Assembly (NCBI GenBank): GCA_947494645.1
Contig: CANLVO010000001.1
Coordinates: 1,922,001 to 1,986,000, forward strand
Reading direction: 5' to 3'
DNA length: 64,000 nt
DNA from: an uncultured Litoreibacter sp.
GTDB taxonomy: Bacteria; Pseudomonadota; Alphaproteobacteria; Rhodobacterales; Rhodobacteraceae
Shown here: positions 1-64,000 of the stretch, piece after piece
How positions within the stretch are numbered: the first letter of the stretch is position 1
Layout of the letters: every line of letters begins with the position of its first letter
Notes under the pieces: generated by a model
The model's input: the letters and a program-made list of their open reading frames with translations, nothing else
What the model was told of the DNA's origin: nothing
Database searches by the model: none
Translations under genes and position numbers: made by a program

Positions 1-406
1 CTACCAGCTCTTCGCCCGTGTCCGCGTAGTCCTGCGCCTCATAAGGGGAAGCCGTCGCAAGCACGATTTCAAGCGGATCGGCATTGTCGCTCTCGCGCAT
101 CACCACGTAGATCGAGGGTGTTTTGGCGGACAAGCCATGAAGATAAGCTTCGGTATCGGTTCTAAAGAGTTCCAAAGGCACGGTTGCTGCATGAAACTCG
201 ACAGCCTCACCGTCGCGGCGGAGCTCTTTCCACGAGGCCTTTTGGGCACCGGGCAAAACGGCAACTGCTTTCCAAATATGGCGCGCCCAACGCGTTACGC
301 CGGGCACTCGTCGGATCACGATACCAAGTGGCATCGTGATCGATTTTTCCGCGCTTTCCTGCGCTGTCCCTTGGTCGGTATTCAGCTGCATACCGTCATG
401 CTGCAT
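1..406 (-). CDS. DUF3305 domain protein (partial, C-terminus outside window)
   Basis: The reverse strand is open from an ATG at 406 (a second in-frame ATG lies at 391) to the left edge, giving about 135 residues without the C-terminus. The protein starts with a short polar leader, then a basic stretch with PLGIVIRRVPGVTRWA and later a WKAVAVLPGA segment. That arrangement is typical, from memory, of DUF3305 proteins, which sit beside DUF3306, a large 4Fe-4S protein and a TorD-like chaperone in alphaproteobacterial formate dehydrogenase neighbourhoods. The biochemical role is not established. It diverges from the ferredoxin gene at 698, so the roughly 290-bp gap should hold both promoters. Neither candidate start has a strong ribosome binding site. 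Confidence 0.72.
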   Translation of the reverse strand, partial: MQHDGMQLNTDQGTAQESAEKSITMPLGIVIRRVPGVTRWARHIWKAVAVLPGAQKASWKELRRDGEAVEFHAATVPLELFRTDTEAYLHGLSAKTPSIYVVMRESDNADPLEIVLATASPYEAQDYADTGEELV

Positions 407-697
407 GACTTAAGGGAAATCGCAAAGCAAATTTTTGGGTCGCGACCATCACATTATTGCACCTCTGCACTGCGGCATTGGCACGCGTCGGCCTGCACAC
501 GGTCATCAGCTAAGAAATCATGGATAGCCGACCGGTAAGAGCCCAATTCAGACTGTTTTGATCGTGTATCAGCTTTGCAGACGCAGCATAATGAGAATGC
601 CGCGAACACAGATGATTTGGGTTTACGGCAACCCAGAATCGCGCATAGCGTTGGGATCGGCGCGGCACCCACCCGCACCACCACCCGGGGAGGCGCA

Positions 698-2644
698 ATG
701 ACGCAAAAGCTGGTTTTATGTGACTGCCTTGGCAGCCAGACCCTGGATGCGGACGCCATCGAGCGCGCGTGTGGCCTGTCTTGCACCAAGCCATATACCA
801 GCCTGTGCATGGATCAGCTGGACGCCGCCGCCAAGGAGCTGGCTGCGGGCGATGTCATCATTGCCTGTCAGCAAGAGCGACAGGTTTTCGAAGAGCTTGC
901 CGAGGAATTGGAAGTGGCCGCGCCCGGCTTTGTCGACCTGCGGGACCGCGCAGGCTGGGGAGAAGGCGATCCCACACCCAAGATGTCCGCATTTGCCGCA
1001 GAGGCCGCCTTGTCTGCGCCTTTGGGCAAGTCCGTCGACGTTGTCTCCGAGGGCACATGTCTGATCATCGGCGGCACTGCAGCCCTTAAGGCCGCACAAG
1101 ACCTTTGTGAGACATTGGCGGTCACGGTACTGGTCGAAGACCCGAGCGACATTCCGGCCGACCGCCGCTTTGATTGTGTCGTCGGAACGATTAGGTCCGC
1201 TGGGGGAGCGTTGGGTGGCTTTACCGTTAAATTCGATAACCTACAGCAGGTTATTCCGGGCGGGCGCGGCGCTTTCGTTTTGAGCGCACCGCAAAACGAC
1301 GCGGTGTCGGAATGCGATATCATCCTCGATCTTGGCGGCGCATCGGCCTTGTTCCCCGCCCCTGAAAAGCGTGAAGGGTATCTGCGCGCCGACCCGTCCC
1401 ATGCGCCTTCCGTGGCAGAAGCCATTTTCAAAGCGGCGCAGCTCGTCGGCACATTCGAGAAACCGCTCTACGTTCGGCTCGAGCCAAGCATTTGTGCCCA
1501 TAGCCGGGCCGAGAAACCCGCCTGCTCGAACTGCTTAAATGTTTGCCCCACCGGCGCGATCACGTCAGCCGGTGAACATGTGGCCGTTGATCCGATGATC
1601 TGCGCGGGTTGTGGGTCCTGCTCTGCGGTTTGCCCGTCAGGGGCGATCACCTATGACGCCCCGCCGGTTGAAACCATCTTTCGCAGGCTTTCAACATTGG
1701 CCGCCACCTACCGTACCGCTGGCGGAGAAAACGCGCGGCTGCTGGTCCATGACAGCGATTTTGGCGCGGAAATGATCCGGCTTGGCGCCCGGTTTGGGCG
1801 CGGGCTGCCCGCGAATGTCATCCCGCTGGAAACCGACGCGTTGTCCGGCTTTGGGCATGCTGAGATGATGGCGGCGTTGGCCTCTGGGTTCGAACATATC
1901 GATATTCTGCTCTCCCTAAGGGCGGAGCAAGACGTGATCGAGGCGCAGGCCGAACTGGCCATCGCTATGTCAGGCACCGCGGCCATCCGACTTCTGCACC
2001 CCGCGGATCCGGACGCTTTGAACGACCTCCTTTACGAAACCCCACCGGCGACTGCGACCTGCGAGCCTGTGCTGCCGATGGGCACCCGGCGGCAGGTCAC
2101 GCGACTGGCAGCAAAAGCGCTTCAACCTGAGGCCGAGATCATCGCGTTGTCAGACGGTGCCCCATATGGCGCGGTCCTGGTCGACACAGAAGCCTGTACG
2201 CTCTGTCTATCGTGCGTGTCGCTCTGCCCTTCTGGCGCCTTGGGCGACAACCCCGACATGCCGCAGCTACGCTTTCAGGAGGATGCGTGCCTGCAATGCG
2301 GGTTGTGCAGCAACATCTGTCCGGAGAAAGCCATTGCTCTTGCACCACAAATGAACCTGACCGATGCGGCCTTCACGCAAACCGTTCTGCACGAAGAGGA
2401 GCCGTTTGCCTGCATCGAATGCGGCTCACTTTTCGGGGTTAAGTCCACGGTAGAAAAGATTACCGAAAAGCTGGCAGGTTCGCATTCCATGTTTGCCACG
2501 TCAGACGCCGCCAAGATGATCCAAATGTGCGAGAACTGCCGGGTGCAGGCGCAGTTTCACTCAGAAGACAACCCGTTCCAAGGCGGCGAGCGGCCCCGGG
2601 TCCGGACCTCAGAGGACTACTTTTCGAAACGTCGGGATCACTGA
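698..2644 (+). CDS. Large multi-cluster 4Fe-4S ferredoxin-like protein
   Basis: This 648-residue soluble protein has two pairs of ferredoxin motifs. One pair lies near residues 275-315 (CSNCLNVCP and CAGCGSCSAVCP) and one near 498-540 (CTLCLSCVSLCP and CLQCGLCSNICP). Two further CxxC pairs follow near 571 and 610. It should therefore bind several 4Fe-4S clusters and act in cytoplasmic electron transfer. The open frame extends upstream to 575, but the ATG at 698 has a GGGGAGG ribosome site 5-11 bases before it, so I use that start. Neighbouring DUF3305 and Mrp genes suggest a link with formate dehydrogenase or Fe-S protein maturation, which is inference. Its last 7 bases overlap the end of the convergent cytochrome gene. 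Confidence 0.88.
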   Translation: MTQKLVLCDCLGSQTLDADAIERACGLSCTKPYTSLCMDQLDAAAKELAAGDVIIACQQERQVFEELAEELEVAAPGFVDLRDRAGWGEGDPTPKMSAFAAEAALSAPLGKSVDVVSEGTCLIIGGTAALKAAQDLCETLAVTVLVEDPSDIPADRRFDCVVGTIRSAGGALGGFTVKFDNLQQVIPGGRGAFVLSAPQNDAVSECDIILDLGGASALFPAPEKREGYLRADPSHAPSVAEAIFKAAQLVGTFEKPLYVRLEPSICAHSRAEKPACSNCLNVCPTGAITSAGEHVAVDPMICAGCGSCSAVCPSGAITYDAPPVETIFRRLSTLAATYRTAGGENARLLVHDSDFGAEMIRLGARFGRGLPANVIPLETDALSGFGHAEMMAALASGFEHIDILLSLRAEQDVIEAQAELAIAMSGTAAIRLLHPADPDALNDLLYETPPATATCEPVLPMGTRRQVTRLAAKALQPEAEIIALSDGAPYGAVLVDTEACTLCLSCVSLCPSGALGDNPDMPQLRFQEDACLQCGLCSNICPEKAIALAPQMNLTDAAFTQTVLHEEEPFACIECGSLFGVKSTVEKITEKLAGSHSMFATSDAAKMIQMCENCRVQAQFHSEDNPFQGGERPRVRTSEDYFSKRRDH

Positions 2645-3366
2645 GTTTGGATCGGCGCTCCAAGATCGGCAGGTTCCACGGAGCTGACATAGGCGGTGAT
2701 CGCCTCGATCTGCTCGAGAGTCACCTCAATCGGTGCAATCGGCGAGGGAAGATGGTCCGGGAACGGTTCAGTAACATCTTCAACCTGCGTGAAGGCCGGG
2801 TGCGGTTTAAGCAGGAAAAACGTCTCGAACCGTTCCTGCCAGTTCGGCAAACTGCGCAACAATCTGAACGAGGGCGAGGACCCAATGGCGTTCATCCGGT
2901 TGCTTTCGTTGATAACGTGACAGCGTCCGCACTGGGTCAGGCTGACCTTCTCGCCAAGGGCTGCGTCCCCGGTCAGCGCCACAGAAGCCTGCGCAACCCG
3001 CACGCTCACATCTGCGCTGAACTCTGCGATGCCATCCGCCACAAAGGCCTCGATGGTGCGTTTGCCGACATCGGAGACAAGCCAGTCCTCAAAAGCGTCC
3101 ACATCCGCGTCGCCATCCGTCTTACTCAGATGCCAGATCGTGTCTCCTTGACGAAACACCGGGCGTCCTTCCGTTCCAAAAACCGCGTCCCCGCCATCAG
3201 ATGTGACGGTAATACGGATACCCGTCTTGAGCGAGAAACGGGGCAAGAGATGCTTGGTAAACCCCGTCTCGATCAAGGGAGCGGGGGCTTGCAAGGTGAA
3301 GGTTTTGTCCTGCCCCAGCGCTGGGGCCGCAAGACTTATGGCGGCAAAAATTATGGCTCTCAACAT
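2638..3366 (-). CDS. Secreted c-type cytochrome with N-terminal solute-binding-like region
   Basis: The 242-residue product begins with a clear signal peptide (MLRAIIFAAISLAAPALG). Residues about 24-125 contain phrases such as HLLPRFSLKTGIRITV and FEDWLVSDVGKRTIEAF that resemble pieces of type-2 periplasmic binding proteins (TupA/ModA-like). Residues about 140-240 form a single-haem cytochrome c domain with CGRCH, and a MNAIGSSPS stretch that could supply the methionine ligand. It should be a periplasmic electron carrier. The fused N-terminal part is unusual and its role is unknown. It converges with the 4Fe-4S gene with a 7-bp overlap and diverges from the DUF6494 operon at 3462. Confidence 0.78.
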   Translation of the reverse strand: MLRAIIFAAISLAAPALGQDKTFTLQAPAPLIETGFTKHLLPRFSLKTGIRITVTSDGGDAVFGTEGRPVFRQGDTIWHLSKTDGDADVDAFEDWLVSDVGKRTIEAFVADGIAEFSADVSVRVAQASVALTGDAALGEKVSLTQCGRCHVINESNRMNAIGSSPSFRLLRSLPNWQERFETFFLLKPHPAFTQVEDVTEPFPDHLPSPIAPIEVTLEQIEAITAYVSSVEPADLGAPIQTQ

Positions 3367-3461
3367 TCCTTCGCCTCCGTTTGCTGGCGTCAGGTTGCAT
3401 GTCAGCCTAGGGGCGCTAGGGTCTTCTGGTCAACAAATTCGACAATTCAAAGGGCATAACA

Positions 3462-3653
3462 ATGAGCGAAGATTTCAACATGTCGATGCGCAAGTTTCTC
3501 AAGCAGGTTGGGGTCACCTCCCAACAGGCTATTGAAGAGGCCATGCGCAAAACGGCTGATACTTCTGGTAAGACGTTCGAAGTCAAAATGGTACTGACCA
3601 TCGACGGCATTGAGCTGGAACACGTCGTCACCGGCCAGATCGAAGGCGCATAA
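3462..3653 (+). CDS. DUF6494 family small protein
   Basis: A 63-residue acidic protein starting MSEDFNMSMRKFLKQVGVTS. The N-terminal half is helical with a FLKQVGVTSQQAIEEAM segment, and the C-terminal half is a beta-rich block ending in VTGQIEGA. I recognise the pattern as DUF6494, a family of unknown function that usually precedes an Mrp-type ATPase in Rhodobacterales. Its stop codon is directly followed by the mrp ATG with no gap, so the two are almost certainly co-translated. No cysteine motif or membrane segment is present. Confidence 0.8.
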   Translation: MSEDFNMSMRKFLKQVGVTSQQAIEEAMRKTADTSGKTFEVKMVLTIDGIELEHVVTGQIEGA

Positions 3654-4709
3654 ATGACGCTGTCCCGCGAAGAGGTTCTGGCCTGCCTCAAGACCGTCAA
3701 GGCCCCCTCTGGCGTTGATCTGGTGGAAGCCGGGCTGGTGCGCGCGCTTAATGTGGATGACGGCGCGGTACGCTTCGTGATGGAGGTTGACGCCCCTGAG
3801 CCCTACATGGCCGCAAAGACCGAGGCCGAGCAAAAACTGGCAGAGCTAGGGGCCAAAGAGGTGTCCGTGGTCATGACCGCGCATAGCAAACCAACACCGC
3901 CGCCCGACCTGAAACCAAGTCGACAAGCGGAGCCCGCGGGACCACAGAAAATTCCCAGCGTGGACCGGATCATCGCCGTGGCTTCGGGTAAGGGCGGGGT
4001 CGGGAAATCAACGGTCTCCGCCAATCTGGCCTGCGCCCTTGCAGCCGAGGGTCGCAAAGTTGGCCTGCTGGATGCCGATGTCTATGGCCCTTCACAGCCC
4101 CGGATGCTCGGCGTCTCTGGCAGACCACAAAGCCCCGACGGCAAGCTGATCCTGCCGCTGCGCAACTACGGCGTGACCATGATGTCTATCGGATTGATGA
4201 CCAATGAAGACCAAGCCGTCGTTTGGCGCGGTCCGATGCTGATGGGCGCTTTGCAGCAAATGCTCAACCAGGTGCAGTGGGGAGCCTTGGACGTCCTGAT
4301 TGTAGACCTGCCGCCCGGGACCGGCGATGTGCAAATGACATTGGCACAAAAGGCGCATTTGGACGGGGCGGTGATCGTCTCCACCCCCCAGGACGTGGCC
4401 TTGCTGGACGCACGTAAGGGTATCGACATGTTCAACCAAATGGGAACGCCGATCATTGGGATGATCGAGAATATGAGCACCCATATCTGCTCGCAGTGCG
4501 GCCATGAAGAGCATGTGTTTGGTCATGGCGGAGTAGCCTCCGAGGCCGAGAAGCTGGGCCTGCCGCTTCTTGCTGAAATTCCGTTGCATCTCGATATTCG
4601 GCTGGCCGCCGATGGCGGCGCCCCCATTGTGGTCTCTAAGCCAGACTCGACGCAGGCGCAGGGCTTCCGCAACGTCGCAAAAGACCTGATCAAGGCCGGC
4701 CACGCGTGA
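3654..4709 (+). CDS. mrp: Mrp/NBP35-type Fe-S cluster carrier ATPase
   Basis: This 351-residue protein has an N-terminal MIP18/DUF59-like domain (residues 1-80) and a ParA/MinD-type ATPase domain. The deviant Walker A motif GKGGVGKST lies near residue 112, and a CSQC pair near residue 278 should bind a bridging Fe-S cluster as in other Mrp/ApbC proteins. The family carries and inserts 4Fe-4S clusters into apo-proteins in the cytoplasm. Here the obvious client is the multi-cluster ferredoxin encoded nearby, or an off-window formate dehydrogenase (inference). The gene abuts DUF6494 upstream, and its TGA overlaps the GTG start of the next gene, so it lies mid-operon. Confidence 0.93.
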   Translation: MTLSREEVLACLKTVKAPSGVDLVEAGLVRALNVDDGAVRFVMEVDAPEPYMAAKTEAEQKLAELGAKEVSVVMTAHSKPTPPPDLKPSRQAEPAGPQKIPSVDRIIAVASGKGGVGKSTVSANLACALAAEGRKVGLLDADVYGPSQPRMLGVSGRPQSPDGKLILPLRNYGVTMMSIGLMTNEDQAVVWRGPMLMGALQQMLNQVQWGALDVLIVDLPPGTGDVQMTLAQKAHLDGAVIVSTPQDVALLDARKGIDMFNQMGTPIIGMIENMSTHICSQCGHEEHVFGHGGVASEAEKLGLPLLAEIPLHLDIRLAADGGAPIVVSKPDSTQAQGFRNVAKDLIKAGHA

Positions 4710-5413
4710 GTGACGCGCCAAGTTTCCCGCCGCTTTTCAGCGGGCTCTCCGTCGAGGGACAGATCGAGCCTTTCGGCAAAGCCTGCGCTGAGGCCATGCG
4801 CGGCTGCGACGCGGGGCTCGTGGTCTACAACCTCGGTGCCAACAGCCTACGGGCGGCCATCGTATTTGCCCCTGATGTCGCCCTGGCCGACGCAATGGCC
4901 ATGCTGCCTCTCTGCGGTGTCGGGTTTCAAAATGCGTTGGGCGCGCTCGCGCCGCCCGAGGTCGCGGTACATCTGGATTGGAACGGCGGCATCCGCATCA
5001 ACGGCGCGTCTTGCGGTAAATTGCGAGTAGCCGCCTCTGACAGCGATCCGGATGCAGAGCCGAACTGGTTGGTCATCGGGCTTGAGCTACCCCTCTGGCC
5101 AGAAAGCGACGATCCGGGCACGACCCCGGATCAAACCGCGCTCTACGCGGAAGGCTGCGCCGATGTGAGCGCCGTTGACTTGCTGGAGGCTTGGGTGAAG
5201 CACAGCCTCGTGGGTATCAACACCTGGCTGGAGGCGGGCGTGGCCCCGCTGCACAAAGACTGGCGCGGGCTCGCTCATGGCATCGGCGAGGACATCACGA
5301 TGGGCGATATCTCAGGTTCCTTTCTCGGCGTAGACGAGCGTTTCGGCATGCTTGTCCGCGACGCCGAAACCACCCATCTTTTTCCGCTGACCAAGCTGCT
5401 GGAGGACGGTTGA
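4706..5413 (+). CDS. Biotin/lipoate protein ligase-like protein (DUF4444 type)
   Basis: The 235-residue protein starts with GTG at 4706 and overlaps the mrp stop by four bases (GTGA). The first 150 residues resemble the biotin/lipoate A/B ligase fold, including a GGIRINGASCGKLRVA segment at the place where such ligases carry their GGx-GK lysine. The C-terminal part contains WRGLAHGIGEDI and GSFLGVDERFGMLV, typical of DUF4444 in roseobacters. It is probably a ligase or acyltransferase acting on a lipoyl or biotinyl carrier, but no substrate can be assigned. Its position between mrp and DUF6505 suggests a shared, uncharacterised maturation pathway. Confidence 0.78.
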   Translation: MSDAPSFPPLFSGLSVEGQIEPFGKACAEAMRGCDAGLVVYNLGANSLRAAIVFAPDVALADAMAMLPLCGVGFQNALGALAPPEVAVHLDWNGGIRINGASCGKLRVAASDSDPDAEPNWLVIGLELPLWPESDDPGTTPDQTALYAEGCADVSAVDLLEAWVKHSLVGINTWLEAGVAPLHKDWRGLAHGIGEDITMGDISGSFLGVDERFGMLVRDAETTHLFPLTKLLEDG

Positions 5414-5414
5414 T

Positions 5415-5900
5415 ATGATGCTGGCACGCGCGATCCATTTTGACGAAAGCGATATGAACATCTTCCACTCCCCTGCCCGCACCGGCGAATGGTGCATTTC
5501 GGGCGGGTTCGAGTTTTCCAACTGGTCCGAGGCTGACCTGACGGGCAAGGCCCGCCAAGCATTCTCAAATGGCTGGCTTGGGGTGGAAACCTTTGGCCGG
5601 GTTAGTGTCGTCGCTGTGACGCAGCTGGAACCGGCCGAGTTCGAAACACTGAAAACCGCACTCGCCACCCATTTCGTCGAGATTTACGGCGCCCCCTCGC
5701 TGGAGGCCGCATCCTCCGTCGCCGAAGAAGAGCTGCGCCATATGGCAGAGCTGTGCGACGACCAAGCCCCCAACACGTTGCTTACCGTCTCGCGAGAATT
5801 GACGGAGGCCGGCGTAAAGGAAAGCTTCCGCATGATCGAACCCCGCGACGCAGGGCTGGATCAGTTCGCCATTCACGGATCGCTGGACGAGGATGGTTAG
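5415..5900 (+). CDS. DUF6505 family protein
   Basis: A 161-residue acidic protein starting at tandem ATGs (5415 and 5418), one base after the previous stop. It shows WCISGGFEFSNW and RQAFSNGWLGVETFGRVS and no membrane segment. From memory this is DUF6505, a family of unknown function found with DUF6494, Mrp and DUF6352 in Rhodobacterales. It ends the operon in this window. In related genomes DUF6352 and formate dehydrogenase accessory genes often follow, but here the tRNA-Phe island begins 19 bases after its stop codon, so the island may have separated it from former neighbours. Confidence 0.75.
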   Translation: MMLARAIHFDESDMNIFHSPARTGEWCISGGFEFSNWSEADLTGKARQAFSNGWLGVETFGRVSVVAVTQLEPAEFETLKTALATHFVEIYGAPSLEAASSVAEEELRHMAELCDDQAPNTLLTVSRELTEAGVKESFRMIEPRDAGLDQFAIHGSLDEDG

Positions 5901-5918
5901 CGGATCACTAAGGGAAAA

Positions 5919-5936
5919 AGTGGTGCCCAGGGGCGG
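5919..5936. repeat. Left attachment-site repeat of the tRNA-Phe island
   Basis: The 18-bp sequence AGTGGTGCCCAGGGGCGG occurs here and again, identically, at 16328-16345, where it forms the 3' end (CCA, acceptor strand and part of the T-stem) of tRNA-Phe. This copy has no tRNA attached. Such a pair is what a tyrosine recombinase leaves when an element inserts into the 3' end of a tRNA gene. The integrase gene begins about 140 bp inside this end. Confidence 0.88.
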
Positions 5937-6069
5937 CATTGAAATATCATTCCGGGCCGTTTCAGAAGGTGCCGCATTGAGGATCATACTCAGATAAACT
6001 AACAAAAACATGCGCTAACGTGTTCCATTGCGCTCCAACCTATACTACATAAGGAGGGTGGACTGAAAG

Positions 6070-7278
6070 GTGGACGGAATGTCGCATAGCTTGAATAAGC
6101 TTACCGCTACAGCCCTTAAGGCGCTCAAGCCGGGAAAGTACTCCGACGGCGGTGGGCTCTGGTTCAGTAAGCGTGCTGATGGCGGGGCGCAATGGTTCTT
6201 GCGAGTACATGTGCATGGGCGGCGGCGTGAGATGGGCTTGGGACCGTTCCCCGCTGTTACGCTAAGGGAGGCGAGGGAACGTGCCGCCGAATACCGTTCA
6301 CAGGTACGACAAGGATTAGATCCAATCAAACAGCGGGAGCGAGAAAAACGCGACGCGGTTCGCAACCTGCACGTATTGAGAGACGTGGCCGTAGATGCCT
6401 TTGAGAGCCGCAAGGCAGAATTGAAGGGCGACGGGAAAGCAGGCAGATGGTTCTCTCCTCTTGAACTGCATGTCCTGCCAAGGCTGGGCAAGGTGCCAGT
6501 CTCAGAGATTGATCAAACAGACATACGCGACACCCTAGCTCCGATCTGGCACAGCAAAGCAGACACCGCACGCAAAGCCATGAACCGTCTTGGCATATGT
6601 ATGCGACACGCTGCGGCGCTGGGCTTGGATGTCGACCTTCAAGCGACGGACAAAGCCAAGGCGCTCTTGGGTAAACAACGCCACAAACCTCAGAACGTAC
6701 CTGCGTTGCACTGGCAAGATGTGCCTGAGTTTTATCAAAGTTTAACGGATGGCTCGATAACTCATCTAGCTTTGCGCCTTCTTATCTTAACTGCAGTCCG
6801 GTCGCGGCCCTTGAGGTTTCTGCGTCTGGACCAGATCGACGGCAATGTTTGGACCATCCCAGCAGAGGCCATGAAAGGTCGAAGAGACGCGACCAGTGAT
6901 TTCAGGGTGCCACTGTCGCGAGAAGCCTTGGACGTGATTGAGCAAGCAACTGCGTTTCAGCGTGATGGGTTCTTGTTTCCTAATGTGCGTAAAGGAGTGA
7001 TTTCTGACGCAACGATGTCTCGTCTCATGAAGCGTCGGGGCATGGAGGAGAGGCCGCACGGTTTCCGTTCTTCGTTTAGAGATTGGGTCGCCGAGACAAC
7101 GAACACGCCACATGATGTGGCTGAGACAGCGCTTGGCCATGTGGTCGGCGGGTCGGTTGAGCGCAGCTATCGGCGCACTGACTTTTTAGAACAGAGAGCA
7201 TTACTTATGGAAAGTTGGGCTAGTGGTGTTTCGGGCCACAACGAAAACTTACCTAGAATAGGAGTGCGCATTGTCTAG
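6070..7278 (+). CDS. Tyrosine recombinase (P4-type integrase, DUF4102)
   Basis: The product of about 400 residues opens with the DUF4102 arm-binding domain (LTATALKALKPGKYSDGGGLW). It ends with a tyrosine recombinase catalytic domain: an arginine box TAVRSRPLRFLRLDQI, HGFRSSFRDW (H-x-x-R), the LGH histidine box, and the nucleophile tyrosine in ERSYRRTDFLEQR. All catalytic residues appear present, although box I reads RSRPLR where RTGELR is usual. Translation may start at GTG 6070 (AGGAGG lies 12 bases upstream) or ATG 6079 (MSHSLNKL, AAGGTGG 5 bases upstream). The gene sits just inside the left repeat and should have catalysed insertion into tRNA-Phe. Confidence 0.93.
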   Translation: MDGMSHSLNKLTATALKALKPGKYSDGGGLWFSKRADGGAQWFLRVHVHGRRREMGLGPFPAVTLREARERAAEYRSQVRQGLDPIKQREREKRDAVRNLHVLRDVAVDAFESRKAELKGDGKAGRWFSPLELHVLPRLGKVPVSEIDQTDIRDTLAPIWHSKADTARKAMNRLGICMRHAAALGLDVDLQATDKAKALLGKQRHKPQNVPALHWQDVPEFYQSLTDGSITHLALRLLILTAVRSRPLRFLRLDQIDGNVWTIPAEAMKGRRDATSDFRVPLSREALDVIEQATAFQRDGFLFPNVRKGVISDATMSRLMKRRGMEERPHGFRSSFRDWVAETTNTPHDVAETALGHVVGGSVERSYRRTDFLEQRALLMESWASGVSGHNENLPRIGVRIV

Positions 7279-8017
7279 AGCAGCTTTAGACGCGTCAAAC
7301 TATGCCTGTGATAGTATCGAACGATTTACAACCGATGGGAAGCTTGACTTTCCAGACACTACATTCGCAGAAATTCTAATTAGTTGGGCATCAGGGATCG
7401 ACAAAAAGAATGTGCCTTCTCCCAAGACTGGCTGCCTTGACTTCTACTATGTTGTGTCACGCGGCCTCGCAGAGGGATTGATGCCTATTGCCATGAGTGA
7501 ACCCCAATTTTTTGATGCTTGCGCACTGATATGCCAGATCAACATTGGGGCTGGACAAGCCGTGCCATCTGGCATGGAACTTTTTGCATCTAGGATCCTC
7601 GCGGGAAAGCTTGAACGACCAAAGTTAGCCCACCGTCCTCGCGCAGCACGCTTTCTGGAACAGGCGTATGTATTTAGTTTGATCGGCACCATCGCATCAG
7701 ATTTCGGTCTTAGCCCAACAAGGGCTGAAGGTGGGAAGAACACAGATAGTGCATGTGACATTGTCTCCCGTGCCATGAAGATATGTGGTGTTCACAAAAA
7801 CTACAATGAACTGAAAAACCTCCTAACTCACCCTGATCATAAGCGGCTTCGGTGTGAGATCGAGGCGATTAATACGATTTGGCTACGAGGCCAGGATATG
7901 CGCGCCCTCGGCCAACTGAACTCCTTGTCACCTGACGTGATTGCTCTTCGACAAAGCTTAGATGACTTAACTATTCATCAAATCCTAGGAACTCTGATTG
8001 ACGAGAGAAAAGTCTGA
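7271..8017 (+). CDS. Hypothetical island protein
   Basis: A 248-residue protein with no signal peptide, membrane segment or motif that I recognise. It uses a TTG start at 7271, eight bases before the integrase stop, with AGGAG seven bases upstream, so it should be translationally coupled to the integrase. The composition is mixed, with several cysteines scattered in the middle and a C-terminal region predicted helical (SLDDLTIHQILGTLI). Proteins in this position of P4-type islands are often uncharacterised cargo or helpers of the integrase, but nothing here allows a function to be assigned. Confidence 0.6.
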   Translation: MSRAALDASNYACDSIERFTTDGKLDFPDTTFAEILISWASGIDKKNVPSPKTGCLDFYYVVSRGLAEGLMPIAMSEPQFFDACALICQINIGAGQAVPSGMELFASRILAGKLERPKLAHRPRAARFLEQAYVFSLIGTIASDFGLSPTRAEGGKNTDSACDIVSRAMKICGVHKNYNELKNLLTHPDHKRLRCEIEAINTIWLRGQDMRALGQLNSLSPDVIALRQSLDDLTIHQILGTLIDERKV

Positions 8018-8117
8018 TAGTTTTCTTTTCCTTGCCAAAAAAAGTCGTCTTGTTTTCCAACGTGATCGTCTGCCAAGAGCCTGAAAGTGTATCCGTGACA
8101 CAACATGGAGTGCAGCA

Positions 8118-8279
8118 GTGAACTACCTATCCTTCAAAGAACTTCGAGAAAAACTCGGTGGCCGGGGTCGCACCACCATCTACCGGGACGTGGAACTGGG
8201 CCGATTGCCCAAACCAATCAAACTCGGTTCTCGCCTCTACTGGAATGAAGCTGAAATCGACGCCGCTCTCGCAGGTTAA
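8118..8279 (+). CDS. AlpA-like phage/island regulator (excisionase type)
   Basis: This 53-residue protein begins MNYLSFKELREKLGGRGRT and continues with IYRDVELGRLPKPIKLGSR and a terminal WNEAEIDAALAG. That is the classic AlpA winged-helix pattern: a helix-turn-helix, then the xLPxPxKLGxRxxW signature. AlpA proteins activate integrase or excision genes in P4-like elements and often act as recombination directionality factors. Translation starts at GTG 8118 with GGAG seven bases upstream. Its presence between integrase and replication-like ATPase genes matches the usual layout of such islands. Confidence 0.85.
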   Translation: MNYLSFKELREKLGGRGRTTIYRDVELGRLPKPIKLGSRLYWNEAEIDAALAG

Positions 8280-8391
8280 GACCCACCCAACCTTCTGCGC
8301 GGACGCAGGGCAGGATGAGTGGGAATATAGCGTGGAAACTATCCCTAATATATACGCCTAGCGCCTTTGCAGAGCAAGCAAAGGATCAAAC

Positions 8392-8535
8392 ATGAGAAAC
8401 CAGAACGCGGTCCAGGAGAAAACCGACAAAGACTCCACTCAACTCCGCCAAGAACGGCGCATACGATGGCTGCATGGGTTTGACGGACCAAGAGCGCGAC
8501 TGATTGCCATCCTCTATTTTGGAGATGCGGAATGA
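8392..8535 (+). CDS. Small hypothetical island protein (47 aa)
   Basis: The frame runs from ATG 8392 with an AAGGA ribosome site seven bases upstream. The 47-residue product is highly charged at the N-terminus (QEKTDKDSTQLRQERR) and ends FDGPRARLIAILYFGDAE. Its stop overlaps the next start as ATGA, which supports real translation and coupling. I do not recognise the family. Short coupled genes upstream of a RepA-like ATPase are common in this type of island. Confidence 0.6.
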   Translation: MRNQNAVQEKTDKDSTQLRQERRIRWLHGFDGPRARLIAILYFGDAE

Positions 8536-8906
8536 GAGACGATTTTCAACCGAACCAATTCCGTGAAGCATCCGTCAACCTGCTCTGCGAGGCCATTGCG
8601 AACTGCTACCCTACTGATGCTTTGCAAATACTGTCTGCTGCTCTTGAAGACTTGGAAACCGATGGACCGAGTATCACGTTCTATGACCTTCGATCCGATG
8701 CGAAATTCTGGGCCGAGTGCGCAAGCCCTCGCGAACTGGAGATCTACCTCAGGGCGGTGCTGAGGGTTTTTAGACATCGTGCATTCGCCTTAACTGCACG
8801 AAAGCGCATTTTCGTTTCACTCTGGGACAGCTTCGCCGACGGAGATCGCATCGCCTTTCTTTCCCGTGTTGATCCGGACGGCAAGCGCATAGGGAGGGCT
8901 GCATAA
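8532..8906 (+). CDS. Hypothetical island protein (124 aa)
   Basis: The 124-residue product starts four bases before the end of the preceding small gene and ends on the base that begins the next start codon (TAATG), so three genes are stacked in one translational unit. It is probably helical throughout, rich in aromatic and acidic residues, with no membrane segment. Residues 15-45 (NLLCEAIANCYPTDALQILSA) suggest a helical repeat. No family is recognised. Its link to the downstream ATPase gene suggests a role in replication or maintenance of the island. Confidence 0.58.
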   Translation: MRDDFQPNQFREASVNLLCEAIANCYPTDALQILSAALEDLETDGPSITFYDLRSDAKFWAECASPRELEIYLRAVLRVFRHRAFALTARKRIFVSLWDSFADGDRIAFLSRVDPDGKRIGRAA

Positions 8907-9946
8907 TGTCTGAAGATGTTTGGCTCGATAGCATCGCTGCGATGGAAGACGCTCCACCCAACTCAAATATCGGCGGGCTCCAAACCTTTTCTGCTTTGGA
9001 ACTTCAAAGCAAAGAGTTTGCCCCGGTTCAATGGATAGCACCCGGTCTCATTCCCGAAGGTCTGACGTTGTTCTGCGGCAAGCCAAAGCTGGGCAAGAGT
9101 TGGGCTGCGTTAGATCTCGCTTTTGCGGTCGCTGAGGGCGGTCAATTTCTTGGGACCATCTGCGACCAAGGTGACGTACTTTATCTTGCTCTTGAGGACA
9201 ACCAGCGCCGACTGAAGGACCGTCTCACCAAGATTCAACCGAGCGTGGAATGGCCTTCGCGGCTGAAGTTTGCGGTTGAGGCCCATCGGGTTGATCAGGG
9301 CGGGTTGCAATGCATGGAAGCATGGGCTGCAGAGGTAAAGAACCCACGCCTGCTCATTGTGGACACGTTGGCCACCATCCGCCCCACAGGCGGCGGCAAG
9401 GACGACTACAAAGCTGACTATGCGGCACTGCGCGGCTTGCATCGACTGGCCTCAGAGAGCCGCATAGGCGTCCTTGTAGTGCATCACGTGCGCAAAGCCG
9501 ACGCAGACGACGTTTACGACACTGTATCAGGCTCTACGGGCCTTACGGGCGCCGCTGACGCCACTGTCATCCTTGGTGCAAAGGTCGGAGAGACAGGAAC
9601 CGAGGTGACCCTCTATGGCAAGGGCCGTGACATCAAAGGCTTCCAACATGCAGTAGAGTTTGATGAAGAACGCTGCCGATGGAAATACCTTGGCGATCCA
9701 GACAGCGTATTTGTCGGCGACACCCGCCGTTTGATTATCAAGGCTCTCGAAGATAGCTGTCATACGCCGTCTGCAATCCAGCGACACACAGGGTTGTCTG
9801 AGGCAAACACTGACAAAACCCTAAAGCGCATGGTGGAGAAGGGTCAGATCAAGAAGACAGGCCGTGGCCGCTATGATCTCATCAGCTTCGCACAGGAAAA
9901 AGTAGAAGACTTGTCAGAATTGTCAGGTTGTCAGATTGGGACGTGA
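8906..9946 (+). CDS. RepA/KaiC-like AAA ATPase with C-terminal winged helix
   Basis: This 346-residue protein has a RecA-fold ATPase core. The P-loop is CGKPKLGKSW near residue 57, the Walker B strand is LLIVDTLATIR near 150, and a conserved VLVVHHVRKAD strand follows near 190, as in RepA (RSF1010) hexameric helicases and RadA/KaiC relatives. The last 80 residues (TPSAIQRHTGLSEANTDKTL) look like a winged-helix DNA-binding domain. It probably acts in replication or copy-number control of the excised element. The start overlaps the upstream stop by one base. Confidence 0.85.
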   Translation: MSEDVWLDSIAAMEDAPPNSNIGGLQTFSALELQSKEFAPVQWIAPGLIPEGLTLFCGKPKLGKSWAALDLAFAVAEGGQFLGTICDQGDVLYLALEDNQRRLKDRLTKIQPSVEWPSRLKFAVEAHRVDQGGLQCMEAWAAEVKNPRLLIVDTLATIRPTGGGKDDYKADYAALRGLHRLASESRIGVLVVHHVRKADADDVYDTVSGSTGLTGAADATVILGAKVGETGTEVTLYGKGRDIKGFQHAVEFDEERCRWKYLGDPDSVFVGDTRRLIIKALEDSCHTPSAIQRHTGLSEANTDKTLKRMVEKGQIKKTGRGRYDLISFAQEKVEDLSELSGCQIGT

Positions 9947-10149
9947 ACCTGACAACCTGACTAATCTGACACCTTCTGATCACGGTAGGTTCGGCGAATG
10001 TCTGTTTTGAGCCCGACTCGTTCATCTGATTTCCTCGCTGCATGCGCTCGCAGCATGAGAAGTTCGGCAATAGTACGGTGTTGATTGCCGTAGTTCGCAA
10101 ACTGGATGGGCATAGAGATCTGGAGCGGCGCCGAGGGATCAGTACGTCA

Positions 10150-10398
10150 TTGCGGGCGTCATTGTATCGGCAGGACCGTCAGCCGCGCGAAGAGGGCGAG
10201 CGCGAGGAGCGCAAGCCGTCCCTGAAGGAGCGCTCAGAGGAGATGTTGAACAATCGGGGCAGGATCGGGGGCTGGTCCCCCGCCCTGTCTGTCGCTCAGA
10301 AGGACGAGGTGCGATGCATGAGGGACAAGGAACAGCGCGCCGCACTTGAGATCGTACGGTTGTTTAAAGTCAGCGAACGGACGCCGCGACGAGCGTAA
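10150..10398 (+). pseudogene. Decayed serine recombinase/resolvase C-terminus
   Basis: The last 45 codons read as KERSEEMLNNRGRIGG and then PALSVAQKDEVRCMRDKEQR and EIVRLFKVSERT. That matches the junction between the catalytic domain and the C-terminal helix-turn-helix of Tn3-type resolvases and invertases. Upstream of about 10180 the frame loses all likeness, and no catalytic serine domain is visible, so only a fragment remains. It lies in the 610-bp gap between the RepA-like ATPase and the McrB-like gene, where nothing else is recognisable. It may mark an older insertion that brought in the neighbouring defence genes. Confidence 0.5.
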
Positions 10399-10556
10399 CT
10401 TCGACTTCGCTAAGCGAAGCGGCCTGAACACCAAGCAACCCAAAAAAAAGATAAACGAAATTTCTTCGATTTATCTAGTAGATAGACGATGCTCGCCTTC
10501 AGCATTAGTGTCGTGAATCGATAAGATGAAGAATTGCGACAAGGCGCCCCTATATT

Positions 10557-12320
10557 ATGGCAGACGAAACAAAGATTTATGAAGTCGATTTTTTCAGATG
10601 GTTCAAAGACCAGTTGAAAGACAAGGGCCTGCAATTCTCCCAGTGCGGCTTCAAACTCGGTGATAGCTTGGGCGCGCGTCACGACATTGATTTGCAAACG
10701 GGCTTCTGGAAGGAACCAAACTACTCGGTGAACAAGCCGCCGAGATGGATTTACCAGATTGAGCCTGACGGCGCGGGCTGGAAAGCTGTCAATCCTGCGG
10801 ATGGCGCTCTGAATTTAGGTGCGATCAACGCCTCCCAAGAAGACAAGGCAGGAGTGGTGTTTCGCTTGGTGCCGTTGGTGCAGCAGGGGATAACTGACTA
10901 TTTCCGCGACGACAGCCTCGAAGTCCACGCGCTCTTCGTATTCCACGGTGCAACGCCGCAAGGTTCTTCTGCGGAGCCCTTCAACTTCGATCCTGACAGT
11001 GGGGCAATGACGTTCAAAGGCGCTCCCCTGCCCTATCTGATGGCGGGTCTTCTTGGTGTGCAGCCGCGCGATCAGGAGGTCGAGGTGACGCTCAATAGCA
11101 TACCACGCACGCTGACCTATGGCGAGGTGAGTGACACACTGGCGGCGGGCATTACGGTATCGCCGGAAGGCGGTGCGGCGGTGCCGATCCCCGTCTATGA
11201 CTTGAGCGACAAGGCGGAGTTCGAACGGCTGAAGAAGAATATCTCCGACGCTTGGAAGGCGGCAGGACCTGTAGCGCCCCCGGTTGTTGCGGCGGGCTAT
11301 GGCATTGATGACGAGGAAAACGAAGCAGTAGATGACGACGAGATCGTCGCGCCTGCCTCGCTGCAAATCCCCGAGATGACTGATCTTTTGGGCATCGACC
11401 CTGCGGTTTATCGCCAGATCAATGCTGCGCTCGCCTCGGGCAAGCAGCATATTATGCTCTATGGCCCGCCAGGGACGGGGAAGACGACGCTTGCGCGCCA
11501 TATTGCAACGGTGCTGACGGGCGGGAAATGGACATTGGTAACGGGCTCCTCGGATTGGAGTTCCCAGGACATCATCGGTGGCTATCAGCCTATCGGCAGC
11601 GGATCGGTAGCTTTCATCCCCGGGGTTTTGCTGCGGCGCTTCGACCGTCCGCTCATCATCGACGAGCTAAACCGGTGTGACATCGACAAGGTGATCGGGC
11701 CGCTCTTCACAGTGCTGTCGGGTCAGCAAACTACTCTACCCTACCGGCTCGATATTGAGGACAAAGACAGCCTGCAATATGTGATCCTGCCGGAAAGCAA
11801 GCCTTCGGCGGCCTCGCATGAGTTTGCGCCGGGACCGCATTGGCGGTTGGTGGCGACGATTAACTCCATCGACAAGGCGTCCCTCTATCAAATGTCCTAT
11901 GCACTCGCACGACGCTTTGGCTGGGTCTATGTAGATGCCCCCAGCGACACGGCAGGTTTCATTGAAGCCTTCCTACGCAAGGAGGAGCCTGCCTGGTCGG
12001 GGCCGGCGGCAGGAGCCCCCTGCCCTCTCTCCAAATTTTGGGAAGCGATCAACTCGGTACGGGTGATCGGTCCTGCGCCAATCATCGACGCGATGAAGGC
12101 TGTCCAGGCGATGGAAGAAGACGCAGAGTTCTTCGCCACACCGGCGGCTTCAATGAAGGAAGCCCTGCTCGATGCGGTAGACATGGTGCTACTCCCTATG
12201 CTTGACGGTATTGTTGTGCAGGATGCGGAGTTTCTGGCTAGCAAGGCCGTGGAGGTCTTTGGTCTTGATGCTGATCAGAGTATACGGATTAAAGCGCGGA
12301 TGGCCTCCGTGGCGGTGTGA
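10557..12320 (+). CDS. McrB-like AAA+ ATPase/GTPase (restriction subunit)
   Basis: The 587-residue protein has an N-terminal 270 residues of unknown fold ending in an acidic linker (DDEENEAVDDDE). An AAA+ module of the McrB/MoxR type follows: Walker A YGPPGTGKTT near residue 300, a Walker B region LIIDELNRCDIDKVIG near 366, and a sensor and arginine-finger stretch ATINSIDKASL to LARRFGW near 430. In McrBC the B subunit recognises DNA and translocates along it using GTP, with the C subunit as nuclease. Here the next gene, overlapping by one base (TGATG), encodes a PD-(D/E)XK nuclease, supporting that reading. The specificity domain is not a family I recognise. A MoxR-type chaperone is the alternative. 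Confidence 0.78.
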   Translation: MADETKIYEVDFFRWFKDQLKDKGLQFSQCGFKLGDSLGARHDIDLQTGFWKEPNYSVNKPPRWIYQIEPDGAGWKAVNPADGALNLGAINASQEDKAGVVFRLVPLVQQGITDYFRDDSLEVHALFVFHGATPQGSSAEPFNFDPDSGAMTFKGAPLPYLMAGLLGVQPRDQEVEVTLNSIPRTLTYGEVSDTLAAGITVSPEGGAAVPIPVYDLSDKAEFERLKKNISDAWKAAGPVAPPVVAAGYGIDDEENEAVDDDEIVAPASLQIPEMTDLLGIDPAVYRQINAALASGKQHIMLYGPPGTGKTTLARHIATVLTGGKWTLVTGSSDWSSQDIIGGYQPIGSGSVAFIPGVLLRRFDRPLIIDELNRCDIDKVIGPLFTVLSGQQTTLPYRLDIEDKDSLQYVILPESKPSAASHEFAPGPHWRLVATINSIDKASLYQMSYALARRFGWVYVDAPSDTAGFIEAFLRKEEPAWSGPAAGAPCPLSKFWEAINSVRVIGPAPIIDAMKAVQAMEEDAEFFATPAASMKEALLDAVDMVLLPMLDGIVVQDAEFLASKAVEVFGLDADQSIRIKARMASVAV

Positions 12321-13558
12321 TGGCGACCCTCGACCGGGCTATCAACGACTATGCGGCGGGGGTGTTCCTTCGGTATTTCCGGCAAGGGACACTTGCGGGG
12401 GCGGAAAGCCCTCATCTTGATCACGCACGGGACCTGGACTTGCTTCGCGCGCATTGGGCACTGTCGGAACCCGTGCGGACATTTCTATCCTATCTACTGA
12501 CGCATCGGCACGAAGCCCAAAGCCTGCTGCAATTCGTCAAACGGACGGACGATGCTGTCGCGCGTGGGCGGATCGACGCGCGCGATACGATGCTCGCACG
12601 GCGTGTTTCTGGGCATCCGTCACTCGTGGTCTACGAAGAGCCAGTGCGTAGCTTTAACACGGGGCCAAACCAAGTAGTTGCGTGGGTGGTCCAGACAGCT
12701 TCGACCTACGCGGCGCGGCTCTTCGCCGTTCAGCCTAAGGGATCGGCCTATGCCGGTCTTGTCGAAGAAACGATGGCGGATGTGACGGCAGTAAAGCGCC
12801 TCGATGCCTTGCGCGAGGTGCTGAAGAACGTGTCCGTCCATCGCAGGCCGGGACCAGGAGCGTTGCGGGACGCCGCGCGGTCACGACGGATGATCTATCG
12901 GCTGGCAATAGCTGCATTTGATACTCTGGCGCGAATTGAGGCGGGAGACGAAGAGGCGCTGAGCAGCGTTCTGCAAAGCACGCTCATCGGACCTTTGGAG
13001 CAGTGGCGTCGCTTTGAGTTGGCTGTGGGACTCGGAATCGGCGAAGCCCTCGCTGCGGAGACGGGCGAACCGATGAACCTTGCCCTACTCGGTAAGACAT
13101 CTGGAGCGCCGGTCATTTCGTGCGGACGTTATGACATCTTCTGGCAGGGTAGCGGTGGATTGTTCGCCGCCCCCGCCCTAGAGCCCTCTGAAGAGCGACT
13201 GGAAGCGGCTCTGGCAGCTTATGGAATGAATCTCGCAGCGGATCGGCCGGATTTGGTGATCACCGACCGGCAAGCCGGTCGGGCAAAGGGAATTGTCGAG
13301 GTCAAGTATCTGGCGGGTGACACGGCAAACGCCCGCTTCCGCGAGGCTGTGGGGCAAATCGTGCGCTATGCACGTGGCTATGCACCGGAAGCGGAGATAG
13401 ATGGCCTGGTTCGCGCCTCACTCGTTGCTCTGAACCGCAGCCCCCCTGCCCTAATAGATGAAGCAGCCGCAGCGCCGCGCGCAGTGGATTTCGAGGGGTT
13501 AACAGATGGGCGGTTGCGGCTTTGGGTACGGGAGAGGTTGCTTGCTCCCCCTGCATAG
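12320..13558 (+). CDS. McrC-like PD-(D/E)XK nuclease subunit
   Basis: The 412-residue protein starts at ATG 12320 (a GTG one codon earlier is possible), overlapping the McrB-like stop by one base. The first 260 residues are helical with a short N-terminal domain. The C-terminal part holds a nuclease core: a metal-binding aspartate in DRPDLVITD near residue 308, EVKYL near 328 (the E-x-K half), and a helix REAVGQIVRYARGY. This is the arrangement of PD-(D/E)XK nucleases such as McrC. It should cleave DNA when driven by the upstream ATPase. Overall likeness to E. coli McrC is limited, so this could be a distinct branch. It converges with the methyltransferase, 22 bp apart. Confidence 0.72.
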   Translation: MATLDRAINDYAAGVFLRYFRQGTLAGAESPHLDHARDLDLLRAHWALSEPVRTFLSYLLTHRHEAQSLLQFVKRTDDAVARGRIDARDTMLARRVSGHPSLVVYEEPVRSFNTGPNQVVAWVVQTASTYAARLFAVQPKGSAYAGLVEETMADVTAVKRLDALREVLKNVSVHRRPGPGALRDAARSRRMIYRLAIAAFDTLARIEAGDEEALSSVLQSTLIGPLEQWRRFELAVGLGIGEALAAETGEPMNLALLGKTSGAPVISCGRYDIFWQGSGGLFAAPALEPSEERLEAALAAYGMNLAADRPDLVITDRQAGRAKGIVEVKYLAGDTANARFREAVGQIVRYARGYAPEAEIDGLVRASLVALNRSPPALIDEAAAAPRAVDFEGLTDGRLRLWVRERLLAPPA

Positions 13559-13580
13559 CAAAGGGCAGAGGGAGCGGTGT

Positions 13581-14822
13581 TTACTCGGCGGCAATCTTTG
13601 ACGCAGCCTTCTTGCGCATCGAGGCAGGGCGTTGAGCGCCACCGTCTGCGAAGAGCGTCACTTTTTCTTCGTTCACAGGAAGGGCGCACGGCGATGCAAT
13701 TTCGTAGGGGATGCCGCGATCCTTGGGCAACGGTTGAAGCGTCGGTTCAAAGCGAGCGCGCGCACCAAGGAGGTATTCTTCGGATAGCTCACAACATGTC
13801 CAGCGACGTTTCAAATTCTCAGCCACGACGCCTGTGACGCAAGAGCCGCCGAACGGATCAACGACTAAATCGCCGGGATCAGTCAGGAAGCGAATGAAAT
13901 ATTCAGGGAGTTGCGCGGGAAAGCGTGCCGGATGAATTGGGATGTTTTCGGCGCGACAGTTATCTTGGTAACGCCCATTGGATTCCGTATTCGCGATGGC
14001 CAGCAGGTTCGGCGGGACAGAACCGCCGTTGTCCTTGTTGAACTTGTCAGAAATGTCATGCCCGGATGGGCGTAGCTTGGCTTTGTAACCATTTTTCAGC
14101 AGATGCTTCATCGACTTGGAATACGGCTGAAGGACGCGTTTGTTATTGGCTTTGGGAAATGGTGTCTTTGAGAGCCACCAGACGGTGTTTACAGCGTCTT
14201 TGACGCGCACACGGCGGACGTTGACCCATTCAGCTGGAGTTGGGAGCTTTGACGGGTTGAACCAGTAATGCTCCTGACACAGATGAAAACCATACTCCTC
14301 AACCAGCATGACGAGGAGTTTGAAGTGGTAGAGACTGCGGGTTGGTTGCCCTGGCACCCATGCACCGCCAATGTCGATGACTAGGCTACCCGTATCTTTC
14401 AGGACGCGATGCGCACCTTCGGCAAAGGGTCGAAACCAGTCGCAATACCGATCCGCGTCTTCATTTCCATAGCTCTTCTTTCGCACCAATCCGAAAGGCG
14501 GCGAAGTCATGATGAGATCGACGCTGTTCTCTTTGGCCTTATTGAATAGGTAGCTGCGGCTATCGCCCCAAAGAATTTCACCATGTTCAGTCTTGTGAAA
14601 CGGTCGCAGCAGTTTAGCAGGAAAATCGCGTGGGTTGATCTTTTTCGTTCCTAAGTCAGGCTGCTCCGTCTGGGAAAACTGCGCATGAAGAGCGCGAAAA
14701 TACTCGCTGAGAGAGTTATATCCTTGAGTAGCAGCAGCAGCTTCTATTTCCGAACGCTCTTCTTCTGTGAGACGGACATTTGCTGCCTTAGTTCTTGGAT
14801 TCGTTGCTTTTGGTCGCGCCAT
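13581..14822 (-). CDS. PvuII-like site-specific DNA methyltransferase (probable m4C)
   Basis: This 413-residue protein has a beta-class amino-methyltransferase layout: catalytic motif TSPPFG at residues 106-111 precedes the SAM-binding motif DPFGGSCVTG at 322-331. TSPPF is typical of N4-cytosine enzymes. Segments such as FNPSKLPTPAEWVN, RVRVKDAVNTVWWLSKT and HPARFPAQLPE strongly recall M.PvuII, which modifies CAGCTG, but the target here is not provable from sequence. Unlike M.PvuII it has an extra N-terminus (residues 14-48, RLTEEERSEIEAAAATQGYN) resembling a ribbon-helix-helix DNA-binding domain, perhaps for autoregulation. No PvuII-type nuclease lies nearby; the convergent McrB/McrC-like pair is the likely partner. 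Confidence 0.88.
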   Translation of the reverse strand: MARPKATNPRTKAANVRLTEEERSEIEAAAATQGYNSLSEYFRALHAQFSQTEQPDLGTKKINPRDFPAKLLRPFHKTEHGEILWGDSRSYLFNKAKENSVDLIMTSPPFGLVRKKSYGNEDADRYCDWFRPFAEGAHRVLKDTGSLVIDIGGAWVPGQPTRSLYHFKLLVMLVEEYGFHLCQEHYWFNPSKLPTPAEWVNVRRVRVKDAVNTVWWLSKTPFPKANNKRVLQPYSKSMKHLLKNGYKAKLRPSGHDISDKFNKDNGGSVPPNLLAIANTESNGRYQDNCRAENIPIHPARFPAQLPEYFIRFLTDPGDLVVDPFGGSCVTGVVAENLKRRWTCCELSEEYLLGARARFEPTLQPLPKDRGIPYEIASPCALPVNEEKVTLFADGGAQRPASMRKKAASKIAAE

Positions 14823-14962
14823 TTGATTCCTCGCCGGTTTTGCAAGCGCACCCTAACTGAGTGTTTTTTGTAACACAACAACCAGATGGAATAACCGTCA
14901 CACAGAAACGAAAAGAATGACCTAACGCTGGCGAAGAAGTGCAAGCTATGGGGCTGGCTAGC

Positions 14963-15205
14963 TCATCTTGTCGGATTGTTGACGTCTGAGTGGAAACGGC
15001 AAGCAGTACAACGAACCCTTGAGCTAATCCTATCGAGGTGCGTATCTTCCGGAAACCTCTGCAGAAGCTGGTAAGGCGCAACCAATTGCCGCCCAGAGCA
15101 TTTGGGACAAACAAGCTCTACGCAATCTGTGGCCGTCAGCGCTTCTAAGCGCATCGCAAAACGGAAACCGATACTTTTGGGACGTAATGGTATGGCTTGG
15201 AACAT
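14963..15205 (-). CDS. Small zinc-ribbon hypothetical protein
   Basis: The 80-residue product contains two CxxC knuckles, CPKC and CTAC, about 30 residues apart, separated by PYQLLQRFPEDTHLDRISSR. This arrangement should bind one zinc ion. Short proteins of this type, with a leucine-rich spacer between knuckles, are common hypotheticals in alphaproteobacteria. An internal ATG (15154, MRLEALTATD) may be the true start. It lies upstream of the methyltransferase in the same direction with a 140-bp gap. Function is unknown. Confidence 0.58.
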   Translation of the reverse strand: MFQAIPLRPKSIGFRFAMRLEALTATDCVELVCPKCSGRQLVAPYQLLQRFPEDTHLDRISSRVRCTACRFHSDVNNPTR

Positions 15206-15302
15206 AAGATGAACATTGCTTCACTGAACAGGGAGAAGTATTATCCCAGTTAGTTTCGACAGATCTCCGTTCAACAGTGGTCTAGGTACTCCCTAAAATT
15301 GA

Positions 15303-15848
15303 TTGGATCGACCTGTGAAAGATGCTGTCTCCAATTCGAAAAAAAAGACGGAAGCCAGCGTCAAACTAAACTGGGACGAGTGCAAGCGCAGCCTGCTTAT
15401 AGAGCAGATCGAAGGCTCGAAGATTATTTCAGACGCGATGGGGCACGCAAAGGCGACGGCCGCGTTGATCAAGCAGATTGCCATTCTAGGGTCCCAAGGC
15501 AATGCAATAGACGAAGACGCTTCAAATTTTGTCTTGGGGTTCATGGATTCTATGAAACCAAGGGATGCCGCAGAAGCGCTATTGTTTGCGCAGATGGCTG
15601 CGGTTCACCAAGCAACCATGATGATGGTGAGACGCCTCACACATGTTGAAAACATACCTCAACAGGATGCGGCTGAGAGGGCGCTCAACAAACTGGCGAG
15701 AACTTACTCAAAGCAGATTGATACGCTGCATCGTTACAGGAAAAGCGGAAAGCAAGTAGTGCGGGTCGAGCGCGTGAACGTTGAGAGCGGCGGGCAGGCC
15801 ATTGTTGGCGACGTAAGCCACGGGGGGCGGGTTAGTGACCAAAATTAA
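15303..15848 (+). CDS. Hypothetical protein paired with an HGGxGG gene
   Basis: A 181-residue soluble protein with a basic N-terminus, a helical centre (KPRDAAEALLFAQMAAVHQATMM) and a conserved-looking stretch HVENIPQQDAAERALNKLAR, followed by VNVESGGQAIVGDVSHGG. I recall this pattern from genes lying directly upstream of HGGxGG-motif proteins in alphaproteobacterial islands and prophages. The function is unknown. Its 3' end overlaps the next gene by 14 bases, so the pair is co-translated. Confidence 0.68.
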   Translation: MDRPVKDAVSNSKKKTEASVKLNWDECKRSLLIEQIEGSKIISDAMGHAKATAALIKQIAILGSQGNAIDEDASNFVLGFMDSMKPRDAAEALLFAQMAAVHQATMMMVRRLTHVENIPQQDAAERALNKLARTYSKQIDTLHRYRKSGKQVVRVERVNVESGGQAIVGDVSHGGRVSDQN

Positions 15849-16104
15849 CGCAAACCCCATGCAAAGGGCGCATGACGCGCCCAGATGCACTGCGCACTCG
15901 AAACGCTCCGGCCTTCTGTGCAAGTCCCCTGCCGTGAGAGGATGGAGAGTCTGCCGGATGCACGGAGCGGGTGGGGGGCAAAGACAGGGAAGATCTCATT
16001 CGGGGTACCGGCATGGGATGCGCTCGAAAGAGAATGACCTCCTTCGACGCTTATTATCGGAACTTGGCAAGCAGTCCCGCGAACAGTTGCAGGATTTAAC
16101 CTAA
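15835..16104 (+). CDS. HGGxGG-motif small protein
   Basis: This 89-residue basic protein contains CTAHSKRSGLLCKSPAVRGW, then CRMHGAGGG and a GYRHGM segment. The paired cysteines and histidines (C-x3-H, C, C-x2-H) suggest a small zinc-binding unit, and the HGAGGG stretch is the family hallmark. Such proteins are frequent on alphaproteobacterial prophages and islands, but no function is known. The start is GTG 15835, with ATG 15859 as an alternative. It is the last gene inside the island before the tRNA-Phe repeat. Confidence 0.72.
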   Translation: MTKINANPMQRAHDAPRCTAHSKRSGLLCKSPAVRGWRVCRMHGAGGGQRQGRSHSGYRHGMRSKENDLLRRLLSELGKQSREQLQDLT

Positions 16105-16327
16105 CTTGGTGTCTGCGAGATAGCAGTTACTGCCCCCTACTGCCCAGTCAGGGCTGCAATCTTTGTGTAGGGGTCATCTGCTTAAGAAAGTTCCCTTCTG
16201 AGCATCGCCAGGCGAGTTTTTTCCCAAGTTTCGAGGAAGAACTTATGCTCCAAAGGTGGTCGAAAGGGTGGATCAACTCCGCTTCCGTAAAATCATTATT
16301 AATCTTTTCAGAAGCTTAACAAAATAT

Positions 16328-16345
16328 AGTGGTGCCCAGGGGCGG
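16328..16345. repeat. Right attachment-site repeat within tRNA-Phe
   Basis: This copy of the 18-bp repeat AGTGGTGCCCAGGGGCGG covers the CCA end, the 3' acceptor strand and the beginning of the T-stem of the intact tRNA-Phe. It pairs with 5919-5936 to define the island. The 220 bp between it and the HGGxGG gene hold no gene that I can see. Confidence 0.88.
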
Positions 16346-16404
16346 ATTTGAACCACCGACACGAGGATTTTCAATCCACTGCTCTACCCCTGAGCTACCC
16401 GGGC
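16330..16404 (-). tRNA. tRNA-Phe (GAA)
   Basis: The reverse strand folds as a 75-nt tRNA with encoded CCA. The acceptor is GCCCGGG pairing with CCTGGGC (one G-T wobble), the D-stem is GCTC/GAGC, the anticodon loop is TTGAAAA with anticodon GAA, and the T-arm is GGTGG TTCAAAT CCGCC. The anticodon stem GTGGA/TCCTC contains one T-T mismatch. The gene remains intact because the island restored its 3' end on insertion. Confidence 0.95.
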
Positions 16405-16506
16405 ACCGGGCGTCCGCATAGGGTTATTTCCTGCGAACGTCCCGCTATTTAGGCCAGCGGTTTCAGGCTGTCCAGAGGGGATTTCCGAATTTTGCGACAA
16501 TCGGGG

Positions 16507-16713
16507 TCAGTGCAGTTTCGACGCGTCATCCTCGGCGCGTTCACGCATGGCTTTGTCCAGCTCTTGCACCAACTCATCCGCGTCATCCTCGCTTTCGCTT
16601 GGCACGGCGTAAGCCCCTGTCATCCACTTGCCCAGATCAATATCCGCGCAGCGTTTTGAGCAAAACGGGCGATACTTCTCCGCCGCATCCTTGGAACATA
16701 TCGGGCAGGCCAT
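16507..16713 (-). CDS. yacG: DNA gyrase inhibitor YacG
   Basis: The 68-residue product has the YacG zinc finger MACPICSK followed by FCSKRCADIDLGKW, giving four cysteines (C-x2-C and C-x3-C), and an acidic C-terminal tail. YacG binds the GyrB C-terminal region and blocks DNA binding by gyrase. The start overlaps the stop of the RNase E/G gene by one base, so it is the last gene of the leftward core operon. Confidence 0.92.
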   Translation of the reverse strand: MACPICSKDAAEKYRPFCSKRCADIDLGKWMTGAYAVPSESEDDADELVQELDKAMRERAEDDASKLH

Positions 16714-17732
16714 TACGCTATCCCTTTCGGCACTGGCAGTCTCTCGCGTTTGCGTTGCAATTCATAATGGCCCAAAGGCGTCCAGCCGACCAGCGCTGTC
16801 TCCACCGGATCTGCCTTAAAGGCCGATCGTAACACCTGTTCGAACTGCTTACGGTCCTTCTTGGCCATGGGGGCCAGATCCAGCGTGATCTGCCCGCCCA
16901 GCCCGCGCAGCCTGAGCTGCCGGGGCAGCGCCCGTGCGCAGGCCAGATTGGCTTTCAATCCCGACGCAGGTGAGAAATCTCCACCAGTGTTCACATCCAC
17001 GGCCACCAGTGCCCGCGTGGGTTCGATGAACAGCGTAGTGCCGCCCAAGGCGACCTCCGCAGTGTCCAGCAACGCCAAATCGTCCAGCACGCCATGCGCC
17101 TCGAACCCGTCCACGGTTTCGGCGACGGGCCATTCACGCTCTGCCAATTCCTGCGCGTCGCCGCCATCGACCAGCAATTCGGGTTGCGTGTCTTTGTCGT
17201 TCAAGACCGCGTCGGCAAGCCCCAGGAAATGCTCTGCCTCGCCCGCAATGTCGTCCTCTGTCACGCCTTCGGCGCTGGACCTGACAATCAACCCAACACC
17301 CTCAGGCATCTCGAACTGGTGCAGGATCTCCAGCAAGCGCACCTTCTCTTCCTCGTCACGGATTTGGCGCGACACGTTGATGCCAGCCGCCCCCGGCGTA
17401 ACGATCACGTAGCGGCCTTTGAAGATGATCCGGTCGGTCACCGGCACGGCCTTGCCAGCCTCCGCGTATGAGGTCACCTGAACCAGCATTGGCTCCCCAG
17501 GCTTCAACCCTTTTGCCCCACGAAACAGCGCCATACCGCCATCTGGCAGCTTCATCATCATCCCGCCTTGCCCCTTCAAGGGTCGGTCGGTGATCGCACG
17601 GAAAATCGAACCTGGCACAGGCGGCGCATCATCCGGCGCGCTTAGCAGGAAATCATCGAGCACACCGTCGCGCATCAACGCAGCGGCAGGACGGCCATCC
17701 AGAACGTCATGAACGATCTGCAAACCCTTCAC
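16713..17732 (-). CDS. Ribonuclease E/G family protein (short form)
   Basis: The 339-residue protein starts at GTG 17732 ([13 protein letters not shown]), overlapping the maf stop as GTGA. The open frame further upstream lies inside maf and is not used. The catalytic region is present: [11 protein letters not shown] corresponds to the DVNSG aspartate motif of RNase E/G, and ITLDLAPM to the second metal-binding aspartate strand. It lacks the long C-terminal scaffold of RNase E and the CxxC Zn-link at the usual place. It should be an endoribonuclease of the short alphaproteobacterial type usual in this operon. Confidence 0.86.
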
Positions 17733-18319
17733 AGCACATACCCCGAGGCGCGCAGCAAAGACGCGGCTTCCGCCACAGGCAGGCCAACGACGCCAGTGTA
17801 GGAGCCTTGTATCCAAGGGATGAACGCGCCTGCAGGCCCTTGGATGGCATAGCCCCCCGCCTTGCCGCGCCAGTCCTCCGTGGCAAGATAGCCGTTCAAC
17901 TCCGCGTCGCTCAGCATTTTCATTTTCACCGTGGTGACCACGTCTTTGGCCCAAAAATCACCGCCCCGCCGCACCACGACGGATGTAATCACCCGGTGCC
18001 GTCGCCCGGACAAAGCCAGCAAGAACGCCGCCGCCTCCTTTTCATCAGCCGGTTTGCCCATGATCCGCCGCCCCATGGCGACGGTGGTATCGGCGCACAG
18101 TGCAACCTCGTCACCCGCCAACTCCATCGCCTCCGCCTTGCCCCGCGCAATGCGGGCGCAATACGGGCGCGGCAGTTCGGCCTTTATAGGGGCTTCGTCA
18201 ATGTCAGGGGGGCGCACGTCGGCGGGCACAACGCCAAGCTGTGCCAGCAATTCCAGTCGGCGCGGAGAACCGGAGCCGAGGATGAGTTTCAACGAGGGGT
18301 CAGCTTTGAAGGCGGTCAT
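17729..18319 (-). CDS. maf: Maf-like nucleoside triphosphate pyrophosphatase
   Basis: This 196-residue protein has the Maf signature [14 protein letters not shown] at residues 11-24, the [19 protein letters not shown] motif near 92, and [20 protein letters not shown] near 155. Maf proteins hydrolyse non-canonical or house-keeping nucleoside triphosphates to monophosphate and pyrophosphate. The gene lies between infA and the RNase E/G gene in the usual Rhodobacterales order. Confidence 0.93.
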
Positions 18320-18409
18320 GACCGCGCCCAGAATTGAAACGTAGTGTCAGGCCGCATATGGCCTGCGGCCACACGCTGTCCCTGCACTGGTCGAAACATC
18401 CGTTTCGAC

Positions 18410-18628
18410 CTATTTGAATCGATAATTAATCCGACCCTTGGTCAGATCGTAGGGGGTCATTTCGACCTGCACCTTGTCGCCTGCCAGAACGCGGATGCGG
18501 TTCTTGCGCATCTTGCCTGCCGTATGCGCGATGATCTCATGGCCGTTTTCCAGCTCGACCCGAAACGTCGCGTTAGGCAGGAGTTCCTTCACGACACCGG
18601 GGAATTCGAGCAGTTCTTCCTTGGCCAT
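18410..18628 (-). CDS. infA: Translation initiation factor IF-1
   Basis: The 72-residue protein [20 protein letters not shown] continues with the S1-like OB fold ([20 protein letters not shown]) and ends KGRINYRFK, exactly the normal IF-1 length. It occupies the ribosomal A site during initiation. The open frame extends upstream to 18874, but the ATG at 18628 is the family start. Confidence 0.97.
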
Positions 18629-18747
18629 GTTCACTCCATCTTTGTGTTTCGCCCGCAGGGTGCAGACGCTGACTAAATGCGCCGCGAATGTCGGATTTTC
18701 AAGGGCAAACTGTATGATCACAACAAGCGCCGAGGGCAGAGGGTCCG

Positions 18748-19206
18748 CTATTCCTCCACGGGTGGGCCAAAACGTTGCAGAATCCGAGACTTGATCTGTT
18801 CGCGGGCCTGCCTGTAGGAATTCATCTTTTCCTCGCGCCCTTCGCCCAAACCCGTCGGATCGAGGATCGGCCAATACTCCACGTCCAAATGGTAATATCG
18901 TGTCAATTCAAGCGCCTGCCTCTGAGAGGCAGGGCTCAGCGCCACAATCAAATCGAACCCCGACAGGTCATCACCCCATTCCTGCATTTCCTCAAATGAG
19001 CGCGTCCGGTGCCGGGTCAGCTCCACATCGATCTCGCCGCAGACCGCAATCGAAAACCCGTCAATGTCGAGGTCATTCTTCACCCCGGCCGATTGAACAT
19101 AGATCGAGGTGCCGTAGAACTTCTTCATCATCCCCTCGGCCATGGGCGATCTGACAGCGTTGTGGTCGCAGCAGAACAAAACCGATTGGGGTATGTCCTT
19201 GCTCAT
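18748..19206 (-). CDS. Low-molecular-weight phosphatase family protein
   Basis: The 152-residue product begins [20 protein letters not shown]. The P-loop reads [14 protein letters not shown], a variant of the C-x5-R-S loop of low-molecular-weight tyrosine phosphatases and arsenate reductases, and DPTGLGEG near residue 115 takes the place of the catalytic DP loop. It is probably a protein-tyrosine phosphatase-like enzyme. The start at ATG 19206 fits the family, and the longer frame upstream overlaps UPF0262. It is four bases downstream of the UPF0262 stop. Confidence 0.85.
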
Positions 19207-19210
19207 CAGA

Positions 19211-19699
19211 TCAGGCTCCGAAGTGCAGGACGCAAATGAGCGTGAACAACCTGCGGGAGGTGTCGATATCGACCTCTGCCTTACCCTCCAGCCGCTCCTG
19301 CAAGACCCGCGCGCCCTCGTTGTGAATGCCACGGCGCCCCATATCAATGGCCTCAATCTGCGAGGGAGGCAGGCGCTTCACCGCGTCAAAATAGCTTTCG
19401 CAGATCTGGAAATAATCCTTCACCACCTGCCGAAACGGGGTCAAAGACAGATGAAATTCCCCGGCTGGGTCTTCTTTCTCGGTGGTTATATCGAAAACCA
19501 GACGGCGCTCCCGAATAGCCAATAGCAGCTTATACGGCCCCTCAGGTACATCGTCGCGCGGGATGGCGAAGGTATTGTCCTCCAACAGGTCAAATATCGC
19601 GACCTTACGCTCCTGTTCTATCTCAGGCGTCGGCGTCGGCAGGCCCGCATCGTCAATCTCGATATGGATCAGCCGGTCTGTCGGTTTGGTTTCGGTCAT
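19211..19699 (-). CDS. UPF0262 family protein
   Basis: A 162-residue protein with RLIHIEIDDAGLPTPTPEIE, then PYKLLLAIRERRLVFDI and a C-terminal DTSRRLFTLICVLHF. I recognise this as UPF0262, conserved in alphaproteobacteria directly downstream of hisD. Function is unknown. It is coupled to hisD by a four-base overlap. Confidence 0.9.
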   Translation of the reverse strand: MTETKPTDRLIHIEIDDAGLPTPTPEIEQERKVAIFDLLEDNTFAIPRDDVPEGPYKLLLAIRERRLVFDITTEKEDPAGEFHLSLTPFRQVVKDYFQICESYFDAVKRLPPSQIEAIDMGRRGIHNEGARVLQERLEGKAEVDIDTSRRLFTLICVLHFGA

Positions 19700-20997
19700 T
19701 CGTTCAGCCTGTCTAATCTTGCGCGGACTGACAACCCATGCGCTTGCAACCCTTCCGAGGTGGCCAGCCGCTCGGCCGCGGGACCAATCGCCTTTAACGC
19801 TTCAGGTGTCATTTTCGACAGGGTCGTACGCTTCACAAAATCCATCACCGACAACCCCGAGGAGAACCGTGCAGACCGCGCCGTCGGCAGCACATGGTTC
19901 GGACCGCCGATATAGTCCCCAATCGCCTCAGGCGTCCAGGAGCCTATGAAAATTGCGCCAGCGTGGTTGATCTCGGTAGCAACTTGATCCGCATTTTCAC
20001 ACGCAATCTCAAGATGTTCCGGCGCGACCTTGTCAGACAGACGCACTGCCTCCGCCATATCACGCACCACGATCACCGCGCCAAAATCCTGCCAGCTCTT
20101 GGCAGCAATGTCGCGCCGCTCCAGCGTCTTCAATTGCCGCTCCACAGCCTCGGCCACAGCCCTGCCAAATGCGGCGTCATTCGTAATCAGGATGGATTGC
20201 GCGCTTTCGTCATGTTCAGCCTGAGACAACAGGTCGACCGCGATCCAGTCAGGATCATTGTCCTTGTCTGCAATAACCAGAATTTCCGAGGGCCCGGCGA
20301 TCATGTCGATGCCGACCTTGCCGAAGACCCGACGTTTGGCAGCTGCAACAAAGGCGTTGCCCGGCCCGGTGATCTTGTCCACCGGCGCAATCGTGTCGGT
20401 GCCATAGGCAAGTGCCGCAATCGCCTGCGCCCCCCCGATCCGGTATATCTCGTCCACGCCGCTCAATTCGGCTGCAAGAAGCACCAATGGGTTGCAAATG
20501 CCGGCGGGCGTGGGGGCGCAAATCGCAAGACGGTTGACGCCGGCCACCCGTGCCGGGATGGCGTTCATCAACACAGATGACGGGTAGCTCGCCAGCCCGC
20601 CCGGCACATAAAGCCCCGCCGCAGACACCGGCCCCCAACGCCAACCTAGCATCTCCCCATGCGGACCGCTCCAACTGGCATCCTCGGGCAATTGGCGCTC
20701 GTGATAGGCGCGAATACGGTCTGCCGCCAATTCAAGCGCAGCACGATCCTCGGCAGAAACTTTAGCCACCTCCGCTGCAATCTCATCGGGCGTGAAGGCC
20801 AGCGTCTCAGGCGTCAACTCCAGCTGGTCAAACTTGGCCGTCAGCTCAATCACCGCCGTGTCGCCACGTGCCCTCACATCAGCAATGATCTCCGCCACCA
20901 CCGCGTCCACATCCGGGCTGTCTTCGCGCTTCATACCCAGAAGAGCGGTAAAGGCCGCGTCAAATTCCGGGGAGCTGGTGTCGAGAAACTGAGGCAT
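19696..20997 (-). CDS. hisD: Histidinol dehydrogenase
   Basis: The 433-residue enzyme starts MPQFLDTSSPEFDAAF at ATG 20997. It shows the HisD landmarks GGLASYPSSVLMNAIPA, GNAFVAAAKRRVFG, the catalytic region SQAEHDESAQSILIT and the C-terminal GPNHVLPTARSARFSSGLSV. It oxidises L-histidinol to L-histidine in two NAD-dependent steps with zinc. The frame upstream to 21150 is not part of the gene. It lies between DUF2948 and UPF0262 as in other roseobacters. Confidence 0.97.
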   Translation of the reverse strand: MPQFLDTSSPEFDAAFTALLGMKREDSPDVDAVVAEIIADVRARGDTAVIELTAKFDQLELTPETLAFTPDEIAAEVAKVSAEDRAALELAADRIRAYHERQLPEDASWSGPHGEMLGWRWGPVSAAGLYVPGGLASYPSSVLMNAIPARVAGVNRLAICAPTPAGICNPLVLLAAELSGVDEIYRIGGAQAIAALAYGTDTIAPVDKITGPGNAFVAAAKRRVFGKVGIDMIAGPSEILVIADKDNDPDWIAVDLLSQAEHDESAQSILITNDAAFGRAVAEAVERQLKTLERRDIAAKSWQDFGAVIVVRDMAEAVRLSDKVAPEHLEIACENADQVATEINHAGAIFIGSWTPEAIGDYIGGPNHVLPTARSARFSSGLSVMDFVKRTTLSKMTPEALKAIGPAAERLATSEGLQAHGLSVRARLDRLNE

Positions 20998-21043
20998 CAC
21001 TGTCCTTGGGCTACATGCAGGGGCAAAAAAAGTGGAGCCCCAA

Positions 21044-21523
21044 CTATTCCGGGTGCTGAGGCATCTTGCCCGATGGGGCAATATAGGCCTGCGTGACGTC
21101 CTGCAACGTGACATTGATGCATTCCACATCCAGACCAATCGCGCCGTCACCTGCCAAGATCAGCTCAAGCCGCCCTGCTCCGTCTTCCCCCGGCTGCCAT
21201 TCAATCGCCAGCAGCGACATGACCACGTCGCCATCCGTGCGGTCGACGCCCTGTGTCGTCACCTTCAGTACGTCGTCAAAAGACAGCACTGCCTGCGCGC
21301 GCTCATAGGCACGGTCGCGTTGGCGCTTGCGCGTTGCGTCTTCCCAGCGAAAGCGGTTCAGCAAAAGGGCAAAGCGGCGGTTCTTGGCCGCATACTTCAT
21401 CTCGCCAACCGGAAATACCGCGTCCTGCGACAGCGAAGAGATCACCTGCAAATCCTCCGCATCCGCCGCGATCAGCCGCAGCGGGCGGTCCGCCCCGTCT
21501 TCAAACCGTGCGTCTTGCGTCAT
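21044..21523 (-). CDS. DUF2948 family protein
   Basis: A 159-residue protein with [33 protein letters not shown] and [20 protein letters not shown], the pattern of DUF2948. Function is unknown. It sits between murA and hisD, overlapping the murA stop by four bases, which is the conserved order in Rhodobacterales. Confidence 0.9.
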
Positions 21524-22788
21524 TCCGGCACTCGCTGAATGTCGGCACCGACCGCACCGAGTTTTTCCTCGATCCGCTCATAACCGCGGTCCAGATGATA
21601 GACCCGGCCCACAACGGTCTCCCCTTCGGCTTTCAGCCCGGCGAGGATCAACGACACAGAGGCGCGCAGATCGGTTGCCATCACAGGTGCGCCCTTCATT
21701 CTTTCGACACCCGTCACGGTTGCGTGGCCGCCCTGTACATCCACCTTTGCCCCCATGCGGATCAACTCTGGGGCGTGCATGAAGCGGTTCTCGAAGATCG
21801 TCTCATGCAATACCGACACCCCGTCGGCAAAACACAGCGCCGCCATCATCTGCGCCTGCAAATCGGTCGGAAAGCCTGGAAACGGCTCGGTCTCGACATC
21901 CACGGGTTTCAGCCGGGAGCCGTCATGGCGCACGATCAGGCTGGTCGCCGTTTCCTCGATCTGAACCCCGGTGGCCTCAAGCTTGTTGCAAAACGCGTCC
22001 ACCAGTTCCCGCCGACCACCAAGCAGCTCGACCTCGCCGCCTGCAATTGCAGGTGCAATCATAAAGGTTCCCAGCTCGATCCGGTCAGGGATCACCTCAT
22101 GTGTCGCCCCATGCAGCCGCTCCACTCCTTCAATGGTGATGGTTGAGGTTCCGGCACCGTCAATCTGGGCCCCCATCGAGGACAGGCATTTGCACAGGTC
22201 TACAGTGTCGGGCTCGCGCGCTGCGTTTTTGATCACGGTGGTACCACGCGCCAAAGTCGCTGCCGTAATCGCATTTTCTGTGCCGCCGACAGTGACCATC
22301 GGGAACTCGATCTCAGCGCCAATCAATCCGCCCTCAGGCGCCTTTGCATGCACATATCCCTCTTGAAGGGTTAGCTCTGCGCCCAGTTTCTCCAGTGCCA
22401 TCAGGTGCAGGTCTACCTTCCGCGCCCCAATCGCGCAGCCGCCTGGCAACGAGACCGTGGCCTCCCCCTCTCGCGTCAGCAACGGCCCCAGCACGTTGAA
22501 CGAGGCCCGCAGCTTGCGCACCATGTCATACTCGGCCTTGCGCGACGTGATCATGCCCGCCGACAGCGCCATGACGTTGCCGCCATTCAAAAGCGCAACC
22601 TCGCAGCCCAGCGATTCCAGCAATGCGCCCAATGTCTTGATATCCGACAGCCGCGGCACGTTGGTCAGTGTCAGTGGCTCGTCGCTCAACAGCGCCGCCG
22701 TCATCAGCTTGAGGCAGGTGTTCTTGGCGCCCGAGATCGGGATCTGACCTTTCAACGGGCCATTGCCCGTGACGACTATCTTATCCAT
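21520..22788 (-). CDS. murA: UDP-N-acetylglucosamine 1-carboxyvinyltransferase
   Basis: The 422-residue product begins [20 protein letters not shown]. It has the active-site loop [20 protein letters not shown] near residues 113-132, where the cysteine binds phosphoenolpyruvate and is the fosfomycin target, and ends with [19 protein letters not shown]. It catalyses the first committed step of peptidoglycan synthesis in the cytoplasm. It is the first large gene of the leftward core operon. Confidence 0.97.
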
Positions 22789-22800
22789 AACTGCCTGCCT

Positions 22801-22971
22801 CTAATCGTTTTTATCGTTGTTTTCAGACGCTTTTCTCTGCCGCGCCTGGGTCTTTCTACGGGCCATGTTCGACTTCAGAGCAGCTTTCAGCCGGGCCTCG
22901 CGCTGCGCAGCCTCGCTTTGACTCTGTGTCGCCCCCGAAGAGGCCCCTTGCGATGTCGTTTTGCCCTGCAT
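22801..22971 (-). CDS. Small basic protein conserved beside murA
   Basis: The 56-residue product starts MQGKTTSQGASSGATQSQSE and continues EAAQREARLKAALKSNMARR, ending in a charged tail. I recall the REARLKAALKxNMARRKAQAR pattern from short proteins upstream of murA in many Rhodobacterales. It is probably an intrinsically basic helix of unknown function. The longer frame upstream runs into tRNA-Thr and is not credible. Confidence 0.7.
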   Translation of the reverse strand: MQGKTTSQGASSGATQSQSEAAQREARLKAALKSNMARRKTQARQRKASENNDKND

Positions 22972-23072
22972 GCCCTCTCTTAACGCGGGCCGGACAAAGG
23001 GTCCAGATAAGGGTTGCGCCGCCGGGGTTTTGATCGTATCCACCCGCCCACGCCGTCCGTGACGCCGTGCAT

Positions 23073-23147
23073 GCTGTGGTAGCTCAGTGGTAGAGCACAC
23101 CCTTGGTAAGGGTGAGGTCGGGAGTTCAATCCTCCCTCACAGCACCA
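23073..23147 (+). tRNA. tRNA-Thr (GGT)
   Basis: The 75-nt sequence folds as a tRNA with encoded CCA: acceptor GCTGTGG/TCACAGC, D-stem GCTC/GAGC, anticodon arm CACCC TTGGTAA GGGTG and T-arm GGGAG TTCAATC CTCCC. The anticodon is GGT. It is divergent from the murA operon. The 168 bp that follow contain inverted repeats (GGGGAG/CTCCCC at about 23238-23256 and a GC-only palindrome near 23280) but no gene. Confidence 0.96.
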
Positions 23148-23315
23148 TCCCCCTCATCTCGAAAATCGCCCTTACGCAGCCTGCGCTTAGGCTGATGGCT
23201 TCCCATGTTCATAAATATCCTGAGGGGATGCCTGCGTGGCGGGGAGCAAAGCTCCCCAAGAACGCAAACACCATAACGCGCGCAGCGCGCATTTAGGAAG
23301 AAGCAGACCGAGCGA

Positions 23316-25199
23316 TCAGTCGACCCACTCCCAAGGCCGCGTGAACTCGCCCAGCACCGTGGTAATGGCCGTGTCACTGACCTCGCCGGTCTTGCTAAGC
23401 TGCGCGACCAGCCCGCGTTTCTTGTCTTCCAACACAGAAGTAACCTCAGCTGACAGGCCTGCATCTGCCAGCGCCCTGTTGTAGATCCGCGTAATCGCAG
23501 CACGGCGCAAATCAGGCTTGAAGATTTTGCCCACGGCCGTTTTTGGCAGCTCGTCCATCAGCTCGATATATTTTGGCCATGCTGCACGCTCATGCACATG
23601 CTCTTTGCAATGCGCCATCAGGTCCTCGACGGTGGCCGTAGAGCCCGCGACCAACTCGACATAGACACACGGGATCTCACCGGCATGCGCGTCCGGTTGG
23701 CCAATGGCGCCGGCAAAGGCGACATCCTCATGGCCCGCCAGCGCCTCTTCAATCTCGGCAGGGTCGATATTGTGCCCGCCGCGAATGATAAGGTCTTTCG
23801 CCCGGCCGGTGATCCACAGATAGCCATCTGGGTCGATGCGCCCCAGATCGCCAGTGCGCAGATATGCCTCGTCACGGTAGAGGTCCACGTTCTTGTCGGC
23901 CTCGGTATAGGTGTTGCCCGCGAAAACGCCGGGGTTGGAGACGCAAATCTCTCCAATCTCGTCCGGTCCGCAAACCGCCCCATCAGAGACCGCACGGATC
24001 TGCACGTCGCAATACGGAAACGGGATACCAATGGAGCCGATTTTCTTTTCGCCGTCGGGCGGGTTGATCGAGACCAGACAGGTGGCCTCGGTCAGGCCGT
24101 AGCCTTCGGTGATGGTGACGTTGCACGCTTTCTCGAACCGTTTGTATAGCTCGACCGGCAACGGGGAGGAACCCGAGAAAGCCATCTTGAGCGATGAGAT
24201 GTCTGCATCCACCGCCCGCTGCATCAACGCAGAAATGGCTGTTGGCACGGTGATCATGAAGGTCACCTCATAGCGTTCAATCAGTTTCCAGAAATTGTCG
24301 AACACGCCCTCGCCGCGATAGCCTTGCGGCGTCGGGAAGACCACATGCGCCCCAGACCGGATCATCGCCATCAAGATCACATGCACCGCAAAGACATGGA
24401 ACAACGGCAGCGGGCACATGATGACGTCATGTTCATCAAACAACAGCGTATGGCCAAGAAAGCCATTATAGACCATGCCGGAATACTTGTGCTGCGCGAC
24501 CTTGGGCATGCCGGTCGTCCCGCCCGTGTGGAAATACGCGGCCACGCGGTCGCCTGTGCTGTCAGCAAAATCCAGCGTCTTGTTTTGCTTTGCGCGCTCC
24601 GCGTTGAACGCAAGCGTCGTTGCGTGGTGACTGACCGCCACCTTCGGCCGGATTAGAGGTACGATAAATTTCTTTAGCCCCGTCAAGTAGCGCAGCAGAT
24701 CAATCTCTAGCACATGGGTCACGCCGGGCGCGTCCTTGACCGCCTCGGCAACCTTCTGAGCCAAATCGGTCTTCGGGAACGGCCGCAGGGTTACCACAAC
24801 CTTAGCGCCGGTTTCGCGAAGAATGGCGCTGATTTGTTCAGGCTCCAAGAGCGGATTGATCGGGTTCACAATGCCCGCGATCATGCCGCCCAAAAGAACG
24901 TCCAATGTCTCTGTCGCGTTCGGCAGCACGTAGGCCACCACGTCGTCTTCGCCGACACCCAGTCCGCGCAGCAGATTGGCGGTCTGGCACGAGCGGTCAT
25001 AGACCTCGTTCCAGCTCAGGGTTTCCTTCGGATCGCTCGGGCCAGAGGTCAACTGATAGGAGAAAGCCGGCCGCTCGCCAAAACGCTCTTTCACATCGGC
25101 CAACATGCCATGCATGGTTTTCGGAAGGTCGCGGTCTTCCCACGCGCTCTCCGCTTCAATTGCGTCGCGGTCCGCACGGCCTGCGTAGTGTTTCCCCAT
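23316..25199 (-). CDS. Acyl-CoA synthetase (AMP-forming)
   Basis: The 627-residue enzyme belongs to the ANL superfamily: the AMP-binding P-loop YFHTGGTTGMPKVAQHKYSG lies near residue 225, TEGYGLTEAT near 365, the hinge YLRTGDLGRIDPDGYLWITGR near 470, and the catalytic lysine in PKTAVGKIFKPDLRR near 575. It should activate a carboxylic acid, probably a fatty or aromatic acid, to its CoA ester. The substrate cannot be told from sequence. It stands alone on the reverse strand between tRNA-Thr and the LysM gene. Confidence 0.9.
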   Translation of the reverse strand: MGKHYAGRADRDAIEAESAWEDRDLPKTMHGMLADVKERFGERPAFSYQLTSGPSDPKETLSWNEVYDRSCQTANLLRGLGVGEDDVVAYVLPNATETLDVLLGGMIAGIVNPINPLLEPEQISAILRETGAKVVVTLRPFPKTDLAQKVAEAVKDAPGVTHVLEIDLLRYLTGLKKFIVPLIRPKVAVSHHATTLAFNAERAKQNKTLDFADSTGDRVAAYFHTGGTTGMPKVAQHKYSGMVYNGFLGHTLLFDEHDVIMCPLPLFHVFAVHVILMAMIRSGAHVVFPTPQGYRGEGVFDNFWKLIERYEVTFMITVPTAISALMQRAVDADISSLKMAFSGSSPLPVELYKRFEKACNVTITEGYGLTEATCLVSINPPDGEKKIGSIGIPFPYCDVQIRAVSDGAVCGPDEIGEICVSNPGVFAGNTYTEADKNVDLYRDEAYLRTGDLGRIDPDGYLWITGRAKDLIIRGGHNIDPAEIEEALAGHEDVAFAGAIGQPDAHAGEIPCVYVELVAGSTATVEDLMAHCKEHVHERAAWPKYIELMDELPKTAVGKIFKPDLRRAAITRIYNRALADAGLSAEVTSVLEDKKRGLVAQLSKTGEVSDTAITTVLGEFTRPWEWVD

Positions 25200-25294
25200 A
25201 TTTCCTCCCTATTGGCCTTGTACCGGCCTTTTCGTCGAGCCCAAAAGATGGGCGGAATTGATCGTTCGCGCAAGTCTGACGCTGCGCAAAAGCG

Positions 25295-25319
25295 AAAAGG
25301 GCGCCCCGTTGGACGCCCT
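25295..25319 (-). terminator. Rho-independent terminator after the LysM gene
   Basis: On the reverse strand a nine-base-pair stem AGGGCGTCC/GGGCGCCCT (one G-T pair) with loop AACG is followed by TTTTCGCTTTT. It lies 35-60 bases past the stop of the LysM gene and ahead of the acyl-CoA synthetase gene, so the two are transcribed separately. Confidence 0.8.
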
Positions 25320-25353
25320 CTCGCATGAATTTGAACTGACTTGAGCCCTCAAG

Positions 25354-25782
25354 TCAGGCTGCAGGGATGCGCAGCACCTGACCGGGGTAGATCTTGTCCG
25401 GATGCGTCAGCATCGGCTTATTGGCCTCGAAAATCTTCTGGTAATGTGCGCCATTGCCCAGCGTTTTGGCCGAAATCGCCCAGAGCGTGTCGCCCTTTTC
25501 GACTGTATGGAAAGTCGGCTTGACCGCATCGTCTTCATCCTCGACCTCGGCCACGCCTTCGACGTTACCAACCGCCAGAATGATCTTTTCACGCTCTTCC
25601 TCGCTCATCGAGCCGCCCTTGACGGTCACTTTGTCTCCTGCGACCGAGATTTCAGCCCCTTTGGTATCCAAACCCAGATCGCTGAGTTCTTTGTTGAGCG
25701 TCTCCGCATCCGGCTCAGCGGCTTCCGCCTTGCTGCCAAACAGCGATTTGCCCGCGTTCTTAACGAAGCTGAAAAGTCCCAT
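25354..25782 (-). CDS. BON-LysM domain protein (Kbp/YgaU type)
   Basis: The 142-residue protein starts MGLFSFVKNAGKSLFG at ATG 25782. A BON domain (residues about 30-85, ISVAGDKVTVKGGSMSEEER) is followed by a LysM domain (about 92-140, HTVEKGDTLWAISAKTLGNG to IYPGQVLRIP). E. coli Kbp/YgaU has the same order and length and binds potassium in the cytoplasm. This homologue lacks a signal peptide too, so a similar cytoplasmic role is plausible. It ends in a clear terminator. Confidence 0.9.
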   Translation of the reverse strand: MGLFSFVKNAGKSLFGSKAEAAEPDAETLNKELSDLGLDTKGAEISVAGDKVTVKGGSMSEEEREKIILAVGNVEGVAEVEDEDDAVKPTFHTVEKGDTLWAISAKTLGNGAHYQKIFEANKPMLTHPDKIYPGQVLRIPAA

Positions 25783-25857
25783 AAGTGTCTCCCTTTCTAA
25801 GAAGTCTGCTTTTATGAGCACACCGTTCCACATCCCGCAAAAGCAGCGCAAGGTGAA

Positions 25858-27645
25858 TTAAGCGTCAACGAGACCCGTTGTGAATTGCAGCTGGGCCAGC
25901 CGGGCATAAAGCCCGCCTTCCGCCACAAGGCTGTCATGCGTGCCGGTTGCCACAATGCGACCGGCCTCGAACACGATGATCCGGTCGGCCTTCTTCACGG
26001 TGGCAAGCCTATGGGCCACAACCAAAGTGGTGCGCCCCTCAGACAGAGCCTCCACAGCGTTTTGCACAGCCGCCTCACTTTCGGCGTCCAGTGCCGAGGT
26101 TGCTTCGTCAAGCAACAGAATAGGCGCATCCCGCAGGATGGCCCGCGCAATGGCAATGCGTTGCTTTTGGCCCCCTGACAGCATGACGCCGCGCTCACCC
26201 ACGAATGTGTCATAGCCTTGGGGCAAGGCGGTCAGGAAGTCATGCGCCGCGGCGGATTTTGCTGCCTGCTCCACCTCGCTATCTGTCGCACCCGGTCGGC
26301 CAAACCGGATATTTTCGCGCGCCGAAGCCGCAAAGATCACCGGGTCTTGCGGTACCAGCGCAATTGCGCGTCTGAACTCCGCCCGGCTGACCTCCGTCAG
26401 GTCACGGCCATCAATACGGATTGCGCCCGTATCAGGGTCATAGAACCGCAAAAGCAACTGAATGATGGTTGTCTTGCCCGCTCCGGATGGGCCAACCAAG
26501 GCGACGGTCTCGCCAGGAGAAACCTCTAGGCTTACGTCACTGAGCGCTGCAATTTCCGGACGCGCCGGATAATGAAACGTCACCCCATCGAAGCTGACCT
26601 GCCCTTTGACATCCGGCATGGCCACGGAGTGCACAGGGTCCTGTACGCTGTCATCCGTGTTGAGCAATTCAACCAACCGCTCCGTCGCGCCAGCCGCCCG
26701 CTGCACCTCACCCCAGATTTCTGACAGGGCTGCAACGCCCCCCGCGACCATAATGGCGTAGATCAGAAACTGCACCAATTCGCCTGCCGTCATCACCTCG
26801 GCCCGCACGTCGCGGGCACCAATCCACAGCACGCCGACAATTCCGATAAACACCAGAAAGATAACGATCACGGTCATGATGGCTCTCACGCCAATGCGCT
26901 TGCGGGCGGCATCGAAACTGCGCTCTGTCAGATCGCCAAACAACCTGCGTGACGGGGCCTCATGGGTGAAAGCCTGTACGGTTTGGACCGACAACAACGC
27001 CTCCGAAGCATTCCCCGACGAGGCGGCGATATGGTCCTGATTTTCGCGGCTCAGCGCCCGAACACGGCGGCCTAACAAGATGATCGGCACAATGACGGCA
27101 GGCACAATCAGCAATACCAACCCAGTCAACTTGGCGCTGGTCAGCAGCATCAACACAAGTCCACCAAAGAGGATCAGAATATTGCGCAGCGCAATCGAGG
27201 CGGACGAGCCAATGACCGATAACAGCAACGTGGTATCGGTGGTGATCCGGCTCAACACCTCACCCGTCATGATCCGCTCGAAAAACGCCGGCGACATCCC
27301 GATGGTGCGATCAAATACATCTTTGCGGATGTCGGCCACCACCCGTTCACCCAGCCGCGTGACCAGATAATAACGCAGCCCCGTCCCAACAGCCAAAAGC
27401 GCTGCAATGACAACCGCAGCGCCAAAATACTGATCAAGAAGGGCAGCTTCTTCCGTTCCGAACCCGTCAACAACACGCCGCACCGCGAGCGGCAAAATCA
27501 GGGAGACGACGGCAGTCAGTGTCAAAGCGAGAATTGCCGCTGCGATCAGTAAACTGTAAGGCCGCATATAAGGCCAGAGCGCCGACAGCACTCCGATTTT
27601 ACGCGATGACGCGCGCTCTTGATCTGTGCCGTTTTCGCCCGCCAT
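25858..27645 (-). CDS. ABC exporter, fused permease-ATPase (MsbA/LipidA type)
   Basis: The 595-residue half transporter starts MAGENGTDQERASSRK at ATG 27645. It has a six-helix membrane domain (residues about 30-330) and a nucleotide-binding domain with Walker A VGPSGAGKTT, signature LSGGQKQRIAIARAIL and Walker B ILLLDEATSALD. It should work as a homodimer exporting lipids, drugs or other hydrophobic compounds across the inner membrane. Substrate is unknown. It sits 134 bp beyond the tRNA-Gly scar repeat. Confidence 0.9.
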   Translation of the reverse strand: MAGENGTDQERASSRKIGVLSALWPYMRPYSLLIAAAILALTLTAVVSLILPLAVRRVVDGFGTEEAALLDQYFGAAVVIAALLAVGTGLRYYLVTRLGERVVADIRKDVFDRTIGMSPAFFERIMTGEVLSRITTDTTLLLSVIGSSASIALRNILILFGGLVLMLLTSAKLTGLVLLIVPAVIVPIILLGRRVRALSRENQDHIAASSGNASEALLSVQTVQAFTHEAPSRRLFGDLTERSFDAARKRIGVRAIMTVIVIFLVFIGIVGVLWIGARDVRAEVMTAGELVQFLIYAIMVAGGVAALSEIWGEVQRAAGATERLVELLNTDDSVQDPVHSVAMPDVKGQVSFDGVTFHYPARPEIAALSDVSLEVSPGETVALVGPSGAGKTTIIQLLLRFYDPDTGAIRIDGRDLTEVSRAEFRRAIALVPQDPVIFAASARENIRFGRPGATDSEVEQAAKSAAAHDFLTALPQGYDTFVGERGVMLSGGQKQRIAIARAILRDAPILLLDEATSALDAESEAAVQNAVEALSEGRTTLVVAHRLATVKKADRIIVFEAGRIVATGTHDSLVAEGGLYARLAQLQFTTGLVDA

Positions 27646-27779
27646 GACCGTCCCGGATTTTTCCCTCCATGCCCCATAAAGAAGCCGCCGGGGCATCGCA
27701 AGGCACCCTATCGTCACAGTCGCGTTTCAGGCCCACAGGTCAGCCAAGTGCACGCGAGTTTAAAGGAGCTAAAAGGGGG

Positions 27780-27823
27780 TGGAGCGGGCGGCGGGAATCG
27801 AACCCGCATCTTCAGTTTGGAAA
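27780..27823 (-). repeat. Duplicated 3' half of tRNA-Gly (integration scar)
   Basis: These 44 bp are identical to 27917-27960, which is the part of tRNA-Gly from its anticodon loop to the CCA end. The copy has no 5' half and cannot be a tRNA. The 93 bp between the copies (27824-27916) are AT-rich and non-coding. A direct repeat of a tRNA 3' end is what a tyrosine recombinase leaves, so this is probably the footprint of an element now lost. Confidence 0.85.
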
Positions 27824-27916
27824 GCTTGCGCTCAAAATTTAAATAATTTTGCCATTTCAAATACTTAACGGTCCATAAAATACTACTTTGCAGGCAATGT
27901 GTCGGAAAAGAAAATC

Positions 27917-27991
27917 TGGAGCGGGCGGCGGGAATCGAACCCGCATCTTCAGTTTGGAAAACTGAGGTCTTAACCATTACACAACGCCCGC
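27917..27991 (-). tRNA. tRNA-Gly (TCC)
   Basis: The reverse strand folds as a 75-nt tRNA with encoded CCA: acceptor GCGGGCG/CGCCCGC, anticodon arm TCAGT TTTCCAA ACTGA with anticodon TCC, and T-arm GCGGG TTCGATT CCCGC. It is complete. Its 3' half is duplicated 94 bp downstream. Confidence 0.95.
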
Positions 27992-28369
27992 TTCTCAAAA
28001 AACAACTATTCCACGTCAGAAACTTGGTCAAGCCGGTAAGAAGATGGCTCTTGCCGAGAAGTGGCTACGATGGCTTGGAGCGCATCATTAAGACCCGGCG
28101 CCTTTGCGGCCCAGCCCTTGCAGGAATGTGGTCTTGTCTAGGTACAATCGATACAATTGCTTGGCTGCTGCTTTTCAAGGAGATGGCAGGACAGCAATAC
28201 ACCGCCTTCAATCGATCGAGTAAAGGCATAGCAAGTCGTTTCTGCCACGGTGATCATCTATCCAGAATAGCTGCTAATTTACCTTTCAAGGCCAAGACTA
28301 TAAGAAGTCCGCTTAGCGGGACGAAGTTGCCATTCGATACTCTTGCGCCAACGGCGGCTTTATTCGGTT
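27992..28369. other. Non-coding stretch right of tRNA-Gly
   Basis: About 380 bp without a gene that I can support. The open frames here have no recognisable protein pattern or ribosome site. It may hold the tRNA-Gly promoter at its left end. Confidence 0.45.
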
Positions 28370-28930
28370 CTACCCAAAATCGAGTTCTGCGGTTGAGCGG
28401 TAATAATTGCCTAGAACGTTCCGAGTGAACCAAGTGCCCTGTGCTTGGGTTGCGAACATTGGCATGCTGTCTTCGTCGAGGTCTTTTGGCGACATTTCAG
28501 CAATGAACGTGAATGAAGCGAGCAGCAGATCGAGGCCTTCTTCAAGTCCTTCATCAGCAGGCTGGAATTGCCTCAGATACGGTAAGCTCTCACTAGCCAG
28601 TGCCTGTGCATGCTGCCATTCTTCAGAACCAACAAGCTGTTGCTCTGTAAGGAAGTCTAGCGAGAGGCCATTCAACAACGCCAAACAACCTCGTTCGCAT
28701 AGCCATGTGTATCGTTTGCTCTCCGCCACTTCTGGGGAGTTCCATGAAATCGAGAGATACTTCCAATACTCTAGCTTAGAATATTCGGCCAAAATCAAGA
28801 CGTTTTGCGGTTCGTTGACGTTGACCTCGAAGTAGTGAACCACGTCTCTGAGAATTAGGTGTAATTCGGGAAAAGAAACCGGAATTTTTTGCCCATCTAG
28901 GCCTGTTCTATAAAATGGTGGTTGTTCCAT
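28370..28930 (-). CDS. Hypothetical acidic protein
   Basis: A 186-residue, strongly acidic protein that starts at ATG 28930 (MEQPPFYRTGLDG); a slightly longer start at 28948 is possible. It contains many aromatic residues (YFEVNVNE, EYWKYLSISW, RYTWLCERG) and no signal peptide or membrane helix. The high acidity and size resemble immunity proteins of toxin systems, but no toxin gene is adjacent, so that is only a thought. It lies beside the tRNA-Gly scar and may be acquired DNA. Confidence 0.55.
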   Translation of the reverse strand: MEQPPFYRTGLDGQKIPVSFPELHLILRDVVHYFEVNVNEPQNVLILAEYSKLEYWKYLSISWNSPEVAESKRYTWLCERGCLALLNGLSLDFLTEQQLVGSEEWQHAQALASESLPYLRQFQPADEGLEEGLDLLLASFTFIAEMSPKDLDEDSMPMFATQAQGTWFTRNVLGNYYRSTAELDFG

Positions 28931-28942
28931 CAGCAGACATTC

Positions 28943-29194
28943 ATGCAAGTCGCAGCATTCGTCAATGTGGGCTCAATACGGACATCCGACCGTTACCGTT
29001 GGGCGATCATGGCACTGGAAACGGGCGAAGGTCGACTAAGCGGACAGAACCGCCGTTCGATTTTGAGGATCAACGTCAGCAACGGCGACAATCAGCTCGA
29101 AAGTTACGAAGTGGTGGTAGACTGCATTGAGAGCCGAGAACTTGAATCTGCTTGCTGCATAGCAAAGAAATTCGTTGCTGGAGAGCCAGTCTAG
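28943..29194 (+). CDS. Hypothetical small protein
   Basis: An 83-residue frame from ATG 28943 (MQVAAFVNVGSIRTSDRYRW), with a TTG at 28922 as a longer choice. It diverges from the acidic hypothetical gene, and its 3' end overlaps the histidine kinase stop by four bases. Composition is protein-like, with alternating hydrophobic and charged residues (YEVVVDCIESRELESA). There is no recognised family and no clear ribosome site, so I hold it with low confidence. Confidence 0.35.
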   Translation: MQVAAFVNVGSIRTSDRYRWAIMALETGEGRLSGQNRRSILRINVSNGDNQLESYEVVVDCIESRELESACCIAKKFVAGEPV

Positions 29195-30300
29195 TTTGAG
29201 ACGCCCTGTGGGATGAGCAAGGTGAAGCACGTGAAGCTGTCATCTGACCTGACACGCAGGCTGCCGCCATGGGCCTTCGCAATTTCAGACGCAATGTGCA
29301 GCCCAAGCCCTAAACCTTGCTGATCCTCTTGGCTGGTGCTTCGGACGAAGGGATCGAAGAGCTTCGCCATAGCTGTCTCTGGTATGGCCGACCCATAATT
29401 TTTGACACTGAGCTCAAAACTATCGGCGCCCGGCCTGACGGCCCTGACTTGGATTGGCTGTGATGGATCGCCATAAGTCACTGCATTTCCTAGAAGATTT
29501 GACAAAAGTTGACCGACCTTCGAAACATCACACCTGACCGTATCAAGATCGCTAGTCTCCAGCTGTATTTCCCGATCCGCCTGCGCCGAGCGTAACTCAG
29601 CAACCACCTGCTCAAGTTCGGCCTCTAAATCCGTTCCGGTAGTTACTGTCAGATGAATACCGCTACCCAACCGGTTTCTCGCAAAATCAAGTACGTTCTG
29701 AATGAGAAGTGACATTCGCCGTACGCTGCCGTTGGTCAGCTCTACGATGTCTTGACTGCGTTGGCTGAGTGGTTCTCGCGATAGGATGTTCATCGCCGAC
29801 CTGATCGACGCCAACGGGTTCCGCAAATCATGTCCAAGAATGGCGATGAACTGCTCACGCAGCTGGGCTTCGTGCAAAGAGGTCGTCAATTGGTCTTCCG
29901 CTTTAGTACGAGCGTCGCTTAGGTCACGTTCATAGGCACGTCGTGCATCTGCCAGAAGAAACACAAAACTGGTCACTTTGCGTTCGCCAGCACCTGTCTC
30001 TTCTGCACTCAGCAAAACTGGCAGCTTATTACCTTCGGCATCTGTCAAATCAAGACTGACCCCATCGACGTGTCCGTGGAGAGACAGAAGCGGAACGATA
30101 GAGGTTTCGAAAACAATACGGCTGGCTATCGTCAGCATCTCCACGAACCGCGCATCTATCATTTGGAAGGCGTCCAAGCCTAACCAAAGGGCCAGCCTCT
30201 CGTTTGTTGCAACCACCTTTCCAGTCTGATCGGTTGTCAGGAGGCCGTACCGCGCAGGGAGTGTTTCAGATCCAAAGCTCACGTTTTTGGGCTCTTTCAT
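29191..30300 (-). CDS. PAS-domain sensor histidine kinase
   Basis: The 369-residue protein has no membrane segment. Residues about 15-125 form a PAS-like sensor (RYGLLTTDQTGKVVATNERL), followed by a short coil, a HisKA domain with the phosphorylated histidine in AILGHDLRNPLASIRSA near residue 157, and an ATPase domain with LLSNLLGNAVTYG (N box), LFDPFVRS (F box) and GLGLGLHIASEIAKAHGG (G box). It should autophosphorylate in response to a cytoplasmic signal. Its start overlaps the stop of the RsbQ-like gene (ATGA), so the two proteins are made together and probably act together. No response regulator is adjacent. Confidence 0.88.
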   Translation of the reverse strand: MKEPKNVSFGSETLPARYGLLTTDQTGKVVATNERLALWLGLDAFQMIDARFVEMLTIASRIVFETSIVPLLSLHGHVDGVSLDLTDAEGNKLPVLLSAEETGAGERKVTSFVFLLADARRAYERDLSDARTKAEDQLTTSLHEAQLREQFIAILGHDLRNPLASIRSAMNILSREPLSQRSQDIVELTNGSVRRMSLLIQNVLDFARNRLGSGIHLTVTTGTDLEAELEQVVAELRSAQADREIQLETSDLDTVRCDVSKVGQLLSNLLGNAVTYGDPSQPIQVRAVRPGADSFELSVKNYGSAIPETAMAKLFDPFVRSTSQEDQQGLGLGLHIASEIAKAHGGSLRVRSDDSFTCFTLLIPQGVSN

Positions 30301-31088
30301 GACACGAAATCGCGTATAGCCGAGACTACTTCCTTGGGCGCCGTCAGGTTTGGGCAGTGGCCTGTCGCGTCCAGCAATACAAACTTGCTTCCCGGAATTT
30401 TGCCATGCACGTACCTGCCGACATGTTCTGAGGCGATGATGTCATCACGGCATTGAAGAATGAGCGTCCTTGCCGAAATCTTGCACAGATCCTCCCGGTT
30501 GTCGGACGTAAACGTCGCACGCGCAAAGCCATTTGCGATCACAGGATCAAGCTTGCAAATGCTATCGGCCAGTTCTTGTCCGTGCTCCGGCTGATCAGGG
30601 TTGCCGACGATCATAGGTGCCATTGAGGCTGACCAAGCGAGCGGGTTTTCTTCAAGAGACGCGAGCAGGTCCGTGATGTCGTCAACAGTAAAGCCACCCT
30701 TGTAAGATGTGTCGTCAATGTAGCGCGGGGAGGGTCCGACCATCACCAAAGTCGAAAACACATCCGGCCGCTCAACATGTGCGAGAGCGCCGATCATCGC
30801 ACTAACAGAATGGCCTACGAGTATGCCGTCTCGGATGTTCAGCTCTTCGCCAATCTCGACAACGTCTGAGGCATATCCATTAAGCGTGTCATATTTTGCG
30901 GGGTCGTAGCCCCCTGCATCAGATCCACCAGCACCGATATGGTCAAACGTAATGACGTTAAAGTTACCCTCGAAGTGTGGCGCGACGTGCCGCCACATAG
31001 ACTGGTCGCACCCAAATCCATGGGCAAAAACCATAGCCCGCGCATCAGAGCCAGTCGTCTTTACGTTGTGGCGCGCAACTGCACTCAT
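30297..31088 (-). CDS. RsbQ-like alpha/beta hydrolase
   Basis: The 263-residue enzyme starts at ATG 31088 (MSAVARHNVKTTGS). It matches the RsbQ/KAI2 branch of alpha/beta hydrolases: FAHGFGCDQSMWRHVAPHFE (oxyanion region), nucleophile serine in LVGHSVSAMIG near residue 95, a CRDDIIA aspartate near 220, and histidine in ATGHCPNL near 247. In Bacillus subtilis RsbQ works with the PAS-containing phosphatase RsbP in energy-stress signalling. Here it is coupled to a PAS histidine kinase, so it probably supplies or senses a small ligand for that PAS domain (inference). The frame extends upstream, but only this start fits the family. Confidence 0.88.
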   Translation of the reverse strand: MSAVARHNVKTTGSDARAMVFAHGFGCDQSMWRHVAPHFEGNFNVITFDHIGAGGSDAGGYDPAKYDTLNGYASDVVEIGEELNIRDGILVGHSVSAMIGALAHVERPDVFSTLVMVGPSPRYIDDTSYKGGFTVDDITDLLASLEENPLAWSASMAPMIVGNPDQPEHGQELADSICKLDPVIANGFARATFTSDNREDLCKISARTLILQCRDDIIASEHVGRYVHGKIPGSKFVLLDATGHCPNLTAPKEVVSAIRDFVS

Positions 31089-31612
31089 ATGCTTGTCCCA
31101 ACACAAAAAATTTTGGCCGTGATTACTATATATTTCTCGTCTCTTGCCAAGCCTTGCCCTCGCGTAGATCGGTATTTTCATCACGCCTTGCGTTTAGAAA
31201 CTGACGCCTCGCCCATTCTGCTCATGCGAGCTTTTGTTGCAAGCAAACGAATAGATAGATTGGGGTCAGAGCCGCCGCCGAAGCGTGCGCAGTAGCAGAA
31301 TGTTAGATCCGATTGTCTGCGATGGGGTCGGCCCGCTGCGGTCATTCATTCCCAAGTTCACTGCTGCGATGCAGCTTACCCAAAGCGGACTTTGAACGCT
31401 GAGTGCGGATATCTTTGGCTCAAGGTACGATAACTGAGAAGTATGGTTACCGTCACTTCTTGAGAGGGGCCTCTCGCGGTAGATGCGGAGAACCGCGAAA
31501 ATGAGCCCAATTGTAGAATGCTGCAAGGAGCACGAACTTCTACTTCCTATATCTCGGTTTCCAAGCTCCGATGTCGGACTATGTTGTAAGCATATTGTTC
31601 TCAGGAGCCGAG
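31089..31612. other. Non-coding stretch between divergent genes
   Basis: About 520 bp between the RsbQ-like gene and the DUF998 gene. Promoters for both must lie here. AT-rich sequence near 31120-31140 (CTATATATTT) is a candidate for the leftward promoter. A short motif near 31380-31400 resembles the repeated intergenic motif described in the findings. No gene is supported. Confidence 0.4.
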
Positions 31613-32269
31613 ATGCCGCCGACCACCGAAACCAACCGCCAGATGCCAGCCGAAGTGGATGAGCAACCGCTCCTTCTTTTGTCCCTTAGCCTACTTGCAG
31701 TCTTTGGCTGCGTTACGCTGGCTGCCTCTATCCTCATCGCGGACTTTGTCGTTCCAAATCATGACTGGATTGCCGATACAATCAGCGATCTGGGAGCCGG
31801 GCGTTATGAATTTATAGTCGATATCGGGTTATACGCCTTTTCCGCTGCGTTAATTGGCCTCGCAGTTTCGTCCGCACACGTTCATCTCGGCGCATGGGAC
31901 TGGAGCGTCGGAATCATCGCACTCATTATCTTCGGGCTGTTAGTGTTCCTCATCGGGGCCCGTAACGAATACGGCGATAATGACAGTGACGGCTGGGTAA
32001 TCCACATCTATCTAGTTTACGCCCTTGGCATCATGATGACTGTCGCCTGTTTCGCTTTGGCGCGCGGGGCGGCACGGGCAAGTCCTCGATACCGTACGAT
32101 CCTGATCGCAACCGGCATTGTCTGGGTCATCTCAGCTCCCGTGTTCTTCTTTTTACCGACAGAAATAGACGGTATTTACGAGCGCTACCTCGGCGCAGTG
32201 TCCTTCGCACTCATACTGACCCTCGCACACCTCTTCTACCAACGCTCCAAGCAGCGGAAAGCAAGCTGA
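31613..32269 (+). CDS. DUF998 membrane protein
   Basis: The 218-residue protein starts at ATG 31613 with AGGAG five to nine bases upstream; an in-frame ATG at 31571 has no ribosome site. It has about six transmembrane helices. The first loop contains FVVPNHDWIADTISDLGAG, the hallmark of DUF998, and GARNEYGDNDSDGWVIHIYL follows. Function is unknown. The family often occurs with stress-related genes. Its stop overlaps the next start by one base. Confidence 0.82.
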   Translation: MPPTTETNRQMPAEVDEQPLLLLSLSLLAVFGCVTLAASILIADFVVPNHDWIADTISDLGAGRYEFIVDIGLYAFSAALIGLAVSSAHVHLGAWDWSVGIIALIIFGLLVFLIGARNEYGDNDSDGWVIHIYLVYALGIMMTVACFALARGAARASPRYRTILIATGIVWVISAPVFFFLPTEIDGIYERYLGAVSFALILTLAHLFYQRSKQRKAS

Positions 32270-32787
32270 TGTTTACTGACATCTCCGCTCTCGACGTCCT
32301 TCTGCGTGGCACGCTCCTTGCCTTTATCGGCGTTGCGTGGGTGGTGATCTGCGTGCGTGTCATCGGCCTACGTGCATTCTCCAAAATGACCTCATTCGAT
32401 TTCGTTACCACCGTTGCCATTGGTTCCCTTCTCGCGGGATGCGTGCAGGCCACGACGTGGAGCGCCATGGCGCAAGCTTTGATCGCCATCGCAGCTCTTC
32501 TCTGCATCCAGTACGCGGTATCTCGAATTCGCGTCGAACGTGATGATTTCGGAGGAATAATTGACAATGCGCCTACCCTGCTGATGCGCAATGGTGATTT
32601 TCTGGAAGACGCACTCATACGCACCAGAACGTCGCGCAGTGACGTAATCGCGAAGCTTCGCGAGGCAAACGTGCTACATTTCAGCCAAGTTCGCGCCGTC
32701 GTGCTCGAAACCACCGGAGATATTTCTGTGCTGCACGGTGAGAGCTTGGACGATGCCCTCCTTAACAAAGTAAATAGCGGCGCATGA
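32269..32787 (+). CDS. DUF421 (YetF-like) membrane protein
   Basis: The 172-residue product has three N-terminal membrane helices (residues about 10-85) and a small cytoplasmic domain with IIDNAPTLLMRNGDFLEDAL and SRSDVIAKLREANVLHF, as in DUF421/YetF proteins. It is slightly shorter than the usual 200-plus residues. Function is not established. It is co-translated with the DUF998 gene (TGATG junction). Confidence 0.85.
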   Translation: MFTDISALDVLLRGTLLAFIGVAWVVICVRVIGLRAFSKMTSFDFVTTVAIGSLLAGCVQATTWSAMAQALIAIAALLCIQYAVSRIRVERDDFGGIIDNAPTLLMRNGDFLEDALIRTRTSRSDVIAKLREANVLHFSQVRAVVLETTGDISVLHGESLDDALLNKVNSGA

Positions 32788-33316
32788 GGTTTAGAGTGCA
32801 GGCGATGCGAAAGCCGCCATTCGCTCTCTCATTGAAAGGTTCCTATGCCCGCATTACTCTAGTTGTGCTGGCCGAAAATGGCTGATGGCGATCAGCGACA
32901 ATAGGTTCCCATTATCGAGACCGACGAAACGGCTCATCGATAGCAGATCTTCAAGAAAGAAGCCCGGCGAAGACTCCATATTCGTAACATGCGCGCAGCA
33001 ATGGTCTATCTGGTAGAGACCGCGCGCCATATTCTACGAAGACAGCGGCTTTTTGACGGTCAAAAGGCGAAACCATTGCGCCTTCACCGATCTTTCGGCG
33101 AAACCTTGTCCCAGATTAGTACTTGTCCTGACATCTCCGCTCGCCGCACCGGTAGGCTGCAAACACCGCCATCGTCCTCACCAAGAAACGATGGACCACC
33201 TGACCTGATCAACAGCGATCAGTCGGCGTGCAGTTTAACCCACGCCAGAAGCTGAGGCCTGCGAGAGCAATACAGCTACTGCGGCTCGACACTCTGGCAT
33301 TCCAAAGGAATACACG
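32788..33316. other. Non-coding stretch before the PRC-barrel gene
   Basis: About 530 bp with no gene that I can defend. At 32807-32824 the reverse strand reads GCGAATGGCGGCTTTCGC, a copy of a short motif seen in other gaps of this window. The promoter of the PRC-barrel gene should lie near the right end; AAAGGAA precedes its ATG. Confidence 0.4.
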
Positions 33317-34147
33317 ATGACAGTTTCAACCCATCAAGACATTCGCTCATCAGCCAGAATCTTTCTGGCCAGTGCCGCCACCGCCCTTGTTTTGTCCGTA
33401 CCAGCCTATGCTGATGGCCACACCGCGGCGTTTTCCGACATGCAATTCGATGCCGAAGTGAACTTGAACGCTTCAGACTTAATTGGAAGCCGTGTCTATG
33501 TGTCCGAAATGGATTTGAGCGATGGCATCCTGCCGCCGGAAAACGAGCGCGAATGGGACGATATCGGTGAAATTCACGAGATCGTCTTGACGCGGTCGGG
33601 CGACGTGGGTTCCGTGATTGTCGATGTTGGCGGTTTCTTGGGCATCGGTGAGCGTGAGGTGGCGATTGACATGTCCCAGCTTCAGTTCGTGTCAGACGGC
33701 GAAGACGCGGATGAGTATTTCATCGTGGTGCGCGCGAGCGTGGCCGGTGTCGAAGACGCGCCCGAATACCGGGGCGCAAACATGGAGCCGGAGGCTGATG
33801 CGGAAATGCGTGACGCAGATGATCGTATGCGGCTGACCGCCCCTGCGGTGACGCGTGACGGTTACGAGCCCGCTGAGATCGAGCAACTGACCACCGAGAT
33901 GCTGACAGGCGCGCGCGTCTATAGCGCGGAAGACAAAGATATCGGCGAAGTTGGCGAGCTGCTTTTGACAGATGACGGGATGATTGACCGTGCGGTTATC
34001 GATGTGGGCGGCTTTCTGGGGCTTGGCGAACACCACGTTGCCGTGACCATGGAAGAACTGACAATCCTGCAAAGTGATGGCGATTTGCGCGTCTATATCG
34101 ATGCGACGCAAAAAGCGCTAGAAGCGCAGCCCGAATATGAAGGCTGA
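33317..34147 (+). CDS. Secreted protein with two PRC-barrel domains
   Basis: The 276-residue protein has a signal peptide (cleavage after VPAYADG, residue about 33) and two PRC-barrel domains, near residues 50-140 and 190-265. The repeats share a VDVGGFLGxGExxVA core (VIVDVGGFLGIGEREVAI and AVIDVGGFLGLGEHHVAV). It should be periplasmic. PRC barrels bind other proteins or surfaces. The family is common in rhizobia and roseobacters and is often induced by stress. Domain linker residues are very acidic. Confidence 0.88.
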   Translation: MTVSTHQDIRSSARIFLASAATALVLSVPAYADGHTAAFSDMQFDAEVNLNASDLIGSRVYVSEMDLSDGILPPENEREWDDIGEIHEIVLTRSGDVGSVIVDVGGFLGIGEREVAIDMSQLQFVSDGEDADEYFIVVRASVAGVEDAPEYRGANMEPEADAEMRDADDRMRLTAPAVTRDGYEPAEIEQLTTEMLTGARVYSAEDKDIGEVGELLLTDDGMIDRAVIDVGGFLGLGEHHVAVTMEELTILQSDGDLRVYIDATQKALEAQPEYEG

Positions 34148-34322
34148 CGCTCAAGTCCATCCAGTACGATAGACGTTAGATATGTGCTGTCGCTGGAGTT
34201 CCGGCGGCAGCATTCTCAACTCCAACTTTGTGTTTGCCCACCCATCGGTAAGACCGACGGCGGCACCGCAAGCTGGACAAATTCAGGTTCCCGATCGGGC
34301 GATCAGAGATGGATGTAACACA

Positions 34323-34577
34323 ATGACTGGAATAGGATGGATCGGCTCACTGATCATTGGCGCGCTAGCGGGCTGGATCGCTGAGAAGATCATGAAATCT
34401 GATCAAGGCCTGCTGACGAATATCTTACTGGGTATCGTCGGCGCGCTGACATTGAACTGGCTGGTGATCGCGATAATCGGCACAACCTTCGGCGGCTGGA
34501 TCGGCCAGCTCATTGTCGCTGCAGCCGGTGCATGCTTGCTGATCTATGTGGCACGGTTGATCCGCAGCAAAACGTAA
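34323..34577 (+). CDS. GlsB/YeaQ/YmgE family stress-response membrane protein
   Basis: The 84-residue product from ATG 34323 is almost wholly membrane-embedded: MTGIGWIGSLIIGALAGWIA, then a KIMKSDQGLLTNILLGIVGA loop-helix and a final helix before a basic tail. Glycine-rich helices and this size are typical of the transglycosylase-associated (GlsB/YeaQ/YmgE) family linked to envelope stress. The longer frame upstream is not protein-like. Confidence 0.87.
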   Translation: MTGIGWIGSLIIGALAGWIAEKIMKSDQGLLTNILLGIVGALTLNWLVIAIIGTTFGGWIGQLIVAAAGACLLIYVARLIRSKT

Positions 34578-34704
34578 TCTGATGTCAGCAGGCAGCTCAA
34601 CCTGCCAGCTGGCGAGCGTATTTTCTGATGAGAAGAGCGAGCCGTCGGAGAGGCCATCTTGACAGCCCAGGATGCGGGTTTTGCGGGCACGTTAGCGGGA
34701 CGGA

Positions 34705-35823
34705 TTAAGAACTTTCGGGCTTAACTTCTTCGACCTCATCAAGATCACCCAGAAACCGCGCAAGGGTTTGCAAAGACTGTGTTTCATCGCAGGCAATCTT
34801 GAGAACGATCAGGATCGGCAAGGCGACGATCATGCCAATGATTGACCAAATCCAGGCAAAGAATGCGACGAAGAGAAACACAACTGGCGTGTTCAAACGC
34901 ATCCTGCGTGAAATCACCAGCGGCGTGATGAACTGGCCTTCGATAGATGTCAGCACGATATATGTTGCGAACACTCCCGCGGCCGCCCATGTGCCATCGA
35001 GGCTCACAAAAGCGACAGCGGTAGCAATAGCCGCCCCCATGAGGCCACCAAGGAAGGGGACGAAGTTCAGTCCAAACGCCATGAACCCAAAGATTATGGC
35101 GCTTGGCAACCCCCAAAGCTGCATGGCGATGGCAACGGCCATGCCAAGACCAGCGTTGATGATTGCGATACCGCCTAGGTAGTAGCCCAGACGATCCTCG
35201 ATCGCATGCACGACCTCGACCGCGCGCCGCTTGTCGCCAAAGCGATCAAAGCTTTGTACTGCCTTGGTTAAGAACATGTCACCGGAAGCGATCAGAAAAA
35301 AAAGTAGGATAAGCGCAAAAAGGATCCGACTAAGGAAGCCAGGCGCCATGCTGAACAGCGTCGCGGCGACCCCGGTGTTCGATACAACTTCAACTGCTAC
35401 TGTCTCCGCATCCTGATCATCGACGATTTCCTCTGCTGCAACGGTCGCGTCATTGATGGCCTCAAGGGTCCCTCCTGCCGCGGCCAGCTTTTCATTGATC
35501 TCTTCCATCAAAGACGGGAGGTCTTCGATGAATTGTGCTGCCGGTGCGCTCAGCTGGACAAGCAGCAAGACAATCAGTGCCGTCAAAATACCAGTGAATA
35601 AGGCAGCCGAGGCAACGGGGGGGATCCCGATTCGAGCCAACAGCCTGCGGGGTCTGCTCAGCACAAAATACCCAAGACATGCCGCCGTCACCGGGATCAG
35701 AAATTCACTGGCCCAGACCAGAGCCTGCAACAGCAGGATGCAGAACATACCAACAACAGCGATTTCCAGACGCTTGGAACGGTTTTCCGTCACGAGTTGG
35801 CTATGCTCGGGATCAGTGGGCAT
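34705..35823 (-). CDS. AI-2E family transporter
   Basis: The 372-residue membrane protein has about eight helices in the AI-2E/PerM pattern, including FMAFGLNFVPFLGGLMGAAI and TSIEGQFITPLVISRRM, the two most conserved family segments. The periplasmic insert (residues about 90-160) is acidic. Members export signals or exchange ions; the substrate here is unknown. It is the last gene of the leftward seven-gene operon and overlaps the preceding gene by 11 bases. Confidence 0.9.
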   Translation of the reverse strand: MPTDPEHSQLVTENRSKRLEIAVVGMFCILLLQALVWASEFLIPVTAACLGYFVLSRPRRLLARIGIPPVASAALFTGILTALIVLLLVQLSAPAAQFIEDLPSLMEEINEKLAAAGGTLEAINDATVAAEEIVDDQDAETVAVEVVSNTGVAATLFSMAPGFLSRILFALILLFFLIASGDMFLTKAVQSFDRFGDKRRAVEVVHAIEDRLGYYLGGIAIINAGLGMAVAIAMQLWGLPSAIIFGFMAFGLNFVPFLGGLMGAAIATAVAFVSLDGTWAAAGVFATYIVLTSIEGQFITPLVISRRMRLNTPVVFLFVAFFAWIWSIIGMIVALPILIVLKIACDETQSLQTLARFLGDLDEVEEVKPESS

Positions 35824-36793
35824 TGGCTGCGCGTTCGCTTTGAGCGATGAACTCAGTCGCCGCCGTAGGGAAGTGGTCCGAACCGGAGTTCTTTAGTCTG
35901 CGGAACGAGACCAGCCCCGCGTCTTTCGTCATGAACATCTGATCAATCGGCAAACGCCTGAACGGATTATCAGCATGAAAACTTGAGATCATCTCGCGCC
36001 CAACCCGGGGTTCGAGAAGATCGCCGTAGTCCTTGAACCTCTTCGCGGTCCAGTACCACGCGACATCATTGAAGTCACCCATACCGACAGTTGGTCGCTC
36101 GGATGACTGAGTCATCAATGCAGCGTCCTTGATCTGCGTATCACGCACTTCTGTTGTGTTGCCCGGCACCAGAGGCCGCGGATGCAGGCCGATGAAGTTG
36201 AAGTCGATCCCGCTGGGGGATGTGAGCACCGAACGGACGGCAGGTGTATCATCGCCTACGGGCAACAGCAGCTCGACTCGTGATGTCGTGAGCCTTGTGG
36301 CGAAGATCAGTCCATAATGGTCACCCGCGATATGGGTCTCGACAATCGGATACCGGCTGAGCACGTCGGTCAGGGCCGTGTTCCAGGCTTCGTCGGTTTC
36401 CATGAGCAGCAAAACGTCCGGGTTTTCGCGATGCAAAATGGCAATTAGATCATCGTGCCGGTCGTTTTCCATCAGCACATTCCCCGACAGAAAGGTGATT
36501 TCTTCTTCGGGAGAGGGCGCGGACGCAATGTCGATCTCCGTCTGCGCCAACGGCGTGTAGTGAAAGACTTTAAATCCTTGATAGATTACGAAAGCGACAA
36601 GGACTGCTAACAGCAACGACTTTAGGGAAACTGTCAGAGGCAGGCTAGCGGCGAGGGTCAACAGCGCGACCCCCGCGATGTGAACGCGTGGAAAGTCCCA
36701 CATCCTGACCCACCATGCGACGCTGTTGGTCACTGGCAAGAGCGTGGTTACGACGACGGAAAGGGCAACTGCCCAAAGCACCCAGTTCAGCAT
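35813..36793 (-). CDS. Membrane-anchored endonuclease/exonuclease/phosphatase protein
   Basis: The 326-residue protein has three N-terminal membrane helices (residues 1-80) and an EEP-fold domain outside: LSGNVLMEND (Asn metal ligand), LLLMETDEAWN (catalytic Glu), FIGLHPRPL (His), VGMGDFNDVAW (Asp/Asn) and SDHFPTAAT (Asp-His). All catalytic motifs are present. Similar proteins are called EEP family; their targets may be phospholipid or nucleotide phosphodiesters. It lies between YihY and AI-2E genes in a probable stress operon. Confidence 0.88.
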   Translation of the reverse strand: MLNWVLWAVALSVVVTTLLPVTNSVAWWVRMWDFPRVHIAGVALLTLAASLPLTVSLKSLLLAVLVAFVIYQGFKVFHYTPLAQTEIDIASAPSPEEEITFLSGNVLMENDRHDDLIAILHRENPDVLLLMETDEAWNTALTDVLSRYPIVETHIAGDHYGLIFATRLTTSRVELLLPVGDDTPAVRSVLTSPSGIDFNFIGLHPRPLVPGNTTEVRDTQIKDAALMTQSSERPTVGMGDFNDVAWYWTAKRFKDYGDLLEPRVGREMISSFHADNPFRRLPIDQMFMTKDAGLVSFRRLKNSGSDHFPTAATEFIAQSERAANAH

Positions 36794-36809
36794 AAGGGTA
36801 ACTTTACCA

Positions 36810-37757
36810 TCATGTGTCCGCTGCGTCGCCTAATGTATCAGCCTTCACGGCATCACGGGACCCCATAGGTTGATCGGGGCCTTTTGTGGTGTCCGTGCGT
36901 GTCTGCGCTTCCATTTCGGCATTCAATTCGGCACCGAGTAGAATGATGAAGGCGGATATCCAGAACCACATCAGTAGAACGATCACACCTGCCAGCGTGC
37001 CAAAGCTCTCGTTGTAAGAGCCAAAATTACCAACGTAAAACGCAAAGCCGGCCGAAGCGATGACCCAAATGAGGCAGGCGACGATGGCACCGGGCGAAGC
37101 CCATTTCCATTCGGGTCCGTCACGAGACGGGGCATAGCGGTAGAGGACGGAAAGGCCAAATACAGTCAGCAGGAACAGTCCGACCCAGAGGCCAGCGGTC
37201 ATCAGGAATTCGAATACGGCACCGAAGTCGAGGACGGCAAGAACAGCAGGCAGTCCAAGAGTGGCCATGAGCGCCACCAAAAGTCCGATCATAAGAAATA
37301 ACGTCAGGGCAAAAGTGACCATCTTCAGCCAGACAAATCCGCGTTCCTCCTCCTCGTCATAGGCAACGTTAATGCCTTCAATCAGGCTCGCCATCCCCTT
37401 CGAGGCAGAATAGAGCGCGATCAGCACACCAAAGATCGCGGCGAGGCTCAGCCCGCCTTCGCGCGACCCGGCCACCTCAGTGGCTTGTGCAGTGACAATA
37501 GAAATAACTTCCTCAGGCATAAGGCCCGACAGGCTATCCAGTTGATCGACGATCTGGCTTGGCTCGACGATGAGACCGCTGATCGCGATCAGGGCCGCGA
37601 TGGCAGGAAAGAGCGCCAACAATCCGTAGAACGCAACACCGGCAGCAATCAGACCCACCCGGTCGGCGGCTATTTCGTCCTTCACACGAAAGGCGATGTC
37701 CTTCCAGCCAAGCGCCGGAATTTCTATGGGGGTCTCGGCGGTGCGTCCGCGTGACAT
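36810..37757 (-). CDS. YihY/virulence factor BrkB family membrane protein
   Basis: The 315-residue protein has six predicted membrane helices with family landmarks VAFYGLLALFPAIAALI, YSASKGMASLIEGINVAYDE and the C-terminal GTLAGVIVLLMWFW. The N-terminus and the TTKGPDQPMG tail are cytoplasmic. Its role is not known; early claims of RNase BN activity were withdrawn for the family. Start ATG 37757. It lies 65 bp downstream of the DUF3618 gene. Confidence 0.9.
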   Translation of the reverse strand: MSRGRTAETPIEIPALGWKDIAFRVKDEIAADRVGLIAAGVAFYGLLALFPAIAALIAISGLIVEPSQIVDQLDSLSGLMPEEVISIVTAQATEVAGSREGGLSLAAIFGVLIALYSASKGMASLIEGINVAYDEEEERGFVWLKMVTFALTLFLMIGLLVALMATLGLPAVLAVLDFGAVFEFLMTAGLWVGLFLLTVFGLSVLYRYAPSRDGPEWKWASPGAIVACLIWVIASAGFAFYVGNFGSYNESFGTLAGVIVLLMWFWISAFIILLGAELNAEMEAQTRTDTTKGPDQPMGSRDAVKADTLGDAADT

Positions 37758-37822
37758 GGGAGAACCTCGGAGTTGGAAAACGGAAAAGTCGGAAAGGGCC
37801 GAATGGCCCTCTCCCTATGCGG

Positions 37823-38941
37823 TCAGGCCTTGGGCTTGCCCAAATCCTTGTCTTGCGCCTCGGACTTCGCCTCATCTACAATCCGCTCCGCCGCGTCTGT
37901 GGCCTTGTCACCAATCGCCTCAACGGCAGATTTGTCACCAGGCGCACCACTATCGAGATCGGCCTTGGTCTCGGATGCGATATCTTTGACTTCTTCTTTC
38001 ACGGTGTCAGCCACAGAAAGCGCCTTTTCCTTTTCTTCCTGGAAGATGCGTTCAGCCTGATCAAACAGGTTGTCACTCTGCGCGCCCATCCAGTTGTCTT
38101 CCGCTTTGGTGCGCGGCAGCGCGCTACCCAAAGCTGCGCCAACGGCGAGGGCGAGCGCCCCCACAACTAAAGGCTGCTGGTCGTAGAAATCAGCAGTCGC
38201 ATCAGTCCCCTGAGACATCGCCCGCGCGGCAGATCGGCGCATATCGACGGCTTTCTGCCGTGCAGCGATGACGCGCTTACGACCTTCTTCAGTCAGAGCT
38301 TCGGTGCCTTCGGCGATACGGCCTCCGGCGCTGGACAGGCTTTGCTTTGCTGCCTGCGCTGCATCACCAACTGCAGACTTCGCAGAGGACGCTGCATCGT
38401 CGATAGAGGCGCCTGCGCTTCCCAGTCCATCTTTCGCTGATTGTGTAGCGCTAACCGCTTTGTCCTTCGCAGCCCAAGCACCGCTCGACATACGTTCACC
38501 TATCGAGGAACTGCTGTCATCATCGTCACGGGCCCAGGACGGTTGTGCGGCGGAAGAGCCTGTATCGTAAGTGGTCGGTGGTGTGTATGGCAGACCGCGA
38601 TCCTCACGGCTGCGGCGAAACTCACGTTCTGTCGCGCTGTAGCGGTCGTCATCATAATCGTCGGAAACATGACGACGCTTCTGCGGTTGCTTTGAGGTGC
38701 CGAACATCAGCCACGCCAAGCCGATACCGGTCAGCGCCAGCGGGATCGGGTTGGCTTTGACTTGATTGGAAATAGAGCGACCCATATCGCCGCCATGTTC
38801 ACGAAATTGATCACCAATCTGGCGCACAACGTTATCGATAGAAAACTTGTCCTGGAGGTCCTCCAGATTAGAGGTCAGGTCCGACCGCTGCTCTTCGATT
38901 TCGCGTTCGATCTCTTTGGGGCTGCGTGTATCACTTGTCAT
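37823..38941 (-). CDS. DUF3618 domain protein with helical repeats
   Basis: The 372-residue protein starts with the DUF3618 motif (RSPKEIEREIEEQRSDLTSN), followed by a single membrane helix near residue 75 (IPLALTGIGLAWLMFG). A long Ala/Ser/Lys-rich region of amphipathic helices with LEA-like composition follows (SAKDGLGSAGASIDDAASSA), then a second hydrophobic segment near 265 and a charged tail. It probably coats or crowds the inner-membrane surface under stress (inference). Its start overlaps the holin-X-like gene stop by 11 bases. Confidence 0.84.
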   Translation of the reverse strand: MTSDTRSPKEIEREIEEQRSDLTSNLEDLQDKFSIDNVVRQIGDQFREHGGDMGRSISNQVKANPIPLALTGIGLAWLMFGTSKQPQKRRHVSDDYDDDRYSATEREFRRSREDRGLPYTPPTTYDTGSSAAQPSWARDDDDSSSSIGERMSSGAWAAKDKAVSATQSAKDGLGSAGASIDDAASSAKSAVGDAAQAAKQSLSSAGGRIAEGTEALTEEGRKRVIAARQKAVDMRRSAARAMSQGTDATADFYDQQPLVVGALALAVGAALGSALPRTKAEDNWMGAQSDNLFDQAERIFQEEKEKALSVADTVKEEVKDIASETKADLDSGAPGDKSAVEAIGDKATDAAERIVDEAKSEAQDKDLGKPKA

Positions 38942-39332
38942 CGTAGGCTTCCTTCACGGCTGAGGCATCACGCTGGACGTTTTTCGCTGTCCGCGTCGGT
39001 GCAAGACTGGAGAGTTTCAGATCGTTGACGCCCTTGTCGATCAAGACAAAGGCAATAATGCCAAGCGCGGCACCGACAATGAGTGCAGACCACCCCGCGT
39101 CGAGCCCAGCCTCAGTCAGAGCGGCGACTAGAGCGGCGGCCAGAACATTCAGGGCAACCAATGCGATGATTGCTGCACCCGCGATCAAGCCGACGGCAAC
39201 TGCGGCTTTGGTGGCGTTTTCGCTGATTTCTGCGCGGGCGAGATCGACCTCGTTGCGCACGAGCCCGCTGACATTGGCCATTACGTCCGTCAGGAGACCC
39301 CCGGCGCTTTTGTTGGTGTTGTCATCGCTCAT
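38931..39332 (-). CDS. Phage holin family (Actinobacterial Holin-X-like) membrane protein
   Basis: The 133-residue protein has an N-terminal amphipathic helix (NVSGLVRNEVDLARAEISEN) and two membrane helices near residues 45-70 and 75-100, the pattern of Pfam Holin-X. In spite of the family name, these chromosomal copies lie in stress clusters with YqjD- and DUF3618-like genes and are not phage lysis genes. It overlaps both neighbours. Confidence 0.84.
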   Translation of the reverse strand: MSDDNTNKSAGGLLTDVMANVSGLVRNEVDLARAEISENATKAAVAVGLIAGAAIIALVALNVLAAALVAALTEAGLDAGWSALIVGAALGIIAFVLIDKGVNDLKLSSLAPTRTAKNVQRDASAVKEAYDDK

Positions 39333-39811
39333 GAGAAATCTCCATGTCGCTCGGTTCCGGGTGTGTGAAGCGTCGTCTGCTGACCTTGATCGTTGGATGC
39401 TTTGACAAACCGTGTGGCTGCAAAACCGATCAGGGCCGCACCGCCAAGAAAGACAAGCGGGTTCTTACGGGCAAACGCGCTGACGTCTTGTACCATCTCG
39501 CTCAAATCCTTGTTGCGCATGGCCTCGGACGCATCCGCCATCCCTTCGGCAATTTGGCCGAATGTGCGCTCTTGGGGTGAACCGCTGCGCATCTCTTCGG
39601 CAGCCGTGCGCAAGGCGGATGCGACGCCGGACATCTCATCGGCGACAGACGACTTCGCGGTGTCAGCTTGGTCTTTTGCAGCTGTGGCCGCATTTTGTGC
39701 GACATCACGCGCAGCTGTCTTCGCCCGCTCAGTCACATGGCTAGCCTTGATTTTGGCCTGCGTAGCTGCAGACTTCGATGGTTTCGGATTGGGTGTATTA
39801 TGGGCCGTCAT
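39329..39811 (-). CDS. YqjD/ElaB-like membrane-anchored protein
   Basis: The 160-residue product from ATG 39811 (MTAHNTPNPKPSKSAATQAK) has a long Ala/Lys-rich helix with periodic repeats (AKTAARDVAQNAATAAKDQA), then one membrane helix near residue 125 (FLGGAALIGFAATRFVKAS). This resembles inner-membrane YqjD/ElaB-type proteins, which anchor ribosomes in stationary phase in E. coli, though the homology is loose. A longer frame upstream to 39868 covers the 22-residue gene and is not used. Confidence 0.75.
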   Translation of the reverse strand: MTAHNTPNPKPSKSAATQAKIKASHVTERAKTAARDVAQNAATAAKDQADTAKSSVADEMSGVASALRTAAEEMRSGSPQERTFGQIAEGMADASEAMRNKDLSEMVQDVSAFARKNPLVFLGGAALIGFAATRFVKASNDQGQQTTLHTPGTERHGDFS

Positions 39812-39830
39812 GTCTTTCTCCAATTCAGGG

Positions 39831-39899
39831 TCAGAACAACAAACTGATGACGGCGAGAACGACGACAATCAGTCCGATGAGATAAAAAACGTTATGCAT
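39831..39899 (-). CDS. 22-residue single-helix membrane peptide
   Basis: The sequence MHNVFYLIGLIVVVLAVISL plus LF forms one hydrophobic helix. An AGAGGAG ribosome site lies six bases before the ATG. Tiny proteins with the same xxYLIGLIVVVxAVxSFL design are recurrent in alphaproteobacteria, usually beside stress membrane genes. It is the first gene after the EcfG-like promoter at 39945-39970 and 19 bases ahead of the YqjD-like gene, so it opens the operon. Its function is unknown. Confidence 0.72.
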   Translation of the reverse strand: MHNVFYLIGLIVVVLAVISLLF

Positions 39900-39944
39900 T
39901 AGGGGCTCCTCTTTCTGGCAATGATCAAAAGCACTCCCATTCCG

Positions 39945-39970
39945 AACAGTTTAAGTAGTTGTTTGGTTCC
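39945..39970 (-). promoter_or_regulatory. EcfG-type stress promoter for the 34705-39899 operon
   Basis: On the reverse strand GGAAC (39970-39966) is followed after 17 bases by TGTT (39948-39945). The alphaproteobacterial general-stress sigma factor EcfG recognises GGAAC-N16/17-CGTT, so this differs by one base in the -10 element. The start codon of the 22-residue gene lies 46 bases downstream. Confidence 0.6.
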
Positions 39971-40093
39971 TTGAGGGACGCAGACCCTAATCTGGTTTAG
40001 CATTTGCCCAATCGGAAGCTGTGCAGAGCACATCGTGTCTGTTGTGAGGTTTAATTACAGCTAGCGTAGAGGCTCATCTTGAAAGGACGCTAC

Positions 40094-40591
40094 ATGAGCA
40101 TCGATACGCTGGAAGACCTCTATCTTGAGCAACTCAAGGACATCTACAGCGCCAACAAACAAGCCCTCGACGTCACCAAAGAAATGGCGAAGGCAGCAAC
40201 CGACACCGATCTATCAGATGCTTTGCGCGCGGGTGCCGATGGCATCCAGGACGGCATTTCTGCGATCGAAAAGATTTCGGAAGGTCACGACGAGAGTCCG
40301 AGCGGTGAACACTGCAAAGGTATGGAAGGTCTGGTCAAGGAAGCCCGAGCACATGCCATCGAAGAGACCTTCGGTGAAGACGCGACCAAGGACGCGATGA
40401 TCATCGCGCAGTACCAACGGCTGACGCATTACGCGATCGCGGGATACGGCTGTCTTGCGGCGTTTGCAGACCGGTTGGAGCTCGACAACGATCTGTCTGC
40501 GCTCAAGACCTGTCTTGACGCGTCCTATGAAGGCGACCGCACCATGACGGCGCTCGCCACAGGCGGCATCAACAGCGACGCCGTGGCCTGA
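40094..40591 (+). CDS. Ferritin-like DUF892 protein (YciE/YciF type)
   Basis: The 165-residue all-helical protein starts at ATG 40094 with AAGGA seven bases upstream. It has the DUF892 opening TLEDLYLEQLKDIYSANKQA, and further helices contain GHDESPSGEHCKGMEGLVKE, HAIEETFGEDATKDA and YEGDRTMTALA, with the glutamates and histidines expected for a di-iron ferritin-like bundle. Relatives YciE/YciF are induced by stress in enterobacteria. It is divergent from the seven-gene stress operon and converges with the Crp/Fnr gene, 8 bp apart. Confidence 0.88.
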   Translation: MSIDTLEDLYLEQLKDIYSANKQALDVTKEMAKAATDTDLSDALRAGADGIQDGISAIEKISEGHDESPSGEHCKGMEGLVKEARAHAIEETFGEDATKDAMIIAQYQRLTHYAIAGYGCLAAFADRLELDNDLSALKTCLDASYEGDRTMTALATGGINSDAVA

Positions 40592-40599
40592 GCTAGGCG

Positions 40600-41385
40600 T
40601 CAGAGCGATCTCGCAAGGTCTGCTGCACCCGTAGTTTCCGCTCCAATTGCGGGTGGAAACCAGGATGTGTCCATATCGACGAAGGCATTGACGAACTCGC
40701 AATCCTTCTCCCATTCGTCGCGTTTAAGCAGGCGCACGTAGGGTCTTTCGATCTCGATATCGCCGTTCTCAACGAAGCGGCGCAGAAGCTTGTTGACATA
40801 AATTGACGTGAGACCAACGGCCTGGCCGATTTCGACTTGGCTGAAGGGGACCTGAAACCGGTTGCCGAGGCCAATGTTCGCAACCTCGAGACGAGACCGA
40901 AGCTGCAGCAACCAGAACTTCAATTTACTTGCCGCATCCATTGATCCCAGGCTGCTGGCGTGATGGCGTAGAGCGATCTGGTCCAGGCTGCCGACGGCCG
41001 TCAACAGCGCTCCCAAGCGTGGATACTCGGTGTAGAGCGGGGACAGCCCGCCGCGCGGGAACGGACAGATAACACCATCCGTCTGCATCACAATGCGGTG
41101 GTTGGCATGCGACGAGCCGATCTCGGCCAGACCCATGACTTCACCGGGTAGATAAACACGCAAGATCTGACTTCGCCCATCTGAGCTGTCCGCCTTGACT
41201 ACGGCCCATCCGGTCTTGAGGACCATGATGCCCTCTGTCCGATCTCCGACACTGACTACAGGTCGGCCTTTCTTCCGTGGATGCTCATCCTTTTCCATAT
41301 TCGCAATGAACTCACACTCGTGGTCCGTGAGGGACACGAAACGGGACAAACGACTGATGAGGCAACTCTCATATACTTCTGACAT
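40600..41385 (-). CDS. Crp/Fnr family transcriptional regulator
   Basis: The 261-residue regulator starts at ATG 41385 (MSEVYESCLISRL). The N-terminal cyclic-nucleotide-binding-like barrel (residues about 15-130) includes VLKTGWAVVKADSSDGRSQI and YLPGEVMGLAEIG. The C-terminal winged helix has QVEIGQAVGLTSIYVNKLLR near residues 188-207. It has no N-terminal cysteine cluster, so it is not an oxygen-sensing FNR. Such regulators in roseobacters act in stress responses. Target sites were not identified. It is divergent from the YqaE/DUF4112 genes. Confidence 0.88.
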   Translation of the reverse strand: MSEVYESCLISRLSRFVSLTDHECEFIANMEKDEHPRKKGRPVVSVGDRTEGIMVLKTGWAVVKADSSDGRSQILRVYLPGEVMGLAEIGSSHANHRIVMQTDGVICPFPRGGLSPLYTEYPRLGALLTAVGSLDQIALRHHASSLGSMDAASKLKFWLLQLRSRLEVANIGLGNRFQVPFSQVEIGQAVGLTSIYVNKLLRRFVENGDIEIERPYVRLLKRDEWEKDCEFVNAFVDMDTSWFPPAIGAETTGAADLARSL

Positions 41386-41444
41386 ATGTGAAGTTAACAC
41401 AGATTAAGACACGCCGCCTCGTCTAATGCGTAGCGATCTGCGAT

Positions 41445-41618
41445 ATGCTGTAGATTATCGGCGATCTTATCCGCATCATCCTCTCCGTCATCATACCGCC
41501 GCTCGGCGTGTTCTTGCAGGTAGGCCTCGGGAAACGCTTCTGGCTCAACATCCTGCTGACTTTGCTTGGCTACATTCCGGGTCTGGTACACGCGGTCTAT
41601 ATCGTCGCGCGCAAGTGA
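41445..41618 (+). pseudogene. Pmp3/YqaE proteolipid gene with stop at codon 3
   Basis: The frame reads ATG CTG TAG at 41445-41453 and then continues open for 54 codons with a perfect Pmp3/YqaE body: IIGDLIRIILSVIIPPLGVF, then LQVGLGKRFWLNILLTLLGY and IPGLVHAVYIVARK. Either the third codon has mutated to TAG, or translation begins at the ATT at 41454, a rare start codon. YqaE/Pmp3 proteins are two-helix inner-membrane proteolipids linked to salt and envelope stress. The stop at 41616-41618 overlaps the GTG of the next gene, so the operon link is kept. Confidence 0.75.
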
Positions 41619-41983
41619 GGGAGGCGGCGGCGAGCGAGATCGAGAAGCTCGATCGCCTGTCAACGCTGCTCGACAGCCGGTTTCGTATTCCGGGCACGCC
41701 CATTCGGTTCGGGTGGGACTCGCTTCTGGGGCTGATCCTCGGAGCAGGGGACCTCGCATCGCTCGGGCCCTCGGCCTATCTCATCTACAAGGTTTACCGG
41801 CTTGGAGCGAGGAAACAAAAGATCCTGCGCATGACAGCGAACACAGGCCTCGACTTCGTCGTCGGCGCAGTGCCGATCCTCGGCGATGTTTTTGACCTCG
41901 CGTTCAAGGCAAACAATCGCAACTATGCGCTGCTGCGCAAGGAGCTGTCAGATGCTTTGGCTAAAACGAAGGACGTTTCATGA
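41615..41983 (+). CDS. DUF4112 domain protein
   Basis: The 122-residue protein starts at GTG 41615 (MREAAASEIEKLDRLSTLLD). The DUF4112 core follows: FRIPGTPIRFGWDSLLGLIL, YLIYKVYRLGARKQKILRM and VPILGDVFDLAFKANNRNY. Two hydrophobic segments suggest membrane association. Function is unknown. An upstream frame from 41426 overlaps the YqaE body in another phase and is not real. It shares GTGA with the YqaE stop and ATGA with the next gene. Confidence 0.84.
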   Translation: MREAAASEIEKLDRLSTLLDSRFRIPGTPIRFGWDSLLGLILGAGDLASLGPSAYLIYKVYRLGARKQKILRMTANTGLDFVVGAVPILGDVFDLAFKANNRNYALLRKELSDALAKTKDVS

Positions 41984-42762
41984 TCGTCGATATCGATGTA
42001 CGGCTCGCCTACGAAATCAGCCAACCGGTCGATCTGATCCTCCAGATCCGCGCACTGAGTTTTGCGGACCAGAACGTCCTATCCGGAGCGTATGACGTTG
42101 GCTCACCGGAGCAGCTTGCAGATACGGCGGCCGAGGCAGGTCTTGGAAGCCGGACGTTGCTTCGAACATCTGAGGACTTTGCATGTTCCTATGCCGCAAA
42201 GGTGGAGATCGACCGACCCTCTGTGGAAATCGCGGCATTGGATAAGGTCCCTCCACACCAGCTGCCCGGCGATGTTGTTCGTTACGTTATGCCGTCCCGA
42301 TAATGTTCCTCCGATGAGCTCCAAAGCTTTGTTTCAGTGGAGTTTGGACACTTGGATGCGGGTCAGCGGGTGGGTGCCATGCGCGATTGGATTTTTGAGC
42401 GCTTTGCCTTATGTGCCAGGCTCCAGCAACGCGCAGATAACAGCCATCGATACATTCGTCCAACGCCAAGGCGTCTGCCGGGATTTTGCGCATGTCCTCA
42501 TCACGCTCGCCCGTGCCTCAGCTATTCCAGCCCGTTTGCCAGCGTATATGCGCCGCTTGTCAAGCCACAGGATTTTTAGGCGGTCGCCGAAGTCTATCTC
42601 GACGGCACCTGGCATTTGATTGACGCCACTAGAGTGGCGGAGGCTTCCCGGGTTGTCCGAATCGGCGTCGGCAAGGATGCCGCAGAGGTCGCGTTCCTAT
42701 CAAACTTCGGTCCGATTTCCCTCATAGAGAGATCAGTGAGCGTGTCGATTTCATCTTCCTGA
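41980..42762 (+). pseudogene. Degraded transglutaminase-like protease gene
   Basis: Homology can be followed through three frames. The first 107 codons (MIVDIDVRLAYEISQPVDLI) end at TAA 42301-42303; the same frame continues SDELQSFVSVEFGHLDAGQR and RDWIFERF to about 42405. A frameshift leads to YVPGSSNAQITAIDTFVQRQ and GVCRDFAHVLITLARASAIP. A second shift near 42533 leads to FASVYAPLVKPQDF, a TAG at 42577-42579, and AVAEVYLDGTWHLIDATRVA to the end. The cysteine motif (GVCRDFAH) is intact, but the TAG falls where the catalytic histidine of the DFHA motif should be. The gene is therefore dead. Confidence 0.85.
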
Positions 42763-42854
42763 GCGAAAGTTTTGCGAACGCGCACGGCTTAGCCTCTGGT
42801 TAATGTATCTAGAGTGCGTTTCTTTGACCCGACCGCGCTTGAAGTTTTATCAAG

Positions 42855-43943
42855 CTAATCTGAAGTATCCGAGGTCGCGGCCTCAAAAAAGAAGCGGATC
42901 ATCTCCGCGCTTGCGTCTGGACCTTTTGGATCGGTGTAGGACCCGTTTGGTTGACCACCTGACCATGCATGACCTAGTCCCTTAACGGCCCAATGTTCGA
43001 CCAACGTCATGCCATCCTCGTCGCTTGACATGTCTCGAGTGTAGGTCCGCCCTGTTACATTTCCGGTGGTCGATGTCTCGATGCTCTGGCCAGGACCCAC
43101 ACTGCGTGCACGTCGCGCGATGTTGTCACCATTTGAAGGATGGACTGTATGGTCGACTGAGCCGTGAAACAGAATAGTGCGCACGCGCTGATTAGCTTGC
43201 ACGGGATCGGTTGCCTCAAGTGCATTGCCCGCCATTGCGGCAAAAGCGGAAGGCACGTCCTTGGCACATCCTGCCGGAAGGCCGGAATGCGCGCCAACTG
43301 CAGCAAAGACGTCCGGATAGGTCTCCCCGAGGATAGCCGCCATGGCGGCACCTGCCGAAAGACCTGCAACGAACGTCTCCTCGCGCGTGACACCATGATC
43401 GGCACAGATCTTCTGCGCTAAACCAGCCAAGATAGTGGGTTCTCCCCTGCCCCGGTGCTGATCACCGCGGCTGAACCAGTTCCAACAGGACTGCGCGTTA
43501 TCGCCCCGTGATTGAGCTGGATAAATCACGACGAACCCGTCGCGGTCGGCCAAGGCGTTCATGCCTGTCCCTGCTGCGAAGTCCTGTGGCGTCTGGGTAC
43601 AGCCATGCAACATCATGACCACGCCGGTCGCGCATTTTGATGCGGATGCTGGGATATAAAGGCGGTATTTGCGACTGCCTGCTTCACATGAAAAGGTGGC
43701 TCCCTCAAAGGACGCGCCGTTTGGAGTGGTGTCTGGCGGCGAAACAGAGTGCGCAGCTGGGCCCGAAAATTTCGCCAATACGCCATCAAGCAATGGCAAG
43801 TTCATACCTTCTGTTCGTTCGCCCTGACCTATTGGTGCGGCAAGGCCGTGCTGTGCGAGTGTATGTTGTACAAGATCGTTGGCTGCTGACGCCCAAGCGG
43901 CATCGGTCACCGGGCGCATTGCGCCGGCGTTAAAGAGTTTCAT
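42855..43943 (-). CDS. PHB depolymerase family esterase
   Basis: The 362-residue protein has a PHB-depolymerase/feruloyl-esterase type alpha/beta hydrolase domain: MMLHGCTQTPQDFAAGTGMN, CWNWFSRGDQHRGRGE, nucleophile serine in FVAGLSAGAAMAAIL near residue 200, aspartate in FHGSVDHTVHP near 262, and histidine in GLGHAWSGGQPNGSY near 328. No clear signal peptide is visible, so it may act inside the cell or leave by another route. It probably hydrolyses short polyester or ester bonds. The CopG-type gene just upstream is in the same direction. Confidence 0.88.
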   Translation of the reverse strand: MKLFNAGAMRPVTDAAWASAANDLVQHTLAQHGLAAPIGQGERTEGMNLPLLDGVLAKFSGPAAHSVSPPDTTPNGASFEGATFSCEAGSRKYRLYIPASASKCATGVVMMLHGCTQTPQDFAAGTGMNALADRDGFVVIYPAQSRGDNAQSCWNWFSRGDQHRGRGEPTILAGLAQKICADHGVTREETFVAGLSAGAAMAAILGETYPDVFAAVGAHSGLPAGCAKDVPSAFAAMAGNALEATDPVQANQRVRTILFHGSVDHTVHPSNGDNIARRARSVGPGQSIETSTTGNVTGRTYTRDMSSDEDGMTLVEHWAVKGLGHAWSGGQPNGSYTDPKGPDASAEMIRFFFEAATSDTSD

Positions 43944-43972
43944 GGTAGTTCCTTTGCTATATGTGAGACGAC

Positions 43973-44371
43973 CTACTTGATGCGGTCGCCAAGTGCCTTC
44001 TTGATCTCTGCGCTGGCTTGCAGCGCGCCAAGCACGGTAATCGACCCGATAGTTTGAAGCGCGAGTTCCGGCGTGACGCCGGGATCGATCCGCGCCAAAC
44101 CCACAACCTTTACGTGAAGCATCTCGCCTGCATCCTGCAGTGCCTCCAGATCGGCAGCCGTGTAGTCGCGCAGCCCGAGCTCCATGATATGGCGTTCAAG
44201 CGATTTGCTGACAACTTCACCGTGACTTTCCAACTGATTGCGGATCGCTGTGCGGATCAGGTCGCTCCGATTGGAATAGAACCCCTCCTGTACCAATAGG
44301 TCGATCCGACCGAGGTCAACGAAGCCCAAGTTTATCGTGATTTTTTCGTTTTCTGGCTGCTTATCGCGCAA
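43973..44371 (-). CDS. CopG/RHH family transcriptional regulator
   Basis: The conserved part reads KQPENEKITINLGFVDLGRI, DLLVQEGFYSNRSDLIRTAI and RNQLESHGEVV, a ribbon-helix-helix DNA-binding domain, followed by a helical C-terminal domain (LGLRDYTAADLEALQDAGEM). It is cytoplasmic and probably dimeric. The frame is open to a TTG at 44491, but the leader is not protein-like. Homologues start near KVTQLRDK, where only GTC and TTG occur, so I take TTG 44371 with doubt. It lies 29 bp before the esterase gene and probably controls it. Confidence 0.75.
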   Translation of the reverse strand: MRDKQPENEKITINLGFVDLGRIDLLVQEGFYSNRSDLIRTAIRNQLESHGEVVSKSLERHIMELGLRDYTAADLEALQDAGEMLHVKVVGLARIDPGVTPELALQTIGSITVLGALQASAEIKKALGDRIK

Positions 44372-44828
44372 CTGTGTGACTTTTCCGATATCGATTCTCC
44401 ATCTATACAGATGGTATATGGATGCTAAATAGAGTTTTGCTACCCTTTTCAACGTTACCGCCGGGTCATCAATTAGTGTTAGAAGGAACAAACCGACCGT
44501 TGAGCTTCGCGCTTGAGGGAATTTAACACCGCGCTAACTGTATTTGTATCGTCTCACACCGGCGCGGATTGAAATGCAGCAGCGGCAACCTGTTCTGGTT
44601 TAGCTTTTGCGAAGTTCGCTTGTTCCACAGATTGGCCAGCCGAGCGAAGTGTGACCAAGTTATAGAAACGACCGTGCACCACCCTATCGATTTAACCAGC
44701 CCTTGGTGAAATTCGTCCGCCCCCAAAGATGGGTCGCATGAGGGTCGGAGAAGTAAGTGGCGGTGCGCCAAATAAATGAAACGAAGCCCGGACGCTGTGT
44801 CTTGGCATGTAATCTGAGAGGAACTGCG
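44372..44828. other. Intergenic region between CopG and CsbD genes
   Basis: About 450 bp. The left part may include the true N-terminus of the CopG regulator. The rest holds no supported gene. The promoter of csbD should be near its right end; I did not find a good EcfG-type match there. Confidence 0.4.
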
Positions 44829-45026
44829 ATGAATTGGGATCAAATTGAAGGTAAATGGAAAGAGATGACCGGCAACGTCAAAGCCAAGTGGGGCGAGTTG
44901 ACCGATGACGAGATCGCCGAAGTGAATGGCGACCGTGAAGCGCTTGAGGGTAAAATCCAGGCGAAATACGGGAAAACCAAAGAGGAAGCGAAACAAGAGG
45001 TGGATGACTTCTTGAATTCGAACTGA
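44829..45026 (+). CDS. CsbD family stress protein
   Basis: A 65-residue hydrophilic protein, MNWDQIEGKWKEMTGNVKAK followed by WGELTDDEIAEVNGDREALE and GKIQAKYGKTKEEAKQEVDD, the standard CsbD four-helix pattern. ATG 44829 has GAGAGGAA six bases upstream. CsbD proteins accumulate under general stress; their activity is unknown. It stands alone. Confidence 0.92.
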   Translation: MNWDQIEGKWKEMTGNVKAKWGELTDDEIAEVNGDREALEGKIQAKYGKTKEEAKQEVDDFLNSN

Positions 45027-45344
45027 ACGATGTGGTGCCATCTGGACCGTCCAGGTTTCTGGGTGGCGCCAATCACGTGAAGATGACCGAAAGGTTTAGG
45101 TGGGCTCGCTAAGCTACGTTCATCAATAGGAACCCTAGTTTAGGGTTGATGACCCACTTTGGGTACACACAGTAGCGGGGCCGATCTCGGAGCGTATATA
45201 GCCTTATTCCCTGACCTCTGATATGTCGACGGCTATACGCCGCTGTCATCCTTCCCCAAAAATGACATACCTAGGCTGACGCGACCCATCGCGTTCGACT
45301 CCTCGCTGCAGCACGCCGAACGCCGGTGTCCGAACGGAAATTAT
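45027..45344. other. Intergenic region with a short inverted repeat
   Basis: About 320 bp without a gene. A perfect inverted repeat AACCCTA-GTT-TAGGGTT lies at 45131-45147; it has no T-run, so it could be an operator as well as a hairpin. Confidence 0.4.
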
Positions 45345-47099
45345 ATGACGAAATCGAACTTTGAACTGGCGATTGTTGGCCTTGGCCCACGGGGACAATA
45401 TGCTTTGGAACGTTTTGTTCAAGAACTGTCCCGAGCAGATACCGTTAAAGCCGTGCGGATCCTCCTCGTCGAGGAGACCGAACAGCTGGGAAACGGCCCT
45501 GTATGGGACCTGACACAGCCAGATAGCAATTGGAGCAACGTCAGCGATCGCATACTGGAGCTGCCTGCAAGGCCAGAGATTGAATTTGGCGGTTCTGTGA
45601 TCGCGGGCTTTCCCAGCTATCATGACTGGGCCGCGAACAACCCGACCGCCGGTTCAGAGGATAATTCTGACCACTATCCCCCGCGCAACGCGGTCGGCAC
45701 CTATCTTCACGAAAGGTTTGCTACCCTTCTTCATCCACTTGTTGAGCACGATATTGCAAGACTGGTCCAAGAACGCGCCGATGCGGTAACTCTTACTGAG
45801 ACAGGAGCCTGTGTGACGACCCGTTCTGGCGTCAAGTTCTTTGCAGATCAGATCCTCTTGACGGTCGGTCACCAACCGACGCAACAGGACCCGCAGATCG
45901 AAGGTTGGCAGGCCGAAATTGAAGCAAAGGATGCGCTTTGCTTGTTTGATGAACCATATCCGGTTGGTCCGATCGTCGGTACGGCCAAAACGAACACGGA
46001 GACAGCCATTGCCGTCAGAGGATACGGTCTTGCCACGATCGATATAGCCCGTGCGATTGCCAATGCATATGGATCATTCGCGCTGCGTGACGAACAGTCG
46101 CGCGAGCTGACGTTCGCACCGACGGAAGAAGTCGCCCCGACCATCATTCCGTTCTCTCTTGATGGTCTGCCTATGGGTCCGAAGCCCGTTAACAAACAGC
46201 TCGACCGGCAATTTTCGCCGTCAAAAAATGTCCTGGAGGCGCTTAACCGCGAACTAAGTGATCCAGCGTTACAGACACGTGCGACAGGAAAAACGTTTTT
46301 GCTGGACGCGATCACACCCGTCATCATCGGCGTCTTTCAAGAACTTGAATTTAAGCGGGACGACGCGCCGTCGGACAACGACGTTCTGCATCATCTAGTT
46401 AAAGCCTGGATCGAGGATCCGGCGCGGGGCCATAAGTCCTGCCTTGATACGGGTCAGCCACCGATTGATTTGTTAAGAAATCTCGTCCAGATGGCCAACG
46501 GAAGCGCGCCTCTCAGTTTGGATTATTGCATAGGTCAAGTATGGCGGCACTGCCACCCGACGATTTATAGGTCACTGTCTCATGGCGCACTTAGCGATGA
46601 TGTGCTGGCGGAAATCATACTCCTGGACGAAAGCATGAAGCGGTACGCTTTCGGGCCACCGATTGAGAGCCTCCAACAGCTTATTGCGTTATGTGACGCT
46701 GGCATGATGGATCTGGAGTATCTCGCCGACCCGGACATCACTGTCACCGACCGCGGATGGGTCCTAACCAGCGGCGAAAACCAAGCCACGGCGCAGATCA
46801 TGGTCAACGCGGTGCTGGACGCGCCGAAAATTGCCGAGGTCCGTTCGCCGCTGATCGAAGGTCTGTTTGAGGACGGACTTGTCGCACCGGTTCACGATGA
46901 ATTTGGAGTTGTGACGACAGCGAATGGTTACGTCACCTCACAGAATGGAAATGTTCTGCCCATTGCGGTGCTCGGCCGACTAGCAAAGGGCACGATCATC
47001 GGCGTGGACGCCATTCTCGAATGTTTCGGTGAAAGACCTCGTAACTGGGCAAGCAGCGCGGCGAAACGCGTAGCTTTTAGAGCAGAGGAGCCTCAGTGA
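45345..47099 (+). CDS. FAD/NAD(P)-binding protein (NAD_binding_9 type)
   Basis: The 584-residue protein begins with a Rossmann dinucleotide site, FELAIVGLGPRGQYALERFV (G-x-G-x-x-G), followed by an acidic strand end ILLVEETEQLGNGPVWDL. A second conserved stretch, YPPRNAVGTYLHERFATLL, is typical of Pfam NAD_binding_9 proteins. A later segment, IAVRGYGLATIDIARAIANA, may form the second nucleotide site. It is probably a soluble flavin-dependent oxidoreductase or monooxygenase-like protein with unknown substrate. It is transcribed alone and converges with the rhamnose catabolic operon. Confidence 0.82.
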   Translation: MTKSNFELAIVGLGPRGQYALERFVQELSRADTVKAVRILLVEETEQLGNGPVWDLTQPDSNWSNVSDRILELPARPEIEFGGSVIAGFPSYHDWAANNPTAGSEDNSDHYPPRNAVGTYLHERFATLLHPLVEHDIARLVQERADAVTLTETGACVTTRSGVKFFADQILLTVGHQPTQQDPQIEGWQAEIEAKDALCLFDEPYPVGPIVGTAKTNTETAIAVRGYGLATIDIARAIANAYGSFALRDEQSRELTFAPTEEVAPTIIPFSLDGLPMGPKPVNKQLDRQFSPSKNVLEALNRELSDPALQTRATGKTFLLDAITPVIIGVFQELEFKRDDAPSDNDVLHHLVKAWIEDPARGHKSCLDTGQPPIDLLRNLVQMANGSAPLSLDYCIGQVWRHCHPTIYRSLSHGALSDDVLAEIILLDESMKRYAFGPPIESLQQLIALCDAGMMDLEYLADPDITVTDRGWVLTSGENQATAQIMVNAVLDAPKIAEVRSPLIEGLFEDGLVAPVHDEFGVVTTANGYVTSQNGNVLPIAVLGRLAKGTIIGVDAILECFGERPRNWASSAAKRVAFRAEEPQ

Positions 47100-47370
47100 C
47101 TCCAGAAGCGCCGTTTTCACACCCGAGCGACATCAGTCTAGGTCCGGTCTGTCATCGGAACCGCGGTGTTCCATCACACGGCTAGGCCTCGGAAAGTTCT
47201 GAATCTGGCAGGACGGCCCTAACCGGACATTCAGACAACGACCAAACGAGGCACTGCAGTACAGGGCAGCTCCAGCCAAGAAACCGCCCCGAATTTGATA
47301 CGACCTTGGAGCCACTCACACGGGTCCAAAGATAGTTCACCTTGCTCATGCCAAGGCGTTCTGGCGCGGA

Positions 47371-48606
47371 TCAACGTGCGGAAACACCACTTTGATATCG
47401 CTCAAGTTGATTGATCAGGTGCAGACCCGTTGGGCAATTCATCCTCATGCAGAATTCATCCCACACTTGCCCAAACGGCAGGTCTTTCAATTCTTCTGTG
47501 ACAACAAATCTCTCAGTGAAATTCAAAACATCTTCTGCAGACCGCAGACGGTTTAGCGGCATCAAAAGCGCGCGCAGCAGCGCCTTTTGCATGTTGCGCG
47601 TGCCAATCACCCAAGCCGCTGTACGGCTGATGGTCGCGTCAAAGAAGTCGAGGCCGATATAGGTCCGATCCAGCAGATCAGAGGCCACAAGTTCCTGCGC
47701 GATCTGCAGCACATCATCGCTTTGCAGGATCACATGGTCACTGTCCCATCGCATCGGACGCGACACATGCAACAGGATTTCATCCACGAACAGTGACGCA
47801 GCGCTCAACTTGTCGGCCACGTTTTCGGTCGGGTGGAAATGACCCATATCGAGGCAAAGTACCGTGTCATTCTTCATCGCATAGCCCATGTAAAATTCAT
47901 GGCTGCCGACGGTGCAGGCCTCTACCCCGATGCCGAAAAGCTTGCTTTCCACCGCGTCGCGCATGTTTACGCGGTCGTGGGGCGCTGCAATCATCTGGTC
48001 GATAGATGCTTCTAGGCGCCGACGAGCAGCCATGCGGTCAACGGGCGTGTCTTTGTAGCCATCGGGCACCCAGATGTTGTTGACGCAAGTCGAGCCAAGC
48101 TCGGCCCCCATCTGTGCTGCAATTTCGCGGGTCCGGCGCCCATGCTCGATCCAGAAATCGCGAATGCCTTTGTCAGCGTGCGAGAGCGTCAGGTTGTCGT
48201 CGGCCTTGGCATGGGCAAAGAACGTGGGGTTGAAATCAAGGCCTAACCCCTGCTCCTTCGCCCAATCGACCCACGGCGCGAAATGTTTGTATTCGATCTC
48301 ATCGCGGTCGGGGGTCTCATCCGTATCCAGATACATCGCATGCAGGTTCAGACGGTGCGACCCGGGGATCATGGAATAGGCGAACTCCAGATCGGCCCGT
48401 AGCTCGTACGGGGTGCGGGCGCGACCGGGGTGGTTGCCGGTGGCCTGAATGCCGCCACCAGACGATCCCGTTTTCTGCTCAAACCCCACCACGTCATCGC
48501 CTTGCCAGCAATGCATGGAAATCGGGATGGTTTTCAGGCACTCAATCGCGGCGTCCGTGTCGATGCCCCAGTCTGCGAACTGGGCCTTTGCGCTGTCATA
48601 GCTCAT
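47371..48606 (-). CDS. rhaA: L-rhamnose isomerase (RhaA type)
   Basis: The 411-residue protein matches E. coli-type RhaA along its length: PISMHCWQGDDVVGFE at the N-terminus, GGIQATGNHPGRARTPYELR, VESKLFGIGVEACTVGSHEF, LCLDMGHFHPTENVADKLSA and LLHVSRPMRWDSDHVI. The metal-binding Glu, Asp and His residues in these segments are kept. It converts L-rhamnose to L-rhamnulose. Rhizobial rhamnose loci of otherwise similar make-up use the unrelated-looking RhaI isomerase, so this gene is a notable substitution. It follows the aldolase-dehydrogenase gene by 9 bp. Confidence 0.94.
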   Translation of the reverse strand: MSYDSAKAQFADWGIDTDAAIECLKTIPISMHCWQGDDVVGFEQKTGSSGGGIQATGNHPGRARTPYELRADLEFAYSMIPGSHRLNLHAMYLDTDETPDRDEIEYKHFAPWVDWAKEQGLGLDFNPTFFAHAKADDNLTLSHADKGIRDFWIEHGRRTREIAAQMGAELGSTCVNNIWVPDGYKDTPVDRMAARRRLEASIDQMIAAPHDRVNMRDAVESKLFGIGVEACTVGSHEFYMGYAMKNDTVLCLDMGHFHPTENVADKLSAASLFVDEILLHVSRPMRWDSDHVILQSDDVLQIAQELVASDLLDRTYIGLDFFDATISRTAAWVIGTRNMQKALLRALLMPLNRLRSAEDVLNFTERFVVTEELKDLPFGQVWDEFCMRMNCPTGLHLINQLERYQSGVSAR

Positions 48607-48615
48607 GTCCGCCCC

Positions 48616-50718
48616 CTACCGTGTGAATGCCTGAACGTTGCCAGCGTCCACGTTAATGATGTTACCTGTGGATTTGGCCGACGTATCAGCGGCAAAGAAA
48701 TAGGCGGCTTCAGCGATATCTTCGGGCAGCACAGAGCGTTTGAGCATGGACCTCTGGCGATACATTTCTTCCAGCCCGTCCTTGTCGGTTCCGTAGGTGC
48801 CCGCGCGCTGTTCCAGCCAGTCGCCTTCCCAGATCTTGGACCCGCGCAGCACGGCGTCGGGGTTCACAACATTAACGCGAATGCCGGCCTCTGCACCTTC
48901 CAGCGCCAGACAACGGGCCAGATGGATTTCGGACGCTTTTGCTGTGCAATAGGCAGATGCATTGGGTGACGCCGCCAGCCCGTTTTTGGACGCGACAAAG
49001 ATGATTGCGCCGCCCATGTCTTGCACCCGCATCACTTTGAACGCTTCACGGCTGACAAGGAAATATCCAGTGCTGAGGATGTCCATGTTCTTGTTCCAAA
49101 GGGCCAAGCTGGTCTCTTCTACAGGGGCAGAAGAAGCAATGCCCGCATTGGATACAAGGATATCAACCCCGCCGAATTCAACGGCGATATCCGCATAGGC
49201 GGAAGCCACGGCGACCTCATCGGTGACGTTCATGTTGACCTGCCGGACCACATCAGCCCCAAACCGGGATGCGAGATTGTCCAGCGTTGTGGCGAGTGCG
49301 TCGTCATTGATATCGGCCAACATAACGCAGGCCCCTTCCTGCAGGTAGCGTTCTGCGGTGGCCGAACCGATACCTCCCGCTCCGCCAGTCACCAGCGCCA
49401 CGCGACCCGCCAATGCCTTGGGCTTGGGCATCCGCTGCAATTTGGCCTCTTCCAGAAGCCAGTATTCAATGTCGAATGCCTCTTGCTCGGGCAGGCCCTG
49501 ATATTCGCTTACTGCTGACGCGCCGCGCATCACGTTGATCGCATTGACGTAGAATTCGCCGCTGATCCGTGCTGTGGCTTTGTCCTTGGCAAAGGTCATC
49601 ATGCCCACGCCGGGCACCAGATAGACGACTGCATTAGGGTCGCGCAGTGCCGGGCTGTTGTCGTGTTTGCAGCGCTCGTAATAGGCGGCGTATTCGTCGC
49701 GGTAGTTGGCGATCTGCTGGGGCAGCCCGTCCAACACCGCGTCGATGTTGTGCGTTGCGGGATCAAAACCCACCACAAGGGGCCGAATTTTCGTCCGCAG
49801 GAAATGGTCAGGGCAAGAGGTGCCAAGCGCAGCAAGCGGTTCCATGTTCTGAGAGTTCACAAACTCCAGCACCGCATCACTATCGTTGAAGTGGCCAACC
49901 ATATGCTGGTTGCCGCTGACGAATCCACGGATCGCGGGCATCAGGCGGGCGGCGACCGCACGGCGGGTGGCGGCGTCTAGGCTTTCATGTTTCGCACCGC
50001 CAAAGGCCGGTTTGCTACCAGTCTCAGCCGCCAGCCATTCGGTGGCAACGTTGATCACGTCGATGGTCGTATTGTAACAGTCTTTGGCCGTGTCGCCCCA
50101 TGTGAACAGGCCGTGGCTGGCCAGAACGACCCCGTCAGCATCGGGGTTCTCTAGGCAGAACTTCTCAAGCCAAAGCCCCAGCTCGTAGCCGGGCTTTTTC
50201 CACGGCAGCCAGCCAATCCGCTCACCGAATACACGTTTCGTTAGTTCTTCAGAGTTGGCCGAGGCGGCAATTGCAATAATCGCGTCTGCATGGACGTGAT
50301 CCACATGGGTGCGCGGCACATAGGCATGCAGGGGGGTATCGATGGAAGCCGCGCGCGGGTTCAGATTGAACGTACAATGGGGCAGGTAACCCACCATTTC
50401 GTCCTCAAATTCGACGCCGCGATAGAGCCTTTTGAGAGCACGGAGCTTGTCCATGTACAGGGTGGAAAAGCCGTCCATCTTGATCGAGCCAATGTCACCG
50501 CCCGATCCCTTGACCCATAGAACCTCCGCCTTGTCACCGGTCAAAGGGTCCGTTTCTATGACTTTGGCCGATGTATTCCCACCGCCGTAATTGGTCACCC
50601 GCTTGTCCGAACCAAGAATGTTGGAGCGGTAAAGCAGTAGTTCTGATTCGCTCATTCCTGCCGCATCAGCGTCGGACCAACGGTTTTCAAGCAACTGCTT
50701 TTCAGCGGTTTTCAACAT
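48616..50718 (-). CDS. Bifunctional rhamnulose-1-phosphate aldolase / lactaldehyde dehydrogenase
   Basis: The 700-residue fusion has an N-terminal class II aldolase domain (residues about 20-420; GGGNTSAKVIETD, HVDHVHADAIIAIA with zinc-binding histidines, and VLASHGLFTWGD). A C-terminal short-chain dehydrogenase (about 430-700) has VALVTGGAGGIGSATAERYL and a YCTAK catalytic pair. The first domain splits L-rhamnulose-1-phosphate to dihydroxyacetone phosphate and L-lactaldehyde; the second should oxidise the lactaldehyde (RhaE-like in RhaEW). It is the first gene of the leftward rhamnose operon, facing the operator at 50802-50858. Confidence 0.93.
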   Translation of the reverse strand: MLKTAEKQLLENRWSDADAAGMSESELLLYRSNILGSDKRVTNYGGGNTSAKVIETDPLTGDKAEVLWVKGSGGDIGSIKMDGFSTLYMDKLRALKRLYRGVEFEDEMVGYLPHCTFNLNPRAASIDTPLHAYVPRTHVDHVHADAIIAIAASANSEELTKRVFGERIGWLPWKKPGYELGLWLEKFCLENPDADGVVLASHGLFTWGDTAKDCYNTTIDVINVATEWLAAETGSKPAFGGAKHESLDAATRRAVAARLMPAIRGFVSGNQHMVGHFNDSDAVLEFVNSQNMEPLAALGTSCPDHFLRTKIRPLVVGFDPATHNIDAVLDGLPQQIANYRDEYAAYYERCKHDNSPALRDPNAVVYLVPGVGMMTFAKDKATARISGEFYVNAINVMRGASAVSEYQGLPEQEAFDIEYWLLEEAKLQRMPKPKALAGRVALVTGGAGGIGSATAERYLQEGACVMLADINDDALATTLDNLASRFGADVVRQVNMNVTDEVAVASAYADIAVEFGGVDILVSNAGIASSAPVEETSLALWNKNMDILSTGYFLVSREAFKVMRVQDMGGAIIFVASKNGLAASPNASAYCTAKASEIHLARCLALEGAEAGIRVNVVNPDAVLRGSKIWEGDWLEQRAGTYGTDKDGLEEMYRQRSMLKRSVLPEDIAEAAYFFAADTSAKSTGNIINVDAGNVQAFTR

Positions 50719-50789
50719 CTTTTCCTCCCTGCAGACGCAGGATCGCGCCTTCTGAATATGCGTCTAGGCTGCGTATACAAAGTTATGTT

Positions 50790-50860
50790 GTCAATCAGTA
50801 ACAATCAATTTCAATCATGCTGCGGCGCAGAATGATTGGTCATGATTGAAATTGATTGAC
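50790..50860. promoter_or_regulatory. Probable rhamnose operator between divergent operons
   Basis: The intergenic region contains an 18-bp perfect inverted repeat, CAATCAATTTCAATCATG at 50802-50819 and its reverse complement at 50841-50858, with a 21-bp spacer. The half-site TCAATCA/TGATTGA recurs at 50791-50797 and within the spacer (TGATTG near 50833). Arrays of such short repeats are typical binding sites of DeoR-family regulators, and a DeoR gene starts 45 bp away. It should control both divergent transcripts. Confidence 0.75.
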
Positions 50861-50902
50861 AGGTGACCCGAATCTGAACAACGTTGAAGGCGGGAGGACG
50901 AA

Positions 50903-51709
50903 ATGCACGAGACTGAACGCCACAGAGTTATTCTATCTGCCGTACAGGACAGACCCGTCGTCACCGTCGGTGACTTATGTGGGCTGACTGGGGCGTCAGA
51001 GGCGACAATCCGGCGTGACATCGCAAGCCTTCACATGCAAAAGAAGCTGCGTCGGGTCCGTGGTGGCGCCGAAGCAATCACACCGCCGCAATTCGTTGGC
51101 CTCGCTGGGCGGCCTTTTGCTGTCAACGAAACGCTGCGCAGCCCCGAAAAACGCGCGATTGCGCGCGCTGCGGTTGATCTTTGCGAAGATGGTGATCCGA
51201 TTATCATCAACGGTGGCACCACCACTTTTCAGATGGTTCATCCGCTGGCATCACGCCGCTGTCAGGTCTTCACCAACAGCTTTCCTATCGCAGAACACCT
51301 GCTGAAGCACTCCAAGAATACGATCATGTTGTCCGGTGGCGCGATCTACCGCGAACAGAACATCATCCTGTCGCCGTTCGAAAATGATGTGACCCGCAAT
51401 TTTTATGCCCGCCGCATGTTCATGGGCGCGCAAGGAATTGGGCCGTTGGGGCTGATGGAAGCGGATCCACTGCTCATTCAGGCCGAACAAAAACTGATCG
51501 GCCAAGCGGATGAACTGGTGGTTCTCGTGGACAGTTCCAAATTCGAACAACGCTCCAGCCTCGTGCTGTGCCCATTGTCGCGGATTGACACAGTCATCAC
51601 GGATGACCGGATCACAGACAAAGCAGCGGCCATGCTGGAAGCCGCAGAAATTACCCTGATCGTCACCGAAACCGGTGTCGGACAGGCCGAGGATGAGGCG
51701 GCCTCTTAA
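50903..51709 (+). CDS. rhaR: DeoR-family regulator of rhamnose genes
   Basis: The 268-residue protein has an N-terminal DeoR helix-turn-helix (HRVILSAVQDRPVVTVGDLC then GASEATIRRDIASLHMQKKL) and a C-terminal sugar-phosphate sensor domain (INGGTTTFQMVHPLASRRCQ, VVLVDSSKFEQRSSLVLCPL, IDTVITDD). ATG 50903 has GGGAGGA just upstream. By position and family it should be the rhamnose repressor equivalent to rhizobial RhaR, released by a phosphorylated rhamnose intermediate (inference). Confidence 0.88.
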   Translation: MHETERHRVILSAVQDRPVVTVGDLCGLTGASEATIRRDIASLHMQKKLRRVRGGAEAITPPQFVGLAGRPFAVNETLRSPEKRAIARAAVDLCEDGDPIIINGGTTTFQMVHPLASRRCQVFTNSFPIAEHLLKHSKNTIMLSGGAIYREQNIILSPFENDVTRNFYARRMFMGAQGIGPLGLMEADPLLIQAEQKLIGQADELVVLVDSSKFEQRSSLVLCPLSRIDTVITDDRITDKAAAMLEAAEITLIVTETGVGQAEDEAAS

Positions 51710-51748
51710 CCGCTTAACGATCAGACGTACTTTCAGGGAGGAACCAAA

Positions 51749-52741
51749 ATGAAACGTCGTACTTTCACTTCACTTGTCGCAGGTCTCAGCATGGCTGCGG
51801 GCATGATGGGCACAACAGCCATGGCGCAGGATGACATGCGCATCGCGTTGGTCGTCAAGGCGCTTGGCATTGGCTTCTTCGAGGCCGCGGCAGAAGGTGC
51901 CAACGAGGCAGCTGCCGAGTTGGGTGGTGTCGAGATCATCTACACCGGCCCAACAAGCACGACAGCGGAAGGCCAGATCGAAGTGATCAACAGCCTGATC
52001 GCGCAAGGTGTGGATGCGATTGCGATCTCTGCGAATGACCCTGATGCAGTCGTACCTGCGCTGAAGCGGGCAATGGACCGCGGTATCACGGTCATCAGCT
52101 GGGATTCCGGCGTGGCCGAAGAAGGCCGCATGATGCACCTGAACCCGTCGTCCACACCGCTAATCGGGAACACGATCCTGAAGCTGGCCGCGGACCACAT
52201 GCCCGATGGGGGTGAGGTGGCGATCCTGTCGGCCACGACGACATCCACCAACCAGAACGCCTGGATCGCAGCCGCCGAAGAGGTTCTGCCGAACTACCCT
52301 GGCATTAATTTGGTCGCTACGGTTTACGGTGATGACCTGTCGGACAAATCCTACCGCGAAGCGCAGGGCCTGATGCAAACCTACCCCGATCTTGGCGCAA
52401 TCATTGCACCCACGACCGTTGGTATTCTCGCGGCATGTCAGGCGGTCTCGGACGCTGGCAAAATCGGTGAGATCAATGTCACGGGTCTTGGCCTTCCATC
52501 CGAAATGGCGGGTTGCGTAGAAAGCGGCGCGACCAAAAGCTTCGCCATCTGGAACCCGATTGATCTGGGCTATTCCGCCACAATGATCGCCCATTCCCTC
52601 GCCACCGGGACCGACGCCAGCGGCGAAATCTCAATGGGCCGGATGGGAACTGTCACACTGGATGACACGGGCAGTGCCGCCATGGCCGACCCGTTCACCT
52701 ACGACAGCTCCAACATCGACGACTTCAAAGACATCTTCTGA
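51749..52741 (+). CDS. rhaS: Rhamnose ABC transporter substrate-binding protein
   Basis: The 330-residue protein has a signal peptide (cleavage after GTTAMAQ) and a type-1 periplasmic binding fold: IALVVKALGIGFFEAAAEGA, LIAQGVDAIAISANDPDAVV, and AIIAPTTVGILAACQAVSDA. It is a sugar-binding protein of the CUT2/ribose group and, from its operon, binds rhamnose. AGGGAGGA precedes the ATG. It opens the import part of the rightward operon. Confidence 0.92.
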   Translation: MKRRTFTSLVAGLSMAAGMMGTTAMAQDDMRIALVVKALGIGFFEAAAEGANEAAAELGGVEIIYTGPTSTTAEGQIEVINSLIAQGVDAIAISANDPDAVVPALKRAMDRGITVISWDSGVAEEGRMMHLNPSSTPLIGNTILKLAADHMPDGGEVAILSATTTSTNQNAWIAAAEEVLPNYPGINLVATVYGDDLSDKSYREAQGLMQTYPDLGAIIAPTTVGILAACQAVSDAGKIGEINVTGLGLPSEMAGCVESGATKSFAIWNPIDLGYSATMIAHSLATGTDASGEISMGRMGTVTLDDTGSAAMADPFTYDSSNIDDFKDIF

Positions 52742-52813
52742 TGTCGTCCGGTCTGGCGCGGCCTGTCCGCGCCAGACCCACACTTTCCGCATATTCGAAT
52801 TCCTGACTTGCAC

Positions 52814-54337
52814 ATGAGGCCCGACGTGTCCCCATCTGACGCACCCATTTTGTCCCTTGAAAAGGTGACCAAGACCTTCCCCGGGGTGCGCGCACTGTCT
52901 GAGGTGTCCATTGATCTTTATCCGGGAAAAGTCACCGCCCTTGTGGGTGAAAACGGCGCGGGCAAGTCAACGGTCGTGAAAACCCTGACAGGTATCTACC
53001 AGCCCGACGGTGGCGAGATCCGCGTAGATGGCGTTCCCGTTCACTTTCCCACGCCACAATCCGCCGAAAATGCAGGCGTCACCGCGATCCATCAGGAAAC
53101 CGTGTTGTTTGACGAACTCAGCGTTGCCGAAAACATCTTTCTGGGTCACGCACCCAAGGGCCGTTCCGGCCTAATCGACACGCACGCCATGCACCAAGGC
53201 GCAAAAGAAATCCTCGACGGGCTTGGCGCAAAGATCGACCCTCGTGCGATCCTCAAAGACTTGGGCACCGCCAACAAACACCTCGTCGCTATTTCCCGCG
53301 CCTTGTCCGTGGATGCGCGTGTGGTGATAATGGATGAACCGACCGCCGCCCTCAGCCATGCCGAAATTGAAGAGCTTTATGAGCTGGTCGATGGCCTCAA
53401 GGCGCAAGGCAAAGCGATCCTGTTCATCAGCCACAAGTTCGATGAGATTTTCCGCATCGCGGACAATTACACCGTCTTCCGCGACGGCCAGATGGTCGGT
53501 GATGGCGCCATTGCGGATGTGACCGAGGCCGAGTTGGTTAAGATGATGGTTGGCCGCGATGTCAGCCAGATCTTCCCGGAACGCGACCGCAATCTGGGGG
53601 CTGAGGTCCTGAACGTCACCGGCTACGACCACCCGACCGAATTTGCCGATATTGGCTTCACGCTGAAGCGTGGTGAAATCCTTGGCTTCTATGGCCTTGT
53701 GGGCGCGGGCCGGTCCGAATTCATGCAGGCTCTGTTTGGCACAACGAAACCCTCCGCCGGGTCCGTGCGCGTAGACGGGGCAGAGGCCACAATCCGCTCC
53801 CCCGCGGATGCGGTGTCCCATGGCATCGTCTACGTGCCAGAGGACCGTGGTAAACAGGGTGCGATTGTCGATTTGCCGATCTTCCAGAACGTGACCCTGC
53901 CGTCGCTGAAACAGACCTCCCGCAAGGGGTTTTTGAAAATGGCAGAAGAATTCAAACTGGCGCGGGAATACACCGAACGACTGGATCTGCGGGCCGCATC
54001 GCTGGATACCCATGTGGGCAGTCTGTCGGGCGGCAACCAACAGAAGGTGGTGATCGCCAAATGGCTCGCGACCGAGCCCAAAGTGATCATCCTCGACGAG
54101 CCCACCAAGGGCATCGACATCGGGTCCAAAGCCGCTGTGCACGAATTTATGGCCGAACTGGCCGCCCAAGGTTTGGCCGTGATCATGGTCAGCTCGGAAA
54201 TTCCTGAGATTGTCGGCATGTCGGACCGCGTGATCATTATGCGTGAAGGCCGGATTGCAGCTGAATTGAGCCGCGAAGACATCTGCCCTGAAGTGCTCGT
54301 TAGTCACGCCGCAGGCATTACGGAGGCAACCGCATGA
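52814..54337 (+). CDS. rhaT: Rhamnose ABC transporter ATP-binding protein (two domains)
   Basis: The product of about 507 residues contains two ABC cassettes. The first has GENGAGKSTVVKTL and a DEPTAALSHAEIEELY Walker B region. The second has the degenerate P-loop GLVGAGRSEFMQALFG, the signature SLSGGNQQKVVIAKWL and DEPTKGIDIGSKA, as usual in the RbsA/AraG group. Possible starts are TTG 52808, ATG 52814 and GTG 52826; I use the ATG. The 3' end overlaps the permease start by four bases. Confidence 0.93.
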   Translation: MRPDVSPSDAPILSLEKVTKTFPGVRALSEVSIDLYPGKVTALVGENGAGKSTVVKTLTGIYQPDGGEIRVDGVPVHFPTPQSAENAGVTAIHQETVLFDELSVAENIFLGHAPKGRSGLIDTHAMHQGAKEILDGLGAKIDPRAILKDLGTANKHLVAISRALSVDARVVIMDEPTAALSHAEIEELYELVDGLKAQGKAILFISHKFDEIFRIADNYTVFRDGQMVGDGAIADVTEAELVKMMVGRDVSQIFPERDRNLGAEVLNVTGYDHPTEFADIGFTLKRGEILGFYGLVGAGRSEFMQALFGTTKPSAGSVRVDGAEATIRSPADAVSHGIVYVPEDRGKQGAIVDLPIFQNVTLPSLKQTSRKGFLKMAEEFKLAREYTERLDLRAASLDTHVGSLSGGNQQKVVIAKWLATEPKVIILDEPTKGIDIGSKAAVHEFMAELAAQGLAVIMVSSEIPEIVGMSDRVIIMREGRIAAELSREDICPEVLVSHAAGITEATA

Positions 54338-55314
54338 CCAAACTCCTCGCATCTCGCGAAGCTTTGTTGATGCTGGCGATCGCTGTCCTTCTGGGCATCA
54401 TTGCATGGCGGTTTCCGGCCTTTGTGGCCCCGTCTAACTTGTTTTCTGTATTCAATGACACCTCGCCTTTGATCCTTTTGGCCATTGGCCAGATGATCGT
54501 AATCCTGACCAAGTGCATCGACCTCTCTGTCGCGGCAAACCTAGCGCTGACAGGCATGGTGGTGTCGCTGATCAATATCGCCGCGCCGGGCCTGTCAGTG
54601 TTCTTCATCGTGTTGATTGCTATCGGCTTTGGCACCCTTTTGGGCATGTTCAACGGCATTCTGGTTTGGAAACTGGCCATCCCGCCTATCGTGGTCACGC
54701 TGGGCACAATGACCATTTTCAGGGGCATCATCTTCCTTCTGACCGAAGGAAAATGGGTGAACAGCCATGAGATGTCAGACAGCTTCAAATCCGTTCCACG
54801 CACGGACCTATTGGGCCTGCCGATCCTCAGCTGGATCGCCATTTCCGCCGTGATCCTGTTCACTATCGTCATGACCCGCACATCGCTGGGCCGCGCGTTT
54901 TACGCTGCGGGCGGCAACCCACATGCGGCGACTTACGCAGGCATCAACGTTGGCAAGACGCAGTTCTGGGCCTTCACCATTTCCGGCGCCATTGCTGGTC
55001 TGACAGGCTACCTTTGGGTGTCGCGCTTTGCCGTGGCCTACGTGGACGTTGCGGCTGGGTTCGAGCTGACCGTGGTGGCCGCCTGTGTGATCGGCGGCGT
55101 GTCGATCATGGGCGGCATCGGCACCGTTTTTGGGGCCCTGCTTGGCGCACTGTTCCTCGGCATCATCGCAAATGCCCTGCCGGTCGTGAATATCTCCCCA
55201 TTTGCGCAAATGGCGATTTCGGGCGGGGCGATCATCATCGCCGTGATCCTGAACGCACAGGCCAACCGCACGCCGGGCCGCATCATCCTGAAGAAAGCGG
55301 AGCACGCCACATGA
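54334..55314 (+). CDS. rhaP: Rhamnose ABC transporter permease
   Basis: The 326-residue permease of the RbsC type has eight to ten membrane helices. Family segments include LIAIGFGTLLGMFNGILVWK, GTMTIFRGIIFLLTEG and the cytoplasmic loop GRAFYAAGGNPHAATYAGIN. It forms a heterodimer with the next gene product, inferred from the two tandem permeases. Both junctions overlap by four bases. Confidence 0.92.
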   Translation: MTKLLASREALLMLAIAVLLGIIAWRFPAFVAPSNLFSVFNDTSPLILLAIGQMIVILTKCIDLSVAANLALTGMVVSLINIAAPGLSVFFIVLIAIGFGTLLGMFNGILVWKLAIPPIVVTLGTMTIFRGIIFLLTEGKWVNSHEMSDSFKSVPRTDLLGLPILSWIAISAVILFTIVMTRTSLGRAFYAAGGNPHAATYAGINVGKTQFWAFTISGAIAGLTGYLWVSRFAVAYVDVAAGFELTVVAACVIGGVSIMGGIGTVFGALLGALFLGIIANALPVVNISPFAQMAISGGAIIIAVILNAQANRTPGRIILKKAEHAT

Positions 55315-56291
55315 ACACACGCAGCATCCCCGACCGCCTGCAGTCCCCGCTGGAACGGAAGCTGAAAAGCTGGGAAAGCCTTCTTTTGCTGGTGGCAATT
55401 GGTATCTTCGTCGCTAATTCCTTCGCCTCGCCTTACTTCCTGAATGCCTGGAACCTCAGCGACGCGACGTTCAACTTCACCGAAAAGGCGATGATCGCCT
55501 TTGCCATGGCGCTGCTGATCATCTCGGGCGAGATTGATCTTTCCGTGGCGTCGATAATTGCGCTGGCCTCCACCGCGATGGGGGCGGCGGCGCAGGTCGG
55601 TATCGGCACCGAAGGGCTGGTTTTGATCGGGCTTGCCACCGGGCTTGTTTGCGGTGCGTTCAACGGCGTCCTGGTGACCGCCCTTGGCCTGCCTTCGATC
55701 GTGGTGACCATCGGCACCATGTCGTTGTTTCGCGGGATCAGTTTCATCATCCTTGGCGATCAGGCCTATCGCGGCTACCCATCCGATTTCGCCTTTTTCG
55801 GGCAGGGCTATGTCTGGTGGGTGATCTCGTTCGAGTTCGTGCTGTTTGCAATCATCGCGGTGATCTACGGTGTATTCCTGCACATGACCAACTTTGGCCG
55901 CACGGTCTATGCAATCGGGAACAACCCCACCGGCGCGCTTTTTTCCGGCATCCGCGTGGGTCGTGTGAAGTTCATCCTGTTTCTGCTGACTGGCTTGATG
56001 TCCGGAATCGCGGCGATCTGCCTGACCTCACGCCTTGGATCTACGCGCCCCTCTATCGCCACTGGGTGGGAGTTGGAGATCGTCACAATGGTCGTCCTCG
56101 GCGGCGTCAATATCCTTGGCGGATCAGGATCGATCCCTGGTGTGGTCATCGCGGCATTTGTCATGGGTCTTGTGACCTTTGGTCTTGGCCTGCTCAACGT
56201 ACCGGGTATCGTAATGTCCATCGTCATCGGCGGCCTGCTGATCAGCGTTATCGCGCTGCCCCGCCTCTGGACGATGTGGAGCGCACGTTGA
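55311..56291 (+). CDS. rhaQ: Rhamnose ABC transporter permease, second subunit
   Basis: The 326-residue permease starts at ATG 55311 ([20 protein letters not shown]). It has the family loop [20 protein letters not shown] and the segment [20 protein letters not shown] with [16 protein letters not shown] longer upstream frame overlaps rhaP in another phase and is not used. It overlaps the mutarotase start by one base. Confidence 0.92.
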
Positions 56292-56605
56292 TGGAAAAAT
56301 ACGCCTTCAAGATGCATCTGACGCCTGGGTGCCGGGACGAATACAAAAAACGCCATGACGAGATCTGGCCAGAGCTTGTAGCGTTGCTCAGGGATGCGGG
56401 CGTTTCCGACTATTCCATTTACCTCGACGAGGAGACCAACATCCTGTTCGGTGTGCTGTGGCGCACCGAGGATCATAAGATGGACAGCCTGCCTGAACAC
56501 GCGGTCATGCAAAAATGGTGGGCACATATGGCCGACATCATGGAGACAAAACCGGATAGCGAACCTGTCGCGGTACCGCTGACACCAGTCTTTCATTTGC
56601 CATGA
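56291..56605 (+). CDS. rhaM: L-rhamnose mutarotase
   Basis: The 104-residue protein [20 protein letters not shown] then [20 protein letters not shown] matches RhaM/RhaU. The active-site histidine in [11 protein letters not shown] and the [15 protein letters not shown]-terminal segment are present. It interconverts alpha and beta anomers of L-rhamnose before isomerisation. Junctions with rhaQ and rhaK overlap by one and four bases. Confidence 0.94.
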
Positions 56606-58008
56606 CCCATATCGCCGTCATCGACATCGGCAAGACCAACGCCAAACTTGCGTTGGTGGATCTAGGCACGCTGAAAGAATTGGCGGTCGTCAAACGCCTC
56701 AACACGGTTCTGGCAGGGCCGCCCTGGCCGCATTTCGACGTAGACGGCATCTGGGAGTTTCTGCTGAGTGCGATGGCCAATTTCCATCAAAGCCACGGCA
56801 TTGACGCGATCTCAATCACGACCCACGGGGCCTGCGCCGCGTTGATCGGCCATGACGGTACCTTGGCCGCACCCATTCTAGACTACGAACATGTGGGGCC
56901 GGATGCCACAGCTGCTGCCTATGACGCCATCAGACCGCCGTTCGAAGAAACTGGCGCACCGCGCTTGCCCATGGGACTGAACCTTGGCGCACAACTTCAT
57001 TGGCAATTCGCGGAAGACCCCGAGTTGCGGGGCCGGACAGCTGCCGTGGTCACATATCCGCAATACTGGGGCTACCGGCTAACAGGGACCTATGCCTGCG
57101 ACGTCAGCTCGTTGGGCTGTCACACTGACCTGTGGAAGCCGCACGCGGGTTCATTTTCCGAGTTGGTCGATCGCCTCGATTTGACTGATCTGATCGGAGA
57201 GCCACACAAATGCTCCGATATTCTGGGAGATCTTAATCCCGAGATTGCCGCGCGAACTGGCCTTGATCCCACAACGCCCGTCTTTTGTGGTATCCACGAT
57301 TCCAATGCGTCGCTACTGCCCCATTTGTTGCGTCAAACCGCAGCCTTCTCCGTGGTCTCTACGGGCACCTGGGTCATCGCGATGACCATGGACGGTCACC
57401 CTGTGCAGTTAGACCCCACGCGCGATACACTGATCAACGTCAATGCCATGGGTGCTTCCGTGCCATCAGCGCGGTTCATGGGCGGGCGAGAATATGACAC
57501 GATCCTTAAGGGGGATGCGGCAGACTACACCGAAGACGACATCATTCGTGTGGCGCAAAACGGCCCTATGCTGTTACCCTCGATCATCCCTGAGAGCGGG
57601 CCGTTTCAAGACCGCTGTGCCCAGTGGGTCGACTCTGAGCCACGCCACGGCAGTAAAGAGCGCACGGTCGCAACCGGCTTCTATCTGGCCCTCATGACAG
57701 CCGAATGTCTTGCCCTGACAGGGCACAACGGCCCCGTTATCGTGGAGGGGCCATTTGCCGGAAACCCAAGCTTCTGCACTATGCTCGCAACTGCTCTCAA
57801 CTGCACGGTCGAAGCATCGGGCGGAATCACAGGGACGAGCGAAGGTGCGGCCCTCTTGGCGCTTCCAGCAGGATCGCAGCCCCCGGTGTCGGATCGGCAA
57901 CAGAGCTATCGGGCGCGTAATGACTCACTTTTGGAATACGCAACGTCTTGGATGTCAAAAGCCAGCGCTTATCGCGACAATGGTGGCCCGAAGCAAATCA
58001 ACGCGTGA
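56602..58008 (+). CDS. rhaK: Rhamnulokinase-type FGGY kinase
   Basis: The 468-residue carbohydrate kinase starts [20 protein letters not shown] (phosphate 1 loop) and has [51 protein letters not shown] and [16 protein letters not shown] with the catalytic aspartate in GIHDSN. It should phosphorylate L-rhamnulose to the 1-phosphate, and in rhizobia the RhaK homologue is also needed for transport. It ends the rightward operon. Confidence 0.92.
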
Positions 58009-58398
58009 CACATCTGTTCGGTTCAGAAGTCGTCAGCGGCCGTTCTGAATGCCGGTTTGTGTTCCTGGATTGAGCTTTTTCGCAAACGCAGCGAATGACC
58101 GCTTTCCGCCCGTTTCTGTGTTCCGATCAACAAACTGACAAGTGAGGTCTTGTGTCGAACGGAAACACATGTGGACTTTGCTATCAAAAAGTTAGTGAGC
58201 ACGAGCGACGTCATTTGCATGCGTCTTGTTCTAAAATCTTTGGTGCAGAAACTTGATCACACTCTTTCCTAGCGACTTGTCCTCCGAAATTCACCCGCAG
58301 CCGATAAAGATCGCATCCGCGGGGGAGAAGCAGGCGTGCCCGCATCGAAAGCCTAAGATCCAACTTGGTCCCCCGACTACTTAACACCGGAGGACACC
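58009..58398. other. Intergenic region after rhaK
   Basis: About 390 bp. TTCAGAA/TTCTGAA at 58023-58047 can form a hairpin after rhaK but lacks a T-run. GCGAATGACCGCTTTCCGCC at 58091 is a copy of the short intergenic motif. Near the right end GGAGGA precedes a 17-codon frame (58399-58452) that overlaps the mscS end in the opposite direction. Confidence 0.4.
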
Positions 58399-58408
58399 AT
58401 GCAATGGC

Positions 58409-59278
58409 CTATTGGCTTTCTTGTGCTTGCGCGATTGGCAGCGGTTCTTTGAATGTGAGGGTACGGTAAGGGAACGGGATCTCGATGTTTGCATCATCAA
58501 GTGCGCGTTTCACCGTTGCCACGACCTCGTCCCGCGATTTGCGCACGTCCACTGGTTTGGAACCGCACCACCACGTCACCTCGAAATTGATAGACGAGGA
58601 CGCAAATTCTTGCGCAAATATCTGGATCGGTTTGTCGTCCTGAATGACGCTTTCGCAGGTTTTCATTGCTTCGTGTATGACTTCACGGGCCTCATCTACA
58701 TCGACGTCATATGCGACACCACAGATAATGGTCATACGTCGGGATGCCTGGTGCGTTCGGATGGTTACCGGGTTCTTGAATAGGATTGAGTTTGGCACAA
58801 TCACCAATTGACCGTCGGTCTGCTGGATGTGACTTTCGCGGATGGCGATATGCTCGACTTCGCCCTCAATGCCCTCACATTCGATGTAGTCCCCTATTCG
58901 CATCTCCCTACGAAACAGGATGATGATGCCAGCGAGAAAGTTCTCGAAAACATCCTTGAATGCAAAACCTATCGCAACCGAACCAATACCAAGGCCTGCA
59001 AGTATGCTGGAAGGGGTAAGGCCAGGAAAAACAATGACAGCTGCGATCATCAAGCCAAGAACCCAAACGAAAATAGAGGCCAGCAACGAAAACAATTCCT
59101 TGAGGCTGGGACGAAGCTTCGTACGTTCCAGCACGCGTTTGACCAAAAAGCCGATCAATTTGTTGAGGGCAACAGTCAGGAATAAAACAAACAAAGCTAC
59201 TGCGATTTGTGGTAGCAGTTCGATAGACCCTCTCACGATCTCTCGTAGTTGGGTCATCAAAATTTCAATTGGTTCCAC
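58409..59278 (-). CDS. MscS-family mechanosensitive channel
   Basis: The 289-residue protein has three N-terminal membrane helices. The third is the pore helix, SSILAGLGIGSVAIGFAFKD, followed by FENFLAGIIILFRREMRIGD and a beta domain with VIVPNSILFKNPVTIRT. Length and order match small-conductance MscS channels. It relieves osmotic pressure in the inner membrane. It is transcribed alone toward the rhamnose operon. Confidence 0.92.
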   Translation of the reverse strand: MEPIEILMTQLREIVRGSIELLPQIAVALFVLFLTVALNKLIGFLVKRVLERTKLRPSLKELFSLLASIFVWVLGLMIAAVIVFPGLTPSSILAGLGIGSVAIGFAFKDVFENFLAGIIILFRREMRIGDYIECEGIEGEVEHIAIRESHIQQTDGQLVIVPNSILFKNPVTIRTHQASRRMTIICGVAYDVDVDEAREVIHEAMKTCESVIQDDKPIQIFAQEFASSSINFEVTWWCGSKPVDVRKSRDEVVATVKRALDDANIEIPFPYRTLTFKEPLPIAQAQESQ

Positions 59279-59742
59279 GCGATTGCACCTCTGTTTTTTT
59301 GCATATCATGCCGCACCTTTCTTACTTAGCGCATCCGAGTACGATTTCTCCTGACACTACAATCCAAAACCTCCAAGCACTAAGTGTCGTTTCCGCCTTT
59401 GGTCTTGACCCATCATCGAAGGGTCGGAATTCGCTGCGCGGTTCGCTTGGGTAAGCGGTGTGCGCGAGAGACGAGAAAGAACCTATCACTTAGATCACAT
59501 CACAGTCTGTTGCAGTTCTGACCTATCCACGCCTCTTTTTGCTTCTACCGATCTCGATGTGGGAGTCGGCTAGTGCCATGAATGCTCAAAGTCCACGATC
59601 ACTACCAATCGATCCATCGCCGAACTACGACATGAGAAACCATCATCATAATGTTGTCAGGCGAACGGATCGATGAAAACGCTCACTCAACTCCCTTACG
59701 CCGTACGACTGGGCCATTCGTCAAAATATGATGCTAAACCTT
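59279..59742. other. Intergenic region right of mscS
   Basis: About 460 bp with no supported gene. The mscS promoter should be near its left end. The right end joins the EcfG-type promoter at 59743. Confidence 0.4.
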
Positions 59743-59768
59743 GGAACTTTTTGATGGAACGGATCGTT
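59743..59768 (+). promoter_or_regulatory. Perfect EcfG-type general stress promoter
   Basis: GGAAC at 59743-59747 is followed after exactly 17 bases by CGTT at 59765-59768, the full consensus of the alphaproteobacterial EcfG sigma factor. The start codon of the small secreted protein lies 57 bases further on. Confidence 0.78.
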
Positions 59769-59824
59769 GTTACGTGAGGCACACTGATTGTAGGTGCGCC
59801 AAAACCAGACAACAGGATGGTAAA

Positions 59825-60127
59825 ATGAAGTATATTCTTATATCGACCGCAATGATCGTTTCGTTGGCAACCTCGGCGGGAGCCCAAAGTTCGCCTGAAG
59901 AGGTAGAGGAACTCTTGGCGCTAAGCAACTCTTCAGCCGCCGAGCGGCTAGTTGGTGAGACATCAGAGGGCGACGCGATGATGGCAGAACTGAAGTTCGC
60001 TCTCGGGGAAATGAGTGCCGCCGAACGGAAAGCTTTTTTCGAAGCTGACGACACAACGAGACTGGAGCTAATGGCAGCCAAAAGAAAGCTCGCAGCTGGC
60101 AGTGACAGCGCCGCCGAAAGCAACTAG
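59825..60127 (+). CDS. Small secreted Ala/Glu-rich protein under stress control
   Basis: The 100-residue protein starts at ATG 59825 with AGGATGG upstream. A signal peptide (MKYILISTAMIVSLATSAGA) is followed by a helical, acidic mature part (SSPEEVEELLALSNSSAAER, then EMSAAERKAFFEADDTTRLE). It should be periplasmic. I do not know the family. The perfect EcfG-type promoter upstream suggests it is made in the general stress response. A weak hairpin (GAGAGC/GCTCTC, 60165-60190) follows its stop. Confidence 0.72.
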   Translation: MKYILISTAMIVSLATSAGAQSSPEEVEELLALSNSSAAERLVGETSEGDAMMAELKFALGEMSAAERKAFFEADDTTRLELMAAKRKLAAGSDSAAESN

Positions 60128-61516
60128 CGGCCCGCAGACTTCTAATTGCCTAAGAACCATCGATGAGAGCGCTCGTTCGCGGGTGCTCTCAAAGGACATC
60201 ATGGTACCGGAAGCTACGCTGCACCAAACCCCTCTATTGGCTTTAGCTCGCCACCAAGTCCTACGCTGTTGGTTTGCTCCACCTTACTTTAGTGGCTCAG
60301 TCTGCTTGTCATCGAGAGTGCGGCCTGGTTTCCATCAAGACGAGTGTTTCCGGAGCCGTTCCTGAGACACTCAGCGATTCACCTAACCTATCACTTGCGT
60401 TCCGTGACCTGCGCCACTGTCTCTGTCTTGAACTCATCAGAGTGTCAGCCATACGGACCGACCGAATGCTTACCAAATCATCGAGGTTCGTCTTTGAAAG
60501 CTTCATAAGGGTCCGGCGATCGCGCCTGCTGTGCGGTCTGGCGAGATTGCAGAACCACTCTCATTCGCACAGTATCGTCTCCAGATCGAGATCGGCCCAA
60601 TGGCCAGGGAACTGACAATAATCTTGCCGACCGTATCGGTGGACCGCTCAAACCTCGTAATTGGCCTGTGACGTGACTCGCTTGATGCCGGTGTGTCGCT
60701 ATGGATAGCTCTGCTTGTTTTCTGGGCGACGATGAGAAGCGCAAAAAAAAAGCGCGGCGATGCTTAAAATAATCTCGCGCCGAAGGCATGCTAGGTAAAG
60801 CGCATCATCGGCGATTTGAAGTTTGAGGCTGAATAGACCAAAACCCAATGACTTGATTGACCATGATCCGCATGATCAACCGAAATGTCAGGATCAAAGA
60901 GACTTGTAACATCGAACGCTTACTGTCCAGAAACGTTGGGGCAAGACTGAGCGCTGGAGGATACGAATCCTAGTCTTCAATGGGACGGGAAAAATGATCG
61001 CACCTCCATTCACCAACATTCATCATGAAGTCGTGAATTCAGTTAAGTAGCTGTATTTATTAAGTAAAAAAATTAGCGCATGCCCCCAAGATCGTGTCCG
61101 CGGCAAAACTTGGCCATCCGTCTTGTATTGAGAGAAAAAACAGTTGCTCACGGGAAGAAAAATCTGCGCATTAGATCATACGCGGGTGTGGACGGGCAAA
61201 ACTCTGAGAGATGGACCCACCCCCCCTTCTCCACGTCCGTACGAGGCTTCTGCCCAACATTTAGGGCACTGTTGATCCCAACCAGAATTCTAGTCGTCAA
61301 ACTATGGGAAACGTTATTGCGCCGAATGCTGGCGATCTTCCTCGGGCGCATCGGTTCGGTTGGAGTGTATGGTAATAAGGATGTCTCCATTTTGGCGACG
61401 CAAATCAGTTCAAATTTGCTTCAATCGTAACTGCTTTCGATACATGTTGCCCCCAGTCTGACAACAGGACTTCACCAAACGTCACCTCCACAGCGACAGC
61501 TTTGTTCCGATTTTCG
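60128..61516. other. Long region without recognisable genes
   Basis: Nearly 1.4 kb. Several open frames of 80-116 codons exist on both strands, but none shows a protein-family pattern or good ribosome site. The sequence is AT-richer around 61010-61160. The left boundary of the second integrative element probably lies in this region, but I found no tRNA fragment or direct repeat to mark it. Confidence 0.5.
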
Positions 61517-61960
61517 TCACGGGATATCAGATTTCTTGCAGCGAGACTGATGCCTTCGCACATCAAAGTCTGATCCCACCTTCCAGGTCCTGTATAGATT
61601 TCTAGGGGCTTTATTGGGCAGTCCGATTTCAGTGAGTTCGTAAGTTGGACCGCGTGCTGCTCCTTCGACACCCAAGGCGCCCAACCGCGTTATGACCACA
61701 AACCCTTTTGCTTGAAGTTCATGGAACGCCCTCATCGCTGCATTCACTCCTATGCCTATGCGGCAAGCGGCTTGACGGCAACTAAACTGAATTTTTCCGT
61801 TGTTGTTGAACTTTGAGCCCTTCCACTCGAAGCGCAGCCAAATGTAGAGGACCTGTGCTTTCGGGCTCATCGCACGCCATGCGTCTGTCTCCATGACTCG
61901 CCGCTTCATGTAAGTGCCATGCTCATATGTGGAATTTCCCTTCTTGTCCTTCCTGCCCAT
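61517..61960 (-). CDS. Winged-helix protein of integrative element (replication-like)
   Basis: The 147-residue protein contains MKRRVMETDAWRAMSPKAQV, LYIWLRFEWKGSKFNNNGKI, SCRQAACRIGIGVNAAMRAF and HELQAKGFVVITRLGALGVE. The middle part is a winged helix, and the whole recalls small DNA-binding proteins found beside integrases in alphaproteobacterial elements. It may act in replication initiation or copy control (inference). It starts two bases after the preceding stop, as the last gene of the unit in this direction. Confidence 0.68.
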   Translation of the reverse strand: MGRKDKKGNSTYEHGTYMKRRVMETDAWRAMSPKAQVLYIWLRFEWKGSKFNNNGKIQFSCRQAACRIGIGVNAAMRAFHELQAKGFVVITRLGALGVEGAARGPTYELTEIGLPNKAPRNLYRTWKVGSDFDVRRHQSRCKKSDIP

Positions 61961-61962
61961 GA

Positions 61963-62301
61963 TTAGTCCTTCTCAGAGATGTTACTGACCCGTTGAATGT
62001 CGACCGATGCCACCGGATCGGACGCTCGAAACCGGACACCTCGGCTGATCTTGTAAAACGGAGGTCCATCGGCCAACAGCTCGGCGATATATTGGTGTAC
62101 CGGCCGGACAGTTATCCCAAGGCTCTTTGCCAGCGTTCCATTTGCGGGCCAGCATATTCCGGACGTCCTGCTTGCGTAACGATCGCACAAGACCACGCCC
62201 ATCTGCTTTGCTCTGCGTGACAAGTCTTGCGATTCAATTATTCGTTCTTTCCATTCGAAGCGAAGTTTGCTCCAGCCCGACAAAATCTGTTCGTTATTCA
62301 T
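61963..62301 (-). CDS. Helix-turn-helix protein of integrative element
   Basis: The 112-residue protein starts at ATG 62301 (MNNEQILSGWSKLRFEWKER) with GGAG six bases upstream; a GTG at 62313 is possible. The segment CDRYASRTSGICWPANGTLA, KSLGITVRPVHQYIAELLAD matches the helix-turn-helix of Rep-like proteins that replace the N-terminus of phage replication factors. It overlaps the upstream HTH gene by eight bases. Function is inferred only from this motif and context. Confidence 0.68.
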   Translation of the reverse strand: MNNEQILSGWSKLRFEWKERIIESQDLSRRAKQMGVVLCDRYASRTSGICWPANGTLAKSLGITVRPVHQYIAELLADGPPFYKISRGVRFRASDPVASVDIQRVSNISEKD

Positions 62302-62506
62302 TTTTTGCTCCACACTTCAAGCCCGTGGTGTTGGCAGTGATCCACTCTTGGATGTCCTTCGTCCGATAACGCGCCAACCGCCCGATGCGAACAATCGGTG
62401 GCCCCTCTCCACGAGCGACACAGGTTTCCAGATAGCGTTTGGGTATTCCGAAGTGTTGTTCGACTTCAAACCGGGTAAGCAACCGATCATTCTCATGTGC
62501 CGTCAT
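62294..62506 (-). CDS. AlpA/excisionase-type DNA-binding protein
   Basis: The 70-residue product has MTAHENDRLLTRFEVEQHFG, IPKRYLETCVARGEGPPIVR and IGRLARYRTKDIQEWITANT. This is the MerR-like winged helix of excisionases and AlpA regulators, with the GPPIVRIGRLARYR wing. It should bend DNA at the attachment site or regulate the integrase. It lies between the unknown 334-residue gene and two more DNA-binding genes. Confidence 0.82.
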   Translation of the reverse strand: MTAHENDRLLTRFEVEQHFGIPKRYLETCVARGEGPPIVRIGRLARYRTKDIQEWITANTTGLKCGAKNE

Positions 62507-62595
62507 TTGACCTCTCCAAGTTACGATCCACGTCTTGGAGTTTCATCAAAATGCAGTCAGCGTAATATGGAGGTGAGAAGAAATTTATCACCCCA

Positions 62596-63600
62596 TTAAT
62601 TTAAGTCTCTGATTTCACTTATACTTACCTTTTGCGCTTCAGGAATTCTTCCACTCTTCCAAGCGGCAGGCCACGTTGATCCCGCAACAACATCACGAGC
62701 TGCGTTTTCTGTGAGGTCAAACCGTTGACGCATGACTATAGCCAGATCACTCTGGCTTGGTCGTTTGCCCAGCTTCTCGAAGTAGTCACAAGTAGCAGTA
62801 AGCCAATTTTGCGCATTCGCTTTCTTGCGATGAAGCGGCGTATTGGACGTGACGACAGATGATGGCAGATCTCTCGAAGGCACGAAGAAGTATCCGTCGT
62901 CCAGGTCCTCTCGCTTCAACTTTGCAGCTGCACCCGGAGCCACGAACCGATCGCCTGCCAAAGTTTCTTGCGCAACAATGATCCTGCCAGAAGAAATTGC
63001 ATGATCTATGGCAACTTCCAACTGACGTTGGAGCTTCAACGCCTCGTATGTAAATTCTAATGACCCCGAAGGAACATAAACTGCGGCCGCATGTACAGCT
63101 AGGCTGTCCATAGAAGAAGTGGGCGATCGATCGAGCTCCAAACCATATATTTTGTCTGAAAGCGTTTTGTACTCGCCACCGATAGCATAGGATCCGCAGA
63201 ATGTGGCCTTACGAAAAACAAAAAAGAGATCACAGCTTGGGTCAGAGCATTGACTGAGAATACGCCCTACCAATTGCCTCAACCCAATTTTACCGCGCTT
63301 CCAAGTCAGTGTTTTCCCATCGACAAAAGTTTGCCGAATCGAGCTACTGAAGACCTTGTCGGCGATCTTTGCACAGACCTTTGCTTCGCTGGTTTCTGGG
63401 CCTAGGAGCTCGATCATCTTCACCCGTTCTTCCAGCATTGCTAGAAGATGCCGTGGTGGGTGGATTGGAGATTTCTTGAGTAGTGCTTTCCCCTCCTCCA
63501 AGAGCTCAATGGCCTCGAGTTCACTGCACTGGAACTCCGCTGGATCCTGCCTCCCACCAATTGGTTTCGCAATAAGCGTCCAGTCCTCACCTTCGCTCAT
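62596..63600 (-). CDS. Hypothetical protein coupled to the integrase
   Basis: The 334-residue protein starts at ATG 63600 (MSEGEDWTLIAKPIGGRQDP), overlapping the integrase stop as ATGA. It has no membrane segment. A cysteine-containing stretch, RILSQCSDPSCDLFFVFRKA, could be a small metal site, and the C-terminal part NWLTATCDYFEKLGKRPSQS with DLAIVMRQRFDLTENAARDV looks like a helix-turn-helix. I do not recognise the family. Its tight coupling to the integrase suggests a role in element mobility or cargo expression. Confidence 0.62.
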   Translation of the reverse strand: MSEGEDWTLIAKPIGGRQDPAEFQCSELEAIELLEEGKALLKKSPIHPPRHLLAMLEERVKMIELLGPETSEAKVCAKIADKVFSSSIRQTFVDGKTLTWKRGKIGLRQLVGRILSQCSDPSCDLFFVFRKATFCGSYAIGGEYKTLSDKIYGLELDRSPTSSMDSLAVHAAAVYVPSGSLEFTYEALKLQRQLEVAIDHAISSGRIIVAQETLAGDRFVAPGAAAKLKREDLDDGYFFVPSRDLPSSVVTSNTPLHRKKANAQNWLTATCDYFEKLGKRPSQSDLAIVMRQRFDLTENAARDVVAGSTWPAAWKSGRIPEAQKVSISEIRDLN

Positions 63601-64000
63601 AGCCTGCACCTGTGCTGTAACTCTACACATATCTGCTCCATCGAAGGACGGAGCGCGTCTATGGACGGGCGTGCGTATCTCTGCCCCGTGATCGACAGCG
63701 GCGTGTGATTGAGCAACCGCCCAACGATCTCCTCAAGAACGCCAGCTTCCACAGCAACCGTTGCAAACGTCCGGCGATGCATGTGTGGGTTATACTGCAG
63801 TCTTTCGGGCTTCGTGATGTGCCCAACCACCGATTTTGGAGAAGGAAATACCCATTCCCGGCTCAGAGGGCGCATAGGTGCCAAGATCTCATGGTGCAGT
63901 TGCAGGATCGGCAAATCAAAACTCCGACCATTCTTAGTCATCGGAAGGTGGATGTGATCTTCTCGTATGCTAGCCCATTGGAGGGTGAGCGCTTCCATCT
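63597..64000 (-). CDS. Tyrosine recombinase, C-terminal part (gene cut by window end)
   Basis: The visible 134 codons hold the C-terminal catalytic half of a phage-type integrase: PHMHRRTFATVAVEAG (H-x-x-R), LLNHTPLSITGQRYARP (histidine and nucleophile tyrosine). Box I and the N-terminal arm-binding domain lie beyond the window. Sequence differs from the tRNA-Phe island integrase, so this is another element. The open frame continues past the right edge. Confidence 0.88.
   Translation of the reverse strand, partial: MEALTLQWASIREDHIHLPMTKNGRSFDLPILQLHHEILAPMRPLSREWVFPSPKSVVGHITKPERLQYNPHMHRRTFATVAVEAGVLEEIVGRLLNHTPLSITGQRYARPSIDALRPSMEQICVELQHRCRL

What the first reader, a model, noticed from the sequence alone, without database searches (positions are those of the whole stretch)
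10557..14822. McrB/McrC-like nuclease pair convergent with a PvuII-like methyltransferase
Seen: AAA+ ATPase (GPPGTGKTT, DELNRC) and PD-(D/E)XK nuclease overlapping by one base, ending 22 bp from a TSPPF/DPFGGS methyltransferase. Known: classic McrBC has no methyltransferase and cuts modified DNA; LlaJI-type systems combine McrB/C-like subunits with m5C enzymes. Inference: this is a three-gene restriction-modification system of LlaJI-like logic but with m4C protection. The ATPase's N-terminal 270 residues match no specificity domain I know. This is the best candidate for an undescribed system here.
Basis: partly seen in the sequence, partly recalled or inferred. Interest (0 to 1): 0.78.

Follow-up and report, generated by a model that had tools for sequence, protein, structure and literature searches.

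The report
AAA+ restriction system with PvuII-type methylase
A mobile island in a bacterium carries three genes, for a motor protein, a DNA-cutting enzyme and a DNA-marking enzyme, that most likely work together to destroy incoming DNA lacking the cell's own chemical mark, with a DNA-reading part that resembles nothing in the libraries searched.

Summary
Confirmed: a McrB-like AAA+ ATPase (10557-12320), a PD-(D/E)XK nuclease overlapping it by one base (12320-13558) and, 22 bp away and convergent, a methyltransferase (14822-13581). They travel together: the methylase accompanies the pair in 21 of 26 records; the five misses all have a truncated nuclease gene; the three distance matrices agree (r 0.95-0.98). 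The methylase is 54% identical to M.PvuII through its catalytic and target-recognition region, so CAG(m4C)TG is the predicted mark; R.PvuII and C.PvuII are absent. The ATPase's N-terminal ~240 residues have no credible Pfam or fold match and were found only in this system. The nuclease is related to one paired with similar ATPases in haloarchaea and Priestia; its link to McrC is only suggestive. Best reading: a new variant of NTP-dependent restriction-modification that works like LlaJI but is not a member. Restriction, the CAGCTG site and the operator are inferred. The unit rides on a 10.4-kb integrase island in tRNA-Phe.

The parts
10557..12320 (+). McrB-like AAA+ ATPase subunit, 587 aa; AAA_5 domain residues 298-454 (about 11448-11918), Walker A 303-310, Walker B 366-374, NxxD motif (NSID) 436-439, RRF 452-454
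   Evidence: (McrB structures 6hz4 E 9.7e-12, 6ut6 E 3.4e-11, residues ~294-483)
10557..11276 (+). N-terminal domain of the ATPase (about residues 1-240), candidate recognition domain; confident predicted fold (mean pLDDT 82 for residues 1-285) without detected relative
12320..13558 (+). PD-(D/E)XK nuclease subunit (412 aa from ATG; GTG at 12317 also possible); RPDL...IVEVKY at 13244-13309
13581..14822 (-). PvuII-type beta-class DNA methyltransferase, 413 aa, predicted to make CAG(m4C)TG
   Evidence: 1boo, E 4e-110; 155 of 289 identical to M.PvuII, 54%
14691..14798 (-). ribbon-helix-helix (NikA-like) domain, residues 9-44 of the methyltransferase
   Evidence: PF21983, E 7.7e-6, 26.4 bits, cut-off 27; 9 of 10 further system methylases match PF21983 at E<=0.01, two of them at or above the cut-off, the tenth matches MobC_2; 0 of 10 other PvuII-like methylases match
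14896..14904 (-). predicted operator copy 1, TGTGTGACG
14869..14877 (-). predicted operator copy 2, TGTGTTACA, overlapping the putative -35
14850..14878 (-). putative methylase promoter TTGTGT-N17-TAGGGT (inference from conserved columns)
   Evidence: not called by the consensus scan
5919..5936 (+). att repeat, left end of the island (18 bp)
16328..16345 (+). att repeat, right end of the island, covering the 3' end of tRNA-Phe (16330-16404, minus strand)
   Evidence: empty site in congener G932
6070..7278 (+). tyrosine integrase of the island (vehicle, not part of the restriction unit)

Best explanation
A mobile three-gene restriction-modification system. The methyltransferase marks CAGCTG as CAG(m4C)TG on host DNA. 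The ATPase forms a McrB-like ring whose orphan N-terminal domain recognises the same site when unmodified; nucleotide hydrolysis drives the complex along DNA, and the PD-(D/E)XK partner, docked on the ring as McrC is on McrB, cuts. The methylase's RHH domain binds the two TGTNNNACR elements at its own promoter and holds the methylase at a moderate level, so that incoming DNA is not protected too soon. Shown here: gene layout, conservation, co-inheritance, M.PvuII relationship, RHH domain, conserved upstream element, mobility. Inferred: cleavage, the CAGCTG site, recognition by the N-terminal domain, ring and translocation, RHH binding to the element.
For: Methylase convergent with the pair in 18 of the 23 loci, plus the window, Ensifer and Novacetimonas copies: 21 of 26 records; the five misses (L019, L025, L028, L031, L033) all have truncated nuclease genes. 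Nuclease and methylase frames are open in the others, with two blemishes: L030's nuclease lacks residues 1-17, Novacetimonas' methylase crosses the record start in two frames. Protein distances agree (r 0.946, 0.960, 0.979; 0 of 2000 permutations each; 16 loci). M.PvuII relationship through the target-recognition region; no R.PvuII or C.PvuII in the window or 28 loci while the positive control is found. McrB-type AAA+. The nuclease is related to the partners of similar ATPases, proteins that I found through those ATPases (hhalign probability 97.3, E 2.6e-11, 321 columns). Precedent: R1.LlaJI binds LlaJI-site DNA (PMC1459862, passages). Operator pair in 16 of 18 methylase upstream regions, in 2 of 18000 shuffles, and nowhere in 400 kb of own genome on both strands; no pair upstream of 19 ATPase genes.
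Against: No activity data. CAGCTG is not clearly avoided: observed/expected 0.63 in 400 kb of own genome (rank 18 of 64 palindromes), 0.76 in a congener (rank 27), 0.86 in the window (rank 41), 0.68 in 100 kb of the Ensifer plasmid (rank 18), 0.52 in the Novacetimonas plasmid (2 sites), 0.50 in the island (1 site). Nuclease-McrC homology not significant (probability 15.5). Nuclease model of low confidence (pLDDT 67.5). More distant ATPase-nuclease pairs stand without an annotated PvuII-type methylase. The consensus scan does not call the proposed methylase promoter. Co-occurrence was measured on loci found through the nuclease, so ATPases without it would be missed; a profile of the ATPase N-terminus found one further copy, cut by its contig end and not informative.
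Confidence: 0.68

Rival explanations
1. Modification-dependent (Type IV, McrBC-like) nuclease plus an independent neighbour: the pair cuts foreign modified DNA and the methylase merely travels with it.
For: McrB-type motor; of seven plasmid loci with distantly related ATPases that I inspected, five show no annotated DNA methylase in the stretch (the plasmid gene tables are incomplete), two do.
Against: Methylase present in each of the 21 records with a nuclease that is not truncated at its C-terminal side, and co-evolving. E. coli McrBC breaks the chromosome and kills cells in which M.PvuII makes CAG(m4C)TG (PMC2614495, passages), so a nuclease of McrBC specificity beside a PvuII-type methylase would be self-destructive.
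Confidence: 0.12
2. Methylase-guided anti-phage system without simple cleavage (BREX/DISARM-like or abortive infection): the methylase marks self and the ATPase-nuclease blocks replication or kills the infected cell.
For: AAA+ plus methylase is shared with such systems (recalled); PADLOC gives no match for the nuclease, so a non-classical effector is possible.
Against: No BREX or DISARM signature family among the island proteins scanned with Pfam; nuclease motifs kept in 17 of 17; PADLOC matches of the ATPase are confined to the stretch around Walker A (about residues 282-346).
Confidence: 0.12
3. Restriction-modification unit as above but with a site other than CAGCTG, or with the nuclease rather than the ATPase N-terminus reading the site (this overlaps the best explanation, of which it is a variant).
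For: Specificity can shift among relatives at 54% identity (general knowledge); no clear CAGCTG avoidance; the nuclease's long N-terminal part is also of unknown role and poorly modelled.
Against: Identity to M.PvuII runs through the target-recognition region; in LlaJI and McrBC the McrB-type subunit reads the site (PMC1459862, passages; PMC12707154, passages).
Confidence: 0.2

Closest known systems
LlaJI restriction-modification system (Lactococcus pNP40)
   Same: McrB-like AAA+ subunit with unique N-terminal half, PD-(D/E)XK partner, cognate methylation; the McrB-like subunit binds site-containing DNA (PMC1459862, passages)
   Different: One PvuII-type amino-methylase instead of two m5C methylases; convergent instead of co-directional genes; no B3 domain detected; RHH-fused methylase
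McrBC (Type IV)
   Same: AAA+ motor with Walker A/B, NxxD and RRF; nuclease gene directly downstream (McrBC layout recalled)
   Different: Cognate methylase present; no SRA, EVE or DUF3578 match in the N-terminus; nuclease not recognised by PF10117
PvuII restriction-modification system
   Same: Methylase 54% identical over the catalytic and recognition region
   Different: R.PvuII and C.PvuII absent; methylase has an extra RHH domain; an ATPase-nuclease pair instead
Methyltransferase-associated McrB GTPase branches of the CoCoNuT census (PMC11090510, passages)
   Same: McrB-type motors with an Nx(xx)D motif next to predicted DNA methyltransferases; the paper announces a separate description
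   Different: The passages I saw name no PvuII-type m4C methylase, RHH fusion or such N-terminal domain; whether this family is among their branches could not be checked
Methylases whose N-terminal HTH represses their own gene (PMC3874152, passage)
   Same: DNA-binding N-terminal extension; operator overlapping the methylase promoter
   Different: Ribbon-helix-helix instead of helix-turn-helix; here predicted, not shown

Membership tests
LlaJI-type RM | McrB-like AAA+ restriction subunit | tested here: met
LlaJI-type RM | McrC-like PD-(D/E)XK subunit | tested here: inconclusive
   PD-(D/E)XK motifs in 17 of 17; hhalign with 9 PF10117 members probability 15.5, catalytic motif aligned
LlaJI-type RM | two m5C methyltransferases for an asymmetric site | tested here: not met
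   one N6_N4_Mtase of M.PvuII type beside the pair
LlaJI-type RM | B3 domain in the McrB-like subunit | tested here: inconclusive
   no PDB fold match at E<=0.001; 159 matches to E 10, of which the best 50 were shown, none a B3 domain; no Pfam B3 match
LlaJI-type RM | restriction of unmodified DNA at the methylated site | not testable with these tools
   needs experiment
McrBC Type IV | no cognate methyltransferase | tested here: not met
McrBC Type IV | McrC family PF10117 nuclease | tested here: not met
   nuclease has no PF10117 match at E<=1; own genome has none at E<=0.001
McrBC Type IV | known modification-binding N-terminal domain (SRA, EVE, YTH, DUF3578) | tested here: not met
   no such Pfam match in 18 members at E<=1; no fold match
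PvuII RM | M.PvuII-type methylase | tested here: met
PvuII RM | R.PvuII and C.PvuII | tested here: not met
   tblastn on the window and 28 loci with positive control; one chance hit of 22 residues, E 0.8, outside the island
MADS / IetAS defence systems | ATPase matching over its length | tested here: not met
   PADLOC hits confined to the stretch around Walker A

The most novel reading that the evidence does not exclude
A separate class of NTP-dependent restriction-modification: a McrB-type ring with a new DNA-reading fold that recognises unmodified CAGCTG, a highly diverged nuclease partner outside PF10117, and a PvuII-type m4C methylase that is also the unit's own ribbon-helix-helix repressor.
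Probability: 0.45. Interest if true: 0.7.

Novelty: new variant of a known kind. Interest (0 to 1): 0.56.

Why it matters
Motor-driven restriction enzymes that read an unmodified site are known from LlaJI and few others (review passage, PMC12707154). This one has a likely known site, CAGCTG, so the site, the cleavage pattern and the role of the N-terminal domain can be tested directly. It would add a recognition fold, a nuclease family that the profile libraries searched here miss, and a methylase-RHH fusion as a regulator. It also shows the PvuII-type methylase being combined with unrelated effectors.

Tried and rejected
Nuclease against Pfam (best E 0.076), PADLOC and NCBIfam (nothing at E<=1) and PDB sequences (best E 0.53): no family. 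Its model is weak and the fold search gave BstEII at E 0.31 and a restriction-endonuclease-like protein at E 2.6. A joint profile on 398 genomes of the phylum found only the own copy at E<=1e-5, so the wider family could not be enlarged. Phage records: no nuclease match. CAGCTG avoidance as support for the site: not clear. ATPase N-terminus against Pfam: only implausible short matches (Cecropin, best E 0.0014, in 2 of 18 members; Tox-PAAR-like in 4; VEK-30 in 1). The McrC comparison was first done with wrongly oriented frames and repeated. The spacing used in the shuffle test (30-34) did not fit the observed 26-28 and was redone.

Rows left out: L048, L047 and L049 from the nuclease family profile; L061 (wrong frame length), L063 and L064 (partial matches) from the McrC set; L006, L007 and L008 from the alignments given to structure prediction, whose rule admits only certain loci; from the 26 records L005 (a 33-residue fragment), L052 (ATPase cut at residue 454 by the contig end) and second fetches of the same contigs (L001-L004, L008-L010).

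Considered and rejected: DISARM or BREX (no signature family in the island proteins scanned); chance neighbourhood or assembly artefact (same layout on plasmids, islands and contigs of several taxa).
Full report
OBSERVATION. The three ORFs, the motifs, the 22-bp gap and the one-base overlap are as described (overlap counted from the ATG at 12320). Pfam gives AAA_5 for the ATPase (residues 298-454), N6_N4_Mtase for the methylase and nothing useful for the nuclease. In the PDB the best sequence relatives of the ATPase are midasin and McrB (6hz4 E 9.7e-12, 6ut6 E 3.4e-11, residues about 294-483). It has NSID, a form of the McrB signature NxxD (motif from PMC11090510, passages).

ONE UNIT. A pattern scan with nuclease profile A1 found 18 loci in the collection that holds one genome for each of 84,980 species and 5 in viral contigs. 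tblastn of the three proteins on these 23 loci: methylase convergent downstream in 18; absent in L019, L025, L028, L031 and L033. With the window and the Ensifer and Novacetimonas plasmids that is 21 of 26 records. Duplicates: L029 equals L016 over 8984 bases; L021 is 99.7% L018 on the same contig; L019 and L031 are one sequence. All five misses have a truncated nuclease: residues 1-355 fused into a phage capsid gene (L019/L031), residues 1-126 followed by phage tail genes (L033), or other junctions close to a contig end (L025, L028). L030 has the methylase but its nuclease lacks residues 1-17, with foreign sequence between. The Novacetimonas methylase crosses the record start in two frames. 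In the remaining loci both frames are open to their ends (nuclease 408-422, methylase 413-422 codons). The loci were found through the nuclease, so lone ATPases would be missed. In 292 genomes of the window's order the nuclease is in 5, own genome included, one of them a 33-residue fragment. Protein distances agree among the three (16 loci, r 0.946-0.979, 0 of 2000 permutations).

METHYLASE. 155 of 289 aligned positions are identical to M.PvuII (54%; residues 73-358 of 413), target-recognition region included. M.PvuII makes CAG(m4C)TG (PMC2614495, passage). R.PvuII and C.PvuII have no match in the window or 28 loci beyond one 22-residue hit at E 0.8 outside the island, while the positive control is found. 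Ten other PvuII-like plasmid methylases stand beside R.PvuII (L039), a 'restriction endonuclease' and an HNH gene (L034), an HNH gene (L035), a 'restriction endonuclease' (L043), or no annotated restriction enzyme (the other six). So this methylase type is combined with unrelated effectors.

REGULATION. Residues 9-44 resemble the NikA-like ribbon-helix-helix family (E 7.7e-6, 26.4 bits, cut-off 27). Of ten further system methylases nine match it at E<=0.01 (two at or above the cut-off, the weakest at E 0.0035), the tenth matches MobC_2 at E 0.0096. The N-terminus is alike in all 18 system methylases printed. None of the ten other PvuII-like methylases matches an RHH family at E<=0.01; two carry Mrr_N instead. 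Upstream of the methylase two TGTNNNACR elements 26-28 bp apart occur in 16 of 18 loci (the exceptions, L013 and L027, keep the second; the second is in 18 of 18), in 2 of 18,000 shuffled sequences, and nowhere in 400 kb sampled from the own genome, both strands. Upstream of 19 ATPase genes there is no pair, and a single match in 2. The second element overlaps a plausible -35 (TTGTGT-N17-TAGGGT; inference; not called). Predicted: the methylase represses its own gene. Methylases doing this with a helix-turn-helix are known (PMC3874152, passage). A search for RHH versions (15 of 53 papers listed; passages of three read) showed none.

ATPASE N-TERMINUS. AlphaFold model of residues 1-285 from 18 sequences: mean pLDDT 82, pTM 0.78, residues 243-265 of very low confidence. 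Foldseek: no PDB match at E<=0.001 (best 0.19, probability 0.06), no viral match (best 0.16). Pfam: only implausible short matches. tblastn in plasmids at E<=10: the two orthologues plus two hits at E 3 and 4. Profile search of 289 genomes of the class: own genome and one more, an ATPase copy cut at residue 454 by its contig end. So it is an orphan domain, 39-92% identical to the window's among 20 sequences, in the place where R1.LlaJI and McrB read DNA.

NUCLEASE. RPDL, (I/V)EVKY and RFREA..Q..RY are kept in 17 of 17. Similar AAA ATPases on plasmids of haloarchaea, Salinibacter and Priestia (tblastn) are followed by unnamed proteins of 421-475 aa; four of these, aligned without the Salinibacter one, match this nuclease over 321 columns (hhalign probability 97.3, E 2.6e-11). 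Of seven such plasmid loci inspected, Natronosalvus, Halalkalicoccus, Salinibacter, Deinococcus and Halobacterium show no annotated DNA methylase in the stretch; Priestia has an m5C methylase with an NgoFVII-type enzyme nearby; Paenarthrobacter has two divergent methylase genes. Against nine PF10117 (McrC) proteins: probability 15.5, catalytic motif aligned, other parts not. I call it McrC-like in position and architecture; membership is open.

VEHICLE. An 18-bp repeat at 5919 and 16328 brackets a 10.4-kb island ending in tRNA-Phe. In congener G932 the two flanks abut with a 17-bp overlap (left flank 205695-206913, right flank 204628-205711 of contig 6). Other copies lie beside tRNA-Ser with a large serine recombinase (L009), near tRNA-Arg (L026), or on plasmids (L024 by its record title).

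PRIOR WORK. LlaJI (PMC1459862, passages): R1 with McrB-like C-terminal half and unique N-terminal half binds the LlaJI site; R2 carries PD-(D/E)XK; both are needed in vivo, while purified subunits showed no nuclease or GTPase activity. Its B3 domain is from a review passage (PMC12707154). The McrBC census notes DNA methyltransferase-associated McrB branches, announced for a later paper (PMC11090510, passages). Search listings in the open library (8 of 8; 48: 6 of 6; 57: 20 of 24; 68: 2 of 2; 69: 7 of 7; 116: 11 of 11; 117: 15 of 180) show by title and abstract start no paper on a McrB-type system with a PvuII-type methylase, apart from McrBC acting against M.PvuII (PMC2614495). Closed journals and REBASE were not searched.

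VERDICT. New variant of a known kind: works like LlaJI, is not a LlaJI member (the m5C methylase pair was tested and not met). What is shown and what is inferred is listed in the best explanation.

Noticed in passing
window 5919-16345: 10.4-kb integrative island in tRNA-Phe with a tyrosine integrase, an AAA_25 helicase/primase-like gene (8906-9946) and small unnamed genes; empty site in congener G932.
   Followed up: yes
L010 694-2544 (same as L019, L031); L033 2281-4173: In two distinct sequences the nuclease gene is joined, after residues 355 and 126, to phage capsid or tail genes; recombination between a phage and the restriction unit, or assembly chimeras.
   Followed up: partly
L018 and L021 (CATOTI010000001.1, about 43 kb apart): Two 99.7% identical copies of the system in one Pseudomonadales metagenome contig.
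   Followed up: no
L041 3701-4888, L042 3686-4885: PvuII-like methylases of Microvirga and Azospirillum plasmids carry an N-terminal Mrr_N domain, another likely DNA-binding fusion.
   Followed up: no
L044, L045, L046, L048, L050: AAA_5 ATPase plus unnamed downstream protein on plasmids of haloarchaea, Priestia and Salinibacter, the ATPases differing in length; the downstream protein has no Pfam family (all five) or PADLOC family (three scanned).
   Followed up: partly
L009 12908-14389: Large serine recombinase gene next to the methylase in the Tabrizicola copy, unlike the tyrosine integrase of the window: the unit rides on different recombinases.
   Followed up: partly
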